A DNA stretch of 64,000 nt from Nitrospiria bacterium (GTDB lineage: Bacteria; Nitrospirota; Nitrospiria; JACQBZ01), in NCBI GenBank assembly GCA_035498035.1, contig DATKAN010000023.1, positions 1 to 64,000 on the forward strand. The letters run 5' to 3'. This document shows, one piece after another, positions 1-64,000 of the stretch. Position 1 is the first letter of the stretch; every line of letters begins with the position of its first letter. The notes below the pieces were generated by a model, which ran no database searches, had not been told where the DNA came from, and was given only the letters and a program-made list of their open reading frames with translations. Position numbers and translations under genes: made by a program.

Positions 1-1
1 C

Positions 2-829
2 ACCGGAATCGGCCCGGGCACCACCACGATCACGGCCACCTCCGGCAGCATTAACGGGAGCACCACGCTTACCGTTGCGGGTGTTCCTCCTCTTGATCTG
101 ATTATGACGAATATTGCCCCCAATGCGTCGACCGCCAATCAAGGCGGGGCGCTGTCGGTGAGCGATACGGTGAGCAATTCAGGGGTGGTTTCAAGCGGGG
201 TTTTTCGGATCGCCTATCATCTTTCGACCGACCCCGTCTACGGGAACGGGGACGATATTGTGATCTCCACGATTCGTGTTGTGACATCGCTCGGCGCGGG
301 GGCCTCGAATACCGCGACGACCAGTCTTGCGATTCCCTCCAATGCGCCGGGCGGCACCTATTATCTATGCGCGAAGGCCGATTCACTGAATCAAGTGAAC
401 GAAGGAGGAAATGAAGGGAACAACACGCTATGCAGCGTCGCTACGGTCACGCTGCCGAAGGCGGATCTGGTCGTCAGCGCCCTATCTGCCACGCCGACGA
501 CGGTCAAGGCGGGAAGAACCATTACCGTTTCCAATTCGATCAAGAACCAAGGCGGCACGAAAGCCGGCTTGTCCGTCGTGGCGTTTCATCTTTCGGGCGA
601 CACGGCTTATGGGGGCGGGGATGACATTGCCTCGACCACGACGCGGACGATTGCCTCGCTGGCGATCAATGCCACGAGCGCCGCATCGACCGTGGTGAGG
701 GTTCCCGCGGCGACGCCTCCGGGGATCTATTATGTGTGTATTCAGGCGGACAAGAATAACACCGTGGCCGAGTCGGATGAAACCAACAACACGCGGTGTA
801 CCGCCACGACGATCACGGTGACGCCGTGA
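2..829 (+). CDS. C-terminal part of a CARDB/Ig-like repeat surface protein (5' truncated by window)
   Basis: The reading frame is open from base 2, so the gene starts before the window. The first ~30 residues look like the end of a bacterial Ig-like (BID/Big_2) domain, ending in the typical STTLTVAG strand. Two tandem CARDB-type domains of ~115 residues follow. Both carry the pattern 'V..G....V...V.N.G......F.V.FYLS.D..Y..GDD' and end in 'AD....V.E..E.NNT.C', which is diagnostic of the family. CARDB domains are extracellular beta-sandwich adhesion modules, so this is probably the tail of a long secreted or surface protein. The frame stops at a TGA with no membrane anchor or sorting signal visible at the C-terminus. 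Domain identity is from pattern recognition; what the protein binds is unknown. Confidence 0.8.
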   Translation, partial: TGIGPGTTTITATSGSINGSTTLTVAGVPPLDLIMTNIAPNASTANQGGALSVSDTVSNSGVVSSGVFRIAYHLSTDPVYGNGDDIVISTIRVVTSLGAGASNTATTSLAIPSNAPGGTYYLCAKADSLNQVNEGGNEGNNTLCSVATVTLPKADLVVSALSATPTTVKAGRTITVSNSIKNQGGTKAGLSVVAFHLSGDTAYGGGDDIASTTTRTIASLAINATSAASTVVRVPAATPPGIYYVCIQADKNNTVAESDETNNTRCTATTITVTP

Positions 830-1050
830 CCGGAGGATGACTATATATAATGATAAAGGCCGTACCCCGGGCATCCGGCGGGCGGCTTGCGATAAAAATT
901 GAACCGGACTCGGGGCTCGGCCGCTCAGTTTTCCGAACAGGCCCTACGGAGAATTGACCCTGTGGAGGGCTGCGGCCGATGCCCCGTCCGGTTCCATATC
1001 CTTGCCGTGCGGAGTCGTCCCGTGCCTGGCGATACAATTGGACTTTGCTC

Positions 1051-1079
1051 TTGCTTTTTATAAAACAGTGTGATATAAA
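1051..1079 (+). promoter_or_regulatory. Predicted sigma70 promoter of the rimP-nusA-infB operon
   Basis: TTGCTT (1051-1056) and TATAAA (1074-1079) are separated by 17 bases. This lies in an AT-rich patch of otherwise GC-rich sequence and just ahead of the rimP leader hairpin, so transcription would start near 1086. An overlapping alternative is TTGGAC at 1038 with TATAAA at 1059 (15-base spacer). The rest of the 830-1136 gap shows no gene. Confidence 0.6.
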
Positions 1080-1089
1080 ATAAAAGTCT

Positions 1090-1118
1090 AAAGTGGGTGC
1101 GGTTCCGCCCACTTTTTT
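1090..1118 (+). promoter_or_regulatory. rimP leader hairpin (attenuator-like)
   Basis: AAAGTGGG (1090-1097) pairs with CCCACTTT (1107-1114), with a partly paired GC-rich interior and an immediate run of T. This is an intrinsic-terminator shape sitting between the predicted transcription start and the rimP start codon. A similar GTGGG...CCCAC hairpin followed by U's precedes rimP in many bacteria. The position inside the leader, rather than after the upstream gene, points to attenuation of the nusA operon, probably through NusA itself. That regulatory role is inference. Confidence 0.6.
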
Positions 1119-1136
1119 CATTTGGCGCGATAGGCG

Positions 1137-1607
1137 ATGGCCCAGGATACTCAAACGATCATCGAGCGAATCCGGGAGGTTGTGGTTCCCATCCTGAGTT
1201 CCATGGGTCTGGAACTCGTCGATCTTGAGCTGTCCGGCCACGGGCACCGGGGCCATCTGCGGATTTACATCGACAAGCCCGGCGGCGTGAATGTCGACGA
1301 CTGCGAGCAGGTGAGCCGCTACGTCGGCCATGCGCTGGACGCGGCCGATCCCATTCCCAACGCCTATCTTCTGGAAGTGTCCTCGCCGGGGCTGGACCGG
1401 CCGTTGCGAAAGGCCGAGGACTACCGGCAGTCCGTGGGAAAGCTGGTCCGGCTCAAGCTGACACAGCCGCGGGACGGGGCGTGGGTCGTCATCGGCCGCT
1501 TGAAGGGTCTTCTGGATGAACGCGTCGAGGTTCAGCCCGAAGAGGGGGAACCCATCCAGGTCAGCCTGGCGGATATCGCCCAGGCGCGGCTTGAAGTGGA
1601 GTGGTGA
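1137..1607 (+). CDS. rimP: Ribosome maturation factor RimP
   Basis: RimP assists assembly of the 30S ribosomal subunit in the cytoplasm. The 156-residue protein has the family's usual length. It shows the N-terminal alpha/beta domain with the signature 'DCEQVSRYVGHALD' and 'LEVSSPGLDRPLRK', then the C-terminal SH3-like barrel ending 'VSLADIAQARLEVEW'. The latter matches the usual '...I..ARLVPEF' ending. It is the first gene of the rimP-nusA-infB operon. The ATG is preceded only by a weak AGG-like site, but no other start fits the family. A 217-base gap filled largely by a palindromic repeat separates it from nusA, which is unusual because these genes are normally almost adjacent. Confidence 0.95.
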   Translation: MAQDTQTIIERIREVVVPILSSMGLELVDLELSGHGHRGHLRIYIDKPGGVNVDDCEQVSRYVGHALDAADPIPNAYLLEVSSPGLDRPLRKAEDYRQSVGKLVRLKLTQPRDGAWVVIGRLKGLLDERVEVQPEEGEPIQVSLADIAQARLEVEW

Positions 1608-1670
1608 AGAAAAAGGAAGAAATGCGTACGGAATTACTGATAATAATACAAGCTATCTTAATCATTTTTT

Positions 1671-1778
1671 GCCGGCGGGTCCTGTCCTTCGGCAGCCCCA
1701 CCGTGCTCGCCACCCCGCCCGGTGTAGGGACCCCGGCTGCGCTCGGTGGGGCGCCCCGCCTGCGGCCACCCGCTGGGC
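1671..1778. repeat. Palindromic repeat family A, copy 1
   Basis: This is an imperfect nested palindrome between rimP and nusA. The outer arms are GCGGGT (1675-1680) and ACCCGC (1768-1773). The inner arms are CCCCACCG (1696-1703) and CGGTGGGG (1744-1751), around a ~40-base loop. The linkers CCTGTCCTTCGGCAG and CGCCCCGCCTGCGGCC are almost identical to those in a second copy at 17759-17894, whereas the stems differ but still pair. Confidence 0.75.
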
Positions 1779-1824
1779 ATCACACTAATATCGTCGTTTG
1801 TCGTAATAACGGAGGAAGATTTTC

Positions 1825-3279
1825 ATGAATCGTGAATTATTGGCCGTGATCGAGCAGATCGGCCGGGAAAAGGGCATCGACAGCCAGAAGATCGCGAGCG
1901 CCGTCGAGATGGCGGTCCAGACCGCCGCGAAGAAACGCTACGGCGCCAACGAAAACGTCCAGGTGCGGCTCGACCGTCAGACCGGGGAGATCGAGGTAGT
2001 CTCGCTCCGGAAGGTCGTCGAGACGGTCGAGAATCCCAAGGCGGAAGTCTCCCTGGAGGAGGCCAAGAACGTGGATGCCGGCGCCGAATTAGGCGACGAG
2101 ATCGGCCTGTTGCTCGAGACGGGCGACTTCGGCCGCATCGCCGCGCAGACGGCCAAGCAGATCATCTTCCAGCGGGTCCGCGAGGCGGAGTGGGAGGCGG
2201 TTTACAAGGAGTACGCCGGACGCCAGGGGGAAATGGTCAACGGCATCGTCCTGGGGCACGAGCGGCGGAATTACATCGTCGAGGTGGGCAAGACCGAGGC
2301 GCTGCTGCCGGTCTCGGAGCAGGCCCCGCGCGAAAATTACCGTCGCGGCGACCGGATCCGGGCGCTGCTGCTGGAGGTCAAGAAATCCGCCAAGGGGCCG
2401 CAGATCATCCTGTCCCGGACTCATCCGAATTTCGTCTCGGAGCTGTTCAAACTGGAAGTGCCCGAGGTGGCCGAGAAGATCGTCGAGATCAAGGGCATCG
2501 TGCGCGAGCCCGGGGACCGGACCAAGATCGCGGTCCATTCCAAGGATCAGGCCGTCGACCCGGTGGGGGCCTGCGTGGGGGTCAAGGGGTCCCGCGTTCA
2601 GGCCGTGGTGCGCGAGCTCCGCGGCGAAAAGATCGACATCATCGCGTGGAACGCGGACCCCCGCGTCTTCATCGGGGAGGCGCTGAACCCGGCCGCCGTG
2701 GAGAAGGTCGGGACCGACGAGGAGAAGAAGACCGCGCTCGTCGTGGTCTCGGACCACCAGCTCTCCCTGGCGATCGGGAAGAACGGCCAGAATGTCCGCC
2801 TGGCGGCCAAGCTGACGGGCTGGAAGATTGACATTATGGGCGAGAGCGAGTATGAAAAGGAGCGGGCCCAGGAGCGCGCCGAGGAGATTGAGGAGGCGAT
2901 CGCTCAAGAGCACCGGGCGCAGGCCGAGGCCGAGGCCCGGCAGAAGGCGCGGGATGCCGAATGGGCCGCGGCCGCCGGTCTCCCGGCGGCGGGATCCGAG
3001 GGCGGGAAAAAAGAAGAAGGGCTGACCGACCTTCCGGGCATCGGAAAAAAATTGTTGGAGGCCTTGACGGCGGGCGGGTTTGATTCGATCGAGAAGATCG
3101 CCGCGGCGACGAAGGAACAATTGATGGAGGTTCCGAAGATCGGAGAGAAGACCGCCGAGCGGATTCTCTCCGCGGCCCAGGGGCATCTCCAGGGCCAGGA
3201 AAAGAAGGCCGATTCCGCTCCGTCTGCGGGCGAGGCGGAGCAACCCGTGGAGGAGGAGACGGCGAAACCGTCCGAATAA
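1825..3279 (+). CDS. nusA: Transcription termination/antitermination factor NusA
   Basis: NusA binds RNA polymerase and nascent RNA and modulates pausing, termination and antitermination. At 484 residues it has the NusA N-terminal domain (about 1-125, beginning MNRELLAVIEQIGREKGID), an S1 domain (about 132-200), KH1/KH2 (about 225-345, with 'GSRVQAVVRELRGEKID' and the GKNGQNVRLAAKLTGW signature), and a charged coiled linker. A single helix-hairpin-helix-like domain follows at about 400-455 ('LTDLPGIGKKLLEAL', 'VPKIGEKTAERIL'). The C-terminal acidic repeats of E. coli NusA are absent and the HhH pair replaces them, as in several other phyla. A good GGAGG-type site lies ahead of the ATG. Confidence 0.97.
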   Translation: MNRELLAVIEQIGREKGIDSQKIASAVEMAVQTAAKKRYGANENVQVRLDRQTGEIEVVSLRKVVETVENPKAEVSLEEAKNVDAGAELGDEIGLLLETGDFGRIAAQTAKQIIFQRVREAEWEAVYKEYAGRQGEMVNGIVLGHERRNYIVEVGKTEALLPVSEQAPRENYRRGDRIRALLLEVKKSAKGPQIILSRTHPNFVSELFKLEVPEVAEKIVEIKGIVREPGDRTKIAVHSKDQAVDPVGACVGVKGSRVQAVVRELRGEKIDIIAWNADPRVFIGEALNPAAVEKVGTDEEKKTALVVVSDHQLSLAIGKNGQNVRLAAKLTGWKIDIMGESEYEKERAQERAEEIEEAIAQEHRAQAEAEARQKARDAEWAAAAGLPAAGSEGGKKEEGLTDLPGIGKKLLEALTAGGFDSIEKIAAATKEQLMEVPKIGEKTAERILSAAQGHLQGQEKKADSAPSAGEAEQPVEEETAKPSE

Positions 3280-3336
3280 CCCGACCGGGCCGCTGCGGCT
3301 GCGCGGATCAAACCGGCGGGCACAACCAGGAAAAAT

Positions 3337-5922
3337 ATGAAAGTATCCGATCTCTCTAAAAAGATAAAAGTCACGACGAAGGATTTATTGGCCGAGTTGA
3401 AAGCCCTCGGCAGCCGGGCCTCCAGCCTCTCCGCGACGGTGGAAGAGTCGGCCGTCAAAAAAATTCTCGAAAAATACAAAAAGGCGGCACCGGCGGCCAA
3501 GCCGGCCAAGAAAGGGGCCGAGGCCCCGGTCAAGACCAATGCCCAGAAGCCCGCGGCGGCCGGGAAATCGGCCAAGGCGGCCGCCCCGTCCCAAAAAACG
3601 GCGAAGCCGGCGGTCAAAACCGTCAAGCTCAAGAAAGCGGAGCCGGTCCTTCCGCCCGAGCCTGAAAAAAAGACGCGGATCCTCATCAAGAAGAAAGCGG
3701 AGCCGGTGGCGGAGCCCGTCGCGGCCGTTTCGGCCCCCCATGCGCCGTCGGCACCGTCGGATCTGCAGGGCGTATCCGCACCCCCGACCGCGGGGGTTCC
3801 ACCGGCCGAGCCGTCGGTCCAGGCGGCTTCCCTATCCGAAGCGGCCCCTCCGCCCGTCGCGGAAGGAACCCCTCCCGGGGGTCCGGCCACTCCGTCGCCC
3901 GCGGGCCCCGCCTCCGTGGCCGCCCCGGTCAAGCACAAGCTCCTCAAGACCGACCTCTTTGAGTTGGCCAAGCAGGAGCTGTCCGATCGCTTGAAGCAAC
4001 GCGGCAAGAAGGTCCGGAAGGCGAAGAAGGGCCGGGAGAATCCCCTTGAAGAGTATCAGGTCGAACTGAGCAGTTGGCGGGATATCCGTCCGTCGACGCA
4101 TCGCGAGGACCGGCATAAGAGATCGTCGGCGCCGGCCGGCGTCGTCGAGATCACCAAGCCGCGCAAGAAGATCATCAAGCTCTCCGAGGGGCTTACGGTG
4201 AAGGAGTTCGCCGAGTTGATCGGACAGAAATCGACGGAAGTGATCCGCAAGCTCATGGAAATGGGGACGATGGCGGCCATCAATCAGCCGATGGATCTTT
4301 CGGCCGGCGTCCTGATCGCCGAAAGCCACGGCTTGAAGGCCGAGGTCGTCCACGGACAGACGGAGGAGGACATGTTGTCGGAAGAGGAAGCCCCGGCGGA
4401 GGGCGATCTGCGGCCGCGTCCTCCGGTCGTCACGATCATGGGTCACGTCGACCACGGGAAAACCTCCCTTCTGGATGCGATACGGTCCACCAAGGTCGCG
4501 GCCGGCGAGGCGGGCGGGATCACCCAGCACATCGGCGCCTACACCGTCAAGGTGGGGGACCGGACCGTGACCTTCCTCGACACCCCGGGCCACGAGGCCT
4601 TCACCGCGATGCGGGCGCGTGGGGCCAAGGTGACCGACATCGTGGTGCTGGTCGTGGCGGCCGACGACGGGGTCATGCCCCAGACGATCGAGGCGATCAA
4701 CCACGCCCGCGCGGCGAATGTCCCGATCATCGTGGCGATCAACAAGATCGACAAGCCCGAGGCGAATCCGGAGCGGGTGAAAAACGCCCTGGCCGAGCAC
4801 AACCTTTTGTCGGAGGCCTGGGGCGGACAGTCCATCTTTGTGGAGGTGTCGGCCAAGAAACGGCTGAACCTGGAAAGCCTGCTTGAGATGATCCTGCTCC
4901 AGGCGGACGTGCTGGAGCTCAAGGCCGATCCGGGCCGTCTGGCCAAGGGGATCGTCATCGAGGCCAAGATGGACCGGGGGCGCGGGCCGGTGGCCACGGT
5001 CCTGGTCCAGTCGGGGACGCTGAACGTGGGGGACGCCTTTGTCACCGGGAGCTTCTACGGGCGCGTCCGGGCCCTGATCAACGATGTCGGGAAGAAGGTC
5101 GATTCGGCCGGGCCTTCGCAACCGGTGGAGGTGATCGGCCTGCCGGGCGTGCCGCAGGCCGGGGATTCGTTCGCGGCGGTCCGGGAAGAGCGCGTCGCCC
5201 GGGAGATCGCCGCCAACCGCATGCAGAAGGAACGGACGGCCAAGCTCGCGCAGCAGCGCCGCGTCACCCTGGAAGACCTTTACAGCCAGATCAAGGAAGG
5301 CACGGTCAAGGAACTGAACCTGATCTTGAAGACGGACGTTCAAGGCTCCGCGGAAGCCTTGTTGGAGTCCTTGAACAAGCTGAGCACGCCGGCCGTGAAG
5401 CTCAATGTCATCCACACCGGCGCGGGCGGGATCACCGAGACGGACGTCCTGCTGGCCAGCGCGTCCAACGCGATCGTGATCGGGTTCAATGTGCGGCCGG
5501 AATCCAAGGCGGCCGCCCTGGCGGAGCGCGAGAAGGTGGATGTTCGCACCTACGACATCATTTATAATGCGATCGGCGATATCCGGGCGGCGATGGAGGG
5601 ACTGCTGGAGCCGACCCTCAAGGAGCGGGTGACGGGGCGCTGCGAAGTGCGTCAGGTCTTCAACATCTCGAAAGTGGGGACGATCGCCGGGGCCTACGTC
5701 ACCGAGGGAATGATCGCGAGGGCCGGCTCGGGCGTCCGTCTTCTGCGCGACAGCGTGGTGGTCTACACGGGCAAACTCTCCTCCCTGAAACGCTTCAAGG
5801 ACGATGTGCGGGAGGTCCAGGCCGGCTACGAATGCGGGATCGGCATCGAGAATTACAATGATCTCAAGGTAGGGGACGTGATCGAGGCCTTTGTGGTCGA
5901 TAAAATCGCCGCCAAACTCTGA
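3337..5922 (+). CDS. infB: Translation initiation factor IF-2
   Basis: IF-2 is the GTPase that places initiator fMet-tRNA on the 30S subunit. The 861-residue protein starts with an IF2_N segment ('[20 protein letters not shown]'), followed by a long Ala/Pro/Lys-rich linker (about 45-215) of biased composition. A second IF2_N domain follows ('[18 protein letters not shown]'), then the G domain near residue 365. The G domain has G1 GHVDHGKT, the DTPGHEAF switch, NKID and SAKK motifs. Domains II-IV complete the C-terminus. The start codon follows an AGGAAAA site. It sits 57 bases after nusA and clearly belongs to the same transcript. Confidence 0.97.
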
Positions 5923-5939
5923 CCTCATCCGCATATCAC

Positions 5940-6221
5940 ATGATCGTCGGGGTCTGCACCATCGAGTTGTTTCTTCCGGACAACGGCTCGCTCAAAGACA
6001 AACGACAGGTTCTCAAGAGCCTCAAGGACCGTGTGAGACAACGCTTCAACGTCTCGATCGCCGAGGTGGGCGATCAGGATCTCTGGCAAAAGACGGTGAT
6101 CGGGGTGGCCTGCGTGGGCAACCGGAAGGATTTTGTCAACGAGGTATTGGACAAGGTGATCGGGGCGATCCGCGGGACGCCCCGGGTGGACATCATCAAC
6201 ACCCATTTGGAACTGCTGTGA
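5940..6221 (+). CDS. DUF503 family protein (YlxP-like)
   Basis: This is a 93-residue protein of the DUF503/YlxP family, which is regularly found between infB and rbfA. The recognisable pattern is 'IGVCTIELFLPDNGSLKDKRQVLKSLKDRVR.RFNVSIAEVG.QDLWQ...IGVACVGNR'. The family has a small ferredoxin-like alpha/beta fold. Its molecular role is not established, although the conserved location suggests ribosome maturation or translation. No Shine-Dalgarno sequence is evident in the 17 bases after infB, so translation is probably coupled to it. Confidence 0.9.
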   Translation: MIVGVCTIELFLPDNGSLKDKRQVLKSLKDRVRQRFNVSIAEVGDQDLWQKTVIGVACVGNRKDFVNEVLDKVIGAIRGTPRVDIINTHLELL

Positions 6222-6233
6222 ACCGATGACGGG

Positions 6234-6593
6234 ATGATGGCCGCCATGGTCGAATACAAACGCTCGGAACGGGTCGGGGATCAGATCCGGATGGAGATCG
6301 CGGACATCCTGATGACCAAGGTCAAGGACCCCCGCGTCGGATTCGTCACCGTCACGTCGGTGGAGGTGTCGGAGGATCTGCGGAACGCCAAGGTCTTTAT
6401 CAGCGTCCTGGGCCCGGATGCCGCCCGGAGTTTCCAGGGCCTGGAAAAGGCCCGGTCGTTTATCCGCAGCGAGTTGGGTCGAAGGCTGAAGCTCCGCTTC
6501 GTTCCGGAACTGAGTTTTCATGAAGACCATACGGCGGAAGAGGCCGCGAAGATTTTCAAGCTGATGGAAAAGGTGAAAGAGTCCCCTTCATGA
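6234..6593 (+). CDS. rbfA: Ribosome-binding factor RbfA
   Basis: RbfA is a KH-fold factor needed for late 16S rRNA processing and 30S maturation. The 119-residue protein has the family hallmarks 'YKRSERVGDQIRMEIADIL', 'KVKDPRVGFVTVTSVEVSEDLRNAKVFISVLG' and 'LRFVPELSFHEDHT', and the usual length. ATG codons at 6234, 6237 and 6246 are all possible starts. None has a strong ribosome-binding site, and the third (MVEYKRSERV) gives the most typical N-terminus. It overlaps the next gene by four bases (ATGA), indicating translational coupling. Confidence 0.95.
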   Translation: MMAAMVEYKRSERVGDQIRMEIADILMTKVKDPRVGFVTVTSVEVSEDLRNAKVFISVLGPDAARSFQGLEKARSFIRSELGRRLKLRFVPELSFHEDHTAEEAAKIFKLMEKVKESPS

Positions 6594-7669
6594 AAAGCCG
6601 TCCCGCGACCCCTAAAAAGATGTCGGCCCGGACGGCCCAACGGGCCGGTTCGCGAACCCTCTCGGCGGAGAAGGAAAAGCCGGGCGGCGGTCGGCGGATT
6701 GATCGATCCGCGATCATCGTCACTCACGGCCCGTTCTGCCTGGATGGAATCACCTCCGCGGTCTGCATCGGACGCTTCTACGGGGAGCCAAGGGCGAGGC
6801 CGGTCTTCACCCATCCCTCCGAGGTGGATCGGGTGATCGAAGAGGTGACGCGGAATTCGAAAGAGCCCCAGGACCTGTGGATTGCGGATATAACCTGGAA
6901 GAAGCCGAAGACCGAGGCGCTTTTCAAAGACCTCATCCGCCGGGGGTGGAGGGTTTTCTGGATCGACCACCACTCGATCGCGGTCGAGAAAGAAGAACGG
7001 GAGATTCAGGCCCTCGGGCTGACCGGCTGGGTCGCCAGCCGTCGGTTCTCGGCCGCCCGGCTATTGTATGACTATCTGATCTCGGCGGAGGATCTTCTGG
7101 GTCCGGCCCCCGCGGAGTTGAAGCGCTTCGAACCGGTGGTCCTCCTGGCGGATGATAACGACCGTTGGCTGCACCGGCGCCGGGGCTCCCGCGAACTGGC
7201 GTTGACGGTGGCCGCCCTGGGAGGGACGGCCGCCTACCGGGAACTCCTCCGCACCAATGGAGATCTCCGGTATTCCCCCCGGATGGAGGAGGCCTATCGC
7301 CGCGCCAGCCGGGAATTGGCCGCCAGCGTCGCCCTGGCGAACCGGACCCGCCTGGAAAGAACCCTGGAAAACGGTGTGAGGATCGTGGCCGTGATTTGCA
7401 ACGGCTACACCAGCGAGGTGGCCGACAGCCTTCGTCAGAGCGTGGCGCCCGGCGGGGATCGGGAGGAGCCGGCCTCGATATTCCTGTTATATAATCTGGA
7501 AGACCACCGGATCAGTCTCCGCAAGACCCCCGCCTGCGAGACCGATCTGGCGCGATTGGCCGGGCAGTTCGGCGGCGGAGGGCATCCGGCCGCGGCCGGT
7601 TTCGAGCTGGCGGAATCCCGGGATTATCTCCAGGGCTATCTGATCGACCGGTTGAAGCAGGCGTTATAG
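6590..7669 (+). CDS. DHH/DHHA1 family phosphoesterase (NrnA-like position)
   Basis: This gene holds the position normally taken by the nanoRNase NrnA in rbfA-truB operons. The 359-residue protein shows DHH motifs: 'THGPFCLDGITSA' (motif I region, about 45-58), 'IADITW', 'WIDHHSIA' (DHH), 'VLLADDNDRW', and a C-terminal DHHA1 domain ending 'AGQFGGGGHPAAAGFEL'. Motif I is not the usual HxxPDxDAxGS, so substrate choice may differ from oligoribonucleotides. The first ~35 residues are basic and low in complexity and are not part of the domain. Hydrolysis of short RNA or a cyclic-dinucleotide product such as pGpG or pApA is inferred from the family only. Confidence 0.8.
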   Translation: MKSRPATPKKMSARTAQRAGSRTLSAEKEKPGGGRRIDRSAIIVTHGPFCLDGITSAVCIGRFYGEPRARPVFTHPSEVDRVIEEVTRNSKEPQDLWIADITWKKPKTEALFKDLIRRGWRVFWIDHHSIAVEKEEREIQALGLTGWVASRRFSAARLLYDYLISAEDLLGPAPAELKRFEPVVLLADDNDRWLHRRRGSRELALTVAALGGTAAYRELLRTNGDLRYSPRMEEAYRRASRELAASVALANRTRLERTLENGVRIVAVICNGYTSEVADSLRQSVAPGGDREEPASIFLLYNLEDHRISLRKTPACETDLARLAGQFGGGGHPAAAGFELAESRDYLQGYLIDRLKQAL

Positions 7670-7726
7670 GACCCGGGCTGAGGGCCCTGAATTCATAATC
7701 AGGGTGACGCATTGTTGAAAAAAATA

Positions 7727-7768
7727 CAGCGCGGAGTTTACCTCCGCGCGGAGACAAGCTCCGCGCTG
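7727..7768. repeat. Palindromic element between the DHH gene and truB
   Basis: CAGCGCGGAG (7727-7736) is the exact inverse complement of CTCCGCGCTG (7759-7768), and between them lies a further self-complementary TCCGCGCGGA (7742-7751). The same short word is thus used four times, giving alternative cruciform pairings. It fills the 136-base gap and is not followed by a T tract, so it is a repeat element rather than a terminator. Confidence 0.6.
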
Positions 7769-7814
7769 TGAGAATCGAAATGTGTGATCGTATTTGTAGA
7801 ATCGGGTGCTGAGG

Positions 7815-8765
7815 ATGGACGGATTCTTGAACGTGAATAAGGAAGCGGGCTGGACCTCCCACGATGTCGTGGCCCGTCTTCGGTCCGTGCTGAAAATCCA
7901 GAAAATCGGGCATACCGGCACGCTGGACCCGGCGGCCACCGGCGTCCTCCCGATCTGCCTGGGAAAGGCCACCAAACTGGCCCGGTTTTTGACCGAGACC
8001 GACAAGGAATACCGCGCCGTGATGCGCCTCGGAGAGACGACGGACACCCAGGATGCCACCGGGAAGGTGCTTTCCCGCCGCGAGGCGGAAGGCCTGACGG
8101 AAGGTCGCGTCCGGGACGCCCTCGTTTCGTTTCACGGGGCGATCCGGCAGATCCCGCCGATGTATTCCGCCGTGAAAGTCGACGGACAGCCGCTGTACAA
8201 GGCGGCCCGGGCCGGCCGGGAGGTCGATCGCCCGCCGAGGACCGTCGTCATCCACCGCCTCGAGCTGTTGAAAATGGAAGGCGTCGACGTCACGATGGAG
8301 GTGGCCTGCTCCAAGGGCACCTACGTCCGGACCCTGTGCGCCGATATCGGCGAGCGGCTCGGCCCGGGGGCCCACCTCCGCCGGCTTGAACGCACGCGTT
8401 CGGGCCCTTTCCGGATCGAGGATGCCCTGACCCTTCCGGCGCTGGAAGCGGACGTGAAGGCGGGCCGGATCCGGGAGCGGATCCTGCCGGCCCACGCGGT
8501 CTTGAAGGATTTTCCCAGCATGAGCGTGACGGGCCACGGCGCCCGCTTGCTGATGCACGGCGCCCCGATCGGTCTAAAGGCGGTGGGACGGCTGCCAAAA
8601 GAATTCAAGACAGGACAGCCTGTTTTAGTGTATAATGCTTCCGGTGTTTTGATCGCCTTGGCGGAGGCCCTGGTGGGGTGGTCCGAAAACGCCGGGACGG
8701 AACGGGACCGCAAGGGAGATCTGTTCAAGCTGGATAAATTGTTGGTGCCGGTCGAGGATCCGTAA
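7815..8765 (+). CDS. truB: tRNA pseudouridine(55) synthase TruB
   Basis: TruB makes pseudouridine at position 55 of the tRNA T-loop. The protein has 'GFLNVNKEAGWTSHDVV' at its N-terminus, then 'KIGHTGTLDPAATGVLPICLGKATKL' containing the catalytic Asp of the GTLDP motif. 'YSAVKVDGQPLYKAAR' and 'KGTYVRTLCADIGERLG' follow, and the C-terminal region resembles a PUA domain. I chose ATG 7815 because it gives the typical MDGFLNVNK start. A GTG nine bases upstream (7806) is in frame and also possible, and neither has a strong ribosome-binding site. Confidence 0.95.
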   Translation: MDGFLNVNKEAGWTSHDVVARLRSVLKIQKIGHTGTLDPAATGVLPICLGKATKLARFLTETDKEYRAVMRLGETTDTQDATGKVLSRREAEGLTEGRVRDALVSFHGAIRQIPPMYSAVKVDGQPLYKAARAGREVDRPPRTVVIHRLELLKMEGVDVTMEVACSKGTYVRTLCADIGERLGPGAHLRRLERTRSGPFRIEDALTLPALEADVKAGRIRERILPAHAVLKDFPSMSVTGHGARLLMHGAPIGLKAVGRLPKEFKTGQPVLVYNASGVLIALAEALVGWSENAGTERDRKGDLFKLDKLLVPVEDP

Positions 8766-8822
8766 CGTTTGGAAGAGGAAGGGGTCGCGGGTTACCGATA
8801 AGATAAGAAAGGAGACAGGGTC

Positions 8823-9089
8823 ATGCTGGAAAAGGAACAGAAAGTCGAGGTGATCAAGAAGTTTGCGAGCCATCCGAAGGATACCGGTTCGCCGGAGGTC
8901 CAGATCGCGTTGCTCAGCAGCCAGATCAATTCGCTCGCGGATCATTTCAAGAGTCACAAGAACGATCATCATTCCCGGCGCGGCCTGCTCCGGATGGTCA
9001 GCCAGCGTCGGAAACTGCTGGATTATCTCCAGCGGGAAGACCTGAACCGTTACAAGCAGATCATCGAGAAGCTCGGCATTCGTAAATAG
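8823..9089 (+). CDS. rpsO: 30S ribosomal protein S15
   Basis: S15 is a primary binder of 16S rRNA in the central domain of the small subunit. The 88 residues match the family length exactly, with '[15 protein letters not shown]', '[22 protein letters not shown]' and '[16 protein letters not shown]'. A strong AAAGGAGA ribosome-binding site precedes the ATG. It is followed 193 bases later by pnp, the conserved rpsO-pnp arrangement. The spacer can fold into an imperfect stem, AGGAAG near 9133 against CTTCCT near 9175. Such a stem would suit RNase III-type processing of the rpsO-pnp mRNA, though that is inference. Confidence 0.97.
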
Positions 9090-9282
9090 CTCGTCCATCG
9101 GAGTGTGACAGCCGATCTTGGGAGAAGGAGATAGGAAGGGATGTGCCTCGGCCGACCGTGGCGCATGCCTCCCTACTTCCTGCCCCCGAGTCGCGGCCCG
9201 GAAGGGATTGATCCCGGCGGGCTTTCGTTACGACCAACCGTATGCGAACCGATCACATCGTTAATCACAAAGGGGGTATTCC

Positions 9283-11382
9283 ATGGTTCATCAAGTCGAA
9301 TTAGACGTCAGGGATAAGATATTGTCCTTGGAATCCGGTCGCATGGCCAAGCTGGCCGACGGCGCGGTGACGGCCCGGTACGGCGATACGGTCGTGCTGG
9401 CCACGGCGGTGGCCTCCAAGGTCGTCAAGGCGGGGGTGGATTTTCTTCCGCTCACGGTGGATTTTCAGGAAAAGGCCTACGCGGCCGGGAAAATTCCCGG
9501 CGGCTTCTTCAAGCGCGAAGGCCGTCCCGCCGAACGGGAGATCCTGGCCGGCCGCTTGATCGACCGGCCCCTGCGCCCGCTCTTTCCGAAGGGATTTTAT
9601 TATGACACCCAGGTGACGGCCTCGGTCCTGTCGGCGGATCAGGGAAACGTGACCGATGTGCTCGCGATCACCGCCGCCTCCGCGGCCCTGACCCTTTCGG
9701 ACATCCCGCTCAAGGACCCGGTCGCGGCCGTCCGGATGGGCCGGATCGAAGGCCGCTTCGTCGTCAATCCGTCCTTTTCCGAGATCGAGTCGAGCGACCT
9801 GAATCTGGTGGTGGCCGGCACGACGGAGGCCGTGATGATGGTGGAGGGCGGCGCCAACGAGCTTTCGGAGCAGACGATGATCGACGCCATCTCCCTCGCC
9901 CACGCCGAGATCCGGAAAATCATCGAGGCCATTTTGAAGTTGAAGGCGCTGGCCGGAAAGCCGAAACGGGAGCCGGTCCAGAAGACGACGGACCCGGCGC
10001 TGTTCGAGACCGTCCAGTCCAAATGTTCGGCCTCCATCGCCGAGGCCGTGCTGATTCCCAACAAGACGGCCCGGCAGGAACGGCTGGACGCCGTCCTGAA
10101 AGAGGTCCAGGCCCAGATCAATACGCCGGAGACGGACCGCTCACGGGAGGTCGCCGAGATCTTCCACGAGCTGGAGCGCAACGCCGTCCGGCAGATGATC
10201 CTGACCAAGGGCCTTCGCGCCGACGGCCGCGGAAGCTCCGATATCCGGCCGATCACCTGCGAGGTGGGAATCCTGCCCCGCACGCACGGTTCCGCCCTGT
10301 TCACGCGGGGGGAGACGCAGAGCCTGGCCGTCGTGACGCTGGGAACGTCCGAGGACGAGCAGCGCATCGACGCCCTCGAGGGCGAATCGACGAAGACCTT
10401 CATGCTGCACTACAACTTTCCTCCCTTTTCGGTGGGCGAGGCCCGGCCGATGCGGGGTCCGGGCCGGCGGGAAATCGGACACGGGGCGCTGGCCGAACGC
10501 GCCCTGCGGCCGGTGATCCCCGGCCGGGAGGCGTTTCCCTACACCCTCCGGATCGTTTCGGACATCCTGGAGTCGAACGGATCCTCGTCGATGGCGACGG
10601 TCTGCGGCGGGACGCTGGCCCTGATGGACGCGGGGGTGCAGATCAAGTCCCCCGTGGCCGGCATCGCCATGGGCCTGATCAAGGAAGGATCGCAGACCGT
10701 GATCCTCTCGGACATCCTGGGGCTGGAGGATCATCTGGGCGACATGGACTTCAAGGTGACCGGAACCCGTCAGGGGGTCACGGCCCTGCAGATGGACATG
10801 AAAATCCCGGGCATCACCGAGGCGCTTCTCCGCGAGGCGCTGGAGCAGGCCCACGTCGGCCGGCTTCATATCCTGGACCGGATGCTTCAGGCGATCTCGG
10901 CGCCGCGACCCGACCTCTCTTCGCTGGCCCCGCGGATCTTCACGATGCACGTGAAGAAGGAGCGGATCGGCGAAGTGATCGGACCGGGCGGCAAGGTCGT
11001 CCGGGGCATCGTCGAAAAAACGGGCGTGAAGATCGACATCGAGGATGACGGGACCATTTTCATCGCCTCGGCGGACGCCGAGGCCGCGAAGCTGGCGATG
11101 GAGATGATCGGAAAGATCACGGAAGAGGTCGAGGTCGGCAAGATTTACAAGGGCAAGGTGGTGAAGATCATGGACTTCGGCGCCTTTGTCGAGATCCTGC
11201 CGGGAACCGACGGCCTGGTCCACATCTCCCAACTCGCGGAGCACCGGGTCAACCGGGTGCAGGACGAGGTCAAGGAGGGGGACGAGATCCTGGTGAAGGT
11301 CTTGGAAGTCGACAAGCAGGGAAAGATCCGACTGAGCCGCAAAGAGGTTTTGAGAGCCGGGGCCGAAGGCCAAAAAGGATAA
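9283..11382 (+). CDS. pnp: Polyribonucleotide nucleotidyltransferase (PNPase)
   Basis: PNPase degrades RNA 3' to 5' by phosphorolysis and can add tails. The 699-residue protein contains the first RNase PH domain (with [20 protein letters not shown]), the alpha-helical linker domain, and the second RNase PH domain ('[15 protein letters not shown]', '[19 protein letters not shown]'). KH ('[21 protein letters not shown]') and S1 ('[18 protein letters not shown]') domains follow in the usual order. Length and architecture are standard. The start is supported by AAAGGGGG ahead of the ATG. Confidence 0.98.
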
Positions 11383-11412
11383 ACCCCCGTGCGACGCGAG
11401 CCCCTTCAATAA

Positions 11413-12708
11413 ATGCCCGGCCGGCAGTTTCACAAAGAGGTCCTGGACAACGGGATCCGCGTCGTCATGGAAGAGATCCCCTCGGTGAAATCGGCCTCGG
11501 TGGGGATCTGGGTCGAGGTCGGCTCCCGCGACGAGACGGAGGCGCAGGCCGGTCTGGCCCACGTCGTCGAGCACATGTTCTTCAAAGGCACGGTTCGCCG
11601 CTCGGCCCGGGAAATCGCCCAGGAGATGGACGGCCTGGGCGGCGAGCTCAACGCCTTCACGTCGCGGGAGAGCACCGCGTTTTACGCCCACGTGATCGAC
11701 GAGCACCTTCCCCGGGCGGTGGATCTTCTCGCGGATCTGTTCCGCCACTCCGTCTTCCCATCCGTCGAGATCGAACGGGAAAAGCGGGTCGTCCTGGAAG
11801 AAATCAAGATGGTCGAGGACGATCCCGAGGACCTGATCTACGATCTGCATACCGAAAACGTCTGGAGCGGAAACCCGATCGGCCGGCCGATCCTCGGCGA
11901 CGTCAAGGTCATTCGATCCGTCACCCGTCGGCAGATCCGGAACTTCCTGGACCGGAATTACCGTCCGGAACGGACGGTCATCTCGGCGGCCGGGCGCTTC
12001 AACCGGCCCGCCCTGTTTAAGCAGCTGAATCGGCTGTTCCGGACTTTCGGTCCATCCTCCAAAATTTCAAACCTCGGACTTGAGAAGACCCTACCCCGCC
12101 GGGCGCCTTCGGCCGTCGGCCGACTCCTCGTCCGGCCGAAAAAACTCGAGCAGGCGCATCTGTGTCTGGGGGTCCCGGGGCTTCCGATCGCCCATGGAGA
12201 CCGCTACGGAATCTACGCCCTGAGCGTCCTCCTGGGCGGGGGAATGAGCTCGCGGCTGTTTCAGGAGATCCGGGAGAAGCGGGGACTGGTCTATTCGATT
12301 TATTCCCACCACGCCGGATTTCAGGACGCGGGGATGTTGACGGTCTACGCGGCGTCCAGCCCGAAGGCCGTCCGGGAGGTGGTTCGACTGACGATCCGGG
12401 AGCTTCGAAAGCTCCGGGACCGGGGTGTGCAGCGGGGCGAGCTTCGGCGCGCCGTCAATCAGATGAAGGGCGGCATCCTGCTCAGCCTGGAAAGCACGAA
12501 CAGCCGGATGAGCCGCCTGGCCAAGGACGAAATTTACTTTGGAAGGTACTTTTCGCTGGATGAGACGCTGCGCGAGATCAACCGGGTTTCACGACGGCAG
12601 GTCCGGCGCTTGAGCGATCAACTGCTCGATCCCCGGAAACTTTCCCTGACGGTCCTGGGCCCCGTGTCCGCCGGCGGCCGGACTTTCGAGGCCCTGCTCG
12701 CCGAGTAG
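11413..12708 (+). CDS. M16 family zinc peptidase (pitrilysin/processing-peptidase type)
   Basis: This 431-residue protein is a single-chain M16 protease. The inverted zinc motif HxxEH appears as 'AHVVEHMFFKGT' (about 50-61), with the downstream third zinc ligand in the 'EREKRVVLEEIKMVEDDPED' region. The C-terminal half carries 'GGGMSSRLFQEIREKRGLVY', the Arg/Tyr pair that completes the substrate pocket. No signal peptide is present, so it is probably cytoplasmic. The pnp-M16 order is common in many bacteria (ymxG-like). It is the last gene of the operon, and its stop is only five bases from the stop of the convergent cyclase gene. Confidence 0.92.
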   Translation: MPGRQFHKEVLDNGIRVVMEEIPSVKSASVGIWVEVGSRDETEAQAGLAHVVEHMFFKGTVRRSAREIAQEMDGLGGELNAFTSRESTAFYAHVIDEHLPRAVDLLADLFRHSVFPSVEIEREKRVVLEEIKMVEDDPEDLIYDLHTENVWSGNPIGRPILGDVKVIRSVTRRQIRNFLDRNYRPERTVISAAGRFNRPALFKQLNRLFRTFGPSSKISNLGLEKTLPRRAPSAVGRLLVRPKKLEQAHLCLGVPGLPIAHGDRYGIYALSVLLGGGMSSRLFQEIREKRGLVYSIYSHHAGFQDAGMLTVYAASSPKAVREVVRLTIRELRKLRDRGVQRGELRRAVNQMKGGILLSLESTNSRMSRLAKDEIYFGRYFSLDETLREINRVSRRQVRRLSDQLLDPRKLSLTVLGPVSAGGRTFEALLAE

Positions 12709-12713
12709 ATTCC

Positions 12714-14162
12714 CTACGCCTGTCTCAAGCGATGCGGGGGCGGCCGGTCGGAGGTTTTGGCCTTCCGACGGGATACGCATACGGTATTTCGGCCGGCGCG
12801 CTTGGCCTCATACAGCGCCTTGTCGGCCTCCGCGATGAGATCGAAGGCCGTTGCCGCGCTCTCCGGGTAGGAGGCCGCGCCGACGCTGACGGTCAGTTTC
12901 TTGTTAGGCTGCTTGTGCCCGTTTTCGAATTTGTGAGAGGCGATCCGTTTCCGGAGGCGTTCGGAAAGGACGAAGGCCCGGCGGCGTTTTGTTTCGGGCA
13001 TGATGATCGCAAACTCCTCCCCGCCGTAACGGGCGACGATGTCCACCTCCCGGCTGGTCTCTTTGAGGATCCGGCCCACTTCCTTCAGCACCTCATTGCC
13101 CTTCAGGTGACCGTTGGTGTCGTTGTAGTGTTTGAAATAATCGATGTCGATCATCATGAGGGAGAGCGACCGTCCGTAGCGATCGGCCCGGTTGGTTTCG
13201 ATGTTCAGCTGCTGGCGGAAATGGCGGTGGTTGTAAAGCCCGGTCAATTCATCCGTGATGGCCAGCTGGCGGGTGGACTCCAGCAGCTTCGTCTTTTCGA
13301 TCGCCATCGCGGCGAAAGTGGACAGGAGCGACAGGAGCGAGATCTCGCGGGTGGTGTACTGGCGCGGTTTGAAGTCGTCGACGTAGAGAATCCCCACGAT
13401 CCGCCCCTCGGTTTTAAGCGGCGAGGCGATGAGGGAGCGGATGCCTTCCCGCACCATGATGGGGTTGTCGAACCTCGGGTGCCGCCGGATGTCCTGGACC
13501 GCCAGCGGCTGGTCCTGATTCAAGATGTGGCTGGTCAGCCCGCCCTGGCGGACCTTCCATCGCGTCTTGTTCGAGAACCGCCTCGTGACCCCTTTGACGG
13601 CGGCGAGGGACATCTCGCCCCGTTTCTCCTCGAAAATGGTGAGGCTTCCGGCCGGCGTGTTCGTCAGGCTGGTGGCGTAATCCACGATCGTTTGATAAAG
13701 CTTCTCCGGGTTTTCGCTGGCCGTGAGCTTCAGGCCGAGATCGTAGAGGGACTGATACTCGATCAGCAGGCGTTCGATCTCCTCCCGGCTCTTGATCCGG
13801 GCCTCCACCATTCGCCACATCAAGCGGGCGCTGTACCCCCCGATGATCTCGGCGCCGGGAACGAGGCTCGCGATGTCCCGTCCGATCGCGGGGTTCTTGG
13901 TCACGTCCATGACGATGTCGACGGGATGGGGCTTCAGCAATTTCCGGTAATCGGCGGTATGCCGGATCCTCAGGCGTTTGGCGAGAAGGATCCCCGGGGC
14001 CTTCCGGTTGAGGTCGGCGATGCCGACGATCCGGACGGTGGGATCGTTGAACAGGAGCTCGACGAGCGCCCGGCCTCCCCGGCCTCCGCCGATGATGGCG
14101 ATGTTGACCCGGTTGTTCGCGGACGGGGCCTTTTCCCCTCCGGCCTTGGCGACCTTATTCAA
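12714..14162 (-). CDS. Diguanylate cyclase with N-terminal Rossmann-like and GAF domains
   Basis: The 482-residue protein would make cyclic di-GMP. Its N-terminal ~130 residues form a nucleotide-binding Rossmann-like region: 'VNIAIIGGGRGGRALVELL', an Asp at the end of strand 2 in 'VGIADLN', and 'VDIVMDVTKN'. A helix leads to a GAF domain (about 155-310, with 'GIRSLIASPLKTEGRIVGIL'), then a GGDEF domain (about 320-475). The active-site motif is GGEEF, with an intact RxxD inhibitory site five residues upstream (REVD-IVARY-GGEEF). The TTG start overlaps the mutS stop, so the gene is translationally coupled to mutS. A dinucleotide-sensing input is inference from the fold-like N-terminus. Confidence 0.9.
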   Translation of the reverse strand: MNKVAKAGGEKAPSANNRVNIAIIGGGRGGRALVELLFNDPTVRIVGIADLNRKAPGILLAKRLRIRHTADYRKLLKPHPVDIVMDVTKNPAIGRDIASLVPGAEIIGGYSARLMWRMVEARIKSREEIERLLIEYQSLYDLGLKLTASENPEKLYQTIVDYATSLTNTPAGSLTIFEEKRGEMSLAAVKGVTRRFSNKTRWKVRQGGLTSHILNQDQPLAVQDIRRHPRFDNPIMVREGIRSLIASPLKTEGRIVGILYVDDFKPRQYTTREISLLSLLSTFAAMAIEKTKLLESTRQLAITDELTGLYNHRHFRQQLNIETNRADRYGRSLSLMMIDIDYFKHYNDTNGHLKGNEVLKEVGRILKETSREVDIVARYGGEEFAIIMPETKRRRAFVLSERLRKRIASHKFENGHKQPNKKLTVSVGAASYPESAATAFDLIAEADKALYEAKRAGRNTVCVSRRKAKTSDRPPPHRLRQA

Positions 14163-16881
14163 GGGGGCCCTCGGCTTTCTTTTTCAGCTCGTGCAGCAGG
14201 GTGAGCGCCTCCAGCGGCGTGAGACGGTCCGGTTCCGTTTTCCGGAGCTCCCGCAAAATTTCGCCCCCGACGGGGTGGGCCGCCGGGTTAAAGAGGTTGA
14301 ACTGATCGCCCCCCGGGACCTCGGCCCCCGCGCCGGGGAGGTCCGACGGCCGCTTCAAATGCGAGGCCAGGCGGGGCTGCCCGAGCTCGTTCAACTCGCC
14401 GTTTTCCAGGTTGGCCAGGATTTCCATCGCGCGTTGAATCACGTCCCGGGGCAGACCGGCCAAGCGGGCCACCTGGATCCCGTAACTGCGATCGGTGCCC
14501 CCGGCCACGATCTTCCGCAGGAAGATGATCTCGTCGTTCCATTCGCGGACGGCGATATTGTAATTCTTTATCCCGGAAAAAGTCAAAGCCAGCTCGGTGA
14601 GCTGATGGTAATGCGTGGCGAACAGCGTCCGCGCGCCCGATCGGGCCGGGTGGTGAAGGTATTCCGCCACCGCCCAGGCGATGCTGAGGCCGTCGAAGGT
14701 GCTGGTTCCCCGCCCGATCTCGTCCAGCAGGATCAGGCTGCGGGCGGTCGCCTCGTGAAGGATGGCGGCCGTTTCGGTCATCTCGACCATGAAGGTGCTC
14801 TGCCCCCCCATCAGGTCGTCCGAGGCGCCGATCCGGGTGAAGATCCGGTCGACCCGTCCGATCCGGGCCTCCCCCGCAGGCACGAAGGAGCCCGTCTGGG
14901 CGAGGATCACGATCAGGGCCACCTGCCGCATATAGGTGGACTTGCCCGCCATGTTGGGACCGGTGATGACCAGCAGACGGTTGTCCCGCCCGTCGATGAT
15001 CGCGTCGTTCGGGATGAAGCGGGACCCCCTCGGCAACATCCGCTCCAGCATCGGATGCCGTCCGTCGATGATCCGGATCTCGTCGCCTTCATCCACCTCC
15101 GGCCTGACGTAATTTTCCGTGGCCGCGACCTCGGCCAGCGCGGACAGCACATCCAACAGGCCCACCGATCGGGCCATGGCCTGGACCCGGGCCGCGGCCG
15201 CCGCCGTCTCCGTCCGGAGCCGCTCGAAGATCTCGAATTCAAGCACCCGGCTCCGTTCCTCCGCCCCGAGCACCTTGGTCTCCAGATCCTTGAGCTCGGG
15301 CGTGATGTATCGTTCGGCGTTGACCAGGGTCTGCTTTCGGTGATAATCCGGCGGCACGCGCGAGAGATGCGTCTTCGTCACCTCGATATAGAAGCCGAAC
15401 ACCTGGTTGTAACGGACCTTGAGCGACTCGATTCCGGTCCGTTCCCGCTCCTTCGTCTCCAGCGCCGAGATCCAGCGTTTTCCGTCGCGGGCGATCCCGT
15501 TCAGTTCATCCAGGGCCGGATCGACGCCGTCCCGGATCAATCCGCCGTCGTGAAGCCCCGGCGGCGGTGCGTCGACCAGCGTCTGCCCGATGCGGGAATG
15601 GATGTCGGTCAGATCGTCCCACTCCGCGCGGATCGTTTCCAGAATGGACCGGGGGCCCGGCTCCGGGGCGGAGGAGCCCGCCTCCGCCAGGCCCTTGTAA
15701 ACGGCGGGAAGCCGCTCGATCGAGTTTTTAAGCTGGACCAGATCGCGGGCCAGCGCGGTGCCGAGCGAGACCCGCCCGATGATCCGTTCCAGGTCGCCCA
15801 CGTCCTTCAAATGCGAGCGAAGGCGATCTCGCCGCGTCGTCTCGACCCGGAACGTTTCGATCGCGGCCTGCCGCGCCCGGATCTCCCCGAGGTCCAGGAG
15901 CGGCCGGAGCAGCCAGTTCCGGAGCCGGCGCGCCCCCATCGGGGTGAGGGTCCGGTCCAGCGCCCAGAGCAGCGAGCCTTCCGGCCGGCCGTCGACCAGA
16001 CGCCGGGTCAGCTCCAGATTCCGCTGCGCGGTCGAGTCCAGGACGAGGTGGTCCGCCTTCCGGTATCGTTTCAAGGGGTGGAGGTGTCCCAGGGCCGTGA
16101 GCTGGGTTTCCTGAAGGTAGCGCAGCAGCGCGCCGGCGGCCGCGACGGCGATCGGGATTTCCTCGCAGCCGAACCCCGCCAGAGACTGGAGACGGAAATG
16201 GTCCAGAAGGGCCCGACGCGCCCGGCCGGGCTCGAAGGCCCCATCCGCAAACCCGCAGAGCCGCGGGGTCGTCGCCGGGGCCGGGGTCCGTCGGCCGAGC
16301 GAAGTCTCAAACCGGGGCCGGTCGGACTCGGAGACCAGGATCTCTTTGGGCTCCAGGCGGGCCAGCTCGGAAAAAAGCTCTTCTTCCGCGCCCGGGCCGT
16401 CGAACTGGGTCAGATTGAACTCCCCGGTCGACAGGTCGACGAAGGCGAGTCCCGCCGCGGCGGGCAGGCCGCTTCCCGCCTTGGAAAGGGACACGGAGGC
16501 CAGGTAGTTGTTCTCGTTGGAGGCGAGGAGCTCCGGCTCGATCAGGGTCCCCGGCGTGATGACCCGCACCACCTCGCGACGGACCAGCCCCTTGGCCTGA
16601 CGGGGATCCTCCACCTGGTCGCAGACCGCCACGCTCCTTCCGGCCCGGATCAATTTGGCGATATAGGTCGAGGCGGCGTGGTAGGGAATGCCGCAGAGGG
16701 GGACCGAGTCCTCCTTCGATTTGTCGCGGGAGGTGAGCGCGATCTCCAGGATTTTCGACGCGGCGACCGCGTCCTCGAAAAACATCTCGTAGAAATCGCC
16801 CACGCGGAAAAACAGGATCGCGTCGGGATATCGCGCCTTGGTCTCGCGGTACTGCTTCATGAGGGGGCTGAGGTCGGACAT
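14155..16881 (-). CDS. mutS: DNA mismatch repair protein MutS
   Basis: MutS recognises mismatches and starts repair. I chose the start giving MSDLSPLMKQY, so the product is 908 residues; a longer frame to 16950 would run into the upstream lapA-like gene. The mismatch-binding 'DAILFFRVGDFYEMF' with its Phe-x-Glu is near the N-terminus. The connector, lever and clamp regions follow. The ATPase near residue 620 has 'ITGPNMAGKSTYMRQ' (Walker A), 'DEIGRGTSTFDGLSIAW' (Walker B) and 'FATHYHQLTEL'. It is part of the minus-strand operon from pdxJ, and no mutL lies beside it. Confidence 0.97.
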   Translation of the reverse strand: MSDLSPLMKQYRETKARYPDAILFFRVGDFYEMFFEDAVAASKILEIALTSRDKSKEDSVPLCGIPYHAASTYIAKLIRAGRSVAVCDQVEDPRQAKGLVRREVVRVITPGTLIEPELLASNENNYLASVSLSKAGSGLPAAAGLAFVDLSTGEFNLTQFDGPGAEEELFSELARLEPKEILVSESDRPRFETSLGRRTPAPATTPRLCGFADGAFEPGRARRALLDHFRLQSLAGFGCEEIPIAVAAAGALLRYLQETQLTALGHLHPLKRYRKADHLVLDSTAQRNLELTRRLVDGRPEGSLLWALDRTLTPMGARRLRNWLLRPLLDLGEIRARQAAIETFRVETTRRDRLRSHLKDVGDLERIIGRVSLGTALARDLVQLKNSIERLPAVYKGLAEAGSSAPEPGPRSILETIRAEWDDLTDIHSRIGQTLVDAPPPGLHDGGLIRDGVDPALDELNGIARDGKRWISALETKERERTGIESLKVRYNQVFGFYIEVTKTHLSRVPPDYHRKQTLVNAERYITPELKDLETKVLGAEERSRVLEFEIFERLRTETAAAAARVQAMARSVGLLDVLSALAEVAATENYVRPEVDEGDEIRIIDGRHPMLERMLPRGSRFIPNDAIIDGRDNRLLVITGPNMAGKSTYMRQVALIVILAQTGSFVPAGEARIGRVDRIFTRIGASDDLMGGQSTFMVEMTETAAILHEATARSLILLDEIGRGTSTFDGLSIAWAVAEYLHHPARSGARTLFATHYHQLTELALTFSGIKNYNIAVREWNDEIIFLRKIVAGGTDRSYGIQVARLAGLPRDVIQRAMEILANLENGELNELGQPRLASHLKRPSDLPGAGAEVPGGDQFNLFNPAAHPVGGEILRELRKTEPDRLTPLEALTLLHELKKKAEGPLE

Positions 16882-16900
16882 GGTGTTCAGGCCTGCTCGT

Positions 16901-17230
16901 CTACGTCTCTTCTCCCTCGCCCGCAGCCTCCCGGTCACCGGGGCTTGCATCGGGGGCCGTGGGGCGGTAGCGCCCCATCTCTACCTCGATGCGCTCCAGG
17001 GCCTTGCGTTGGCGGCGAAGCTCCAGGCGCATCCGGATCCATTCCGGAAAAATCAGGACGCCGGTCAGGAGCATTCCGACGATGAAGGCGCCGGAGACCA
17101 GCTGGTAAACCGGGATCGGCGCCGTCGAATACCCGATGAAATACCGGATCTGAACCGTCTGCTCGGTGTTCTCGATCATGAAGGCGAAGGCCCCCACCAG
17201 AATCAGGATGAAGATCAGGAGGCGGATCAT
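16901..17230 (-). CDS. LapA-domain (DUF1049) membrane protein
   Basis: This is a 109-residue protein with two membrane segments (about 2-18 and 42-62) joined by a short polar loop 'NTEQTVQIRYFIG'. A cytoplasmic, positively charged coiled tail follows. The pattern 'N...V.I.FF.G.....P...V....F..G.L.....' is that of the LapA (lipopolysaccharide assembly protein A) domain family. Its start codon overlaps the stop of the HIT gene (ATGA), and mutS begins 19 bases after its stop. The family is linked to envelope assembly in enterobacteria; a similar role here is inference. Confidence 0.8.
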   Translation of the reverse strand: MIRLLIFILILVGAFAFMIENTEQTVQIRYFIGYSTAPIPVYQLVSGAFIVGMLLTGVLIFPEWIRMRLELRRQRKALERIEVEMGRYRPTAPDASPGDREAAGEGEET

Positions 17231-17733
17231 CCCTTCACCTTGGCCTTTCGTCGCCCGGGTGGAAACAGGGGGCGCAGCTTGTCGTAGCTGGATTCCAGGT
17301 GCTCGGGAATGACCCGGGTGTCGTTCAGCACCGGCATGAAGTTGGTGTCGCCGTTCCACCGGGGCACGATATGGAGATGGACGTGCGCTTCGATTCCGGC
17401 CCCGGCCTCGCGGCCCTGGTTCACCCCGAGATTGAAGGCGTCCGGCCTGAAAACCCGCCGCAGCGCCTTGAGCGACTCCTGCGCGCCCCGCATCAGGTCC
17501 GTGAGCGTCGCCGGATCGAGGTCCTCGATCGAGCCGACGTGGCGGTAGGGCGTGACGAGGAGATGCCCGTTGCTGTAGGGATAGAGGTTCATCATGACGA
17601 AGGAATGCCGCCGGCGGTGCAGGATCAGGTTGGAACGGTCGTCGTTTTGGCGGACCTTCGAGCAAAAGATGCATCCCTTGGGTTGGGTCTCTTTAAGATA
17701 GGGCATGCGCCAGGGCGCCCACAGTTGCTTCAT
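17227..17733 (-). CDS. HIT family nucleotide hydrolase/transferase
   Basis: This is a 168-residue histidine-triad protein. It starts with 'LWAPWRMPYL' and 'GCIFCSK', which are typical of the diadenosine-polyphosphate branch of HIT proteins. The catalytic triad is 'EAHVHLHIVPRWNGDTNFMP', giving HxHxH. HIT proteins cleave nucleoside phosphate bonds such as AppppA or AMP-lysine, and the exact substrate cannot be read from sequence. The two cysteines of CxxC may bind zinc with upstream residues. The gene lies between the UDG gene, separated by palindromic repeat A2, and lapA, with which it overlaps by four bases. Confidence 0.9.
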   Translation of the reverse strand: MKQLWAPWRMPYLKETQPKGCIFCSKVRQNDDRSNLILHRRRHSFVMMNLYPYSNGHLLVTPYRHVGSIEDLDPATLTDLMRGAQESLKALRRVFRPDAFNLGVNQGREAGAGIEAHVHLHIVPRWNGDTNFMPVLNDTRVIPEHLESSYDKLRPLFPPGRRKAKVKG

Positions 17734-17758
17734 TGGGCCTCCGAATTGAATCTTTTCT

Positions 17759-17894
17759 CGGACGGGTCCTGTCCTGCGGCAGCCCCATCCGTCCTTACTT
17801 TTGGGTTACTCCGTGCGCCGTTAAACCTCACTGGAGATCCCCTGGCTGTGTCGTTGCGGGCGGATGGGGCGCCCCGCCTCCGGCCACCCGTCCG
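17759..17894. repeat. Palindromic repeat family A, copy 2
   Basis: The outer arms CGGACGGGT (17759-17767) and ACCCGTCCG (17886-17894) pair perfectly. So do the inner arms CCCCATCCG (17783-17791) and CGGATGGGG (17861-17869). The linkers match copy 1 at 1671-1778 nearly base for base, while the stems differ in both arms at once. The element overlaps the 3' end of the UDG gene and supplies its last ~20 codons and stop. Confidence 0.8.
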
Positions 17895-18721
17895 GCCAGG
17901 TTAAGTTCTCGCATGATCATTTGCATGTCCTCCCAGACCCGCTTTTTGTCTTCCGGATTCCGCAGCAGGTAGGCCGGGTGAAAGGTCGGCATCACCTTGA
18001 TCCCCGCCGCCGCGCCGTCGGAAAACGACGGGGGCAGCGCATGAAACCGTCCGCGAAGCTGCGAGATTTTCTGCCCGGTGGCCAGGAGGGTCTGGGCCGC
18101 GAAGTTGCCCAGCGCGCAGATCACCTTCGGCCGGATGGTCTCGATCTGCCGTCGAAGAAACGGGGAGCAGGTCTCGATCTCGTCCGGCTCCGGGTTGCGG
18201 TTTTTGGGCGGGCGGCATTTGATGATGTTCGCGATGTAGACCTCCTCGCGCGGGAGCCCCATCGCCCGGATGATGCGGGTGAGGAGCTGCCCGGCCTTTC
18301 CCACGAAGGGTTCTCCCTGCCGGTCTTCATCCTCGCCGGGGGCCTCGCCCACGAACATCAGCTCGGCCTCGGGATTTCCGCTTCCGAAGACGAGTTGCCT
18401 CCGGCCCGTGTGCAGCTTGCACCGCGTGCAGTCGCCGATTTCGGCGCGAAGGGCGGAAAGGAGGGAGGTCTTTGAATGGATTGTGGGTTGGACGGCTGTC
18501 GGTAGGGGCGACGCATGCGTCGCCCCTACATCATTCCGGCCGATTTCTGGCGCATTTTTTTGTAGGGGCGTACGGCCGTACGCCCCTACGGAAACCGCGT
18601 CCGGCAGTTTCACATTTACCCCTTCCAAGCCCCATTCCCGGTACATCTGGATATACGCGCGAAAATTATCCAGGAGAATTTTCACGGATTCTTTTTCTGG
18701 ATTCATTTTGCTTTCATCCAT
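17828..18721 (-). CDS. Uracil-DNA glycosylase, family 4/5 type with [4Fe-4S] cluster
   Basis: The protein excises uracil from DNA. The catalytic core (about residues 85-275) has 'GDCTRCKLHTGR' and 'KCRPPKNRNPEPDEIETCSP', whose four cysteines fit the iron-sulfur cluster of family 4 enzymes. It also has 'FVGEAPGEDEDRQGEPFVGKAG' split as motif 1 and 'MPTFHPAYLLRNP' as motif 2. It is longer than usual at both ends, and both extensions come from repeats. Residues 45-53 (VGAYGRTPL) and 65-73 (VGATHASPL) are encoded by two perfect 28-base palindromes, and the last ~20 residues by repeat A2. The core is intact, so the enzyme is probably active. Confidence 0.9.
   Translation of the reverse strand: MDESKMNPEKESVKILLDNFRAYIQMYREWGLEGVNVKLPDAVSVGAYGRTPLQKNAPEIGRNDVGATHASPLPTAVQPTIHSKTSLLSALRAEIGDCTRCKLHTGRRQLVFGSGNPEAELMFVGEAPGEDEDRQGEPFVGKAGQLLTRIIRAMGLPREEVYIANIIKCRPPKNRNPEPDEIETCSPFLRRQIETIRPKVICALGNFAAQTLLATGQKISQLRGRFHALPPSFSDGAAAGIKVMPTFHPAYLLRNPEDKKRVWEDMQMIMRELNLAGRVAGGGAPHPPATTQPGDLQ
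18502..18529. repeat. 28-base perfect palindrome in frame inside the UDG gene (1)
   Basis: The arms GTAGGGGCG and CGCCCCTAC flank a self-complementary centre ACGCATGCGT. The length is a multiple of three plus one, but the whole inserted stretch keeps the UDG frame and encodes VGATHASPL on the minus strand. Confidence 0.9.
18562..18589. repeat. 28-base perfect palindrome in frame inside the UDG gene (2)
   Basis: The arms GTAGGGGCG and CGCCCCTAC are identical to those of the palindrome 32 bases away. The centre TACGGCCGTA is different but again perfectly self-complementary. It encodes VGAYGRTPL on the minus strand. Confidence 0.9.
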
Positions 18722-18722
18722 T

Positions 18723-18795
18723 CTAGGGGCTCGCGTCGCCCCCTCCGGAGGCTAAGCCTCCAGAGCCTCCCCCTCTCGCTCGCCTTGCTCGCTGG
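18723..18795. repeat. Dispersed repeat family B, copy 1
   Basis: It begins TAGGGGCTCGCGTCGCCCCC, then has a variable hairpin (CTCCGGAGGCTAAGCCTCC region) and ends with GCCTCCCCCTCTCGCTCGCC-type sequence and TTGCTCGCTGG. Other copies are at 20871-20945, 27058-27134 (inverted) and 60808-60881. This copy encodes the C-terminal tail and stop codon of tsaE. Confidence 0.85.
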
Positions 18796-19313
18796 GTAAA
18801 TGCCGAAAGCAGGGCTTGATAGCGTTCCCCGGTCGCCTCGAACTCGATCCGCCGGGTCGTTTCATCCTGTTGGGTCAGACGGATCGTCAGGCGCTCGGCC
18901 GGAAGCGCCCCGCCGGCCTTGTCGGCCCACTCGATCGCCACGACCCATGGACCGTCCAGATATTCAAACAGGCCCAGGTCGAACAGGTCCGCTTCCCGTT
19001 CGATCCGGAAGAGATCCACGTGAGCCAAGGGATGGCGCCCCCGGAACTCATGGAGGTACACGAAGGTCGGGCTGGTGACCGTCGGATCCGTAACCCCCAG
19101 GCCCCGGGCCATTCCCTGGATGAGGTGCGTTTTTCCGGCTCCGAGATTTCCCTCCAGGGCGATCATTTCGCCCCCGGTCAAGCGCCGCCCGAGGGCCTCG
19201 CCGCAGGACCGGGTCTCCTCCGGCGATCGGCTGATCCAGACCGGCCTGATCCTTCCGGCGTTCTTGGATGGGAGATCGCGGCGCTTCTTTGTCTTGTCCG
19301 CCGATTTATTCAT
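18723..19313 (-). CDS. tsaE: tRNA threonylcarbamoyladenosine biosynthesis ATPase TsaE
   Basis: TsaE is the small ATPase that drives the TsaBD complex in t6A37 formation on tRNA. The Walker A 'LEGNLGAGKTHLIQGMARGLG' is near residue 53, and 'VTSPTFVYLHEF' and 'HVDLFRIE' follow, with 'VAIEWADKAGG' as the Walker B-like end. At 196 residues it is longer than the usual ~150. About 30 N-terminal residues are basic. The last ~24, a Gly/Ser/Ala-rich tail, are encoded by repeat B1, which also provides the TAG stop. Its ATG overlaps the nnrD stop. Confidence 0.94.
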   Translation of the reverse strand: MNKSADKTKKRRDLPSKNAGRIRPVWISRSPEETRSCGEALGRRLTGGEMIALEGNLGAGKTHLIQGMARGLGVTDPTVTSPTFVYLHEFRGRHPLAHVDLFRIEREADLFDLGLFEYLDGPWVVAIEWADKAGGALPAERLTIRLTQQDETTRRIEFEATGERYQALLSAFTQRARRARGGGSGGLASGGGDASP

Positions 19314-20863
19314 GCGGGTCCCATCGCCTTCGTGATTGCGGCCGGAATCCGCCGGATGAGGTCTCCCGCGATGAAACCGACTTCGCCGACCTCGGCCCCG
19401 GCCAGATCCCCGGCCAACCCGTGCAGGTATACCCCGAAACGGGCGGCCTGGTCGGGTGGATGACCCTGCGCGATCAGGCCGGCGATCATCCCGGTCAATA
19501 CGTCCCCGGTTCCCGCCGTCGCCATTCCGGGATTGCCTGTCGAATTGACGGTCAGGACCCCGCTTCGATCGGCGATGATCGTTCCCGCCCCTTTCAAGAC
19601 CAGCGTCACGGGATGGCGTTGCACAAAATCGGCCGCCACGCCGAGGCGGTCGGCCTGAACGGCATGGGTGCTGGTCCCGGTCAGTCGGGCCATCTCGCCG
19701 GGGTGCGGCGTCAGGACCAGGGGGGCCCGGGCCTGTTTCAGCAATTCCAGATGGCCGACCAAGACGTTCAGGCCGTCGGCGTCGATCACCATCGGGATCG
19801 TGAGTTGCGCGATCAGGCCGTGGACCACCAGCGCCGTCTCGGGATGCGTGGAGAGTCCCGGCCCGACGGCCGCTACCGACTTATCCTGGGCGAATTTTAA
19901 CAGCGGCTCGAGCGCGCCCTTTCCAAGCGACCGGTCGGGGGTCTGCGGAAGCGGAAGCGTCATGATTTCGAGCGGGCGGTCCGGCAACGTTCCCTCCAAC
20001 CCGGACGGGAGCGCGAGCGTCACCAGTCCGGCCCCGACCCGGAGCGCGGAAAGGCTGGTCATCGCGGCCGCGCCGCCTTTGCCGACCGAGCCCGCGACCA
20101 CGAGGACGTGGCCGAAGGTCCCTTTGTGCGCGCTCAGGGGCCGTCGGGCGAGCCCCTCGGAAACCTCGGCCGGGGTCATCCACTGGACCGAGACGGGGAG
20201 TTGACGGACGAGCGCCGGCGGGATGCCGATGTCCGCGACTCGCAGCCGACCGGCGTGGTCGGATCCGGGGGGGAGCAGCAGGCCGCGTTTCGGAAGCGCG
20301 AAGGTCACCGTGACCGAGGCCTTCACGGCGATCCCCATCACCCGGCCGGTGTCGGTGTGGATCCCGGACGGGAGGTCCACCGCGACGACCGGTTTTCCCG
20401 ACGCGTTGATCGCCTCGATCATCCGAGCGGCCAGACCCGTTACCGGCGCTGAGAGCCCCGTTCCGAACAGCGCGTCCACGATGAGATCGCTTTGCGACAG
20501 CGCTTGATTCAGGTCGCCGAGCGTTTCCTCCTTCATTACGAGGGCCCGGCCCGAAATTTTCTGATACCGTTCGAGATTGGCCCGTGTTTCGCCGGTCAAT
20601 TGCTCCGGCGGGGCCAGCAGAAAGACCTGGACGCGGGCCGAGCGCTCCCGGAGATGCCGGGCGACGACCAACCCGTCGCCGCCGTTGTTTCCTTTGCCGG
20701 CCGCGACGGCGACGGTCTTTCCGCTCACGGGACCCCACGCGGCCTCGATTTCCTCCACGACCCGAAGCCCGGCGTTTTCCATCAGGACGCTCGCGGGGAC
20801 ATGGAACTCCTCGATCGTCCGGCGATCCAATAATTTCATTTCTTGGGCAGTGACGACATGCAT
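19310..20863 (-). CDS. nnrD: Bifunctional NAD(P)HX epimerase / ADP-dependent NAD(P)HX dehydratase
   Basis: This enzyme repairs hydrated NADH and NADPH. The 517-residue protein has the epimerase (YjeF N) domain at about 1-215: 'VLMENAGLRVVEEI', 'GKGNNGGDGLVVARHL' and 'DLIVDALFGTG', followed by 'VVAVDLPSGIHTDTG'. The dehydratase domain at about 230-510 carries 'KGTFGHVLVVAGS', 'GPGLSTHPET', 'VIDADGLNVL', 'LTPHPGEMARL' and 'GNPGMATAGTGDVLTGMI'. Both active centres look complete. It overlaps tsaE by four bases, a common neighbourhood. Confidence 0.96.
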   Translation of the reverse strand: MHVVTAQEMKLLDRRTIEEFHVPASVLMENAGLRVVEEIEAAWGPVSGKTVAVAAGKGNNGGDGLVVARHLRERSARVQVFLLAPPEQLTGETRANLERYQKISGRALVMKEETLGDLNQALSQSDLIVDALFGTGLSAPVTGLAARMIEAINASGKPVVAVDLPSGIHTDTGRVMGIAVKASVTVTFALPKRGLLLPPGSDHAGRLRVADIGIPPALVRQLPVSVQWMTPAEVSEGLARRPLSAHKGTFGHVLVVAGSVGKGGAAAMTSLSALRVGAGLVTLALPSGLEGTLPDRPLEIMTLPLPQTPDRSLGKGALEPLLKFAQDKSVAAVGPGLSTHPETALVVHGLIAQLTIPMVIDADGLNVLVGHLELLKQARAPLVLTPHPGEMARLTGTSTHAVQADRLGVAADFVQRHPVTLVLKGAGTIIADRSGVLTVNSTGNPGMATAGTGDVLTGMIAGLIAQGHPPDQAARFGVYLHGLAGDLAGAEVGEVGFIAGDLIRRIPAAITKAMGPA

Positions 20864-20870
20864 CTTATTT

Positions 20871-20945
20871 GTAGGGGCTCACGTCGCCCCCTCCACCGGC
20901 CGAGCCGGATGGAGCCTCCCCCTCTCGCCCGCGTTGCTCGCTGGA
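20871..20945. repeat. Dispersed repeat family B, copy 2
   Basis: GTAGGGGCTCACGTCGCCCC is followed by a variable hairpin CCGGCCGAGCCGG and then GGAGCCTCCCCCTCTCGCCC and GTTGCTCGCTGG. It lies just upstream of the nnrD start in the acpS-nnrD gap. Confidence 0.85.
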
Positions 20946-20955
20946 TAAAGTCCTG

Positions 20956-21125
20956 CGACGCCTATTAGGCGGTCGCTTGGTGCTGGGCCCAAACGGCGAC
21001 TCGGCTTACGTTTGGGGTAACCCGGCTTGGCGAAGGACGCGGCCAAGTCTGTATGGCAAATTTTGGGTGTTTCACCTTCGCAAAATTTAGCGGCCGAGCC
21101 TTAGCCGGGTCAAACGGAAGCCGCC
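20956..21125. other. Unidentified highly structured intergenic element
   Basis: Nested inverse complements fill the acpS-nnrD gap. GCGACGCC pairs with GGCGGTCGC-like sequence (20956-20977), and CCCAAACG (20988-20995) with CGTTTGGG. The longest pairing is CGGCTTACGTTTG...ACCCGGCT (21003-21027) with AGCCGGGTCAAACGGAAGCCG (21103-21123), with one mismatch and one internal loop. Inside it, AAATTTTG (21058-21065) pairs with CAAAATTT (21080-21087). It could be a non-autonomous mobile element with ~25-base terminal inverted repeats or a structured RNA. No coding gene is supported here. Confidence 0.6.
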
Positions 21126-21159
21126 GGAGCCGCGGGGCACAGCCCCATGCGACCGTTTC

Positions 21160-21582
21160 CTAGGAATCTTCTCCGATCAGGACCACCTGGGCGATGGAGT
21201 AGTCGGTGTCGTGGCTGATGCTGACCTGGATCGCCTTGACCCCGCGCTCGTCCGCCAGCTTCTTGACATGACCGGTCACCTCCACGCGCGGCCGGCCCGT
21301 CCCGGAGGTTTTGACGGAGCCCTCGGGTCCGTCGGGGGATTCGTTGACGACGCCGATCTCCGTCCACCGGATGCCGCCGCTCCAGCCGGTTCCGAGGGCC
21401 TTCATCACGGCTTCCTTCACCGCGAAGCGCCCGGCCAGATGGAGATAGGGGACCTTGTGCGCGAAGGCGTATTCCTGTTCGAGGGGGGTGAAGATTCGAT
21501 TCAAGAACCGCTTATCCCATTTTTGGACGGCGTCCCTGATGCGGGCGCTCTTCACGAGATCTATACCGATGCCGATGATAAT
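21160..21582 (-). CDS. acpS: Holo-[acyl-carrier-protein] synthase AcpS
   Basis: AcpS transfers phosphopantetheine from CoA to acyl carrier protein. The family's N-terminal signature IIGIGIDLV, with the metal-binding Asp, is encoded upstream of the first standard start (GTG at 21555). Starting at that GTG would delete this residue. The most consistent start is therefore an ATT codon at 21582, nine bases after AAAGG, just downstream of the pdxJ stop; an in-frame CTG lies slightly earlier. The rest has 'FTPLEQEYAF', 'LAGRFAVKEAVMKALGTGW' (the second metal/catalytic region) and 'VSISHDTDYSIAQVVL'. The product is 140 residues. A noncanonical start is inference; the conserved upstream residues are seen directly. 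Confidence 0.88.
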   Translation of the reverse strand: MIIGIGIDLVKSARIRDAVQKWDKRFLNRIFTPLEQEYAFAHKVPYLHLAGRFAVKEAVMKALGTGWSGGIRWTEIGVVNESPDGPEGSVKTSGTGRPRVEVTGHVKKLADERGVKAIQVSISHDTDYSIAQVVLIGEDS

Positions 21583-21587
21583 GGGAA

Positions 21588-22307
21588 TCAGCCTTTGTTC
21601 AGCACGTCCTTCATTTCCCGCACGGCCTGTTGAAGTCCGACCAGCACGGCCCGCGAGATGATGCTGTGGCCGATGTTGTACTCGACGATTTCATGGATCG
21701 GAAGCAGGCGTTTGATGTTCCGGTAGTCGAGGCCGTGGCCGGCATTGACGCCCATTCCCAGCTTGTAAGCCATCTTGGCGGTCTGCTCGATCGCCTCGAA
21801 TCGGGCGTCCTGTTCCTTTTGCAGCCGGGCATTCACGTAACGACCGGTATGGATTTCGATGTAATCCGCGCCGATCTTATGCGAGGCTTTGACCTGATCC
21901 ATGTCCGGTTCGATGAAGAGGCTCACCCCGATGCCGGCGTCGTGCAGCAGGGTGACCGTGCCGCGGAGCGATTCACGGAGGCCGGCCACGTCGAGGCCCC
22001 CTTCGGTCGTGAGCTCTTCCCGCCGCTCCGGAACGAAGGTGACCATGTGGGGTTTGACGTCCAGCGCGACCTTGACGATCTCCTCCACCGGGGCCATCTC
22101 CAGGTCCAGCTTCGTTTGGACCGTTTCACGCAGGAGGTGCAGGTCGCGGTCCTTGATGTGGCGGCGGTCTTCGCGAAGATGGACCACGATGCCGTCCGCG
22201 CCGGCCAGCTCCACCAGCACGGCGGCCGCGATCGGGTCCGGTTCGCTTCCGCCCCGCGCCTGGCGCAAGGTGGCCACGTGATCGATGTTTACGCCTAATC
22301 GTGCCAT
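21588..22307 (-). CDS. pdxJ: Pyridoxine 5'-phosphate synthase PdxJ
   Basis: PdxJ condenses 3-amino-2-oxopropyl phosphate with deoxyxylulose phosphate to form pyridoxine phosphate. The 239-residue protein is full length, with 'LGVNIDHVATLRQARGG' at the N-terminus, 'GIVVHLREDRRHIKDRDL' carrying the active-site His and Arg residues, and 'THMVTFVPERREELTTEGGLD'-like sequence (PHMVTFVPE here). 'AGHGLDYRN' and 'EYNIGHSIISRAVLVGL' follow. It is the first gene of the long minus-strand operon and is followed directly by acpS, the same order as in enterobacteria. Confidence 0.97.
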   Translation of the reverse strand: MARLGVNIDHVATLRQARGGSEPDPIAAAVLVELAGADGIVVHLREDRRHIKDRDLHLLRETVQTKLDLEMAPVEEIVKVALDVKPHMVTFVPERREELTTEGGLDVAGLRESLRGTVTLLHDAGIGVSLFIEPDMDQVKASHKIGADYIEIHTGRYVNARLQKEQDARFEAIEQTAKMAYKLGMGVNAGHGLDYRNIKRLLPIHEIVEYNIGHSIISRAVLVGLQQAVREMKDVLNKG

Positions 22308-22382
22308 GATTTACCTCGCAAACGGCCTCATTATCGCAGAAACCTCCGGAACTTGGCAAGGTCTTTTTGGGGATGGAATCGT

Positions 22383-22411
22383 TTGACAATCGCAGGGAAA
22401 CTCCTTATAGT
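22383..22411 (+). promoter_or_regulatory. Predicted sigma70 promoter upstream of the beta-barrel gene
   Basis: TTGACA (22383-22388) and TATAGT (22406-22411) are separated by exactly 17 bases, in the divergent gap between pdxJ and the outer-membrane protein gene. The 5' untranslated region would be ~110 bases and contains an A9 run. Confidence 0.7.
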
Positions 22412-22530
22412 TCTGAGAGATCCCCGATACGTTTCGATTCCGACCGCGAGGGCGAATGGACCGCTTCCTCTCTGGAAAAAAAAAGGCCCCATCCCATGAC
22501 ACGCACCGAAAGCGGAGTGTCGGTTGAACG

Positions 22531-23283
22531 ATGGGAAGACGCCGCGGGCCGAACCGCCTTGCCTGGCTTTTGACCCTCCCGCTCCTCGTCGTTGTTTGGG
22601 TCCCGCCGGCGGCGGCGGAGGAGATCAACGTTGTTGTGGGACTCAAGGAGCAGTTCGTTTCGCTGCGGCGGACTTTAAAACTCGAGTCCCAAACTTCCCT
22701 GGGGTTAAAAACCAATCATGTCGATGCCCCGCGATCCAACGGGGCCTGGATGCCCGCGGCGGCCTTGAACGTTTCGTTCGGACATTGGTTTGCCGGTGCG
22801 CAGGTATCGGCCGTGAGCCTCGACGTCGCGGAGCAGCCCTCTTCTTTTTCAGACCCTTTGTTCTCTCAAACTTCAAAGGTGGACATGAACGAACTGAACC
22901 TCGCCATCGGATATACGATCCTGACGGGGGTGAGCCCCTATATCGGTTATATGCGGAACCAGCAAACGACCGATTTGAATTGCGCCGGGTGCACGAAAAC
23001 GGATGTGCTGGGCCAGGTCGGTCCCGGACTTCTTCTGGGCTACCCTTTGGCGAGCCAGCGTTGGGCCGCGTACCTGAATCTGGCCCTGATCCAGGGGTTC
23101 ATGATCGAGGGGGGATTGAGCTATGCCGGCATCCGCTGGCCCTTGGTGGGAGGGGTGGGATTCGCCTACCACCGGATCAATTATCCCTCGGGTAAAGTTT
23201 CCTGCGGTCAAACCGGGTTTTCTTGTTTTCGGGATTATGATGTCATCGCCGGTCCAATTTTGTCGCTTCAATACGTGTTCTGA
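22531..23283 (+). CDS. Predicted outer-membrane beta-barrel protein
   Basis: This is a 250-residue protein of unrecognised family. It has a basic N-terminus, a hydrophobic stretch (about 10-27) and an AAA-EE signal-peptidase-I-like site. Alternating amphipathic strands rich in Gly, Tyr and Asn follow, and the sequence ends in Phe ('ILSLQYVF'), the usual C-terminal outer-membrane barrel signature. Two cysteines in 'NCAGCTK' and two in 'CGQTGFSC' lie in predicted loops and could form disulfides. It has its own consensus-like promoter and precedes the lipoprotein cluster. Porin-like or assembly roles cannot be told apart. Confidence 0.7.
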   Translation: MGRRRGPNRLAWLLTLPLLVVVWVPPAAAEEINVVVGLKEQFVSLRRTLKLESQTSLGLKTNHVDAPRSNGAWMPAAALNVSFGHWFAGAQVSAVSLDVAEQPSSFSDPLFSQTSKVDMNELNLAIGYTILTGVSPYIGYMRNQQTTDLNCAGCTKTDVLGQVGPGLLLGYPLASQRWAAYLNLALIQGFMIEGGLSYAGIRWPLVGGVGFAYHRINYPSGKVSCGQTGFSCFRDYDVIAGPILSLQYVF

Positions 23284-23340
23284 TGTGTTAAACTGTAAGG
23301 GACATTTTATCGGATCAACGGTATCCATAAGGAGGAAGCC

Positions 23341-23934
23341 ATGAAAGAAAAGAGTTCAAGGGCGATGGTTCTCGGATTTGTCCTGGCGGCGCTGGTGCCG
23401 GTTTTGATGACGGGCTGCGCCGGTCGCCAGCCGGCCGGCGCCCAACCGCCGGAGTGGGTGACCAAGGGCAGCGGCGCATTCAAAGACTCGGGCAACAAGG
23501 TCTTCTACGGGGTCGGCGCCGTGACCGGCGTGCGGAACCGGCCGCTGGCGCAGACCACGTCCGAGAACCGGGCCCGGGCCGAAATCACCAAGATCTTCGA
23601 AACCTACACCGCGTCCCTGATGAAGGATTACACCGCATCCACGACCGGCGGAGGGGCGGTGACCAACGCGTCGGCGACGAGCGAAGAGCAGTATGTCGAG
23701 CAGGCGATCAAGACCTTCTCGTCCGCGACCCTGAACGGGGTGATGATCATCGATCACTGGAGCGATCCCTCCGACGGGACGTTCTACTCCCTGGCCCGTC
23801 TGGATCTGGAAAATTTCAAGAACAGCCTGGATAAGATCAAGGAATTGAACTCGGCCGTAAGGGATTATGTGAAACAAAACGCCGAGAAATCCTTCGACAG
23901 CCTGGCGGCCGAAGAACAAAAACGGGGCCAGTAA
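23341..23934 (+). CDS. LPP20-like lipoprotein
   Basis: This is a 197-residue lipoprotein with a lipobox cysteine at position 26 (LMTGC). The mature part has 'PPEWVTKGSGAF', 'FYGVGAVTGVRN' and 'ENRARAEITKIFETYTASL'. This is the pattern of the LPP20/FlgP-like fold, in which a PxWV segment and a GVG segment are followed by a long helix. It resembles the product encoded at 27157 in the same cluster, so the two may be paralogues. A good GGAGG ribosome-binding site is present. Neighbours LpoB and COG3014 suggest a role in envelope or peptidoglycan biology; the specific function is not known. Confidence 0.75.
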   Translation: MKEKSSRAMVLGFVLAALVPVLMTGCAGRQPAGAQPPEWVTKGSGAFKDSGNKVFYGVGAVTGVRNRPLAQTTSENRARAEITKIFETYTASLMKDYTASTTGGGAVTNASATSEEQYVEQAIKTFSSATLNGVMIIDHWSDPSDGTFYSLARLDLENFKNSLDKIKELNSAVRDYVKQNAEKSFDSLAAEEQKRGQ

Positions 23935-23955
23935 TCCCCCGGAGGACGAACGACC

Positions 23956-24993
23956 ATGAAACGCAATCATCGAGTCGCCATCGGTGTCCTGCTTCTCGCG
24001 GCCGCAGGATTTTCCGCGCGTGCGGCCGGGGCCTATACCCCCAAGGAGATCTATGAAAGCGTCGGGCCGGGGGTGGTTCTGATCCTCGCGAGCGACGACG
24101 GCCGGATGGGGATGGGCGGAACGGGCTCGATCCTTCGGGCCGACGGGCTGGTGATCACCAACGCCCACGTCGTGATCAACAAGGAGACGGGCCGACCGTA
24201 CCGGCGCTTGAGCCTGTTCTTAAAACCGGATCGCGTGACCGGGAACATGGACAGGGACCTGGCCCGCCGCGTCGAGGCGAAGCTGGTGGCCTACGACGCG
24301 TCGCTGGACATGGCCCTGCTCCGGATGGAAAACCCGCCGGCCGGGCTGACCGTGGTGCCCCTCGGGAATCCGGACGACGTGTCGATCGGGGACCCCGTGG
24401 TGGCGATCGGACATCCGGAAACCGGCGGGCTGTGGACCTTGACGACCGGCACGATCAGCGCCGAGATGGAGGATTTCAACGGGGTGAAGGGGAAGGATAT
24501 CTTTCAGACCGAAACCAGCCTGAACCGCGGCAACTCCGGAGGGCCGCTGCTCGACGGAGCCGGGGCCATGGTGGGGGTCAATACGATGATCTCCCGGAAA
24601 GCGGCGGACGGGTTGACGATCACCTCGATCAATTTCGCCCTCAAGTCGAGCGTCGCGCAACACTGGCTGGCCTCGCAGGGCGTGAGCGTCGCGTACGCCT
24701 CCGGTTCAAAACCTCCGGGGGAATCGTCCGGGACGCCGCCCCGGGCCGTCGAGAGTGCCGGAACGCCGGCTCCGTCGTCTCCTCCGGTCATGGAAAAGCC
24801 GGTCACGCCGGTCCGGAAGCCGGCGGGGGAAGCGGCGAGCCCGCCGCCCGGGGCGACACCTCCCGCGAAGGATGAAAAGCCGGCGCCCAAGGTCCTGACC
24901 GAGAAGAGGCCCTACGACCTGGACCGGCTGATCGCGGACCAAATGAAGGAAATGGAAGACCTGATGGAAGAGATGCATAAAAAATTTCGGTAA
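23956..24993 (+). CDS. Secreted trypsin-like serine protease (S1C, HtrA-like, no PDZ)
   Basis: The 345-residue protein has a signal peptide (about 1-26, ending ARAAGA). Its chymotrypsin-fold domain carries an apparent catalytic triad: His71 ('LVITNAHVV'), Asp118 ('ASLDMALLRM') and Ser194 ('NRGNSGGPLLDGA'). No PDZ domain follows. Instead a Pro/Ala-rich segment (about 240-305) ends in an acidic-basic helix, 'LIADQMKEMEDLMEEMHKKF', a likely docking element. It is exported to the periplasm or beyond. It sits between the LPP20-like and LpoB-like genes with 15-21 base gaps, suggesting one operon and a substrate within the envelope. Substrate is unknown. Confidence 0.85.
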   Translation: MKRNHRVAIGVLLLAAAGFSARAAGAYTPKEIYESVGPGVVLILASDDGRMGMGGTGSILRADGLVITNAHVVINKETGRPYRRLSLFLKPDRVTGNMDRDLARRVEAKLVAYDASLDMALLRMENPPAGLTVVPLGNPDDVSIGDPVVAIGHPETGGLWTLTTGTISAEMEDFNGVKGKDIFQTETSLNRGNSGGPLLDGAGAMVGVNTMISRKAADGLTITSINFALKSSVAQHWLASQGVSVAYASGSKPPGESSGTPPRAVESAGTPAPSSPPVMEKPVTPVRKPAGEAASPPPGATPPAKDEKPAPKVLTEKRPYDLDRLIADQMKEMEDLMEEMHKKFR

Positions 24994-25009
24994 GCAAAGG
25001 AGAAAAACT

Positions 25010-25609
25010 ATGCGTCCTATTGCAGTTCTGTTTGTCCTGTTGTCAACCGTCCTCGTCGGCTGCGCGACGACCAAGGTGGAGCGGGTCGGCGCCGACACGA
25101 CGACCGATCTGTCCGGACGATGGAACGACACCGACTCCCGCCTGGTATCGGATGAGATGATCAAGGATGTGTTGTCCCGGCCGTGGCTCGACCGGTTTTC
25201 CAAGGAGCACGGCGGCAAGGCGCCGACCGTGATCGTCGGAACCGTCACGAATCGGAGCAGCGAGCACATCAACGTCCAGACCTTTACCGAAGATTTGCAG
25301 CGCGCCCTGACCAACGACGGCCGGGTCCAGTTCGTCGCGTCCAAGTCCGAGCGTGAAGAGGTGCGCGAAGAACGTCAGGAGCAGCAATCCCAGGCCTCCC
25401 AGGAGACCGCCAAAGGCCTCGGGAAAGAGATCGGCGCCGACTACATGCTCAAGGGGACGATCAATTCGATTCTGGACGAGGCCGGCGGGGTGAAGGCGGT
25501 CTACTACCAGATCGACCTGCAGCTCTTCGACGTCGAGAAAAACCTGCTGGTTTGGTCCGGACAGAAAAAAATCAAGAAGATCGTCGAGAAGAGCCGTCTC
25601 GGGTTCTGA
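25010..25609 (+). CDS. LpoB-like penicillin-binding protein activator lipoprotein
   Basis: This is a 199-residue lipoprotein (Cys18 in VLVGCATT) of the LpoB/COG3417 family. In enterobacteria, LpoB reaches through the periplasm to activate the peptidoglycan synthase PBP1B. Family features seen are 'LSGRWNDTDSRLVSDEMI', 'APTVIVGTVTNRSSEHINVQTF', 'DLQRALTNDGRVQFVAS' and 'ADYMLKGTINSI', ending 'KNLLVWSGQKKIKKIV'. A ribosome-binding site GGAG precedes it. Many such proteins lie in clusters with COG3014 and LPP20 genes, as here, where direct PBP activation has not been shown. The symbol is therefore left out. Confidence 0.85.
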   Translation: MRPIAVLFVLLSTVLVGCATTKVERVGADTTTDLSGRWNDTDSRLVSDEMIKDVLSRPWLDRFSKEHGGKAPTVIVGTVTNRSSEHINVQTFTEDLQRALTNDGRVQFVASKSEREEVREERQEQQSQASQETAKGLGKEIGADYMLKGTINSILDEAGGVKAVYYQIDLQLFDVEKNLLVWSGQKKIKKIVEKSRLGF

Positions 25610-25621
25610 TCCAACCCTCCG

Positions 25622-27034
25622 TTGAAAGCCGCATCCATGGGCGATTTCATCCGTCGGAGCTTCGGGTCGACGTTGGCCGCGGCCGCCTGCCTGTGGGGCC
25701 TGACGGCGCTGTCGGGGTGCGGGCCGCCGGTGCAGCAATACGTCCAGGTGGACAACCTCCTGTCCCGGCAGCAGTACGCCGAGGCCGACGCCGTGATCGT
25801 GAAATACAAACCCGGCTACGGCGAGCGCAATGCCGTCCTCTATTATTTCGATCGCGGCATGATGCTGCATCTGGCCGGTCAGTATGCCGAGAGCAACCGG
25901 TTCCTGGCCCAGGCCGAGGACCGGATCGACCAGCTCTACACCAAGAGCGTCACGGGCGAGGGCGGGGCGATGCTGACCAACGACAACGCCCTCCCGTACG
26001 AAGGGGAGGATTTCGAGAAGGTCATGATCAACGTGATCGCGGCCCTCAATTACGTTTATCTCGGTCAATGGGACGACGCCCTGGTCGAGGCCCGGAAGGT
26101 GGACCACAAACTCGACCTCTTCAACGACGCGTACGAGAAAAAGAATGTCTACAAGCGGGACGCGCTGGCCCAGTACCTGAGCGGCATCCTCTACGAGGCG
26201 AAGGGCGAGGTGAACGACGCGTTTATCTCCTACCGCAAGGCCTATGAGGCCTACGGCGATTACCGCAAGAACTACGCCACGCCGATGCCTCCGCCGCTTC
26301 CGGCCGATCTCCTGAGGACGAGCGCGGCCCTGGGGTTCACGGAGGAACACCAGGACTACCTCCGGCAGTTTCCGGATACGCGATGGATCACCGAAAAGGA
26401 GCTGCAAAGCCGGTCGGAGCTGATTTTCATCAGTTACACGGGGCGGTCCCCCGTCAAGGAAGACACCTTCATCACCGCGCCGGTCCCCGACGGAAGGGGC
26501 GGGACCTACATTCTCCGCGTGGCCCTTCCGAAATTCGTGCCCCTGCCCGACAGGGTCCGCACGGCCGAGGTGCACCTCGTCCCGGAAGACGGGGCGGCCG
26601 CTTCGGGCGGCGCCGTTTCTGGGCGGGCCTTCCTGGCCGAAGACATTACGGCCATCGCGAAGAAAAACCTCGAAGACCGCATCGGGCGCATCACGGCCAA
26701 GGCGATCGCGCGGGCCACGGCCAAGTATCTGGCCTCGCGAACCATCCGGAATGAATTCTCCAAGGGCCAGGGGGGCGAATCGCTGGCCGGTTTCCTGGCG
26801 GATGTCGGCACGAATATCTATTCCGTCGCGACGGAGCAATCGGATAAGCGCAGCTGGCGGACGCTGCCGGGGGAGATCCAGATGGCGCGCGTGGCGGTCC
26901 CGCCCGGAACCTACACCGTTGCGGTGGAATACTACGACTCCGCCGGCGGATTGATCGAGCGAAAGGCCTTTCCCGGGACGACCCTGAAGGCCGGGGAGAA
27001 ACGGTTTGTGGGATACCGGATCCTCGGACGGTAA
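25622..27034 (+). CDS. COG3014-type lipoprotein with TPR-like N-terminus
   Basis: This is a 470-residue lipoprotein (Cys33 in LTALSGCGPP). The N-terminal ~200 residues look like helical repeats: 'YFDRGMMLHLAGQYAESNRFL', 'GQWDDALVEARKVDHKL' and 'YLSGILYEAKGEVNDAFISYRKA'. A C-terminal region with beta character follows ('GTYTVAVEYYDSAGG', 'AGEKRFVGYRIL'). This is the arrangement of the uncharacterised COG3014 family, usually found beside LpoB. The start is uncertain: TTG 25622 or ATG 25637, neither with a clear ribosome-binding site. Its function is unknown; the neighbourhood points to the peptidoglycan/outer-membrane interface. Confidence 0.75.
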   Translation: MKAASMGDFIRRSFGSTLAAAACLWGLTALSGCGPPVQQYVQVDNLLSRQQYAEADAVIVKYKPGYGERNAVLYYFDRGMMLHLAGQYAESNRFLAQAEDRIDQLYTKSVTGEGGAMLTNDNALPYEGEDFEKVMINVIAALNYVYLGQWDDALVEARKVDHKLDLFNDAYEKKNVYKRDALAQYLSGILYEAKGEVNDAFISYRKAYEAYGDYRKNYATPMPPPLPADLLRTSAALGFTEEHQDYLRQFPDTRWITEKELQSRSELIFISYTGRSPVKEDTFITAPVPDGRGGTYILRVALPKFVPLPDRVRTAEVHLVPEDGAAASGGAVSGRAFLAEDITAIAKKNLEDRIGRITAKAIARATAKYLASRTIRNEFSKGQGGESLAGFLADVGTNIYSVATEQSDKRSWRTLPGEIQMARVAVPPGTYTVAVEYYDSAGGLIERKAFPGTTLKAGEKRFVGYRILGR

Positions 27035-27057
27035 AATAAAATAGGTTCGCATATACC

Positions 27058-27134
27058 CGCCCAGCGAGCCGGCGAGCGGGAGGGGGAGGCTCCATCCCGT
27101 CTGAGGCGGATGGAGGGGGCGACGCCAGCCCCTT
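27058..27134. repeat. Dispersed repeat family B, copy 3 (inverted)
   Basis: Read on the minus strand it matches copies 1, 2 and 4, with AGGGGCTGGCGTCGCCCCC at one end and GAGGGGGAG/CAGCGAGCC sequence at the other. The centre is ATCCCGTCTGAGGCGGAT, a hairpin different from the other copies. It fills the gap before the second LPP20-like gene. Confidence 0.85.
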
Positions 27135-27156
27135 AAACCGATCAGGAGGAGATGTC

Positions 27157-28254
27157 ATGGCTTTCGATCGCACCAGACCTTGTGCCACGCGCCGTGTTTG
27201 GGGGACCCGGACGGCATGGATCGTCGGGCTGATCCTGTCGTTGGGCCCGGCCTCTCCCGTCCGCGCCGCGACCGAGCCGGATTGGGTGAACGGATCGGGC
27301 AAGAAGTATCCCGCTGAGATGTACCTCACCGGCGTCGGCTATGCGGACACCCGCCAGGCGGCGGAGGACCGGGCCTATGCCGCGATCTCGAAGATTTTCA
27401 CGGCCGAGATCAATTCCAAGACGGAGGAATGGGAAAAATACCTCCAGTCGGATTCGAAGGGACGGACCGAGGACAGCCGGCAGATCAACATCGAGCAGGC
27501 GACGGAGGTCTCGACCAAGAAGGTGCTGGAAAACGTGACGATCGCCGAGAGCTGGCTGGACGAGTCCAAGGCGCTCTACTACGCCCTGGCCGTCATGGAC
27601 CGGCCTCACGCCACGTCGGCCCTTCGGGACCGGATCGCCTCGCTGGATCTCAAGGTGGACGAGTTGTTGAAACAGGCCAAACAGGGGGACCACAAGCTTC
27701 AAACCGTCCGGGCCCTCCATTCGGCGGTCGCAAATCTTCTGCTCCGCGAGGCGTACAACGCGGAGCTCCGCGTCGTCAACCCGGCGGGGAAGGGGTCCGA
27801 AAGCGACGTCAGCCTGGCCGGGACCAACCGGGAGCTTCGCGAGTTCCTGGCCAAAAATTTCAAGATCGCGGTGGCGGTCGGAGGCGACAACAGCGAGGCG
27901 ATCCGAGCGGCGATCGTGGAAGGCTTGAACCGTCAGGGCCTGCCGGTCGCCTCGGCCGTTTCCGCCGCCGATTCCCGGCCCGACCTGCTGGTCAAGGGTT
28001 CGGTGACCCTTGACCCGGTGCAGCTTCCGGCAAGCGGGACGCCGCGGACTCATTTCGTGCGCTGGGCGGCGGCCTTTGACCTCACCGACGAAGCCTCGCA
28101 GCAGGTGATCGGAAGCGTGGCCCGGCAGGGGCGCGAAGGACACCTGACGGCCGCGGAGGCCGAGGCCCGCGCGTTGCGGACGGCCGAGCAGGAGGTGGCC
28201 GGCGAGGTCGGCGGCCAGATCGCCGATTTCATCTACGGAAAGGAGGAACAGTGA
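27157..28254 (+). CDS. LPP20-like exported protein with extended C-terminal domain
   Basis: The 365-residue protein has a signal peptide with an Ala-rich cleavage region (SPVRAATE) and no lipobox cysteine. The mature N-terminus has 'EPDWVNGSGKKYPAEMYLTG' and 'GVGYADTRQAAEDRAYAAISKIF', the LPP20 pattern also present in the gene at 23341. The second half (about 210-365) adds another domain with 'FKIAVAVGGDNSEAIRAAIV' and 'PDLLVKGSVTLDPV', reminiscent of LPS-assembly or CsgG-like nucleotide-binding-fold lipoproteins, but I cannot assign it. A GGAGGAG site precedes the ATG. It is the penultimate gene of the cluster. Confidence 0.7.
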   Translation: MAFDRTRPCATRRVWGTRTAWIVGLILSLGPASPVRAATEPDWVNGSGKKYPAEMYLTGVGYADTRQAAEDRAYAAISKIFTAEINSKTEEWEKYLQSDSKGRTEDSRQINIEQATEVSTKKVLENVTIAESWLDESKALYYALAVMDRPHATSALRDRIASLDLKVDELLKQAKQGDHKLQTVRALHSAVANLLLREAYNAELRVVNPAGKGSESDVSLAGTNRELREFLAKNFKIAVAVGGDNSEAIRAAIVEGLNRQGLPVASAVSAADSRPDLLVKGSVTLDPVQLPASGTPRTHFVRWAAAFDLTDEASQQVIGSVARQGREGHLTAAEAEARALRTAEQEVAGEVGGQIADFIYGKEEQ

Positions 28255-28451
28255 TGTCGCGATTATTTAAAACAGCCGCAACGCTCCCGTGGGTGTTTAT
28301 CATCGCGTTCTCGATCGGGCTCGGGGGTTGCAAGTCAACTCCGCCCGCGCCTCCCGGGCGTCCCGACAGCGATAAAATCCAGAAGGACTCCGAGAAGGGC
28401 ATGCAGGACCTGGAGAAAGAAGAAGATCGCCGGGGCACGGGCGGTTATTGA
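28254..28451 (+). CDS. Small lipoprotein
   Basis: This is a 65-residue protein with a signal sequence and lipobox LGLGGC (Cys26), followed by a Pro-rich then highly charged tail ('DKIQKDSEKGMQDLEKEEDR'). AGGAGG lies seven bases before the ATG, which overlaps the previous stop. No family is recognised. It resembles the small lipoproteins that often close LPP20/LpoB clusters. The following 237 bases before the next gene show no obvious gene, terminator or promoter. Confidence 0.7.
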   Translation: MSRLFKTAATLPWVFIIAFSIGLGGCKSTPPAPPGRPDSDKIQKDSEKGMQDLEKEEDRRGTGGY

Positions 28452-28688
28452 GCATTCCGTTCTCCGGGTTCCCCACGCATCTATGGTTTGATCGATCCTC
28501 GTCTTCATCCTTGAGCCTTTCCCCCGCCTAAGCGTTCGGCCGGGTCGGCTTCGGTGCTCTGTGCCCGAAGGGGACGGGGTCTTGCACTAGGCGATCCAAC
28601 CGTGTTAGCATTTTTATCAGCGCGAAACTCCCGAAGGCCATACCCGAAATCCGAACGCGTGTTCTAAAATCAGAGGCGAGGGCATTGC

Positions 28689-31310
28689 ATGGACCCGCAG
28701 GATCAATCGGCGGAATATTCAGTTCTACAGGCCGACTCCCGGCAGTACCAGACGCTGCTCGAGGTCTCGAAGTCCATCGCCGCGCATCGCGACCTCAAGG
28801 CCTTGCTTCAGGACCTGGCCAAGCGGATTCCTTCGGTGGAGCCGTTCGAATACATCGGACTCATCCTGCACGATCCCGAGCGCAATAGGATGCGAGCCTA
28901 TTACATCGGGACAAGCGATAACGACAGCCTTCCCCCCGGTCTTGAACTGCCGGTGGAGGAATCCGCCGGCGGATGGGTCTATCAAACCCAGCGGCCGCTG
29001 GTGGTGCCGCGTCTCGAGGGCGAGGCCCGATTTCCGAAGGTAACCGAGATCCTCAGGAAAATCGGAGCGCAGTCCTACTGCATGTTTCCCCTGACGACGG
29101 CGGTGCGGCGCCTGGGCGCGATGTTCATCGCCCGAAAGAGTCCGTCGGAGTTCAAGGAGGCCGAGAAGGATTTCCTTCAACAGGTCGTCAACCAGGTCGC
29201 GGTCACGGTGGACAACGTGCTCAACTACGAAAGCGGGCAGCTCGCCCAGCGGCAGCTCGCGCTCGAGCGCGACCGGCTGCGTCTTCTCCTGGAGGTGACG
29301 GAATCGATCGCATCGCACCGCGACCCGGAGGAGCTGTTTCGGGATCTCGCCCGGCGTCTTCCTCCGGTCGTGCCCTTCGATTACATCAACGTGGTCCTGC
29401 ACGAGCCGGCGCGCGATACCATGCGCCTCTGCTTCCTGGTGACCGCGAAACCCAGCACCTTCAAGCTGGGACAGGAACTGTCCATCGATGAATCGCCCGG
29501 GGGCCTGGTCTGGAAGACCCAGCAACCTCTGAGCGTGAACGACATCGCCCAGGAGCGCCGCTTCCCGTGGCTGATGACAAAGCTGCGTGAGAACGGCGTC
29601 CAATCCTTCTGCGTGGTCCCCCTGACAACGGCGCAGCGCCGTCTGGGGGCGATGGGGTTCGGGACCTTTCAGAAGAGGGCCTATCAGGAGGCCGAACTCA
29701 CCTTCATGCGGCAGGTGGCCAATCAAGTGGCCGTCGCGGTGGACAATGCGCTCAATTACGAGGCGGTCCAGGCTTCTCAGCAAAAACTGGCGCGGGAGCG
29801 GGACCGTCAGCAGCTTTTATTGGAAATCAATAACGCGGTGGTCTCCAACCTGGAATTGGAAGACGTCTTCACCGCGATCAGCGCCTCGCTGCGGAAGGTC
29901 ATTCAGCACGACGGTTCCAGCCTGGTGCTGTACAACCCGGAGACCGGTCTTCTCCGCGTCCACGTGCTCGACTTCGCGAACAACACCAGCTTCGTCGAGG
30001 AGAAACAGGCGGACTCGAACTGCAATTCACCGGCCGGGATCGCCATCGCCTCGGGAGAGCCGGAGCTGTTCGGGGAGCAGGACCTGAAGCGGATGTCGTC
30101 CGAATGCCAAATGGCGCAGCGGCTCATCGCCGTGGGGGTGAAATCCCTCTGCTGCATTCCGTTGTTCTCCCACAACCGGGTGCTGGGTACGCTTAATTTG
30201 GGCCGGCGACGGGACGACGCGTTCGGTCGGGAAGAGGTCGATCTTCTGCGGCAGGCGGCTCAACAGATCGCCATTGCGGTCGAAAATGGACTGGCCTATC
30301 GGGAAATCGCCGAGCTGAAGGAAAAGCTCGACAAGGAGAAACTCTATCTTGAGGAAGAAATCCGCACCGAGTACAATTTCGAGCAGATCATCGGCGAAAG
30401 CGCGGCGTTGAAGCGCATTCTGAAGCAGGTGGAAACGGTCTCTCCCACGGACTCCACGGTGCTGATCCAGGGCGAGACCGGAACCGGAAAAGAGCTGATC
30501 GCGCGGGCCATCCACAACCTGAGCGGTCGGCGCGAGCGGACCTTCGTCAAGATGAACTGTGCGGCCATCCCGACGGGCCTGCTGGAAAGCGAATTATTCG
30601 GACACGAGAAGGGCGCGTTCACCGGGGCCATCGCCCAAAAAGTCGGCCGTTTCGAACTGGCCCATCAGGGGACGATCTTTCTCGATGAGGTCGGCGACAT
30701 CCCGCTGGAGCTTCAGTCCAAGTTGCTGCGGGTGATCCAGGAACAGGAGTTCGAGCGCCTCGGGAGCACGAAAACCATCAAGGTGAACGTCCGCCTGGTG
30801 GCGGCGACGAACCAGGCCCTGGCCCAGATGGTCGCCGACAAGCGCTTCCGCGGCGACCTCTACTACCGCCTGAACGTGTTTCCCATCAGGGTCCCTCCCC
30901 TCCGGGAGCGTCCCGAGGACATCCCCTTGCTCGTCCGATATTTTGCCCAGCAATATTCGCGGCAGATGAAAAAAGAGATCGAGACGATACCGGCCGAGAC
31001 GATGACGGAGCTCTCCCGGTATCATTGGCCGGGCAACATCCGGGAGCTCGAAAACTTGATCGAGCGTTCCGTCATCCTGTCCCAGGGACCCGATCTCCGT
31101 GTTTCGCTCGGAGAATTTAAAATGCAGACCACGCCGGCTTCCGATGGGGAGGCCACCTTGGAAGCGGCCGAGCGCAAACACATCCTCAACGCGCTCCGGG
31201 AAACCAACTGGGTGATCGGGGGGCCCTCCGGCGCCGCCGCCCGCCTCGGAATGAAACGGACGACCTTGCAATCCAAGATTCAAAAGCTCGGCATTTCCCG
31301 CCATACCTAA
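28689..31310 (+). CDS. Sigma54-dependent transcriptional activator with three GAF domains (FhlA-like)
   Basis: This is an 873-residue enhancer-binding protein. Three GAF domains (about 18-170, 190-350 and 370-530) share internal repeats such as 'HRDLKALLQDLAKRIP' and 'HRDPEELFRDLARRLP'. The AAA+ domain follows: Walker A GETGTGKE near 595, the sigma54-contacting GAFTGA loop near 642, and 'GTIFLDEVGDIPLELQSKLL' as Walker B. A Fis-type helix-turn-helix ends the protein ('GAAARLGMKRTTLQSKIQKL'). GAF domains bind small ligands, but the signal here is unknown. A near-consensus sigma54 promoter lies 310 bases downstream, ahead of a string of small genes and an RND pump, which are the probable targets. 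Confidence 0.95.
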   Translation: MDPQDQSAEYSVLQADSRQYQTLLEVSKSIAAHRDLKALLQDLAKRIPSVEPFEYIGLILHDPERNRMRAYYIGTSDNDSLPPGLELPVEESAGGWVYQTQRPLVVPRLEGEARFPKVTEILRKIGAQSYCMFPLTTAVRRLGAMFIARKSPSEFKEAEKDFLQQVVNQVAVTVDNVLNYESGQLAQRQLALERDRLRLLLEVTESIASHRDPEELFRDLARRLPPVVPFDYINVVLHEPARDTMRLCFLVTAKPSTFKLGQELSIDESPGGLVWKTQQPLSVNDIAQERRFPWLMTKLRENGVQSFCVVPLTTAQRRLGAMGFGTFQKRAYQEAELTFMRQVANQVAVAVDNALNYEAVQASQQKLARERDRQQLLLEINNAVVSNLELEDVFTAISASLRKVIQHDGSSLVLYNPETGLLRVHVLDFANNTSFVEEKQADSNCNSPAGIAIASGEPELFGEQDLKRMSSECQMAQRLIAVGVKSLCCIPLFSHNRVLGTLNLGRRRDDAFGREEVDLLRQAAQQIAIAVENGLAYREIAELKEKLDKEKLYLEEEIRTEYNFEQIIGESAALKRILKQVETVSPTDSTVLIQGETGTGKELIARAIHNLSGRRERTFVKMNCAAIPTGLLESELFGHEKGAFTGAIAQKVGRFELAHQGTIFLDEVGDIPLELQSKLLRVIQEQEFERLGSTKTIKVNVRLVAATNQALAQMVADKRFRGDLYYRLNVFPIRVPPLRERPEDIPLLVRYFAQQYSRQMKKEIETIPAETMTELSRYHWPGNIRELENLIERSVILSQGPDLRVSLGEFKMQTTPASDGEATLEAAERKHILNALRETNWVIGGPSGAAARLGMKRTTLQSKIQKLGISRHT

Positions 31311-31482
31311 GGACGCCCCTTCGGTGCCTCTTCCCCGGTGCCGCCCTTCCATCCGAACAACAACCCTTCCCCAGGCAAATTTTAGCGATCCAAGACCCTG
31401 TCGATTTTTGAGCCCTCCGAACGACTATCGAATGAATAGGGTCTTCCCGCTCATGCAGCCGTATGGGTATAGAGCCGATGGG

Positions 31483-31531
31483 TCGGCACCCTGCCGATAT
31501 TTCGGCGAAACGATTTCGGCAGCGCGCCGAA
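31483..31531. promoter_or_regulatory. Candidate enhancer (UAS) for the sigma54 activator
   Basis: Two inverted repeats lie ~115-160 bases upstream of the predicted sigma54 transcription start: TCGGCA-ccc-TGCCGA (31483-31497) and TTCGGCG (31501-31507)...CGCCGAA (31525-31531). Spacing and dyad symmetry fit enhancer sites for bacterial enhancer-binding proteins. Nothing else is evident in the 359-base gap 31311-31669 apart from the promoter. Confidence 0.5.
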
Positions 31532-31617
31532 CTTGAAACTACTGGGAGTCCTCAAGGAAACCATAACTATTTTTTGTTTCAGTGACTTGGTATGTTTTAA
31601 CCGGGCCGGCACAAGCG

Positions 31618-31632
31618 TGGCACGAGGATTGC
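31618..31632 (+). promoter_or_regulatory. Sigma54 (-24/-12) promoter
   Basis: TGGCACGAGGATTGC matches the RpoN consensus TGGCACG-N4-TTGC at every defined position, with the GG and GC elements spaced exactly 10 bases apart. Transcription would start near 31644 and read into the STAS-like gene at 31670. Confidence 0.9.
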
Positions 31633-31669
31633 TCATTGGCATAGGCCATATGAGGAGTGAAAAAATCCC

Positions 31670-31948
31670 GTGCTGAAAATTACAACGCAGATGAAGGCCG
31701 GCATTTTGCAAGTTGTTCTGGAAGGAGAACTCGCGGGTCCCTGGGTGAAGGAACTGGAACTTAGCTGGCGCTCCGCAACCGGATCGAGGCCGGGTCCCCC
31801 GGTGCGGGTGGATCTAAGCTCGGTCGCCTTCATTGATGAGGAGGGACAAGGACTGTTGGAAAAAATGCACGGGGAAGGTGTCGAGTTGAAGGCATCCGGG
31901 TGTATGAACAAATGTATCATTGAAAGGATCATCCGGCCGCGGGGTTAA
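31670..31948 (+). CDS. STAS-like (anti-sigma antagonist-like) protein
   Basis: This is a 92-residue protein with a STAS-type fold pattern: 'GILQVVLEGELAGPWVKELEL' (first strand pair), 'PVRVDLSSVAFIDEEGQGLLEKMHGEG' (the core strand and helix), then a short tail 'SGCMNKCIIERI'. The phosphorylatable Ser/Thr of SpoIIAA would be near 'DLSSVAFIDEEG', where Asp/Glu occupy the DSxG position. It may therefore act as a constitutive scaffold rather than a switch. The start is GTG with GAGGAG upstream. It is the first gene behind the sigma54 promoter. What it partners with is unknown. Confidence 0.75.
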   Translation: MLKITTQMKAGILQVVLEGELAGPWVKELELSWRSATGSRPGPPVRVDLSSVAFIDEEGQGLLEKMHGEGVELKASGCMNKCIIERIIRPRG

Positions 31949-31987
31949 GATGACGACGACATTTAACGCAGCGGGAGGAGGTGTTCC

Positions 31988-32194
31988 ATGAATTGCCCAC
32001 GATGCGGAGGATTAATGACGGACGACTGGTTCCAGGATCTGCTGGACGATACGGGGCGGCTTCATTTTGAGGGTCTTCGTTGTCTCGTTTGCGGCGAGGT
32101 TCTGGATCCCGTCATTCTTCATAATCGTCGGGTCGGACCGGAAGGCCTGCCGGGCCGTCGCCGCCGGCGCTTGAACCCGGCGGGGGTTTCGTAA
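31988..32194 (+). CDS. Small zinc-ribbon protein
   Basis: This is a 68-residue protein with two CxxC knuckles (CPRCGG near residue 3 and CLVCGE near 32) separated by a hydrophobic-acidic stretch, forming a probable zinc ribbon. A basic tail follows ('GRRRRRLNPAG'). A strong GGGAGGAGG ribosome-binding site precedes the ATG. Proteins of this kind recur in sigma54-linked stress operons of several phyla. Molecular function is unknown; nucleic-acid or protein binding is possible. Confidence 0.8.
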   Translation: MNCPRCGGLMTDDWFQDLLDDTGRLHFEGLRCLVCGEVLDPVILHNRRVGPEGLPGRRRRRLNPAGVS

Positions 32195-32213
32195 AACCTG
32201 GTTCCCTGGAAAG

Positions 32214-32390
32214 ATGGTGGTGGAAATGAAAGGCGGTTATCCGTTTATCCCGGTTGGCGTGATTTTATTCTATCTGGCCATTGGATTGGCGATTTTCGCG
32301 TACGCCATCGCGATCCGGCTGCTTCCGACGAAGGTTAAGATCCCGGTCGTGAGTTGTTCGCTCGAAAAAATCAGGGTCCGGCTGCGTTAA
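32214..32390 (+). CDS. 58-residue single-pass membrane protein
   Basis: The reading frame starts ATGGTGGTGGAA and encodes a short hydrophilic start, one strongly hydrophobic segment of ~24 residues ('VGVILFYLAIGLAIFAYAIA'), and a basic tail 'KIRVRLR'. The positive-inside pattern suggests the C-terminus is cytoplasmic. Start choice between 32214 and an ATG at 32226 is open; GGAAAG and GGTGG lie nearby. It is in line with the other small genes of the sigma54 unit. Confidence 0.6.
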   Translation: MVVEMKGGYPFIPVGVILFYLAIGLAIFAYAIAIRLLPTKVKIPVVSCSLEKIRVRLR

Positions 32391-32420
32391 TTTCCCGGGG
32401 TTAGGAATTTGGAGGCTTTC

Positions 32421-32507
32421 ATGAAAGGGAGAACCATCAAGGGGTGGGTGGCTCGGATGATGATCGGGACGCTCCTTCTACTCGCGGCAAGAATGAATCG
32501 GAAGTGA
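32421..32507 (+). CDS. 28-residue micropeptide
   Basis: A perfect GGAGG sits six bases before an ATG. The frame encodes a basic start, a hydrophobic stretch 'MMIGTLLLLAARM' and a basic end. Position, spacing and ribosome-binding site argue for translation, but the frame is so short that chance cannot be excluded. Confidence 0.4.
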   Translation: MKGRTIKGWVARMMIGTLLLLAARMNRK

Positions 32508-32549
32508 CATCCCATGCCGGCCCGCAGTCTGAAAGAGGGAGGTGGGAAG

Positions 32550-32813
32550 ATGAGGACGAATTTCGAGTCCGAGACGACGATCAGTCCGCAGGAAATCAGG
32601 TTGAGCGAGAATGCCTTCTGGTCGGTCCATGGCCGTTCCAATGAAATTGAGATCGAGTGTCGGGAAGGCATGGTATGGATCACGGAGGAGGGCGATCACC
32701 GCGACCTCGTCCTGCACGCGGGGCAACGGTTCAGAAATGAAAAGCGGGGGCTGATCATCGTCCAGGCGCTCGCGGGCGCGAAGATAACCGTAAACGGCGG
32801 GCGGAGCGGATGA
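32550..32813 (+). CDS. DUF2917 domain protein
   Basis: This is an 87-residue protein matching the DUF2917 pattern 'L..NA.WSVHGRSNEIEIECREGMVWITEEGDHRDLVLHAGQRFR'. It is a small cupin-like beta-barrel. GGAGG lies seven bases before the chosen ATG; an earlier in-frame ATG at 32514 lacks a site. DUF2917 genes frequently accompany the GAF-sigma54/STAS cluster. Function is unknown. Confidence 0.8.
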   Translation: MRTNFESETTISPQEIRLSENAFWSVHGRSNEIEIECREGMVWITEEGDHRDLVLHAGQRFRNEKRGLIIVQALAGAKITVNGGRSG

Positions 32814-32878
32814 CAACAGGTCGACCGAGTAACGGTATTGCGAAAGACATCATTCAAACCGGTCCGGAATAACGAACA

Positions 32879-33574
32879 ATGAAAATGGAGCGCATTAAAA
32901 TGCATAACGCACAAGACACAATCGAACAGAGGCCGCACGGGAAGATTCTTACATCGTTCCCCAAACTCATCGACGGGCCCGTCTATCTCAACGGCCACAA
33001 CGCCGTGAGCTCTTACGGGGCCAACAGCTACTTCATCAAAAGCCAGGGCGGGAACTGGCTGGTGGATTCCCCGCGATTTGACCCGGCCCTGGTCGAACAG
33101 TTCCGGAAATGGGGAGGGATCCGGTATATCTTCCTGACCCATCGGGATGACGTCGCCGATGCGGACCGCTATGCACGGGCGTTTGGGGCGGACCGGATCA
33201 TTCATGAGGGGGACCGTTCGGCTCAGCCGGATGCCGAGATGATTTTGAAGGGCGACGAGGATGTCGTTATGGCCCCGGCCCGTCTGATTCACACCCCGGG
33301 CCACACCCGAGGACATGGCGTGCTTCTCTGGAATGGAAAATATCTGTTCACGGGAGATCACCTCTCCTGGTCGCCGGAGGACCAGGCCCTGCGATCCGGC
33401 CGGGATTACTGCTGGTATTCCTGGAAGGAGCAGACCCGCTCCGTCGAGAAGCTGGCCCGCCATGCCGGCATCGAATGGGTCCTGCCCGGCCATGGGGGAC
33501 GAAAGCAGGTCCCCGTCGGCGAATTTCCAAAATGGGTCCAAGAAACGGCGCAGTGGATGAAGGGGCGAACTTAA
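32879..33574 (+). CDS. Metallo-beta-lactamase-fold hydrolase with altered metal site
   Basis: This is a 231-residue protein of the metallo-beta-lactamase superfamily. The first metal motif reads THRDDVADA instead of THxHxDH. Later ligands remain: 'TPGHTRGHGVLL', 'FTGDHLSW' and 'VLPGHGGRK'. A subgroup with this HRDDVAD version exists beside ferredoxin-like and rubrerythrin-like genes elsewhere, so the change need not be inactivating, but a normal binuclear zinc site cannot form. The start is uncertain, with ATG codons at 32879, 32885 and 32900. It sits between the DUF2917 gene and the RND pump. Confidence 0.8.
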   Translation: MKMERIKMHNAQDTIEQRPHGKILTSFPKLIDGPVYLNGHNAVSSYGANSYFIKSQGGNWLVDSPRFDPALVEQFRKWGGIRYIFLTHRDDVADADRYARAFGADRIIHEGDRSAQPDAEMILKGDEDVVMAPARLIHTPGHTRGHGVLLWNGKYLFTGDHLSWSPEDQALRSGRDYCWYSWKEQTRSVEKLARHAGIEWVLPGHGGRKQVPVGEFPKWVQETAQWMKGRT

Positions 33575-33648
33575 AATATCGATAACGCAGCCTCCGGAAC
33601 CCAACGCGGATTGACATCGCGGTGAATTTAAATCAAGAGGAGATTTTC

Positions 33649-34887
33649 ATGGAAACGCAAGGGAAGAAAATAAGACTACAGCGCACCAGGTGGATTGTCG
33701 TATCCGTTTTGCTTTTTGTCCTGGCCGGGGTCTCGTTTCTGATCACGGCGGCTCGGAATGGGACCGCAGAAAACCGCCAGAGTCTGAACGGGGGCATGCC
33801 GCCGCCCCAGGTCAGCGTGGCCGTCGTGGAGCCTCGCGACCTTCCGGCGACGTTTGAATACGTGGGCCAGGTCGACGGCGTGCGGGAGGTCGAGGTGCGC
33901 CCGCGCATTTCCGGAATCCTGGAGCACTGGAACTACAGGGAGGGGGCGCCGGTGGAGGCGGGAGAGAGCCTCTTCACCATCGATCCGGAGCCGTTCCGGG
34001 CCGCGCTGGACAAAGCCGAGGCGGATCTCGCCAGCGCCGAAGCCGTGCTGTCCCGGGCGAAGCGGGACACCGTTCGTCTGAAACCGTTATGGGAAGCGAA
34101 GGCCGTGAGCCAGAAGGCGTATGACGATGCGGTTTCCTCGGAACAGATCGCAGCCGCCAACGTGGAAGCGGCGCGGGCGGCGGCGACACAGGCGCGCCTG
34201 AACCTTTCCTATACCCGCGTCGAGGCCCCGATTTCCGGCATTACCAGCCGGGCGCTCAAATCGGAAGGCAGCCTCGTCGAGGCCCAGAAGACGCTGCTGA
34301 CGACCATTTCGCAGATCGATCCGATCCACGTGATTTTCAGCTTCACCGATACGGAGTATCTGGGCTTCACCCGCGCCGTGTCCGAGGGGCGGCTGAGCTT
34401 GCCGAAGGACGGCCGATTCGACGTGCGCTTGAAACTCTCCGACGGCAGCGAGTACGCCCAGTCGGGCCGGGTGGACTTCACGGATGTGCGGGTAAATTCC
34501 AGCACGGGAACGATCGAGGCCCGGGCGGTCATGCCCAATCCCCGGCACCTGCTGCGCCCCGGCCAGTTTGTGCGCGTGCAGCTCTTCGGCGCGGTTCGAC
34601 CCGGCGCGATCGCGATCCCGCAGCGCGCGGTGCTGGAAGGCCCGAACACAAAGATCGTCATGACCGTGAACGCCCAGGGTCTGGTTGAGCCGCGGCCGGT
34701 GCAGGTCGGCGACTGGTCCGGCGACGAGTGGGTCATCACCGGAGGGCTCAAGCCCGGAGACCGGGTCATCGTCGACGGCGTCGTCAAGGCGCGTCCCGGT
34801 TCCCCCGTGCAGATCGCCCAGGCGTCCGCACCCAATCAACCCCATCCGGCCCAAGAGGCCGGCGCCGCCCTCGCGGCCGAACCGTAA
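33649..34887 (+). CDS. RND efflux periplasmic adaptor (membrane fusion protein)
   Basis: The protein is an AcrA/MexA-type adaptor that links the inner-membrane pump to the outer-membrane channel. It has an N-terminal membrane anchor (about 12-32), lipoyl halves 'GQVDGVREVEVRPRISGILE' and 'YTRVEAPISGITSRAL' flanking an alpha-hairpin, and a beta-barrel. The membrane-proximal domain contains 'LRPGQFVRVQL'. I chose ATG 33649 because AAGAGGAG lies just before it; a GTG 27 bases earlier is in frame. It is the first gene of a complete three-gene pump. Confidence 0.93.
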   Translation: METQGKKIRLQRTRWIVVSVLLFVLAGVSFLITAARNGTAENRQSLNGGMPPPQVSVAVVEPRDLPATFEYVGQVDGVREVEVRPRISGILEHWNYREGAPVEAGESLFTIDPEPFRAALDKAEADLASAEAVLSRAKRDTVRLKPLWEAKAVSQKAYDDAVSSEQIAAANVEAARAAATQARLNLSYTRVEAPISGITSRALKSEGSLVEAQKTLLTTISQIDPIHVIFSFTDTEYLGFTRAVSEGRLSLPKDGRFDVRLKLSDGSEYAQSGRVDFTDVRVNSSTGTIEARAVMPNPRHLLRPGQFVRVQLFGAVRPGAIAIPQRAVLEGPNTKIVMTVNAQGLVEPRPVQVGDWSGDEWVITGGLKPGDRVIVDGVVKARPGSPVQIAQASAPNQPHPAQEAGAALAAEP

Positions 34888-34901
34888 GAAGGGAGCCTCC
34901 G

Positions 34902-37900
34902 ATGTTTTCGCGGTTCTTTATCAATCGACCGATTTTCGCCGCCGTTCTCTCCAGCTTCATCGTCCTCGCCGGGCTGGCCGCCATGCGTGTCCTCCCGATC
35001 GCGCAGTATCCCGAGATCGCGCCGCCCGTGGTGACCGTCCGGGCGGTCTATCCCGGGGCCTCGGCCGAGGTCCTGGAACAGACCGTCGCCGCGCCGCTGG
35101 AAACCCAGATCAACGGCGTCGAGGACATGCTCTACATGAGCGACAACTCGGGGTCCAACGGCGTGCTCGAAATCAACATCACGTTCGAGATCGGCACCGA
35201 CGTCGACCAGGCCGCGATCAACGTCAACAACCGCGTCAAGCAGGCGGAGGCCCGGCTTCCGCAGGAAGTCCGCCGCCAGGGCGTGACGGTGGAGAAAAGC
35301 TCCTCGTCGTTTTTGCAGGTGCTGGCCTTCTACTCGCCCGAGGGCACCTTCGACGATCTGTACGTGAGCAATTACGTCACCTTGAACGTGCTCGACACGA
35401 TCAAACGGATTCCGGGCACGACGAACGTCCAGATCTTCGGCGCCAAGGACTACGCGATGCGGATCTGGCTGCGGCCCGACCGCATGGCCCAGTTGAAGCT
35501 CACGACGTCGGATCTGATCCGGGCACTTAACGAGCAGAACAGCCAGTTTGCCGCCGGAAAGGTCGGCGAGGCCCCGACCGGGGGGCCCCAGGAGCTGGTC
35601 TACACGATTACCACGCAGGGCCGGCTGGCCGACGCCAAGCAGTTCGAGGACGTCATCCTGCGTTCCAACCCGGACGGCTCCGCGCTGCGACTGAAAGACG
35701 TGGCGCGGGTCGAGCTCGCCTCCAAGGACTACGATTTCATCGGACGGGTCAACGGAAAAGAGGCGGCGTTGCTCGGCATCTTCCTTCAGCCCGGCGCCAA
35801 CGCCCTGAACGTGGCCAGGGAAGTCGCGACGACCATGAAGGGACTGTCGGCGCGCTTCCCGGCGGGGCTGAAGTACTCCATCGTTTACGATACCACCCGC
35901 TTTGTGGAGGTCTCCATCCGGGAGGTCGTGAAAACGCTGATCGAGGCCATGGCCCTGGTTTTCCTGGTGGTGTTTCTTTTTCTCCAGAACTGGCGCGCGA
36001 CCCTGATCCCCTTCGCCGCGGTGCCGGTCTCCCTGATCGGGACCTTCGCCGGTCTCTTTCTGCTGGGTTATTCGATCAACACCCTCACCTTATTCGGGAT
36101 GGTCCTCGCCATCGGCATCGTGGTGGACGACGCCATCGTCGTGCTGGAGAACGTCGAGCGGATCATGCGCGAGGAAGGCAAGGAGGCGCGTGCGGCCGCG
36201 GTTCAGGCGATGCGGGAAGTCTCCGGTCCGGTCATCGCGATCGTCCTGACCCTTTGCGCGGTCTTCGTTCCGATCGCCTTCCTGGGCGGCCTGGCCGGCG
36301 AGCTCTACCGGCAGTTCGCCGTCACCATTGCGATGGCGGTCGTGCTCTCCGGGATCGTTGCGCTGACCCTCACGCCTTCCCTCTGTGCCCTCCTTCTGAG
36401 GCACGGGCATGCGGAACCGGGACGCTTCTTTCGATGGTTCAACGATTGGTTCCGCCGGGTCACCGGCCGCTATGCCGCCGGCGTGGCCTGGATGATTCGC
36501 CGGAGCGTACTCGGTCTCGTGCTGTTCGGCGCCATGGTCCTCATCGCGGCCGGGCTGTGGAGATTCACGCCGGGAAGCCTGGTGCCGGACGAGGACCAGG
36601 GCTATTACATCGGCGCCGTCTTCCTCCCCGACGGGGCCACCTTGCAGCGGACCGATAAAGTCGTCGGCGAGGTGGTCAAGGCCATTCAATCGAATCCCGC
36701 AAACGAATATGCCGTGGCCTTCACCGGTCTGGACTTCATCGGGGGCGGGTTCCGCAACAACGCCGCGACCATCTTTGTGACCCAGAAGCACTGGGACGAG
36801 CGCAAGGTCAACACGCAGCAGCTGGTGGGCGACTATTTCATGAAGACCGCATCCATCAAGGAAGGTCTCGTGATCGCGTTTACCCCGCCGCCGATCTTCG
36901 GCCTGGGCAACGCCGGCGGGTTCGAGTTCTACATCCAGAATCGCGGCGAAGGGGGATCCCAACGTCTGGCCGAGGTGACGAATCAGTTTCTTGCGGCCGC
37001 CAACAGCGACCCCGTGCTCGCACGGGTGCAGACCCTTTGGCGATCGAACGTGCCCCAGCTGCACGTCGATGTCGACCGCGAAAAGGCGAAGGCGCTCGGC
37101 GTGCCGATCAACGATGTCTTCGACACCCTCTCGGCCACGCTGGGCTCCTACTACGTCAACGACTTCAACCGCTACGGCCGCACCTGGCAGGTGTTGATGT
37201 CGGCGGAGCCCTCCTATCGCGACAGTCCCGATTCGATCGGCGATCTCTACGTCCGGTCCGGGCAGGGTGAGATGGTGCCCGTCAAGGCGCTGGCCCGGGT
37301 GACTTACACGTCGGGGCCGGATTCGCTCGAGCGCTTCAACAACCTGCCCGCGGTCAAACTGCTGGGCCAGGGCGCGCCGGGCGTCTCGTCCGGCCAGGCG
37401 ATCCAGGAAGTCGAAAAGATCGCCAAGAAAGTATTGCCGGCGGATTTCAGTTACGACTGGGGCGGCGCCTCGTTTCAGGAGAAGAAATCGAGCGGCACGT
37501 CCGGGTTGGCGCTTGGCCTGGCGGTGATCATGGTCTTTCTCATCCTCTCCGCGCAGTACGAGCGGTGGTCGCTTCCGCTCTCCGTGCTGATGGCGCTGCC
37601 GTTCGGCACCTTCGGCGCGCTCGCGGCGGTCTGGCTGAGGGGCCTGACCAACGACGTCTATTTTCAGATCGGCCTGGTGACGCTGCTGGGGCTCGCGGCG
37701 AAGAACGCCATTCTAATCGTCGAGTACGCGGTCCTGAAGCACCAGGAGGGGCTTTCGCCCTCCGCGGCGGCGATGGAAGCGGCCCGGCTTCGGTTCCGTC
37801 CCATCCTGATGACCTCGCTCGCCTTTATTCTCGGCGTCACCCCGCTGGCCTTTTCCACCGGCGCGGGCGCCGGGGCGCGGATTTCGGCGGGCACGGGCGT

Positions 37901-38147
37901 GATGGGCGGGATGCTGGCCGCGACGTTCCTCGCTATTTTCTTTGTGCCGATGTTCTTCAAGCTGATCGCCGGTCGGCGATTGACGGAACGCCGGTCGACC
38001 GCGGAGATTCGGGCCGAGATCGACCGCCACAAAACGGCTTTACACGGGACGCCCGCCGGCGTCTCGGGGAACGGACAGAGCGCCCCGGACGGGCAGGCGC
38101 CGACCCCTCCGGTGCAAACGCCCGTCCATCAAGGAGGCTCGTCATGA
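34902..38147 (+). CDS. RND multidrug efflux pump, HAE1/AcrB type
   Basis: This is a 1081-residue proton-driven efflux transporter. The N-terminus is 'FFINRPIFAAVLSSFIVLAG', typical of HAE1 pumps. Motifs include 'VVVDDAIVVLENVERIM' (TM4 with the proton-relay Asp pair), 'GGLAGELYRQFAVTIAMAV', 'LVPDEDQGYYIGAVFLPDG' and 'LGLAAKNAILIVEYA' (TM10 Lys). The porter-domain repeats lie between. It overlaps the outer-membrane factor gene by four bases. Substrates cannot be read, but sequence resemblance is to AcrB/MexF-type drug pumps rather than metal pumps. AGAAGGGAG supports the start. Confidence 0.95.
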   Translation: MFSRFFINRPIFAAVLSSFIVLAGLAAMRVLPIAQYPEIAPPVVTVRAVYPGASAEVLEQTVAAPLETQINGVEDMLYMSDNSGSNGVLEINITFEIGTDVDQAAINVNNRVKQAEARLPQEVRRQGVTVEKSSSSFLQVLAFYSPEGTFDDLYVSNYVTLNVLDTIKRIPGTTNVQIFGAKDYAMRIWLRPDRMAQLKLTTSDLIRALNEQNSQFAAGKVGEAPTGGPQELVYTITTQGRLADAKQFEDVILRSNPDGSALRLKDVARVELASKDYDFIGRVNGKEAALLGIFLQPGANALNVAREVATTMKGLSARFPAGLKYSIVYDTTRFVEVSIREVVKTLIEAMALVFLVVFLFLQNWRATLIPFAAVPVSLIGTFAGLFLLGYSINTLTLFGMVLAIGIVVDDAIVVLENVERIMREEGKEARAAAVQAMREVSGPVIAIVLTLCAVFVPIAFLGGLAGELYRQFAVTIAMAVVLSGIVALTLTPSLCALLLRHGHAEPGRFFRWFNDWFRRVTGRYAAGVAWMIRRSVLGLVLFGAMVLIAAGLWRFTPGSLVPDEDQGYYIGAVFLPDGATLQRTDKVVGEVVKAIQSNPANEYAVAFTGLDFIGGGFRNNAATIFVTQKHWDERKVNTQQLVGDYFMKTASIKEGLVIAFTPPPIFGLGNAGGFEFYIQNRGEGGSQRLAEVTNQFLAAANSDPVLARVQTLWRSNVPQLHVDVDREKAKALGVPINDVFDTLSATLGSYYVNDFNRYGRTWQVLMSAEPSYRDSPDSIGDLYVRSGQGEMVPVKALARVTYTSGPDSLERFNNLPAVKLLGQGAPGVSSGQAIQEVEKIAKKVLPADFSYDWGGASFQEKKSSGTSGLALGLAVIMVFLILSAQYERWSLPLSVLMALPFGTFGALAAVWLRGLTNDVYFQIGLVTLLGLAAKNAILIVEYAVLKHQEGLSPSAAAMEAARLRFRPILMTSLAFILGVTPLAFSTGAGAGARISAGTGVMGGMLAATFLAIFFVPMFFKLIAGRRLTERRSTAEIRAEIDRHKTALHGTPAGVSGNGQSAPDGQAPTPPVQTPVHQGGSS

Positions 38148-39577
38148 CCATTTATCGATTCATCGCGGCGGTATTGCCGGCCGCGCTGCTCTCCGGCTGC
38201 ATCACCGTCGGCCCCGACTACCACAGGCCGAAAATCGACGTCCCCGACCGTTGGCCGGCCGAGAAAACCGAGGCCGCCGTGCCGGTTCGGTGGTGGGATA
38301 GCTACAACGATCCGGTGCTCGACGCCATGGTCGACGAGGCGCTCGCCCACAATTCCGATCTGGCGCTGGCCGTGGCGCGCTTGGACGAAGCCCGGGCTCA
38401 GCTCGGCGTTGCCCGCGCCGACCAGTTTCCGGGCGTCGCCGCCGGCGCCGGCGCGTCGCGCAACCGGATCTCGGAGAAAAGCCCCCTTTTCTTCCCGGGC
38501 TTTGATCCGACGTTCAACGATTTGAACGCCTCCGTCAGCGCCTCGTGGGAAATCGATTTCTGGGGCAAGTATCGGCGCGCCACCGAGGCGGCGCGCGCCG
38601 ACCTGTTCGCCTCCGCGTCCAATCGGGACGCGGTCCGGCTGGCCCTGATCGCCGACGTGGCCCGGGGCTACTTCAACTTGCGATCGCTCGATGCGCAGAT
38701 CGCCGTCACCCGGCAGACCGTGAAGACCCGTCTCGACTCGCTGGAGCTTCAGCGCAAACGTTTCGAGGCGGGCGTGGCCTCCGAGCTGGAGCTGCACCAG
38801 GTGGAGGCGGATGCCTACTCGGCGCAGGCGCTGCTGCCCTTTCTTGAAAACCAACTTGCGCAGCAGGAAACCGCCCTCTCCGTGCTCCTCGGCCGCAGCC
38901 CGCGGGAGATTATCGGCGCGGCTCCCGAGCGCGGATCGGTGATCGAGGCGATCAGCGTTCCGCCGGCCGTGCCGGCCGGGCTGCCTTCCGATCTTCTGGA
39001 GCGCCGTCCCGACCTGCGTGAAGCGGAGCAGCGGCTGGTGGCCGCGAATGCCCGCATCGGGCAGGCCAAGGCCGCTTATTTCCCGTCGATCCCGTTGACC
39101 GGAGCCTTCGGCACAGAGAGCGCCAAGCTCGCCGATCTTTTCACGGCCCCGGCCCGCGTCTGGCTCGTCTCGGTCTCCGCCGCACAAACGATCTTCGACG
39201 CCGGGCGAATCGGCTCCCAGGTGGAGGCGTCGCGGGCCCGCGAGCGGCAGGCGCTGGCCCAATACCGATCGGCTATTCAGAACGCGTTCAAGGACACGCA
39301 GGACGCCCTGGTGGCGCAGCGCAAGGCGCGCGAGCGACTGGAAGCGGAGCAGGCGCGCGTCGCCTCGCTTCAGAAAGCGCTGGAGCTGGCCCGGTTACGG
39401 TACGACAACGGTGAATCCAGCCTTCTCGATGTGCTGGATGCCGAACGCGGCTTACTCGGCGCTCAGCTCGACCGGGTCGAGGCGCAACGCGCCCAGCTCG
39501 TCGCGACGGCGGATTTATTCAAGGCGCTGGGCGGCGGGTGGGAGGATCAACCTCGGCCACGAGGGCCGTCGGGATAG
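38144..39577 (+). CDS. Outer-membrane efflux channel lipoprotein (OprM/NodT family)
   Basis: This is a 477-residue TolC-like channel with a lipobox (LLSGC, Cys18) and the NodT hallmark 'VGPDYHRPKIDVPDRW'. The two repeats of coiled hairpins contain 'SWEIDFWGKYRRATEAARAD' and 'RRPDLREAEQRLVAANARIG'. AAGGAGG precedes the ATG, which overlaps the pump stop codon. The channel completes the tripartite system. Downstream lies an 87-base gap with an imperfect CCGGGGGGA/TCTCCCCGG stem, which could serve as a terminator for both converging operons. Confidence 0.93.
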   Translation: MTIYRFIAAVLPAALLSGCITVGPDYHRPKIDVPDRWPAEKTEAAVPVRWWDSYNDPVLDAMVDEALAHNSDLALAVARLDEARAQLGVARADQFPGVAAGAGASRNRISEKSPLFFPGFDPTFNDLNASVSASWEIDFWGKYRRATEAARADLFASASNRDAVRLALIADVARGYFNLRSLDAQIAVTRQTVKTRLDSLELQRKRFEAGVASELELHQVEADAYSAQALLPFLENQLAQQETALSVLLGRSPREIIGAAPERGSVIEAISVPPAVPAGLPSDLLERRPDLREAEQRLVAANARIGQAKAAYFPSIPLTGAFGTESAKLADLFTAPARVWLVSVSAAQTIFDAGRIGSQVEASRARERQALAQYRSAIQNAFKDTQDALVAQRKARERLEAEQARVASLQKALELARLRYDNGESSLLDVLDAERGLLGAQLDRVEAQRAQLVATADLFKALGGGWEDQPRPRGPSG

Positions 39578-39664
39578 GAGGGAATATTGATTGAGCGGTA
39601 AGTTGCCCGGGGGGAAATTGTTCATTCATCTCCCCGGCCCGCGGGTCCGGAGTCGATGTCGCAT

Positions 39665-40192
39665 TTAGTGGAACCCGCTTCGCCAGACCGTTGAGCCCAA
39701 GGTCCACCCAAGCACGCCGATGCCTCCGTAGAGAAGGAGCGAAGGCCCTCCGAGCTTGATATCCTGATAGGAGGGCAGGGCGGCAAAGAGGATCATGGAT
39801 ATCAGGTAAACCCCGCCAAACCACCAGCCCCATTGATGGTGAACCCAACAAGGGGCGGCCAGGCGGATCAGGCCGTACCACCCAAGGGGCAGATAGAGGA
39901 GGGGGGCGAAGGCCACGAAGGCGCCGTTGATCAGGTTGATTCCTTGGAAGGTGACCGACCCAAGCACCCAGCCCTGTCCGGATCGTTTGGGCCAGACCGA
40001 AAACGCGGTCGGCTTGGCCAGCCAAAGAAGCCCGACGACGAGATGGGCCAGTTCGTGGGCCAGGGTGCCCGGAAGGGCGAGCAGCGCGAAGCGCCCCATC
40101 GAGGCGCGCGCGGACCGGAGTATGAGATACCAGACAAGCGCGACGGTCGCGCTGGGCAGGAAGCCCGCCGGCGGAACGGGGAGCTGAGTCAT
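39665..40192 (-). CDS. Membrane-embedded zinc metallopeptidase-like protein (HELAH motif)
   Basis: This is a 175-residue protein with about four membrane segments and a HExxH motif 'LPGTLAHELAHLVVGLLW' at its first transmembrane region, as in M50-like or related integral membrane metalloproteases. A third zinc ligand is not obvious. The start ATG overlaps the stop of the upstream HIT-like gene. Specific substrate and family are not recognised. An open frame upstream to 40279 is better explained by the neighbour's sequence. Confidence 0.65.
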   Translation of the reverse strand: MTQLPVPPAGFLPSATVALVWYLILRSARASMGRFALLALPGTLAHELAHLVVGLLWLAKPTAFSVWPKRSGQGWVLGSVTFQGINLINGAFVAFAPLLYLPLGWYGLIRLAAPCWVHHQWGWWFGGVYLISMILFAALPSYQDIKLGGPSLLLYGGIGVLGWTLGSTVWRSGFH

Positions 40193-40668
40193 GTCGGGAC
40201 GCGGGCGATCAAGGCGGCGCGGATCGTCTCCAACAGGCGGCCGTGGTCCGCGGGATCGAAGCGGGGCGCGGCGGACCAATCATAGCTCCAGGGATGCGCG
40301 CCGCGAAGGGCGGCGGGTTCGTCGTCGAAGCGCGGGATGACGTGGGCGTGGAGCGCCGGCTCGGCGTTGCCGAACAGCGCGTAGTTGATGCGCCGTGCGC
40401 CGGCGGCCTCGAGCACGGCGTCGCCGAGGGCCGCCATGTCCTCGAGAAACGCGGCGCGGTCCCGGCCCGTCAGCGCGTTTAAGTGCGGGACCACCGGATC
40501 GGGAAGCAGCAGGCTGTAGCCGCGCAGGAATTGTCGCGCGCCGAGCACCGCCCAGCCGGATCGCATGCGGAGTATCTGCGCCGGCTCATTTCCAGCGCGA
40601 AGCCGCTCCACCATCTCATGAATCGCCGTCCTCAAGGGGCCCTTGCCTCCGAGCGCCGCGGAACGCAC
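40189..40668 (-). CDS. HIT-like nucleotide-binding protein
   Basis: This is a 159-residue protein with the HIT superfamily end motif 'NYALFGNAEPALHAHVIPRF' (HxH before IPR) and 'GYSLLLPDPVVPHLNAL', matching the usual 'G.VLLIPK.H...L..L'. The full HxHxH triad is reduced to H-A-H, so enzymatic activity may be altered. The first ~18 residues before MVERLRAG are doubtful. It is followed by the HELAH gene with a four-base overlap and preceded by cysQ after ~40 bases that hold part of a repeat. Confidence 0.7.
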   Translation of the reverse strand: MRSAALGGKGPLRTAIHEMVERLRAGNEPAQILRMRSGWAVLGARQFLRGYSLLLPDPVVPHLNALTGRDRAAFLEDMAALGDAVLEAAGARRINYALFGNAEPALHAHVIPRFDDEPAALRGAHPWSYDWSAAPRFDPADHGRLLETIRAALIARVPT

Positions 40669-40679
40669 GCCGTCGTCAT

Positions 40680-40717
40680 CCCCCGCGCGCGAGGCCGCGG
40701 GCGGATTGCACTACAGA
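40680..40717. repeat. Repeat family D, copy 1
   Basis: CCCCGCGCGCGAGGCCG followed after a short gap by GCGGATtgcaCTACAG recurs at 42377-42422 as the same 17-mer followed by GCGGATagttCTACAG. Here it includes the stop codon of cysQ. Confidence 0.6.
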
Positions 40718-41514
40718 TACTCCGGCCAGGGAAAGGGCGGGGCGCCGCAGACGATAAACGGCGGGTTCATCAGCGACGGTTTATTGTAACGCAGCCGCCG
40801 ACCCGACAGGTCGGTCACCTTGCCGCCCGCCTCTTCCACCACGCATTGGGCGGCGGCGATGTCCCATTCCATCGTCGGCCCGAAGCGCGGATAAAGATGG
40901 GCGCGCCCCTCGGCCACAAGACACAATTTCAACGAGCTGCCGATTTCCAGGGATTCCGACGGGCCGATTTTGCGCAGCAGCTCTTCCACCTTGGCGTCGG
41001 GGTGCGAGCGGCTGACGACGAGGGTGACGCCGCTGACCCGGTAATCGCTCACCACGATCCGTTCCGGCGGCTCAGGGCCCTTCCGCTTGAAGGAGCCCGC
41101 GCCGCGCGCCGCGTAATAGAGCTCCTCCATCGCCGGAGCGTAGACCACGCCCAGCGCCGGCTCGCCCCGCTCGATCAGCGCCACGTTGACCGTGAACTCG
41201 TCGCGCCGCTTGATGAACTCCTTGGTTCCGTCCAGCGGATCGATCAGCCAGTAACGCCCCCAGGCTTCCCGTTCCGTGTAGGGAACCTCCTTCGACTCCT
41301 CGGACAAGACGGGCCACGTCGGCGTCAGCGCGCGCAATCCTTCCATGAGCAGGCGATTGGACGCCAGATCCGCCCGCGTGAGCGGGGAGTCCCCTTCCGT
41401 CTTGTAGGTGGTCTCAAAGTCGCCGCGCGCGTAGACTTCCATGATCGCCGCGCCGGCCTTCTCGGCCAGCGCGACGACTTGAGGCAGCAACGATTCCAGG
41501 TCTGCCGTATCCAA
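40711..41514 (-). CDS. cysQ: 3'(2'),5'-bisphosphate nucleotidase CysQ
   Basis: CysQ removes 3'-phosphate from PAP formed in sulfate assimilation and sulfation. Motifs are 'DSPLTRADLASNRLL', 'PVLSEESKEVPYTER', 'WLIDPLDGTKEFI' (metal-binding DPLDGT) and 'PTMEWDIAAAQCVVEEAGG'. All fit the inositol-monophosphatase fold. I prefer a TTG start at 41514, ten bases after AAAGGAG and giving MDTADLESLL. Longer frames with ATG at 41547 or 41565 lack a ribosome-binding site. No sulfate-assimilation genes are adjacent. Confidence 0.9.
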   Translation of the reverse strand: MDTADLESLLPQVVALAEKAGAAIMEVYARGDFETTYKTEGDSPLTRADLASNRLLMEGLRALTPTWPVLSEESKEVPYTEREAWGRYWLIDPLDGTKEFIKRRDEFTVNVALIERGEPALGVVYAPAMEELYYAARGAGSFKRKGPEPPERIVVSDYRVSGVTLVVSRSHPDAKVEELLRKIGPSESLEIGSSLKLCLVAEGRAHLYPRFGPTMEWDIAAAQCVVEEAGGKVTDLSGRRLRYNKPSLMNPPFIVCGAPPFPWPEYL

Positions 41515-41645
41515 CGTAATAAATCTCCTTTTCTCTTTTATACGCATTATCCTCGGGCGTGTCAATATTCGGGATTGGCGCGAGCGCGAGAATGGAGGGG
41601 AGCCGATATTCCTTGAGGTCGGACCTTGACGGTTTGTCCTGCCCT

Positions 41646-42020
41646 TTAAATATTAAAAAGAATAAGCCCTTCAATGCTCTTATAATGCTTCAAGTTGCGA
41701 GTGACCAATGGGAGCTTCTTGACGAGAGCGGTCGCCGCGATGAGGGCGTCTTCTTTTTCCAGGGAAGGATGTCGTCTCCGAAGGTCGGAATAGGTCCCGG
41801 CAATACGGTCATCCAGCGGAATGATCCGGTGCCGTCGAAGCGTGAACAAAATGGCCTGGCGTTCGGCATCTTTCAGCCCCGGCTTTGACAGAAGGTCCTT
41901 CTTTGTCACAACGGAGTAATAAACCTCGAATCCTCTGCCTTCGAAAATCGCCCCGAGAAGGCCGGTGTTGAGGTAATCGATCAGTATGTCGGTGTCGATC
42001 AGGAGTTTGACTTTTGCCAA
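41646..42020 (-). CDS. PIN-domain ribonuclease toxin (VapC-like)
   Basis: This is a 124-residue PIN protein with acidic residues in the expected places: 'LLIDTDILIDYL' (first Asp pair), 'SLEKEDALIAATALVKKLPL' (middle Glu/Asp) and 'VTRNLKHYKSIEGL' (the final N/D region). PIN toxins cut specific RNAs. The gene overlaps the upstream small gene by 22 bases, the usual antitoxin-first arrangement. It begins MAKVKLLIDTD. Confidence 0.9.
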   Translation of the reverse strand: MAKVKLLIDTDILIDYLNTGLLGAIFEGRGFEVYYSVVTKKDLLSKPGLKDAERQAILFTLRRHRIIPLDDRIAGTYSDLRRRHPSLEKEDALIAATALVKKLPLVTRNLKHYKSIEGLILFNI

Positions 42021-42265
42021 TCGCGGATCTCTTTGAGGAAGGGTTCATCCGACCGATCGCGGGAGCCTTTGCGGATCTCCCGAACGTGCGCGACGCTGTC
42101 CTTCACGTCCGAATGGCCGTAGGGATTGAACCGCTCGCGAACGACGTCTTCCAACAGACTGACGGGATAGACCCCTTTCTTCCGGGCCTCCTTGATCAGG
42201 AGGCGTTTGAGACGGGGATCGAACGAGAGCGTCCATTTTTCCTTTTTCAAAGATGTCTTGGGCAT
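41999..42265 (-). CDS. Antitoxin of the PIN pair
   Basis: This is an 88-residue basic protein with 'KWTLSFDPRLKRLLIKEARKKG' and 'VSLLEDVVRERFNPYG', consistent with a ribbon-helix-helix or similar DNA-binding N-terminus. The C-terminus 'FLKEIRDWQKSN' is the likely toxin-neutralising tail. Its promoter is a textbook sigma70 site overlaid by a palindrome, as expected for autoregulation. Confidence 0.85.
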   Translation of the reverse strand: MPKTSLKKEKWTLSFDPRLKRLLIKEARKKGVYPVSLLEDVVRERFNPYGHSDVKDSVAHVREIRKGSRDRSDEPFLKEIRDWQKSNS

Positions 42266-42295
42266 GGTTCAACCGTTTGTATTAATCATACGCAT

Positions 42296-42324
42296 ATTAT
42301 ACGTATAATTATACCGCCTGTCAA
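42296..42324 (-). promoter_or_regulatory. Consensus promoter with palindromic operator for the toxin-antitoxin operon
   Basis: On the minus strand TTGACA (42319-42324) and TATAAT (42296-42301) are separated by exactly 17 bases, a perfect consensus promoter. The -10 region lies inside the palindrome ATTATACGTATAAT (42296-42309), and a related ATACGCAT word lies just downstream. Binding of the toxin-antitoxin complex there would block RNA polymerase. Confidence 0.85.
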
Positions 42325-42376
42325 TGCGGATTATTTTATCGCTCCACTGATCCATGGCTCCATTCTCCAGCCCCTC

Positions 42377-42422
42377 CCCCGCGCGCGAGGCCGGAGGGGA
42401 GCGGATAGTTCTACAGGTCCGA
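42377..42422. repeat. Repeat family D, copy 2
   Basis: This copy shares CCCCGCGCGCGAGGCCG and GCGGAT....CTACAG with copy 1 at 40680-40717, with seven extra bases between them. It lies upstream of the toxin-antitoxin operon. Confidence 0.55.
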
Positions 42423-42431
42423 CCCGGCCAG

Positions 42432-42704
42432 TCACATCTCTTTGTGTCGAAGCGCGTTAAGATCATCAATGGCTTTTAGCGCCTCCAGACGTGCTTTCTC
42501 AATCGAGTTTTGCAACCAATCGTGGTCCTGGACGGTATTTATTAATACGTGCCCACTGACGAAAGAAGGTTGCTGTGAGTCTTGAACAACGCGCCACTTC
42601 TCTGACGGAGACCATTCGTAAAGTACATGGCCCACCAGTGAAAAAGATAGGGACAGATTTATTTTTAACGCTTTACGGGAGATGTAGAATTGAGGACGGA
42701 ACAC
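42432..42704 (-). CDS. Hypothetical protein (weakly supported)
   Basis: This 90-residue frame has a C-terminal half with normal protein character ('SIEKARLEALKAIDDLNALR', a predicted helix) but an N-terminal part that runs through repeat-like DNA. A shorter version from GTG at 42635 is possible. No family is recognised, and it could be a remnant of a larger gene whose start was replaced by mobile-element sequence. Confidence 0.3.
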   Translation of the reverse strand: MFRPQFYISRKALKINLSLSFSLVGHVLYEWSPSEKWRVVQDSQQPSFVSGHVLINTVQDHDWLQNSIEKARLEALKAIDDLNALRHKEM

Positions 42705-42756
42705 GTCTTTCCTCTTCTCTCTCCGGCGGATGGGGTCGCGTGAAAATTGAAGACGG

Positions 42757-42794
42757 AAGAACGGCCCGCGCCGGAGGAATGATGAGAGAGATTA
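42757..42794 (+). repeat. Direct repeat family C, copy 1
   Basis: AAGAACGGCCCGCGCCGGAG followed by GAATGATG and an AG-rich stretch ending in ATTATA recurs at 43637-43673 with only a few changes, about 880 bases away. The two copies bracket the DUF2283/nuclease-fold gene pair and a polypurine tract. Confidence 0.8.
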
Positions 42795-42798
42795 TAAA

Positions 42799-42895
42799 AG
42801 GTTAAAAGGAAAAAGGCAAAAGGAGAAAAAGGTAAAAGGCGTGAGGGGTGGGAGTGAGGGGCAAGGAGTTAGGAGTGAGGAGTAAGGTGTCAGGA
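42799..42895 (+). repeat. Purine-rich low-complexity tract
   Basis: About 95 bases are almost entirely A and G on the plus strand, with degenerate AAAAGG then GTGAGGAGTAAGG-like units. A short related piece (GGGGTGAGGAGTAAGGAGT) lies at 43702-43720. It has no coding potential that I would trust. Confidence 0.7.
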
Positions 42896-43044
42896 GATAA
42901 GGATTCGGGAATCGGCTTCTTTCATCATTGCGCGGATCTTTCCCAGTTCCTTGGCCTTCCACCTTTTTGCCCAACCCATCTTGTGGGGCTTGCAGAGGGC
43001 GCAGGACCGCCGCTTTGTTCGATATTGTTTTCTCATTTTCGATT

Positions 43045-43266
43045 CTATTTCGCCGCTAAACTTTTCAGGGTTCGCACTCGAAAACCAACGATGGTGATGC
43101 CCACAACCTCTTTCTTCTTTTCGTCATAACGAACAATCACGCCCTCGCCGATATCGGTGCCAACGGCCGGGCGAGGCTTGCCGACCGAAATGTAGAGCAC
43201 ATCTGCTTCTTCGTCAAACTCCCAGTTGAGCGCCGGTTTACCCTCGAGAATTTTTAAGGTTTCCAT
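43045..43266 (-). CDS. DUF2283 family protein (probable antitoxin-like partner)
   Basis: This is a 73-residue protein with the DUF2283 core 'WEFDEEADVLYISVGKPRPA', 'IGEGVIVRYDEKKKEVVGITIVGF'. The family is a small beta-sheet fold often encoded next to putative nuclease toxins. Here it overlaps the upstream gene by 13 bases. An antitoxin role is inference from that pairing. Confidence 0.8.
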   Translation of the reverse strand: METLKILEGKPALNWEFDEEADVLYISVGKPRPAVGTDIGEGVIVRYDEKKKEVVGITIVGFRVRTLKSLAAK

Positions 43267-43565
43267 ATGGTTGATCTCCTTTTTGAAGGCGTAACCGTAA
43301 AATAGGCCGTCAGAACAAAGCCATCCTGACCTGACAGCTCTCTATAAGCCACGATGAGATGCTTCTGGGTCAGAGGTGTCTTAGAATAAAACCGCACAGC
43401 CAGCAATTCGCCAAAGTCGCCTTCCTGTATTGAATCCGGGCTTGAGATGGTTTCGATCACTTTACCCTGTTGATCACGCATCTCCGGATGCCGTCGCGTG
43501 ATATGACTCCATCTTTCTCGGGTGATTCGGATGGGAACCGCGTTTTTCGAATACGTAACGATCAT
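43254..43565 (-). CDS. Small nuclease-fold protein, putative toxin (PBECR/RelE-like)
   Basis: This is a 103-residue protein with 'RITRERWSHITRRHPEMRDQ', 'VIETISSPDSIQEGDFGELL', 'LIVAYRELSGQDGFVLTAYFTV'. The pattern is that of the phage-derived Barnase-EndoU-ColicinE5/D-RelE-like (PBECR) nuclease group, with conserved His/Arg in 'HITRRHPEM'. It precedes the DUF2283 gene, so toxin comes first, the reverse of most type II systems. RNase activity is not shown by sequence alone. Confidence 0.65.
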   Translation of the reverse strand: MIVTYSKNAVPIRITRERWSHITRRHPEMRDQQGKVIETISSPDSIQEGDFGELLAVRFYSKTPLTQKHLIVAYRELSGQDGFVLTAYFTVTPSKRRSTIWKP

Positions 43566-43636
43566 AACCTATAGGCCGGCCCGTTTACAAACGTTACTTT
43601 ATTTACGCAAACAGCTTGTAAGAATCAATGACTGCA

Positions 43637-43673
43637 AGAACGGCCCGCGCCGGAGGAATGATGCAGGGGATTA
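43637..43673 (+). repeat. Direct repeat family C, copy 2
   Basis: This is a near-identical partner of 42757-42794. It starts a 571-base stretch (43566-44136) with no supported gene. That stretch also holds a polypurine fragment, a degenerate GTAGGGG palindrome and an AT-rich patch. Confidence 0.8.
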
Positions 43674-43737
43674 TACCGTTTTATGGTGGAAGAGTCAAAA
43701 AGGGGTGAGGAGTAAGGAGTCATGGATTAAATGGCCC

Positions 43738-43763
43738 GTAGGGGCTGACCTATGTGTCAGCCC
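43738..43763. repeat. Degenerate GTAGGGG palindrome
   Basis: GTAGGGGCTGAC...GTCAGCCC is the same kind of element as the two 28-base palindromes in the UDG gene, with a different centre. The right arm ends CGGG instead of CTAC, so one end has decayed or been lost. Confidence 0.6.
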
Positions 43764-44136
43764 GGGATGCAAAAGGATTAAGTAGAATGGAGGAAATACC
43801 CCCCCTTTGACCCCTATATATAATGATGCAGATCGAATATATTGAAGCTTTCGGAAGCAATGGCCGGGGCGCGCCGATGCGTATTGGCTGTTGCTGCGAA
43901 TGCAAATCATAGACATATTATGAACCGCGGTATACCATCCCACCATCCAACCTGAATGACGAGACATAGCGATCGGCCCGTTGACTGTCTTGCAATCCTC
44001 TTTTCGTATAAATCTTAAATCATGATCGTTCCCCATCCCATCACTCTCCGCGCAAAGCTTGGCACAGACCCTGCAATTTGGTTTAAGCGCACGGGACAGA
44101 TTCACAACGGAGTAGAACAACCACAGGAGGTGGCCG

Positions 44137-44499
44137 ATGTTTCGAATCGCAGCGTTTTTAGCTTCCGGTTTTGTCAGTTTTCTCTTGGTCAGCACGGTGG
44201 TGGCGCAGCAGCTGGCCTCGACTTCTTTGGAGGTCAAGCCCGCGGCCGACGGCCGGCTGAAGATGGCCGCGGTGCGTCATCTCAGCGGGACGGTCAAGGA
44301 CGTCGATCTGACGGCCCACACCCTCACCATTAAAAACCGGCGGGGGGAACAGAGTTTCGTGATCTCGCCGGAGACGCAGCTCAAGAAGGGACGGGAGCGT
44401 TTGAGACTGGACGGATTGCAGCGGGAGTCGAAGGTGACCGTGAGCTACTGGGATCGCGACGGGAAAAAAGAGGCCGGGGTGATCCAACTGGCGAAGTGA
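44137..44499 (+). CDS. Small exported protein
   Basis: This is a 120-residue protein with a signal peptide (VVAQQ cleavage region near 24). The mature domain is a small beta-rich one: 'LSGTVKDVDLTAHTLTIKNRRGEQSFVISPET' and 'SKVTVSYWDRDGKKEAGVIQL', resembling DUF5666-type or OB-like periplasmic domains. An excellent ACAGGAGG ribosome-binding site is present. It forms a single-gene unit with a terminator 32 bases after the stop. Its binding partner is unknown. Confidence 0.75.
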   Translation: MFRIAAFLASGFVSFLLVSTVVAQQLASTSLEVKPAADGRLKMAAVRHLSGTVKDVDLTAHTLTIKNRRGEQSFVISPETQLKKGRERLRLDGLQRESKVTVSYWDRDGKKEAGVIQLAK

Positions 44500-44530
44500 T
44501 GGATATTGAGACGGTCCCGTGTCGTTTCAT

Positions 44531-44562
44531 AAAAGGCTCACGCCTGTCCGGGTGGGCCTTTT
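44531..44562 (+). terminator. Intrinsic terminator after the small exported protein gene
   Basis: AAAAGGCtCAC (44531-44541) pairs with GGTGgGCCTTTT (44551-44562), followed by TAATTT. Both arms carry A and T runs, so it could work on either strand. Confidence 0.75.
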
Positions 44563-44654
44563 AATTTCAATCGGAGGATCGGTTCCTCCACTCCTTGTCT
44601 TTGGGTCAAATAGATGATGTGATGGTTTTAAAAATAGTTGACCAGGCCTGACGG

Positions 44655-45029
44655 GTGAATTATCATGAAGGCATGTTGTTCAACATGTTCCAATCCCAGT
44701 CCGACCCGGCCTTGAACATAACGCCGGAAGCCTTGAAGGCAAAGCTGGATCGCGGGGAGAAGATCGTCCTGGTGGATGTCCGCGAGCCCTGGGAGGTGGC
44801 GATCAACCGTCTCAATGACGCCGTGGTCATTCCGATGGACGAGCTGGGCCGGCGGTATTCGGAACTCAATCCCGACGCCGAGATCGTCGTTTACTGCCAC
44901 GTGGGCGGACGAAGCCTCAAGGCGACCCGTTTTCTGAAGGACCGGCAGTTCAAAAACGTTAAAAACCTGGCCGGCGGGATCGAGGCCTGGTCGTTGAAGG
45001 TCGACCCGAAGGTTCCACGCTACCGCTGA
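44655..45029 (+). CDS. Single-domain rhodanese
   Basis: This is a ~124-residue rhodanese-like sulfurtransferase. It has 'KAKLDRGEKIVLVDVREPWE', 'VVIPMDELGRR' and the active loop 'VVYCHVGGRSLKAT' with catalytic Cys, then 'VKNLAGGIEAWSLKVDPKVP'. The active loop HVGGRS is typical of moeB/GlpE-like single-domain forms. The start is uncertain: GTG 44655 or ATG 44673, with weak ribosome-binding sites. The product is probably cytoplasmic. It has no clear operon partner. Confidence 0.9.
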   Translation: MNYHEGMLFNMFQSQSDPALNITPEALKAKLDRGEKIVLVDVREPWEVAINRLNDAVVIPMDELGRRYSELNPDAEIVVYCHVGGRSLKATRFLKDRQFKNVKNLAGGIEAWSLKVDPKVPRYR

Positions 45030-45156
45030 ACGAAATCGGAACCTGATTCTCTCCCTCCGGTTCTCTTCATCCAAAATCCCTCATTATATCGAGCCCCCTT
45101 GGTAGACAGGTTCAAAATCGTACGCCCGGACCTCCGCCGGATTGAGAAAAACGGAC

Positions 45157-45184
45157 TTGACAGCGGAGGAAAAACTGCTATATT
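45157..45184 (+). promoter_or_regulatory. Predicted promoter of the riboswitch-controlled operon
   Basis: TTGACA (45157-45162) and TATATT (45179-45184) have a 16-base spacer. Transcription would start near 45191, leaving a ~220-base leader that contains the c-di-GMP aptamer and terminator. Confidence 0.7.
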
Positions 45185-45272
45185 TGATACCGAAACATTT
45201 TTCATTTCCGGGAAGGAATTTCGTCGGCCCGCATCCCGGACGGTTTCGAACCAATCGCAACACGACATTTGA

Positions 45273-45330
45273 CCCTTTGATCAGAGCAAACCAGGGGAAA
45301 CCCTGGGACGCAGAGCAACGGGGCTAAAGG
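45273..45330 (+). ncRNA. Cyclic di-GMP-I (GEMM-I) riboswitch aptamer
   Basis: The consensus of this class is visible in order. The P1 strand CCTTT (45274-45278) is followed by AGAGCAAACC and the hairpin CCAGGGGAAACCCTGG with a GAAA tetraloop. GGGACGCAGAGC follows, then the second short stem and CTAAAGG, which closes P1. The tetraloop, the GACGCA(A/G)AGC core and the GCAAACC receptor are the ligand-binding features. It lies in the leader of the triheme lipoprotein gene and is followed at once by an intrinsic terminator, so c-di-GMP should control transcription read-through. Whether ligand turns the operon on or off cannot be decided by eye. Confidence 0.93.
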
Positions 45331-45356
45331 AGGAAAGTTCTCTTCCAGGCCCGCCG

Positions 45357-45391
45357 AGCCGCCGAAGGAAATTCCTTTGGCGGCTTTTTTT
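45357..45391 (+). terminator. Intrinsic terminator of the c-di-GMP riboswitch expression platform
   Basis: AGCCGCC-GAAGGA (45357-45369) pairs with TCCTTT-GGCGGCT (45373-45385), followed by seven T's and TATTTTT. It lies 27 bases after the aptamer and before the ribosome-binding site GAGGAGGG. Confidence 0.9.
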
Positions 45392-45412
45392 ATTTTTGGC
45401 GAGGAGGGACCC

Positions 45413-47860
45413 ATGAAAGGAAAAAATCGCATTCTTGGCTGGGGAATCGGCGGACTTTTTATTCTTTCTTCCGGATACTATCTTGCATCCTGCACATCGT
45501 CGAGTAATCTGACGGACCAGAATGATCCCTCCGGGATCGTCTTCGTCAAGCGTTCAGTCGATGCGATCGGCAATCCGCTCGATCCGATCGAATTCAAGGC
45601 GGGGGGAGATCTTTTTACACTGGTTCCGGGAACCGCTTCGGGAAAACTTCAAAATATCACCGCGGACATGACCCAGGGGGCGGGAGACGTCTCGGATCCG
45701 GAGATTTTTCCCCAGACCGACGGGGGGCCCTTTCGACTGGTCTTCTCGATGAACAAGGGGAACGGGGACCACTGGCATGTGTATGAAGTTCAGGTCAATC
45801 AGGACGGAAGCCGCGTCGCCCAACCGGTCCAGTTGACCTGCGGGTCCGCCGACGAACTCTCCCCGGCCTATCTTCCGGACGGGCGGATCGTCTTCGCGTC
45901 GAACCGTCCCGGCTATCTCGACGAGTACGAACGGAGGGTATCGACCGTTCTTCACATACTCGACCGCGCCAAGGCGCCGCTGCCCGGCCAGCCTTCCTGC
46001 GATTCGGGGGAGGTCGTCCAGATTTCCTTCAACCAGAGTCACGACCGCAATCCGATCGTCCTTCGGGACGGGACCATCCTCTACAGCCGCTGGGAGCACC
46101 TCGGGACGGTCAACAAGTTCGCCATTTTCTTCATGGAGCCGGACGGAACCGACATGTTCGTCAAGTACGGTTCGCATTCGAACGTGAACTCCTTTCTGGA
46201 TCTTCGCGAGCAGGCGGACGGAAGCCTGGTGGCGACCATGATGCCTTTGAGCGGAACCTACGAGGGAGGGGCGATCGGACGGCTCGACATCGTCGACAAG
46301 GCCGATGATCCCCAAACCCCTTCGCTCCAGCTGACCGGCCCCCAGGTGATTCCGACCGATCGGCAGCCGTCCAATTTCGGACGGTATCACAACGTTTATC
46401 CCCTTCCGGACGGGACCCCTCGCTATCTCGCCTCCTATTCGATCGGGAAGGTGGTGAACGATCCGAAAAATAAAATCGTGGAGGAACCCGATTACGGGCT
46501 CTGGATGCTCAACAACGGCGACGGGACGCTCAAGCCGATCCTGCTTCCGAACAGCGGGAGCCGGCAGGCCTACCTCGACCCGATTCCGCTGATGCCCGTC
46601 CCGGCGTCGATGATCCCCACGGCCAAGCCCCAGAAGGCGGCCAATCGAAGCGCGATGGGGACGACGGGGGTGCTCGCCGCCGCGAGCGTGTACGATTCCG
46701 AGGCCAACCGGGCCCTGTCCAATCAGGTTCTGGGTGTGACGATCCCCCGGGACGCCGGCGGCAACATCGATTTCAACGCCCTTTGCAACGATCCGAGCCT
46801 CCAGGTCGTCAAACAGGTCCGGGTGATCCAGGCGGTCCCGAGCCAGCCCGGGGTCGGAACGGAGGACATCGGTCTGACCGAGTTCGAGCGCCAGAGGATC
46901 CTCGGCTATGCTCCGGTCGAATGCGACGGCTCCTTCCGCGTCACCGTGCCCGCGGACACGAGCCTGACCTTGAATTTGGTCGATGCGCAAAGCCGTTCTT
47001 TCAAGGTGAAGGAGAATTGGCTTCAAGTCCGGCCCGGGGAAAACCGGACCTGCAACGGCTGTCACTCCCCGCGGCGGGGAAGCCCCCAGCGTCTGGCGAC
47101 GGATTCCTTCGCGCTCAACCGGCCCCCGTCCACCCTCATTCCCCCGACGATTTCGGTGCTTTCTTTCAACGCGAATATCCAGCCGATCCTCACGGCCAAG
47201 TGTGTCTCCTGCCATTCGCTTTCGGATCAAAATCATGATGGCATTCCGGACACGCCCGCCGCGGGCGGCCTCGACCTAAGCACCGATCAATCCGGCGCCG
47301 GATTCCCGATCTCCTACACGAGTCTTCTTGATGGCAATATGAACGGATCGGATCGTGTCTTCCCCGGAGAGTCGCAGCAAAGTTACCTCATCGAACGGAT
47401 GTTCGGTCAGGAGCTCCGTTCCCCCCGTTCCGTGCCGTTCCCGGACTCGAATAGCCATGGGACGTTGCTGAGTGCGGATGAAAAACAGACCCTGGTCGAA
47501 TGGATCGATCTGGGGGCGCAGTTCAGCAATGCGGGCGTCATCAGCAACCCCGGCCGGAAGCGACTGGACCAGAATGTCTTCACGACAACAATCCAGCCGA
47601 TTCTTTTAAAGCGCTGCGGCCAGTGCCACGTGGCCGGCGGCGACAGCAATTTTGTCCTGACCGGAGACAAGGAGGAGGGCGATTTCAACGCCGCGGCGGC
47701 CCGTGTGAACGTGACCAATCCGTCTCAAAGCATCCTGCTCCTGAAAGCCACCGGGACGGTTCCGATGCTCGTGAACGGAACGGCGGTCACCCCTCCGCCG
47801 CTTTCGACCGCGGACGCGGACTACGCGACCCTTCTCAACTGGATAACGGCGGCGCAGTGA
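45413..47860 (+). CDS. Triheme c-type cytochrome lipoprotein with beta-propeller (hydrazine-synthase-alpha-like)
   Basis: This is an 815-residue exported lipoprotein (Cys27 in YLASCTSS). Residues ~80-330 contain propeller-like repeats ('ELSPAYLPDGRIVFASNRPGY', 'DRNPIVLRDGTILYSRWEHL') found in TolB/PD40 domains and in the alpha subunit of hydrazine synthase. Three haem sites lie in the C-terminal third: CNGCH at ~547, CVSCH at ~597 and CGQCH at ~735. The last two are each preceded by IQPIL. It likely sits in the outer membrane or periplasm and moves electrons or senses redox state. The hydrazine synthase beta and gamma genes are absent, so hydrazine chemistry is not implied. Expression is under the c-di-GMP riboswitch. 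Confidence 0.88.
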   Translation: MKGKNRILGWGIGGLFILSSGYYLASCTSSSNLTDQNDPSGIVFVKRSVDAIGNPLDPIEFKAGGDLFTLVPGTASGKLQNITADMTQGAGDVSDPEIFPQTDGGPFRLVFSMNKGNGDHWHVYEVQVNQDGSRVAQPVQLTCGSADELSPAYLPDGRIVFASNRPGYLDEYERRVSTVLHILDRAKAPLPGQPSCDSGEVVQISFNQSHDRNPIVLRDGTILYSRWEHLGTVNKFAIFFMEPDGTDMFVKYGSHSNVNSFLDLREQADGSLVATMMPLSGTYEGGAIGRLDIVDKADDPQTPSLQLTGPQVIPTDRQPSNFGRYHNVYPLPDGTPRYLASYSIGKVVNDPKNKIVEEPDYGLWMLNNGDGTLKPILLPNSGSRQAYLDPIPLMPVPASMIPTAKPQKAANRSAMGTTGVLAAASVYDSEANRALSNQVLGVTIPRDAGGNIDFNALCNDPSLQVVKQVRVIQAVPSQPGVGTEDIGLTEFERQRILGYAPVECDGSFRVTVPADTSLTLNLVDAQSRSFKVKENWLQVRPGENRTCNGCHSPRRGSPQRLATDSFALNRPPSTLIPPTISVLSFNANIQPILTAKCVSCHSLSDQNHDGIPDTPAAGGLDLSTDQSGAGFPISYTSLLDGNMNGSDRVFPGESQQSYLIERMFGQELRSPRSVPFPDSNSHGTLLSADEKQTLVEWIDLGAQFSNAGVISNPGRKRLDQNVFTTTIQPILLKRCGQCHVAGGDSNFVLTGDKEEGDFNAAAARVNVTNPSQSILLLKATGTVPMLVNGTAVTPPPLSTADADYATLLNWITAAQ

Positions 47861-48321
47861 CGCGGTTGTTTTTTAGACAGACCGTCATGCCGATGACGCT
47901 TGGGATGTTCGTGTGCATCGGAGCCGGATGCGGAACGGTCGACCCCGGCGTGGATTCGGGAGCCGGGAGTTTGGACTACGACGAATTTAAGGCGAATATC
48001 CAGCCCGTCTTTGATAGCCGGGGCTGCTCGAATTCAAATTGTCATTACCGGGATAAGAATAATCCAAATTCCGGCGGACCCGGAGGGAGCCTTCGGATCT
48101 TCAATTGTAAAACGGACCCCTGCACGGAGGATCAGTTCCGGGCCAACTTCGATTCCGCCTCCGGGATGACCGATATCGCGAATCCGGCGGGCAGCAAGCT
48201 TCTGCTCAAGCCCCTGGCCGTGTCGGCCGGCGGGATCCAGCACCTCGGGGGGGATATCTTTCCGAATACGAGCGATCCCGATTATCTCACGATTTTGAGT
48301 TGGATCCAGAGCCCGCTTTGA
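47857..48321 (+). CDS. Small cytochrome-c-like lipoprotein with CX4CH haem site
   Basis: This protein of ~154 residues is translationally coupled to the triheme gene through a GTGA overlap; an ATG at 47887 would be an alternative start. It has a lipobox-like 'CIGAGC' and then 'ANIQPVFDSRGCSNSNCHYRD'. This repeats the IQPIL-Cys pattern of the preceding protein, but with four residues between the cysteines (CSNSNCH) instead of two. 'NPAGSKLLLKPL' and 'YLTILSWIQ' complete the usual cytochrome-domain end. Haem attachment at CX4CH is known in some cytochromes and is inferred here. It looks like a detached fourth haem domain. Confidence 0.75.
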   Translation: MTRLFFRQTVMPMTLGMFVCIGAGCGTVDPGVDSGAGSLDYDEFKANIQPVFDSRGCSNSNCHYRDKNNPNSGGPGGSLRIFNCKTDPCTEDQFRANFDSASGMTDIANPAGSKLLLKPLAVSAGGIQHLGGDIFPNTSDPDYLTILSWIQSPL

Positions 48322-49085
48322 ACGCGATCCGTCGAGAAACCCGGTCTCGATTGTCCCTGTTGCTCCTTTGTCTGGGGCCTTTCATCGCGGCGGAGACCGC
48401 CTTCGGAGAGGAGGCCTATCAGAAGGCGTCGGTGGTCGAACCGTTTCTCGAGATTCATACCGGACCGGGAAGGAGCTATCCGGTTTTTTACGTTGCCGAA
48501 CGGGGGGAGGAGATTCTCCTGTTGAAGCGCCGGACGGACTGGTATCGGATCCGATTGTCCAACGGAAAGGAAGGGTGGGTTAATCGGGCGGATATCGAAA
48601 AGACCCTTCTGGCCCAGGGCCGGAATAAAGGGGTGATGGACCGGATCTACGACGATTACCTGGCCGACCGCCTGGAGCTGGCGTGGGGAGCGGGGACCTT
48701 CGGCGGGGATCCCTCTCTCAGCGTTCGGATGACCTACCTCCTGACGGACGTCCTTTCCCTGGAGGGAGGGGCCAACTTCGTCTCGAGCGATCAGGGAAGC
48801 ATTGATCTCTATCAGGGGGGGATCGTGGTCACCCCGTGGCGCTGGCGCTGGCTGTCCGTTTCGGCGACGGTGGGCGGCGGCATCGTCTCTGCGACGCCGT
48901 CGAGTCTCGTGGTCGGCGTGACCAAAAAAACGTTTCAGGAGGCCCATGCCGGTATCGGGATTTCGATTCCCCTGGTCCGGAACCTCTTCGCCCGGGGCGA
49001 TTTCCGGAATTACACCGTCTTCATGAGCCCGGAGCGGACGCGGGAGTTTCAGGAGTACGGCATCGGACTCTCATTTCGGTTCTAG
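48318..49085 (+). CDS. SH3-like domain plus outer-membrane beta-barrel protein
   Basis: This protein of ~255 residues appears to start at a TTG overlapping the previous stop. After a signal peptide (AFGEE) there is a bacterial SH3 domain (about 35-95: 'LEIHTGPGRSYPVFYVAERG', 'WYRIRLSNGKEGWVNRADI'), which may bind peptidoglycan. A barrel domain of alternating strands follows, ending 'EYGIGLSFRF' with the C-terminal Phe signature. The same SH3-barrel pairing is found in myxobacterial Glt/Agl-like clusters, as are its neighbours. Function is unknown. Confidence 0.75.
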   Translation: MNAIRRETRSRLSLLLLCLGPFIAAETAFGEEAYQKASVVEPFLEIHTGPGRSYPVFYVAERGEEILLLKRRTDWYRIRLSNGKEGWVNRADIEKTLLAQGRNKGVMDRIYDDYLADRLELAWGAGTFGGDPSLSVRMTYLLTDVLSLEGGANFVSSDQGSIDLYQGGIVVTPWRWRWLSVSATVGGGIVSATPSSLVVGVTKKTFQEAHAGIGISIPLVRNLFARGDFRNYTVFMSPERTREFQEYGIGLSFRF

Positions 49086-49093
49086 GGTTGAGA

Positions 49094-49735
49094 ATGCCTA
49101 AGCGGATTGTGTTGACGATGGGCGTAATCGGATTCCTGCTCGGAGGGCTTTTTTCTTCCGCCCGGGCCGAGAATTTTCCGCAGGGCGAAGAACCGATCAT
49201 CAAACCGCCCGTCGAGGAGCAAAAGTTGAAGGAGGCCAAGATCGATACCGAGTCGCTGGAGATGGGTCCTTATTACGGCGTGTACGCCCTGGACGGTTTC
49301 GGCACCTCGGGGGTCTACGGCTTTCGGCTGGCCTACCATTTGACGGAGGACGTCTTTTTCGAGGGGACCTACGGGATCACCCGGTTCAACCAGGAGACGT
49401 TTCGTCGTTTAACCGGCCGTTCCCTCGTGGCCGATGAGAACATCACGTACTGGAATGCCGGTGCGGGTTATAATCTTTTCCCGGGGCAGATTTTCCCGAC
49501 CCGCAAGAGGACGTTGAATTCGACGATCTACCTGCTCGGGGGCCTGGGTCAAACCCAGATCGACCGGCAGGCCCATTTCACCTTCGACGCGGGAACCGGC
49601 TATAAAGTCTTCATCGTGGACTGGTTTGAGGTTCGGGTGGAGCTTCGAACGCACATCCTTCAGACCGACCTCACCGGAGCGAACGAGATCATGAAAAATA
49701 TCGAAGGGACGGCGGCCTTCGCGGTCTTTTTCTGA
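49094..49735 (+). CDS. Outer-membrane beta-barrel domain protein
   Basis: This is a 213-residue barrel with a signal peptide (SSARAEN). The sequence 'YYGVYALDGFGTSGVYGFRLAYHLTEDVFFEGTYG' resembles the myxobacterial-type outer-membrane barrel family whose members sit beside Glt gliding genes. It ends 'TAAFAVFF', a barrel C-terminus. It follows the SH3-barrel gene after eight bases. Together the two could be the outer-membrane anchors of the complex encoded downstream. Confidence 0.75.
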   Translation: MPKRIVLTMGVIGFLLGGLFSSARAENFPQGEEPIIKPPVEEQKLKEAKIDTESLEMGPYYGVYALDGFGTSGVYGFRLAYHLTEDVFFEGTYGITRFNQETFRRLTGRSLVADENITYWNAGAGYNLFPGQIFPTRKRTLNSTIYLLGGLGQTQIDRQAHFTFDAGTGYKVFIVDWFEVRVELRTHILQTDLTGANEIMKNIEGTAAFAVFF

Positions 49736-49745
49736 GAGGTGCCCG

Positions 49746-50258
49746 ATGAATAAGGCGATGAATAAGACAAAAACGATCCCCCTGTTCCTGGCGGTCCTGA
49801 TGTTCTTCGGCCCCGGTCCGGCTCACGGCGCCGGACAGGGAGAAAAGGCGCCCGATTTCACGGGAAAAACCCTCGTGGGAAAAAACGTCAAGCTCAGCGA
49901 GCTGAGGGGGCATATCGTCCTGCTTAATTTTTGGGGGACCTGGTGCGCCCCATGTAAAGAGGAGCTTCCCTACTTCAACCGGATATACGGGAAATATAAA
50001 GGGGTCGGTCTCGAGATCCTGGCCGTGAACGTGGACAAGGTCGCCGCGCAGGCGGCGGGGATGAGCGGCGCCTTGGGCCTGACCTTCCCGGTCGTCCTGG
50101 ATCCCTCCGGCGATCTGTTCAACCTCTATCGGATCCGAAACATGCCGACCACGTTTGTCGTGGGCAAGGACGGCCTGATTCACTACGTTCATTGGGGATT
50201 CGGACCCAACGATCCGCCGCGTTACGAATCGGAGATCAAAGGCCTCCTGAAGGATTGA
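49746..50258 (+). CDS. TlpA/ResA-like periplasmic thioredoxin
   Basis: The 170-residue protein has a signal peptide (AHGAG) and a thioredoxin fold with 'LLNFWGTWCAPCKEELPYF' (CAPC active site), 'IRNMPTTFVVGKDGLI' (cis-Pro) and 'HWGFGPND'. ResA/TlpA proteins reduce disulfides in the periplasm, often those of apocytochromes, which suits the cytochromes upstream. Its stop overlaps the next start (TGATG). Confidence 0.9.
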   Translation: MNKAMNKTKTIPLFLAVLMFFGPGPAHGAGQGEKAPDFTGKTLVGKNVKLSELRGHIVLLNFWGTWCAPCKEELPYFNRIYGKYKGVGLEILAVNVDKVAAQAAGMSGALGLTFPVVLDPSGDLFNLYRIRNMPTTFVVGKDGLIHYVHWGFGPNDPPRYESEIKGLLKD

Positions 50259-50485
50259 TGGGAATGAAATCCTTGTTTTGGCTCTTGATGGGCCTCATGA
50301 TCGCCCTGACCGGGGTCTCGGGATGTGCCTCGGTGAAACCCTGGGAGCGGGAGTATCTCGCGGACGAGACGATGCAGTTTGACCCCGACCCCTTGATGGC
50401 CCAATGGTACCAACATGTGCGGGAAATCCGGGAAGGGGGGCGGGGCGGGTTCAACGGTACCGGCGGGGGTTGCGGTTGCAGGTGA
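50258..50485 (+). CDS. DUF4266 lipoprotein
   Basis: This is a 75-residue lipoprotein (VSGCASVKPWEREYLAD) with 'MQFDPDPLMAQWYQHVREI' and a Gly-rich end closing in 'GGGCGC'. The DUF4266 pattern is exact, including the 'WER..LA...M' stretch. It regularly precedes DUF3570 genes. ATG 50258 overlaps the previous stop; ATG 50264 is an alternative. The C-terminal paired cysteines invite metal or redox binding, but function is unknown. Confidence 0.88.
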   Translation: MGMKSLFWLLMGLMIALTGVSGCASVKPWEREYLADETMQFDPDPLMAQWYQHVREIREGGRGGFNGTGGGCGCR

Positions 50486-51663
50486 CGAAAGCCCGACGGG
50501 TGAGCCCTGCGGCGGGCCGGGAACGGCGGGGCCCGGGACGCCTGGTGAAGGCCGTTCTGTTGATCGCCTGGTTCGTCGTTCCCATCGAGCGATCCGGGGC
50601 GATCGAACCCGCTCAGGATGAGGTCGAGGCCGGCTACAATTACTACCACGGAGGGGGAGTGACCGTTCAGGGTCCCGCGGTCATCGTGCGGAAGGATATC
50701 TTGAACGGGGGCTCGCTGAAAGCGGGTTACAACGTGGATATCGTCAGTTCGGCCTCGATCGATGTGGTGACCCAGGCCAGTCCGTACAAAGAGACACGAA
50801 AGGAATACAGCCTGGGCACGGATATTTTACGCGGCGACACGCTGGTCGGTGTGGACTACATCAACAGCCGTGAATCGGACTATCTGTCCGACACGCTTTC
50901 GGTCGCGCTGGCACACGATCTATTCGATAAAAACACGACCTTCAGCCTGAAGGTGGCCCGCTCCTGGGACCAGGTCGGGAAAAATAACGACCCGGCCTTC
51001 GGTTGGAATAAGTTCAATCGAACGGTTTATTCGACCGGGATCACACAGTCCCTGACGCCCCTGTGGCTGATCCAGTTTAATTATGAGCTCACCGCCGACG
51101 AGGGTCTCATCAATAACCCTTATCGCAGCGCCATAACCCTGGATGGGGCGCTGGTGCCCGAAAACTACCCGGACGCACGGACCGGACAGGCCTGGGCCCT
51201 CCGGACCAGCTACGGAATTGCCTCCGCCGGCTCCGACGGGGGATACGGGGGCATCCGGGGTTCGGTTCAACTCGATTACCGCTACTATCAGGACACCTTT
51301 GATGTCCACTCCCAGACCGCCAAGATTACGCTTCAACGCTATTTCTTCTCGGACTGGCTGGGCGGAGTTTTTTATCAGTACTACTGGCAGGATGCGGCGA
51401 GTTTTTATGGAGACCGCTTGCCGCCGGGTCAGCTTTACAAGGCGCGGGACAAGGAGCTCTCCCAATACCATGATCAATGGGTCGGCTTGACGCTGAAATA
51501 TAAACTTAAACAGGCGCAATGGGGCATCATCCGTAATCCCTATGTCCAGGTCAGCAACAGCTGGATGGTATTCAACTATGACAACTTCACCGATCCGCGC
51601 ACGGGCGCGCTCTATTCACAGAGGGTCTATGTCGTCCATACGGATTTGGGTTTCAATTATTAG
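50482..51663 (+). CDS. DUF3570 outer-membrane protein
   Basis: This protein of ~393 residues begins at a GTG overlapping the DUF4266 stop. After a basic, hydrophobic leader it shows repeated beta-strands ('GYNYYHGGGVTVQGPAVIVRK', 'SLGTDILRGDTLVGVDYINS'), Tyr-rich alternating segments and a barrel-like end 'VVHTDLGFNY'. This is the DUF3570 family, predicted outer-membrane barrels encoded with DUF4266 and ApbE. It may carry or receive flavin-linked partners, but that is inference from gene order. Confidence 0.85.
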   Translation: MTKARRVSPAAGRERRGPGRLVKAVLLIAWFVVPIERSGAIEPAQDEVEAGYNYYHGGGVTVQGPAVIVRKDILNGGSLKAGYNVDIVSSASIDVVTQASPYKETRKEYSLGTDILRGDTLVGVDYINSRESDYLSDTLSVALAHDLFDKNTTFSLKVARSWDQVGKNNDPAFGWNKFNRTVYSTGITQSLTPLWLIQFNYELTADEGLINNPYRSAITLDGALVPENYPDARTGQAWALRTSYGIASAGSDGGYGGIRGSVQLDYRYYQDTFDVHSQTAKITLQRYFFSDWLGGVFYQYYWQDAASFYGDRLPPGQLYKARDKELSQYHDQWVGLTLKYKLKQAQWGIIRNPYVQVSNSWMVFNYDNFTDPRTGALYSQRVYVVHTDLGFNY

Positions 51664-52660
51664 CGTCCCTTTCCTCGGCGGTCTGCTTGTTTCCCTTCCG
51701 GCCCACGGGGAAGAGGCCCCGGAATACCTCGTGAGCGAGAATCGGGCCCTCATGGGAACCGAGGTGATCATCAAGGCGGTCGGGGACAAGCGTCCGGAGA
51801 TGGAGCGGGCCGTGCAGGACGCCTTCGATGAGATTTCCCGGCTGGAACGGATGATGAGCAACTTTATGCCGACCAGCGAGCTTTCGCACATCAATCAGCA
51901 GGCCGGGAAGGCGCCGGTCCCGGTCAGCCGGGAGCTTTTTTCGGTGATCCAGAAGTCCTTGTATTTTTCCGAACTCACGGAGGGGACCTTCGACATCTCC
52001 TTTGCCTCCGTCGGCAAACTCTGGGATTTTCGGGCCGGGATCCTGCCGTCTCCGGAGGCGATCGCCCGGCAACTCCCTTTTGTCGATTACCGGAAGATTC
52101 AAATGAACGAGAAGGACTCGAGCGTATTTCTTCCGTATCCCCAGATGGAGATCGGCCTCGGAGGGATCGGGAAGGGCTACGCGGTCGACCGGGCCATGGA
52201 CGTGCTCACGAAGCACGGGATCCATGATGCCGTCGTCATGGCGGGAGGGGATATGCTGGTCAAGGGGAAAAAGGGAAAGGATCTCTGGCGGGTCGGTCTT
52301 CGCGATCCGGACGACAAGAACAAGATCCTTGCGGTCCTGCCGCTGGAGGACAAGGCCGTCTCGACCTCGGGGGACTACGAACGGTTTTTTATCAAGGACG
52401 GCGTCCGCTATCATCACATCATCGATACAAGGACGGGATACCCTGCCCGCCTCTGCCGGAGCGTGACGCTTCTGGCGAAAGACGCGACCACCACCGACGG
52501 CCTTACCAAAGGGGTGTTTATCCTCGGTCCCGAGCGGGGGATGGCCCTGGTCGAGCGGATCGGCGGCGTGGACGCGATCATCATCGACGTCCAGGGGAAG
52601 ATGCATCTTTCATCCGGGTTGACCTCGTTGAAGTCGGAAGGAGCGAAGAGCGGAAAATGA
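51629..52660 (+). CDS. apbE: FAD:protein FMN transferase (ApbE)
   Basis: ApbE attaches FMN to a Thr/Ser of exported proteins. The 343-residue protein overlaps the DUF3570 gene by 35 bases and has an N-terminal signal sequence. Motifs are 'ALMGTEVIIKA', 'FDEISRLERMMSNFMPTSE', 'GGIGKGYAVDRAMD', 'SGDYERFF', 'HHIIDTRTGYPA' and 'TTDGLTKGVFILG', the last carrying the metal-binding residues. It is probably active. No clear flavinylation target motif (such as DGxTGAT) was found among the neighbours, so its substrate is an open question. Confidence 0.93.
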   Translation: MSSIRIWVSIISVPFLGGLLVSLPAHGEEAPEYLVSENRALMGTEVIIKAVGDKRPEMERAVQDAFDEISRLERMMSNFMPTSELSHINQQAGKAPVPVSRELFSVIQKSLYFSELTEGTFDISFASVGKLWDFRAGILPSPEAIARQLPFVDYRKIQMNEKDSSVFLPYPQMEIGLGGIGKGYAVDRAMDVLTKHGIHDAVVMAGGDMLVKGKKGKDLWRVGLRDPDDKNKILAVLPLEDKAVSTSGDYERFFIKDGVRYHHIIDTRTGYPARLCRSVTLLAKDATTTDGLTKGVFILGPERGMALVERIGGVDAIIIDVQGKMHLSSGLTSLKSEGAKSGK

Positions 52661-53205
52661 AAATGCCTAGCCCAATCGTCGTCCTTTTTCTTCTCGTTTT
52701 ATTGCTCCTTCCGCCCCGTCTTTCCAGGGCCCAGGAGGCGGGCGCGCCTCCCCAGGAGATGGAGAACCTCGACGGCCAGGTTCAGGATCTTAAGCAAAAG
52801 ATCCTGGATCTGAACACGCTTCTCTTCCGGCTTCAGGAAGACCTGCTCTTTCCGGAGGACTCCTCCGTTGCGGTATTCTTTGCGATGGAGGGGGGGAATT
52901 ACTTCGCGCTCGATTCGGTCAAACTCAACCTGGACGATAAGCTGGTCTCAAGCTATCTGTACACCGACCGGGAGGTCGGCGCGCTAAAAAAAGGGGGCAT
53001 TCAACGCCTCTACATGGGAAACGTGAAGTCCGGCGACCACGAATTGGTGGCGATCTTCACGGGAAAGGGGCCGCAGGAAAAGGATTACAAACGGGCCGAG
53101 ACGGTTCGTTTCAACAAGGGGGACGGGGCCGCCTTTATTAAAATCATCATACGGGACAGTCCGGAAAAAGAGCAACCCGAGTTCGCCTATGAAACGTGGA
53201 ATTAA
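52657..53205 (+). CDS. Exported coiled-coil protein of a Glt-like cluster
   Basis: This is a 182-residue protein with a signal peptide (LSRAQ). A coiled coil follows at about 35-62 ('ENLDGQVQDLKQKILDLN'), then a beta-rich domain with 'SVAVFFAMEGGNYFALDSVKL', 'SYLYTDREVGALKKGGIQ' and 'HELVAIFTGKGP'. The same small protein recurs ahead of TPR/AgmX genes in delta-proteobacterial clusters. It overlaps its neighbours at both ends. Function is unknown. Confidence 0.75.
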   Translation: MKMPSPIVVLFLLVLLLLPPRLSRAQEAGAPPQEMENLDGQVQDLKQKILDLNTLLFRLQEDLLFPEDSSVAVFFAMEGGNYFALDSVKLNLDDKLVSSYLYTDREVGALKKGGIQRLYMGNVKSGDHELVAIFTGKGPQEKDYKRAETVRFNKGDGAAFIKIIIRDSPEKEQPEFAYETWN

Positions 53206-55054
53206 AACAGCGCTGTTTTTCCCGATCATAATGATTCTCGGTTTCAATGTCTCCCCGGTTCGGGCGGAAGGGCCCTCGGTCAATTTTGAAAAAAGGGCGG
53301 AGGTCCTGCAACAGGAGGCCTACTATCATTTCTTCCTGGGAGACTATCTCACCTCGGCCACCCGGTTGAAGTTGGTCGAGGAAACGGCCGGAAACAGCGA
53401 GAAGATTTTAAACGACACCCGTCTGCTGCTGGGGGGTCTTTACATCGCCTGGGGGATGTATCGTCCCGCGTCCCTCCTTTTCGACCGATGGGTCGGACAA
53501 TTCCCGACGGGGAGCAGCCGGAGCCAGCTCCTCCTCCTGATCGAGCGGCTTCAATATCGCCGCGCACTCTATCAGTCGGCGATCGACACCTTCGGATTGT
53601 TATCCCCGGTCGAAGGTTTTGAATCGACGGATCAGGCGCGTTACCTGGCCGGGATGAGTCATTACATCCGGGGCGATTTTCAGGAAGGGATCCGCGTCCT
53701 GGAAGCGATTCCTCCCTACAGCGGATACTCCCCCTTCGCCCGTCTGGCCGTCGCCCAGTCCTACGCCGGGCTGGAAGATTTCGAAAAATCGATCGCCCTT
53801 CTGAAAAGTCTGGGGGAACTCCCTCCCCGCGGGGACCCGGCGCTCCAGGCCTTTACCGAGAAGAGCCGTCTGATCCTGGGCTTTCTCCTGATGGAGCGGG
53901 GACGGTTTCAAGAGGCCCGGACGGCCTTCGCTTCCATTCCGAAATCCAGCCCGTTTTATCCCGATGTCCTTTTCGGAGAGGGGTGGGCGGATTTCAATGC
54001 GGGACGTTACTCGGAAGCCCTCCCGCCTTTTCAGGAACTGTTCCAAACCTTTCCGGATCATGCCTACGCCCTGGAGGGACTGATTCCCATCGGAGGGAGT
54101 TATCAGAAACTGGGGGCCTTCGCGAAGTCCCTTCAAAGCTACGGGGAGGCCCTCGACATTTACGGCCGGAAGGAGAAAGAAATCGGCGAGCTTCGAGGCT
54201 TGATACAGGACCGGGATCGACTCGCCGCATGGCTCGCCCCACCGGAGCATCCTCAAGAAGACCGCTTGATTCCTTTTCTGGATGACGACCTGCTTCGGTT
54301 TCGGATCGGCCAGTATCGGGAGGTCTCCTCTCTGGTGGCCTATCTCGACCGGAAGGTGGCGGACATGGGAGTCTTTCAGATCATGGTCGATCACCGGGAA
54401 GAGGTCTTCCAGGGACACCTTCCCACTCTCCGACGGTTTCTGGACGACGATCCGGTCAAGGCGCTTCAAGAAAAGGGACGGCTCCTCCGGGCCCGGCTCG
54501 AACGGGCGATCCATCAGGAAGATGTGGAGGCCCTGGCCACCCGCCGGGAAAGGGAAGAATTCGACCAATTGACCGGGGCGCAAGCGGAGGGAAGGGAACT
54601 GCAGAGGGCGATCGGGAAGGCGAGAGGCGCCTCGCGGGATTTGGAGGCGTTGAAAAAAGATTTGGAGGCGGCCAACCGCCGGCTGGCTCTGGCTCGGGGG
54701 GAACTCCTCTGGAGGGTGATCACCGAGGCGCCCGGTAGAATCGACGACCTTCGGAGAAGCGCGGGAAAGCTCGAGGAAGGCCTGGAAACGCTGTCCGAAC
54801 GGCGGGCCCGGTTGACGGCCTCGATCCCGTCCATGGAGGGGAATATCGAACGGTTTCGCCAGAGAATTCATGCGGCCCATCAAGCCCTCCTGGAGAAGGA
54901 AGATACGGCCCTTGATCTTCAAAGGAGACTGCTTCCCCCTTTGCAGGCCCTCTTGTTGCAGGCCCTCGACAAAAAGCGGGGTCGGATCGAGCAACTGGCG
55001 GCCGTGGCGAAGCTGAACCAGATCCAGATCATGGATCTAAAGAGTCGGCCATGA
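53189..55054 (+). CDS. Exported TPR-repeat protein
   Basis: The 621-residue protein has a signal peptide (PVRAEG), then about ten helical TPR/Sel1-like repeats (to ~400; e.g. 'DQARYLAGMSHYIRGDFQEG', 'LFGEGWADFNAGRYSEALPP'). A long coiled-coil region follows to the C-terminus ('RAIGKARGASRDLEALKKDL', 'LQRRLLPPLQALLLQALDKK'). It overlaps the upstream gene by 17 bases and the following one by four. Comparable proteins scaffold the periplasmic part of Glt-type complexes. This is a similarity of architecture, not a proven orthology. Confidence 0.8.
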   Translation: MKRGIKTALFFPIIMILGFNVSPVRAEGPSVNFEKRAEVLQQEAYYHFFLGDYLTSATRLKLVEETAGNSEKILNDTRLLLGGLYIAWGMYRPASLLFDRWVGQFPTGSSRSQLLLLIERLQYRRALYQSAIDTFGLLSPVEGFESTDQARYLAGMSHYIRGDFQEGIRVLEAIPPYSGYSPFARLAVAQSYAGLEDFEKSIALLKSLGELPPRGDPALQAFTEKSRLILGFLLMERGRFQEARTAFASIPKSSPFYPDVLFGEGWADFNAGRYSEALPPFQELFQTFPDHAYALEGLIPIGGSYQKLGAFAKSLQSYGEALDIYGRKEKEIGELRGLIQDRDRLAAWLAPPEHPQEDRLIPFLDDDLLRFRIGQYREVSSLVAYLDRKVADMGVFQIMVDHREEVFQGHLPTLRRFLDDDPVKALQEKGRLLRARLERAIHQEDVEALATRREREEFDQLTGAQAEGRELQRAIGKARGASRDLEALKKDLEAANRRLALARGELLWRVITEAPGRIDDLRRSAGKLEEGLETLSERRARLTASIPSMEGNIERFRQRIHAAHQALLEKEDTALDLQRRLLPPLQALLLQALDKKRGRIEQLAAVAKLNQIQIMDLKSRP

Positions 55055-57858
55055 GGATCATCGCGATCGGATCCTGCCTTTTCCTGCTCGTCGGGTGCAG
55101 TCTCGGCAAAGACACGCGACGGGCCGAAGGACAGGCCTCATTGACCGTCCAGGAAATCGAGACGCTTCGGCAAGAGCCGGTGAACGCCCGGGAAGGATCG
55201 GTGGTGAAAGAGTACGAGGATTTCCTGAACCGCTACCATCCGGTCGATCCCGCCTTGAAAACACAGGCCCTGAAGCGCTTGGGCGACCTTTATCTTGATG
55301 GCGCGAATCGGCGCTTCCTCAAGGCGATGGAGGCTTATGAGGCCCACCCCGACGGACCGCCGCCTTTGGTCGACGATACGAGGGCGATCGAGACCTATGA
55401 AGAACTGCTTCGTTTCAGTCCGGATTACCGAGAGAACGATCAGGTCCTCTATGCGCTCGCTCGCGCCTACGCCGAAATGGGAGACCGGGAGAAGGCCGTG
55501 GCGGCCATCGAGCGACTCCGGAAGGATTATCCGGGGAGCCGCTACCGGCAGGAGGCCTCTTTCCGCTTGGGCGAGTATTATTTTGATCAGCGCCGATATG
55601 GGGAAGCCGCGGCGGCCTATGAACAATCCCTGACCTTCAAGGACCCTTTTTTCGTCGACAAGGCGCAGTACAAACTCGGGTGGACGTATTTCAACATGAA
55701 AGAATACGAAAAAGCGATCGATCACTTCCTTCGGCTCGTGAATCAGAAGGTGACCTCGGAAGCCGATCTCTCCGCCGAGAAGGGTTCTTTGGTCTGGGAG
55801 GCCCTGACCTATGTGGCGACCTCGTTTCGGATGCTCGGGGGGGCCGTTCCGCTCTCGACGTATTTTCGCGGCAACGGGGCGCCCCTCTACGAAAAAGAAC
55901 TCTACACGATGATCGGAAATCAGTATATGTCCGATGGGGATTTCTCCTCGGCCGCCGGGACCTACCGGATGTTTATCCGGGAACATCCGCTCCATCCCAT
56001 GGCCCCGATCTTCCTGTCCTACATCCTCGAAATCGACGAGAAACAAAAGGACCCGGAGGCCGCCGAGCAGGCGCGGATTCAATTGGTGACGGACTACGCC
56101 TCCAGAAGCCCCTGGTACCGGGCCAATGACGAAGCGGCCCGCGCCCGCTCTCGTCCTCTCGTGAAAGCCGCGCTTTATCGCCTGGCCCTCTCGGCCCATT
56201 CCCGCGCCCAGGCCGTGAAGGACGACGAGGACTACCGGAAGGCCGCGGGCTGGTATAGACAATTTCTGACCGAGTTTCCACAAGAGAAAGAAGCGCCGGA
56301 TGTCCATCTGTTTCTGGCCGAGACACTTTTTACCTTGCAAGAGTTCTCCCAAGCCGGAGCGGAATATGTGGCCGCCGCCTACGGTGACCCGAAAAACGGC
56401 GTCAATGAGAAGGCCGCCTATGACGCGGTCGTGGCGTATGAAAAAATGAAGAGCCGGGCGGGAGACGATCGGGTGATCGATCTTTCCAAGCGCTTTGCCG
56501 CCGCTTTTCCTCGGGATCCGAAAGCCCCCGCCTTGTTGTTAAAAGCGGGTGAGATTCTCTATGAGGAAGGTCGCTACGACGAGACGCTCGGTGTCCTGAA
56601 GGACTTTCCGGCCCGTTTTCCAGGAAACGAGGGAGCGACGACCGCGCTCAAACTTGTGGCGCACAGCTATACGAGGGAGGGGCGTTTCGAGGAGGCCCGA
56701 CAGGGCTACCGTCAGACCCTGGCCTCCCTTCCCCCGTCGGATTTGAAGGGGCGTCGGGAGATCGCCGATCTGTTGGCCGCGTCCGTTTATAAACAAGGGG
56801 AAGACCGAAAGCGGAAAAACCGGTCGGAGGAGGCGGCCCGCCTCTTTGAAGACGTGGCCGACGAGGCCCCGCAGAGCGACCTGGCCCCGCGGGCCCTTTT
56901 CGAGGCCGCGGAGATCCGCGAGGGGATGAAGCAGCCCGAAAAGGCGATCGCCATTTATCGGAGGCTGGTCCTTCTCTCTCCGGATTCGACGCTTTCGGGC
57001 CAGGCGCTCGTCCAGGTCGGTTTATTGTATGAAAATGAGGAAAAATGGATCCAATCCGCGGACGCCTATGTCTCCGCCGCGGAGCGGATTCGGGACGAGA
57101 GTCTTGTCCCCCATCTTCTCTTCACGGCCGGTCTTTATTACGAGAAGGGCGCGCAGTGGGAGAGGTGCTACGAGTCCTTCTCGCGCTTCAGCGAGCGTTT
57201 TCCCCAAAACCCGGATGCGGCTGAAGCCTTGTTCAAGATGGCCCATGCCCGGCAGAATCAGAAAAAAAATCGGGAGTCGCTGAAACTCTTTGAAAAGGTC
57301 GAACAACAATACCCCGCGACCCCGTTTGCGGCCGAGGCCCTCTTTCAGATCGGGGAGGAGGCCTTCAGGAATTTTAAGACCATCCGCTTGGAGAAGCCTT
57401 TGAACAAAACCCTGAAAAAGAAGGCCAAGGCCATGGAAAAGGCGGTCGACCTTTACAGAAAGGCCATCGAAACCCGGTATGCCGATGTGGTCACGGCCTC
57501 TTCTTACCGTTTGGGAGAGATTTTTGAGAATTTTAAATCATCCCTGCTGGAAGCGGAACTCCCTCGTAACCTGAATAAGGAAGAGCAGGAAGAATACCGT
57601 TTCCAACTCGAGGAGAAGGCCTTTCCCTTTGAGCAAAAGGCGGTTGAAGCCTATTTCAGCAACGTGCGAAGGATCCAAGACCAGAACAGCCCTTATAACG
57701 ATTGGATCAAAAAAAGTTACGAGCGTCTGGCCGAGCTGAGGCCCGCCCTGTATCGCAGACCGGAAAGGACGGAGCGGGTTGTCACCGATATCGGTCAAGG
57801 TCATTTATCGACCCAAGCGACGCAAGACCCCCCGGCAAAAATGGTGCAGGCGCGATGA
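55051..57858 (+). CDS. Large TPR lipoprotein (GltE/AglT-like)
   Basis: This is a 935-residue lipoprotein (LLVGCSLGKD, Cys16) made almost wholly of TPR units: 'QVLYALARAYAEMGDREKAVA', 'FRLGEYYFDQRRYGEAAAAYE', 'AQYKLGWTYFNMKEYEKAID', 'ALFKMAHARQNQKKNRESLKLFE'. In size, lipidation and position it corresponds to the adventurous-gliding lipoprotein GltE of Myxococcus. It would be anchored to the outer membrane facing the periplasm. Coupled by ATGA overlaps on both sides. Confidence 0.82.
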   Translation: MRIIAIGSCLFLLVGCSLGKDTRRAEGQASLTVQEIETLRQEPVNAREGSVVKEYEDFLNRYHPVDPALKTQALKRLGDLYLDGANRRFLKAMEAYEAHPDGPPPLVDDTRAIETYEELLRFSPDYRENDQVLYALARAYAEMGDREKAVAAIERLRKDYPGSRYRQEASFRLGEYYFDQRRYGEAAAAYEQSLTFKDPFFVDKAQYKLGWTYFNMKEYEKAIDHFLRLVNQKVTSEADLSAEKGSLVWEALTYVATSFRMLGGAVPLSTYFRGNGAPLYEKELYTMIGNQYMSDGDFSSAAGTYRMFIREHPLHPMAPIFLSYILEIDEKQKDPEAAEQARIQLVTDYASRSPWYRANDEAARARSRPLVKAALYRLALSAHSRAQAVKDDEDYRKAAGWYRQFLTEFPQEKEAPDVHLFLAETLFTLQEFSQAGAEYVAAAYGDPKNGVNEKAAYDAVVAYEKMKSRAGDDRVIDLSKRFAAAFPRDPKAPALLLKAGEILYEEGRYDETLGVLKDFPARFPGNEGATTALKLVAHSYTREGRFEEARQGYRQTLASLPPSDLKGRREIADLLAASVYKQGEDRKRKNRSEEAARLFEDVADEAPQSDLAPRALFEAAEIREGMKQPEKAIAIYRRLVLLSPDSTLSGQALVQVGLLYENEEKWIQSADAYVSAAERIRDESLVPHLLFTAGLYYEKGAQWERCYESFSRFSERFPQNPDAAEALFKMAHARQNQKKNRESLKLFEKVEQQYPATPFAAEALFQIGEEAFRNFKTIRLEKPLNKTLKKKAKAMEKAVDLYRKAIETRYADVVTASSYRLGEIFENFKSSLLEAELPRNLNKEEQEEYRFQLEEKAFPFEQKAVEAYFSNVRRIQDQNSPYNDWIKKSYERLAELRPALYRRPERTERVVTDIGQGHLSTQATQDPPAKMVQAR

Positions 57859-58499
57859 TGAAACGCGTGGATTGGATGACCGGGATTCTATTCCTTGTGC
57901 TTGGGATGACGTCGGCCGGGTGTATCCGGACCTCCCCGGTATCCCCCGTCCCGGCCGTTTCATCGCAACCCGTTCCGGAATTCCGGAACGATTTGTCGCG
58001 TCCTCCGGAACCGGACGGGTCCCTGCTCCAGTTCAAGCAGGGGGTGCGGTTCCTCGAGAACGGGAAGAACGAGGAGGCGCGACTTTTGTTTGAAAGACTT
58101 CGGGACAGCTATCCAAAGACGGGAATTCTTTATGTGAACCTGGGGGTGACCTACAAGCGACTCGGACTCCTCTCGGAGGCGATCGCCTCTTATCAACGGG
58201 CCCTTGAGATCGATCGAAGCGACGCGGAGGTTTATTACAATTTGGCCATTGCCCTGCGTGAGGAGGGGGAGTTTCGAAAGGCCGAGGCGGCCTACAAAAC
58301 CGCCCTGATTATTTCTCCGGATTTTACGGATGCCCATTACAATCTGGCCGTCCTTTACGACCTCTACCTCAACGACCCGGGCGAGGCCATCCGCCATTAT
58401 CAACGGTTTTTGGAGCTGGGGGGAGGGGATTCGAAAGAAATCCAGATCTGGATCTCGGCCCTTCAGAAAAGGATCGACGAGTCAAGGAGGGCCCCATGA
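57855..58499 (+). CDS. Small TPR lipoprotein
   Basis: This is a 214-residue lipoprotein (TSAGC, Cys23) with four TPR units: 'QFKQGVRFLENGKNEEARLLF', 'LYVNLGVTYKRLGLLSEAIASYQ', 'YYNLAIALREEGEFRKAEAAYK' and 'DAHYNLAVLYDLYLNDPGEAI'. It resembles a PilF/NlpI-type adaptor. Overlap with the genes on both sides keeps it in the same operon. Its role is presumably protein-protein docking in the envelope complex. Confidence 0.8.
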   Translation: MMKRVDWMTGILFLVLGMTSAGCIRTSPVSPVPAVSSQPVPEFRNDLSRPPEPDGSLLQFKQGVRFLENGKNEEARLLFERLRDSYPKTGILYVNLGVTYKRLGLLSEAIASYQRALEIDRSDAEVYYNLAIALREEGEFRKAEAAYKTALIISPDFTDAHYNLAVLYDLYLNDPGEAIRHYQRFLELGGGDSKEIQIWISALQKRIDESRRAP

Positions 58500-58852
58500 A
58501 GCCCTTCCTGATAGGGGCGATCGGATTCCTTATCGGAATTATTCTGTCCGGGGGGACGGGGCTTTCGGCCGACCTCCCCTCCAAGGAGGGCCCGGGGGCC
58601 GAAAAAAGGACCCAGGAACAACCCCAACGGGAAGGATCAACAAACACCGAACGGTTGTTGATGGAGGGGACCGAGATCCAGGGGACGCTTGAGAAACCCC
58701 ATGTGGTCTATGTTATCCCTTGGAAAGTACTTCCCCCTGCGACAGAAGAAGGGGTGCCTCTTCGGAGGAGCTTTACGAACGAAATCCTCGAACCAGTGGA
58801 TCGGGACCAGTTTGAGCATCGGTGGGGCAGCCGCTCCCGCCGACTCCAATGA
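58496..58852 (+). CDS. Small exported protein of the Glt-like cluster
   Basis: This is a 118-residue protein with an N-terminal hydrophobic segment (about 5-24) that could be a signal or anchor. It is followed by a Gly/Pro/charged low-complexity stretch and a compact end 'GTLEKPHVVYVIPWKVLPP'. The segment 'EIQGTLEKPHVVYVIPW' recurs in small proteins beside AgmX genes. No catalytic motif is visible. Its stop overlaps the next start. Confidence 0.7.
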   Translation: MKPFLIGAIGFLIGIILSGGTGLSADLPSKEGPGAEKRTQEQPQREGSTNTERLLMEGTEIQGTLEKPHVVYVIPWKVLPPATEEGVPLRRSFTNEILEPVDRDQFEHRWGSRSRRLQ

Positions 58853-59823
58853 GGACGCATCAACCTATGTCTTATTATCAAGACCAGAATGAGGCGCGTT
58901 TCAGAAAAATCCTTTTGCGTTGCATCGCCTTTTATTTTTCTTTCGCGGCGGCCATGACGCTCCTCCCCATCCCTCATTTAGAAAAGCCTGATTATAAGAA
59001 CCTTCCAAATCGGGTGGCCAAGCTGATTCTGAAGAATCCGGCCCCGATACCGCCCCCGATCGTCCCGGAGGCGGCCAAACCGAATAAAGAACCGGCGAAA
59101 CCCAAATCGGGGAACACCCCGCCTGAAAATTCAAAGAAGCCCGCTCCGAAGAAACGGGAAATTGTAATGAGAAGCGGTCTACTGGGTTCTTTGAATGATG
59201 GGGCTGCCGGGAGGCAATTGAGCGCGATGATCGGAGATAAGAAATTGGACCAAGCGCTCTCGTCCGTTGATCTCATCACCTCCCCCGCGTCACAAAGGGG
59301 TCGGCCTTCCATCAAGAATGCTTTGCCCGCGAAAACGAAGCTCGCGGATCAGAAGATCGCCGGTATCGGCCGGCTCCGGAAAGGGGAGCAGGTCACGCTT
59401 GAAAAAGGGGACGAGGTTGAGCTGGCCCCGTTCCAAGGGAGTTCCCCGGGGGACGGATCGGGCCATCGTGGAGAAAGGCTCGGGAACGGGATAAGCGTCC
59501 GTTTCAAGGGCGGCGGCTCCGGATCCGGAAATGCCTCCATTAACTACGACGCCATTTCGCGAGTTGTCGAGCAGTATAAGGGCGGCCTCATTTATCTCTA
59601 TAACAAAGAGCTCCAGAGTAATCCCACACTGAAGGGAACGATCACGGTCGAATTTTCAATCGACGGAAGCGGAAGAGTCGTTGAGGCCCGTGTTGTAAGC
59701 AGCACGATGGATTATGCGCCGCTGGAAAAAGCTCTGGCCGGCCGGATCAAGATGTGGAAGTTCCCCCACCTCTATGACGGTATTGTTGTTGTGACCTATC
59801 CCTTCGTTTTCTTTCCGGTGTAA
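58849..59823 (+). CDS. AgmX/PglI C-terminal-domain protein (TonB-like)
   Basis: This is a 324-residue protein with one inner-membrane segment near the N-terminus ('ILLRCIAFYFSFAAAMTLLP'). A Pro/Lys-rich periplasmic linker follows, with a ~100-residue C-terminal domain: 'AISRVVEQYKGGLIYLYNKEL', 'LKGTITVEFSIDGSGRVVEA' and 'IKMWKFPHLYDGIVVVTYPFVF'. This is the AgmX/PglI C-terminal domain, a TonB-like module that couples an inner-membrane motor to outer-membrane partners. No ExbB/TolQ or ExbD/TolR gene is nearby. ATG 58849 overlaps the upstream stop; ATG 58867 is an alternative. Confidence 0.88.
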   Translation: MRTHQPMSYYQDQNEARFRKILLRCIAFYFSFAAAMTLLPIPHLEKPDYKNLPNRVAKLILKNPAPIPPPIVPEAAKPNKEPAKPKSGNTPPENSKKPAPKKREIVMRSGLLGSLNDGAAGRQLSAMIGDKKLDQALSSVDLITSPASQRGRPSIKNALPAKTKLADQKIAGIGRLRKGEQVTLEKGDEVELAPFQGSSPGDGSGHRGERLGNGISVRFKGGGSGSGNASINYDAISRVVEQYKGGLIYLYNKELQSNPTLKGTITVEFSIDGSGRVVEARVVSSTMDYAPLEKALAGRIKMWKFPHLYDGIVVVTYPFVFFPV

Positions 59824-59955
59824 AAAGTCTTGGTTCTTCGCCCCATTGAGGGGGTCCAGTACCGCACGTTTTTTTCTGAAAAATTGGGTGTCTGAAAGGA
59901 GTTTTCCGGAGGGAAAAATATATTTAATGTTATTTGTTTCCAACAAGTTAAGTTC

Positions 59956-59983
59956 TTGACAATCTATAATTCCATGATAATTT
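59956..59983 (+). promoter_or_regulatory. Predicted promoter of a candidate small RNA
   Basis: TTGACA (59956-59961) is followed 16 bases later by TAATTT (59978-59983). The surrounding DNA is AT-rich. The predicted start (~59990) coincides with the beginning of a perfect 8-bp hairpin. Confidence 0.55.
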
Positions 59984-59989
59984 TAAGAT

Positions 59990-60088
59990 AGAGATCCGGC
60001 AGGATCTCTCACGCGTAGACCCCGCGTGACCCTTGCGTGCCCAACGTAAAGGCCCGGGTTCTCTTCGGAGATCCCGGGCCTTTCGTTT
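59990..60088 (+). ncRNA. Candidate ~100-nt small RNA ending in a strong terminator
   Basis: The segment starts with AGAGATCC-GGCA-GGATCTCT (59990-60009), a perfect stem with a four-base loop. A second short stem ACGCG...CGCGT follows. It ends with the intrinsic terminator AAAGGCCCGGG (60048-60058)/CCCGGGCCTTT (60073-60083), which continues into a CTC-TTCG-GAG tip and is followed by CGTTTTGTTT. A promoter lies upstream and another promoter begins just after the terminator, so the unit is self-contained. No coding frame is convincing. I recognise no known RNA family. Confidence 0.5.
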
Positions 60089-60091
60089 TGT

Positions 60092-60121
60092 TTGACATCC
60101 CAGCCCGCAGGTCCATACAAT
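60092..60121 (+). promoter_or_regulatory. Predicted promoter of the DJ-1/PfpI gene
   Basis: TTGACA (60092-60097) and TACAAT (60116-60121) have an 18-base spacer, immediately after the preceding terminator. The start would be near 60128, giving a ~130-base leader. Confidence 0.65.
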
Positions 60122-60127
60122 AGCACC

Positions 60128-60246
60128 GTTGAACCCGTGCGGCGAGTGCAATCCCCTCCTGTGCGGGAGGGATCAGCGTGCGAATGAAAAACAGGGGTTT
60201 CTCGATCCGGATCGGAGAATCCCCGGTTGGAAGGCCGGGGTTTTTC
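60128..60246 (+). promoter_or_regulatory. Structured attenuator leader of the DJ-1/PfpI gene (unidentified riboswitch-like element)
   Basis: Several stems are visible. GCAC...GTGC lies near 60124-60140, and CCCTCCtgtgcGGGAGGG near 60155-60172. A long hairpin runs GGGG-TTTCTC-GATCC (60194-60208) with GGATC-GGAGAAT-CCCC (60209-60224). The last four bases of that hairpin are also the first of a terminator, CCCCGG (60221-60226)/CCGGGG (60235-60240) plus TTTTT. The two stems are mutually exclusive, the classic antiterminator/terminator layout. The ribosome-binding site AAGGAGGG follows. I could not match it to a known riboswitch class. Confidence 0.6.
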
Positions 60247-60258
60247 AAGGAGGGTATT

Positions 60259-60810
60259 ATGAAAAGGGTGTTGGTCCCATTGGCGCCGGGTTTTGAGGAA
60301 ATAGAGGCCGTGACCGTGATCGACATACTTCGCCGGGCCGGTATTGATGTGACGGTTGCCGGAACGGTCGAGGGTGAAATTGAAGGCCGAAACAAGATCA
60401 AGGTGGCGGCGGATGTCTTGCTCGATTCCGTCACCGCGAAATTGTTCGACATGATCGTTCTTCCGGGAGGCGCGGCCGGTGCAGAGCACCTGAAGGAGAA
60501 TCCAAAGGTCAGGCAAATTCTTCAAGACATGGAGAGCCGTGGGAGTTACATCACGGCCATTTGTGCGGCCCCCCTGGTCCTATCGGCCGTCGGAATTGTT
60601 GACGGGAAAAACATCACCAGCCATCCGTCGGTTCAAAAGGACCTTTCGGAGGTGAAATACAGCGAGGATCGTGTCGTTGTAGACGGTCATATCATCACCA
60701 GCCGCGCCCCGGGCACCGCCATGGAATTTGCCATGAAACTGGTCGAGATCTTGGGAGGCCGTTCCAAAATGGAGGAGGTCAACCGGGGGGTACTCGCTCG
60801 TCTGTCATAG
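60259..60810 (+). CDS. DJ-1/PfpI family protein (YajL-like)
   Basis: This is a 183-residue protein of the DJ-1/ThiJ/PfpI superfamily. It has 'VLVPLAPGFEEIEAVTVIDIL' (with the Glu that supports the reactive cysteine), 'DMIVLPGGAAGAEHLKENPK' and the nucleophile elbow 'YITAICAAPLVLSAVG', followed by 'YSEDRVVVDGHIITSRAPGTA'. Such proteins act in repair of glycation damage, as chaperones or in redox sensing; which applies here is not clear. AAGGAGGG precedes the ATG. The gene is controlled by the attenuator leader upstream. Confidence 0.92.
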   Translation: MKRVLVPLAPGFEEIEAVTVIDILRRAGIDVTVAGTVEGEIEGRNKIKVAADVLLDSVTAKLFDMIVLPGGAAGAEHLKENPKVRQILQDMESRGSYITAICAAPLVLSAVGIVDGKNITSHPSVQKDLSEVKYSEDRVVVDGHIITSRAPGTAMEFAMKLVEILGGRSKMEEVNRGVLARLS

Positions 60811-60881
60811 GGGCCCTCGTCGCCCCCTCCATCCGCCTGAGGCGGAATGGGGCCTCTCCCTTTCGCTCACGTGGCTCGTTA
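60808..60881. repeat. Dispersed repeat family B, copy 4
   Basis: TAGGGGCCCTCGTCGCCCCC is followed by the variable hairpin CCATCCGCC-TGA-GGCGGAATGG and then GCCTCTCCCTTTCGCTCACG and GGCTCG. It begins on the stop codon of the DJ-1 gene, just as copy 1 provides the stop of tsaE. Confidence 0.85.
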
Positions 60882-60902
60882 GAAGGACCAAGGACTTTAC
60901 TC

Positions 60903-61637
60903 ATGGGTGTCACCAAAATGTCCGGTTCCATATATGCCAGGGCGATTTTTTTTGATGCGGTCGGAACGCTATTCCATGTGCGGGGAGGGGTGGGACAGGT
61001 CTATTGGGAAATTGCAAGGCCTTATGGGGTGCGAACCACACCCGAGGCGATCGAGCAAGCCTTTCACGAAATTTTTCCCAAAGCACCGCCGCTGGTCTTT
61101 TCAAGGCTTCAGGCGGGTCTTCTGAGGCGATCGGAAAAAAAATGGTGGTACGCCGTCGTTCTCGAGGTCTTCCGAAGAGTCGGAATGATCCGGAACTTCG
61201 ATCAGTATTTCGAGGAGGTATTCCGAGCCTTTGCCGGGATTCGGGGATGGGAACTCTATCCGGAGACCCGCGACGCGCTTCACGATCTGAAGAAGGCCGG
61301 ATTCGTGCTGGGCGTTATCTCAAACTTCGATTCGCGAATCCTGACGGTCTGTACGGATTTGGAGATCTTCGAGTATTTGGACTCGATTCAGATTTCGAGT
61401 CGGGAGGGCGCGGCTAAACCGGATCCCCAGATCTTTCTGAAGGCCTTGCAACATCATAACCTCCAACCCCGTGAAGCGGTGCACGTCGGCGACAGTCTGA
61501 AAGACGATGTCAAGGGTGCGGCCGCCGCCGGACTTATTCCGATCTATCTCAATCGAAGCCACCATCCAGAGGCGCCGGAGGGTGTGCTCTCGATCGAAAC
61601 CTTGACCGAAATTCTTTCATCCGTCAAACCGCTATAG
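60903..61637 (+). CDS. HAD superfamily hydrolase (subfamily IA)
   Basis: This is a 244-residue haloacid-dehalogenase-type phosphatase. The first motif is 'AIFFDAVGTLFHVRGG', where the second Asp of DxDGT is replaced by Ala-Val: D-A-V-G-T. That is the DxVGT form seen in the HAD hydrolase-like (REG2/HDHD3) group. Motif II is 'VLGVISNFDSRI', and motif IV 'AVHVGDSLKDDVKGAAAAGL'. Substrate is unknown. ATG codons at 60903 and 60918 are both possible. It stands alone between repeat B4 and the AT-rich region upstream of the MerR gene. Confidence 0.88.
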   Translation: MGVTKMSGSIYARAIFFDAVGTLFHVRGGVGQVYWEIARPYGVRTTPEAIEQAFHEIFPKAPPLVFSRLQAGLLRRSEKKWWYAVVLEVFRRVGMIRNFDQYFEEVFRAFAGIRGWELYPETRDALHDLKKAGFVLGVISNFDSRILTVCTDLEIFEYLDSIQISSREGAAKPDPQIFLKALQHHNLQPREAVHVGDSLKDDVKGAAAAGLIPIYLNRSHHPEAPEGVLSIETLTEILSSVKPL

Positions 61638-61763
61638 CTTCATATTTTATCAAATCCACAGGTTTCTGTGCAAAAATTTATTTTTAATTAATTATATAAA
61701 ACAATTTGTTATGAGACAATATTGGAAAATTTGCACATATTATAAACAAAATGTGCTTTTTTC

Positions 61764-61792
61764 TTGACTTTTATTCCACGCCGTATTATAAA
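61764..61792 (+). promoter_or_regulatory. Promoter predicted to make a leaderless MerR mRNA
   Basis: TTGACT (61764-61769) and TATAAA (61787-61792) have a 17-base spacer, which would start the RNA at 61799-61801, on the ATG. Upstream lies an inverted repeat GCACAT...ATGTGC (about 61732-61755). A direct repeat TATTATAAACA occurs at 61737 and again over the -10 element; it may be an operator. The 61638-61800 gap is otherwise AT-rich and empty. Confidence 0.7.
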
Positions 61793-61800
61793 CAGAGCGG

Positions 61801-62298
61801 ATGCATCCTAACAGGTCAACGGGCAACAATCAAAAAGACTTCTTCACCTCTCATGAGGTCGGCGAGATCATCGGTTTGACCCGGCGCCAGATTCAGCACT
61901 GGGATCACAGCGGTCTTATCAAACCGAGTTTTCGCACTCCCGGCGGTCATTCCCGCTATACCTTCCCGGATCTTGTTTCCTTCAGGACGGCGAAAAAATT
62001 GTTGGACGCGGGTGTATCGCTCCAGCGTATTCGTCAAAGCATCGGAGAGCTTCAAAGGGTCCTTCCGACCGTCAGGCGGCCGCTCGCCGAATTGACGCTC
62101 GTCGCCACAGGGGACATGGTCCTGGTATTTTATGAGGGAACGGTCTTCGAGGCGATCTCCGGTCAGCAGTGGATCGTCGAGGTGGCCGAAATTCAACAGG
62201 CCGTCGATAAGTGGCAGAAACGCGTTCGAGAGCTCGGCAAGTTTCGAAAGATTCACAAAAGTCACGGGCCGTCCCGACAGATTGATAAGGCGTCATAA
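61801..62298 (+). CDS. MerR-family regulator
   Basis: This is a 165-residue protein with a MerR-type winged helix: 'FTSHEVGEIIGLTRRQIQHWDHSGLIKPS', then the wing 'GGHSRYTFPDLV' and a second helix-turn-helix 'LLDAGVSLQRIRQSIGEL'. The C-terminal ~65 residues are not a known effector domain. No Shine-Dalgarno sequence lies before the ATG and no other Met is available before residue ~109, consistent with leaderless translation. It is followed by a ParA-type ATPase, a recurrent pairing in delta-proteobacteria-like genomes whose purpose is not established. Confidence 0.87.
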   Translation: MHPNRSTGNNQKDFFTSHEVGEIIGLTRRQIQHWDHSGLIKPSFRTPGGHSRYTFPDLVSFRTAKKLLDAGVSLQRIRQSIGELQRVLPTVRRPLAELTLVATGDMVLVFYEGTVFEAISGQQWIVEVAEIQQAVDKWQKRVRELGKFRKIHKSHGPSRQIDKAS

Positions 62299-62393
62299 TA
62301 CTTTTCTGTCGATCGTCGATCTGAATCCGATCATCGGTCGAGAATCTGTTCCATCGGAGGATATCCATTCACCGATGTAGAAAGGAGGAGTAT

Positions 62394-63278
62394 ATGCGCA
62401 CGATCTCGATCATCAATCAAAAAGGGGGATGCGGTAAAACGACGACGGCCATCAACCTGTCGGCCTCTCTTGCGAAGCTGAACCGGCGTGTGTTATTAAT
62501 TGATCTGGACCCGCAGGGCCATGCTTCTCTCGGACTGAACCTCAAACCGGAGGATCTTACCAAAGGAATGACGGAGGTCTTGACCCAGGACAGTTGCCTG
62601 GATGATGTGATCTACGAAGCGATCTGTCCCAATCTCGATCTGGCCCCCGCCAATATCACGCTCAGCTCGGCGGAGCCGCTTCTGGCGACGGCCTTGCAGA
62701 AAGAGCAGCGCCTGCTCTCCGCCATCGAGACCTTGCGGCGGACCTATCATTACATCATCATCGATTCGCCGCCCAGTCTGGGGATGTTGACCTTCAACGC
62801 ATTGAGGGCCAGCGACGAGGCGATCGTTCCGGTCGATATGGGCTATTTTTCCCTTCATGGCCTGACAAAGTTGATCGAGATCGTCGATGTGGTCGCCCGA
62901 CATACCGGTCACGAAGTGACGGTGTGGGCCCTGGCCACGATGGTGAACAGTCGCGTGCGCTTTGCTCAGGAAATTTTAGGCGAAGTGCAACGGCACTTTG
63001 TGGAGCGCACCTTCAAGACGATGATCCGTAACAATGTCAAGCTTCGCGAGGCGGCCAGACACGGTTTGCCGATCACCGAGTTTGATCCTCACTCAAAAGG
63101 AACGACGGATTATATGGGACTGGCCCAGGAGGTCGTCGCGCAGGAGGTCGAAGATTCCGTCGCCGCCGTGACGGAAAAGGTGTCGCCCATGATACCGGAA
63201 ATCGAGGCCCAGAAATTTCTGGGACCGATTCTCATCGAAGAAATCCTACCGGATCCGTCGAAACGAACGGTTATTTAA
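62394..63278 (+). CDS. ParA/Soj-family ATPase
   Basis: This is a 294-residue P-loop ATPase with the deviant Walker A 'KGGCGKTTTAINLSASL', the Walker A' 'LLIDLDPQGHASLGL' and Walker B 'YIIIDSPPSLGML'. 'ALRASDEAIVPVDMGYFSLHGL' is typical of ParA/Soj. The C-terminal ~40 residues ('EIEAQKFLGPILIEEILPDP') extend past the core and may bind its partner. AAAGGAGGAG precedes the ATG. No ParB gene is visible, and the upstream MerR gene and downstream MinD-like gene point to positioning of a cell structure or a regulatory function rather than chromosome segregation. Confidence 0.93.
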   Translation: MRTISIINQKGGCGKTTTAINLSASLAKLNRRVLLIDLDPQGHASLGLNLKPEDLTKGMTEVLTQDSCLDDVIYEAICPNLDLAPANITLSSAEPLLATALQKEQRLLSAIETLRRTYHYIIIDSPPSLGMLTFNALRASDEAIVPVDMGYFSLHGLTKLIEIVDVVARHTGHEVTVWALATMVNSRVRFAQEILGEVQRHFVERTFKTMIRNNVKLREAARHGLPITEFDPHSKGTTDYMGLAQEVVAQEVEDSVAAVTEKVSPMIPEIEAQKFLGPILIEEILPDPSKRTVI

Positions 63279-63292
63279 ACGAGGGTAAACGG

Positions 63293-64000
63293 ATGAACTC
63301 AAAGAAAAGGTCGGGAAAGGGCGTGGAAGATATTTCGCATCTTTTCCTCTCCGGTTCCGTAGCCGCGCCGGCCTTCAATCGAATGAGCCCGACGGCCCGG
63401 AAATTCGGAGAGGCCGTGACCTTGAGGACCAGGGTATGGTTAACCCTCGGGCTTGTTCCCCGTCTTCCGTCGGCTTTTTTTACAGCCAACTTGGCCGTGG
63501 AACTGGCGCGGTGCGGACGGCAGGTCCTGGTGATCGAGACGTCGCCGCTGCCCGCTCTGGACAAAGTTTTTGGAATCGCCCAGATCCAACCGTCGTTAAA
63601 CGATTTGTTGGAACAATCGCAAAAACAGATCGTTCTGGACGGACCGATGGGAATGAAGATACTGAGTTTTCGATTGTGTCCGGATGAACTCCGGGGTTTT
63701 GCTCTGGAAGAGCAGCAGATCCTCTCCCAGATCTTGCGCCAGGAGGAAGACAAGGCCGAGCAGATCCTGATTCATGCCGCTTACGAAGAAAATCCCTCTT
63801 TTGAAATATGGGCGAAGCTCGGGCAGGGGGTCATCCTCTCGGTGGATCTGAACGCCGATACGGTTCTCCAGACCTACCAAGTCTGCAAACATTTGTTTCA
63901 TCTAAATCCCGGTCTGCGAATCGGGATTCTTGGGTTCGGAAGGCAGAACAAAGAGGGATGGGCGGCGTGTATGAATAAATTAAGCGAAGCGGTGACGCGG
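63293..64000 (+). CDS. Degenerate MinD/ParA-like protein (3' truncated by window)
   Basis: The frame stays open for the remaining 236 codons. Near residues 48-82 the protein aligns by eye with a MinD/FlhG N-terminus: 'LTLGLVPRLPSAFFTANLAV' then 'ELARCGRQVLVIETSPLPAL'. The Walker A lysines and glycines (KGGVGKT) are replaced by VPRLPSA, while the following helix 'TANLAVELARCGRQVLVIE' and the 'LNDLLEQSQ' stretch are kept. It therefore looks like an ATPase-dead relative. It begins 14 bases after parA and could form heterodimers or act as a structural partner. The start ATG has GAGGG nearby. Confidence 0.75.
   Translation, partial: MNSKKRSGKGVEDISHLFLSGSVAAPAFNRMSPTARKFGEAVTLRTRVWLTLGLVPRLPSAFFTANLAVELARCGRQVLVIETSPLPALDKVFGIAQIQPSLNDLLEQSQKQIVLDGPMGMKILSFRLCPDELRGFALEEQQILSQILRQEEDKAEQILIHAAYEENPSFEIWAKLGQGVILSVDLNADTVLQTYQVCKHLFHLNPGLRIGILGFGRQNKEGWAACMNKLSEAVTR

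Follow-up and report, generated by a model that had tools for sequence, protein, structure and literature searches.

The DNA analysed here, referred to as the window, is a stretch of 64 kb from a Nitrospiria bacterium and forms part of a draft genome of 2.67 Mb. Within it, a sigma-70-type promoter, a GEMM-I aptamer and an intrinsic terminator precede a run of about twelve genes on the same strand (Table 1). The promoter is the top-scoring one in 15 kb, a rank that reflects the match to the consensus alone. In the run from 45413 to 58499 the genes are separated by no more than about 60 bases and several of them overlap. The transcription unit likely extends to about 58499. Internal promoters, if present, may allow distal genes to escape control by the leader. 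The preliminary description of this DNA had assigned two lipoprotein genes to the leader; both lie downstream, but this scope was too narrow for a conserved operon of about twelve genes.

Table 1. Coordinates of the leader elements, the operon genes and the putative cyclase encoded on contig C58
Feature	Position	Strand	Remark
Sigma-70-type promoter TTGACA-16-TATATT, extended -10	45157-45184	+	11/12 consensus matches
P1 5' strand CCUUUG	45274-45279	+	pairs with 45363-45368 in the minimum-energy fold of the aptamer only
GEMM-I (RF01051) aptamer, A20 / GEMM-Ib type	45275-45366	+	Rfam, 65 bits
Ligand-selectivity base, Vc2 position 20 = A	45285	+	Rfam alignment
Intrinsic terminator hairpin, then U tract to about 45398	45356-45386	+	14 pairs, -24.8 kcal/mol, z -5.6
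CGAAGG, P1 3' strand and part of terminator 5' arm	45363-45368	+	mutually exclusive pairings
Lipoprotein: propeller, HZS_alpha middle domain, three CxxCH	45413-47860	+	PF18582, PF07676
Small haem lipoprotein, CX4CH	47887-48321	+	motif and lipoprotein Cys kept in 6 homologues
SH3 domain and outer-membrane beta-barrel protein	48318-49085	+	PF08239 above cut-off, PF13505 below
Outer-membrane beta-barrel, OMP_myx_plus	49094-49735	+	TIGR04565, 119.7 bits against a cut-off of 60
TlpA-type thioredoxin	49746-50258	+	PF00578
DUF4266 small lipoprotein, C-terminal CxC	50258-50485	+	PF14086
DUF3570 protein, start approximate	50545-51663	+	PF12094
ApbE flavin transferase, start approximate	51629-52660	+	PF02424, E 1.1e-84
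Conserved secreted protein	52657-53205	+	no Pfam/NCBIfam match; syntenic in 4 other genomes
TPR protein 1	53189-55054	+	Pfam
TPR lipoprotein 2	55051-57858	+	Pfam
TPR lipoprotein 3, final gene of the tight run	57855-58499	+	Pfam
GAF-GGDEF protein with Hypr signature, putative cGAMP synthase	C58:31045-32145		GacA-like residues

Proteins encoded by the operon

The first gene encodes a protein of 815 aa with the lipobox LASC, the Cys of which is invariant across 7 homologues, and with the CxxCH sites CNGCH, CVSCH and CGQCH. Besides PD40, Pfam finds the HZS_alpha domain (E 2.3e-18, 66.9 bits against a cut-off of 26.6). The triheme propeller lipoprotein announced for this position is thus present, and so is the second, small haem lipoprotein, whose CX4CH motif reads CSNSNCH in this genome and is invariant in six homologues. 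The closest named homologues of the propeller lipoprotein come from metagenome genomes assigned to Nitrospirota, Nitrospirae, Nitrospiria or Nitrospira (62-70% identity), and genomes L061 and G021 encode the same protein. An AlphaFold model (7 sequences) has a mean pLDDT of 41.

The same protein had been called hydrazine-synthase-alpha-like. This is appropriate for the middle domain and for the first two CxxCH regions, which align with the two haem regions of the hydrazine synthase alpha subunit (5c2v). In contrast to that subunit, it is a lipoprotein with an extra third CxxCH domain, and no beta/gamma subunit was seen adjacent. Since this third domain is extra and the score on the curated hydrazine synthase equivalog NF052339 is far below the cut-off (96.4 against 800 bits), we did not file the protein as a hydrazine synthase and rejected hydrazine synthesis as its function.

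Further downstream, the ApbE, DUF3570, DUF4266 and thioredoxin genes are adjacent and DsbD is absent, as in 316 published clusters of ApbE, DUF3570, thioredoxin and DUF4266 without DsbD (PMC8238504). Unlike these clusters, the four genes are set within a larger cytochrome/OMP/TPR operon, and none of the five DUF3570 orthologues has the [S/T]GA[S/T] flavinylation motif. A search of a plasmid collection gave no match.

Aptamer, selectivity base and terminator

The Rfam covariance model RF01051 (GEMM-I) matches the leader over its full length (model positions 1-87) at 65 bits, well above the gathering score of 35, with E 1.9e-10, and GEMM-I is the sole Rfam family above threshold within the window. 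The search proposed in the preliminary description thereby confirmed the genuine GEMM-I aptamer claimed there; the intrinsic terminator reported beside it was recovered as well. The A at position 20 had been overlooked in that description. In Vc2 numbering this is the base directly 5' of GCAAA, and the present leader carries A instead of G at this position, the substitution by which GEMM-Ib is recognised. Position 20 touches the ligand: aptamers for c-di-GMP have G there and those for cGAMP have A, and in a cGAMP aptamer from Geobacter the exchange A20G changes the ligand to c-di-GMP (PMC6456294, PMC9481103). Judged by its sequence, the switch should therefore probably sense 3',3'-cGAMP and not c-di-GMP.

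The terminator overlaps the 3' end of the aptamer, and none of 200 shuffled sequences was equally stable. CGAAGG serves both as the P1 3' strand and as part of the terminator 5' arm. In a fold of the full leader this segment lies in the terminator stem (-57.9 kcal/mol, against -40.8 kcal/mol with P1 enforced), folding energies in which neither the ligand nor tertiary contacts are counted. When the 5' end is extended, energies by themselves leave P1 a minor state (<=0.1) at all transcript lengths, so that the remainder has to come from the ligand and from kinetics. As P1 and the terminator are mutually exclusive, a ligand that stabilises P1 would block termination, which makes an ON switch. Of the 39 A20 leaders in which a terminator was detected, 32 have the P1 strand inside the terminator arm, compared with 4 of 23 G20 leaders, and the P1 strands covary across A20 leaders (e.g. 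CCUUUG/CAAAGG, CUCUG/CAGAG).

Gene order of the operon is kept in L060, L061, L062 and L064. An A20 GEMM-I leader is also found ahead of the orthologous operon in G001 and in G031/L060. No GEMM-I leader reached the Rfam threshold before the orthologous operons in L061-L064, and control by a riboswitch is thus not universal. Within the present genome, A20 is common to all five GEMM-I aptamers, this one included, and haem-protein genes follow three of them if the operon reported here is counted. The other four aptamers lie ahead of genes for a multihaem cytochrome that has 14 CxxCH sites (L002), a fragment of a sigma-54 activator and, after it, a small secreted protein (L003), a DHOR-family di-haem oxidoreductase (L004) and a fibronectin-type-III surface protein (L005).

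Cyclases and the distribution of A20 aptamers

The genome contains 25 GGDEF-domain matches, most of them canonical with Asp at the selectivity position, and c-di-GMP is for this reason very likely also present in the cell. A single one of the 25 matches, the GAF-GGDEF protein on contig C58, has a Ser where GacA carries Ser348 and, in addition, an entirely conserved substrate loop and the GGDEF motif. Its top PDB match is 6d9m, the GGDEF domain of Geobacter metallireducens GacA (168 bits; next 127). At position 304, Tyr, Ser, Ala and Gln are associated with cGAMP, and Arg shifts the product towards c-di-GMP; the C58 protein has Phe here, not Arg. It accordingly shows both marks of a Hypr enzyme, Ser/Thr at 348 with GGDE[F/Y] and a residue other than Arg at 304. 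Like GacA (GSU1658 / Gmet_1914) it has a GAF region ahead of GGDEF; unlike GacA it has no receiver domain (Pfam), and Phe replaces Tyr at 304. We regard the protein as a candidate cGAMP-making enzyme matching the A20 switches, and with it a putative cGAMP synthase is encoded in the same genome, as expected for GEMM-Ib. A second GGDEF protein with Ser, the FHA-like L027, has an altered NE context. A search for relatives of the C58 enzyme located them in 37 of 270 class genomes and, for the phylum Nitrospirota, in 116 of 396. Among 52 Hypr relatives inspected, the own protein included, Ser is kept in 51 and replaced by Gly in one, and Arg304 occurs in none.

Other sources of the signal were considered. 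A DncV-type CD-NTase was rejected, as no SMODS-type match was found in the genome. The diguanylate cyclase noted earlier in the window does exist as a cyclase-like gene (12714-14162, minus strand), but with Asn as its selectivity residue and GGEEF as its motif it was set aside as signal source.

Across families, the association between A20 aptamers and the Hypr enzyme is strong, albeit not exact. In families with a Hypr enzyme, position 20 of 73 Rfam-located aptamers is A in 40, G in 32 and C in one; in the Hypr-less families f2 and f12 it is G in all of 22 and A in none. The difference (40/73 against 0/22, Fisher p 7e-7) ignores phylogeny and sampling, and the regions counted were hand-picked from the listed matches. 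A pattern search located A20 aptamers in eight f12 genomes, where no Hypr enzyme was found, so that A20 by itself is no proof. These f12 matches have a different 5' context, often AAAAAAGCAAACC. Matches of the same kind in f2 (AGCAAACCATCAGCATCG...) lack the P2 hairpin and were discarded as chance. Family f14 has the Hypr enzyme and no A20 match by pattern search; the enzyme can hence occur without such switches.

Ligand, switching and biological meaning

Taken together, we consider it likely that the leader houses a GEMM-Ib (A20) riboswitch which senses cGAMP from the genome's own Hypr enzyme and, by turning transcription ON, governs an envelope operon. 3',3'-cGAMP would be made by the GAF-GGDEF enzyme on contig C58 of this genome (G000) and would bind at the three-way junction, thereby stabilising P1. 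Stabilised P1 would keep CGAAGG from the terminator, and the polymerase would read into the operon from 45413 to about 58499. Without ligand the 14-pair terminator would form and transcription would end at about 45390-45398. This switch and the four further A20 switches would then constitute a small cGAMP regulon, mostly of haem and cell-surface proteins. The preliminary description had named c-di-GMP as the ligand and had tied the operon to the sessile/motile decision and to the cyclase-like gene in the window. In view of A20 and of the Hypr GGDEF protein in the genome, c-di-GMP is probably the wrong ligand, and the proposed ties are not the best reading.

An ordinary c-di-GMP-I (GEMM-Ia) ON switch would work by the same helices: c-di-GMP from the canonical GGDEF proteins would stabilise the same P1 and relieve termination. 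The Rfam family bears the name c-di-GMP-I, Asp stands at the selectivity position of most GGDEF proteins of the genome, and some c-di-GMP affinity is possible in A20 aptamers (PMC9481103). Against this, all five genomic copies have A20, published A20/G20 swaps alter selectivity (PMC6456294), and in the Rfam-sampled set A20 accompanies the GacA-like Hypr enzyme and is absent from Hypr-less families; we give a pure c-di-GMP switch little credence. The A20 aptamer of Desulfobacca acetoxidans retains affinity for c-di-GMP (PMC9481103), and the present switch may for this reason be dual, responding to cGAMP and c-di-GMP at cellular levels and summing the two messengers. Such a behaviour would be in line with the loose ligand discrimination of certain natural A20 aptamers (PMC9481103), the presence of both enzyme types in the genome and the promiscuity of Hypr enzymes in vitro (PMC6456294), whereas a published A20 aptamer from Geobacter is about 1200-fold selective (PMC6456294). 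We regard dual sensing as unlikely.

The leader might also have decayed or be constitutive, with an aptamer that has lost its switching and a terminator that only attenuates, and orthologous operons elsewhere do manage without an aptamer. This we judge highly improbable: the aptamer is full length at 65 bits, the overlap of P1 and terminator is kept with compensatory changes across A20 leaders, and the same arrangement occurs in G001 and G031.

The cGAMP-responsive ON switch that we favour resembles the GEMM-Ib or c-AMP-GMP riboswitches of Geobacter (e.g. pgcA Gs1761, Gmet_0970) in its A20 GEMM-I fold, in the haem and surface genes under it, in the partner Hypr GGDEF protein encoded in the genome and in the ON direction, the latter being predicted here. 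It differs in phylum and in target operon, and cGAMP is in this case a predicted ligand. While the RNA class and the enzyme class are known, phylum and regulon appear to be new. The pathway of Hypr GGDEF enzymes and cGAMP riboswitches has been placed in Deltaproteobacteria, with an ancestral deltaproteobacterial origin suggested (eLife 2019). Our searches of the open-licence literature turned up neither a paper that connects Nitrospirota with cGAMP riboswitches nor a description of the Hypr/A20 pair in this phylum or of the regulated operon.

From the haem, lipoprotein and beta-barrel content of the operon we infer a function in cell-surface electron transfer. More tentatively, and with more doubt than confidence, the operon can be read as an undescribed outer-membrane electron conduit of Nitrospirota that is switched on by cGAMP. 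Its parts would be the triheme propeller and CX4CH lipoproteins at the surface, the beta-barrels, the thiol- and flavin-transfer modules and a TPR scaffold, and a circuit from cGAMP to respiratory surface proteins would then exist in two phyla, by descent or transfer.

The automatic label "c-di-GMP riboswitch" can name the wrong messenger. Nitrospirota, a different phylum, appears to possess the cGAMP pathway described in Geobacter and other Deltaproteobacteria. The enzyme and A20 aptamers in many Nitrospirota lineages, over haem-protein genes, would extend cGAMP signalling beyond its known range, and the presence of both halves in this phylum would question the proposed deltaproteobacterial origin. 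The leader and its genes offer a defined operon for asking how uncultured Nitrospirota move electrons at their surface.

Genes within and beside the operon

The protein encoded 323 bases downstream of the riboswitch-led operon resembles the end of the gliding protein GltG. Inside the operon, the DUF3570 protein beside ApbE lacks the known flavinylation motif, both in the genome of the window and in four other genomes.

Features of the window
Feature	Positions	Strand	Remarks
GAF-GGDEF protein	12714-14162	-	Asn at GGDEF base-selectivity position; motif GGEEF
ApbE adjoining DUF3570 protein	50545-52660		
AgmX/PglI C-terminal domain protein	58822-59823		NF033768, 87 bits

GGDEF proteins

The N-terminal segment (~140 aa) of the GAF-GGDEF protein has no Pfam match and reads like a dinucleotide-binding (Rossmann) domain. 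Elsewhere among the Nitrospirota loci, the selectivity Ser is replaced by Gly in a GacA-like GGDEF protein (L231, genome G454).

Position 20 of the GEMM-I aptamers

Tandem A20 aptamers, several of them with their own terminators, lie upstream of large surface-protein genes in L132, L134 and L144 (families f1 and f9). A separate G20 subgroup with the 5' motif CTTCTATCA(T/G)GGCAAAC comprises L165-L171 (G008), L182 and L185 and occurs in multiple copies per genome. Both bases are found in L141 (G250), where two almost identical leaders (at 546 and 3622, 3 kb apart), one with A20 and the other with G20, precede paralogous genes; no Hypr enzyme, the proposed cGAMP source, was detected in this genome. 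Finally, the aptamer of L038 (G002; match at 1501, 69.7 bits) carries C instead of G or A, a substitution that possibly alters its ligand specificity.
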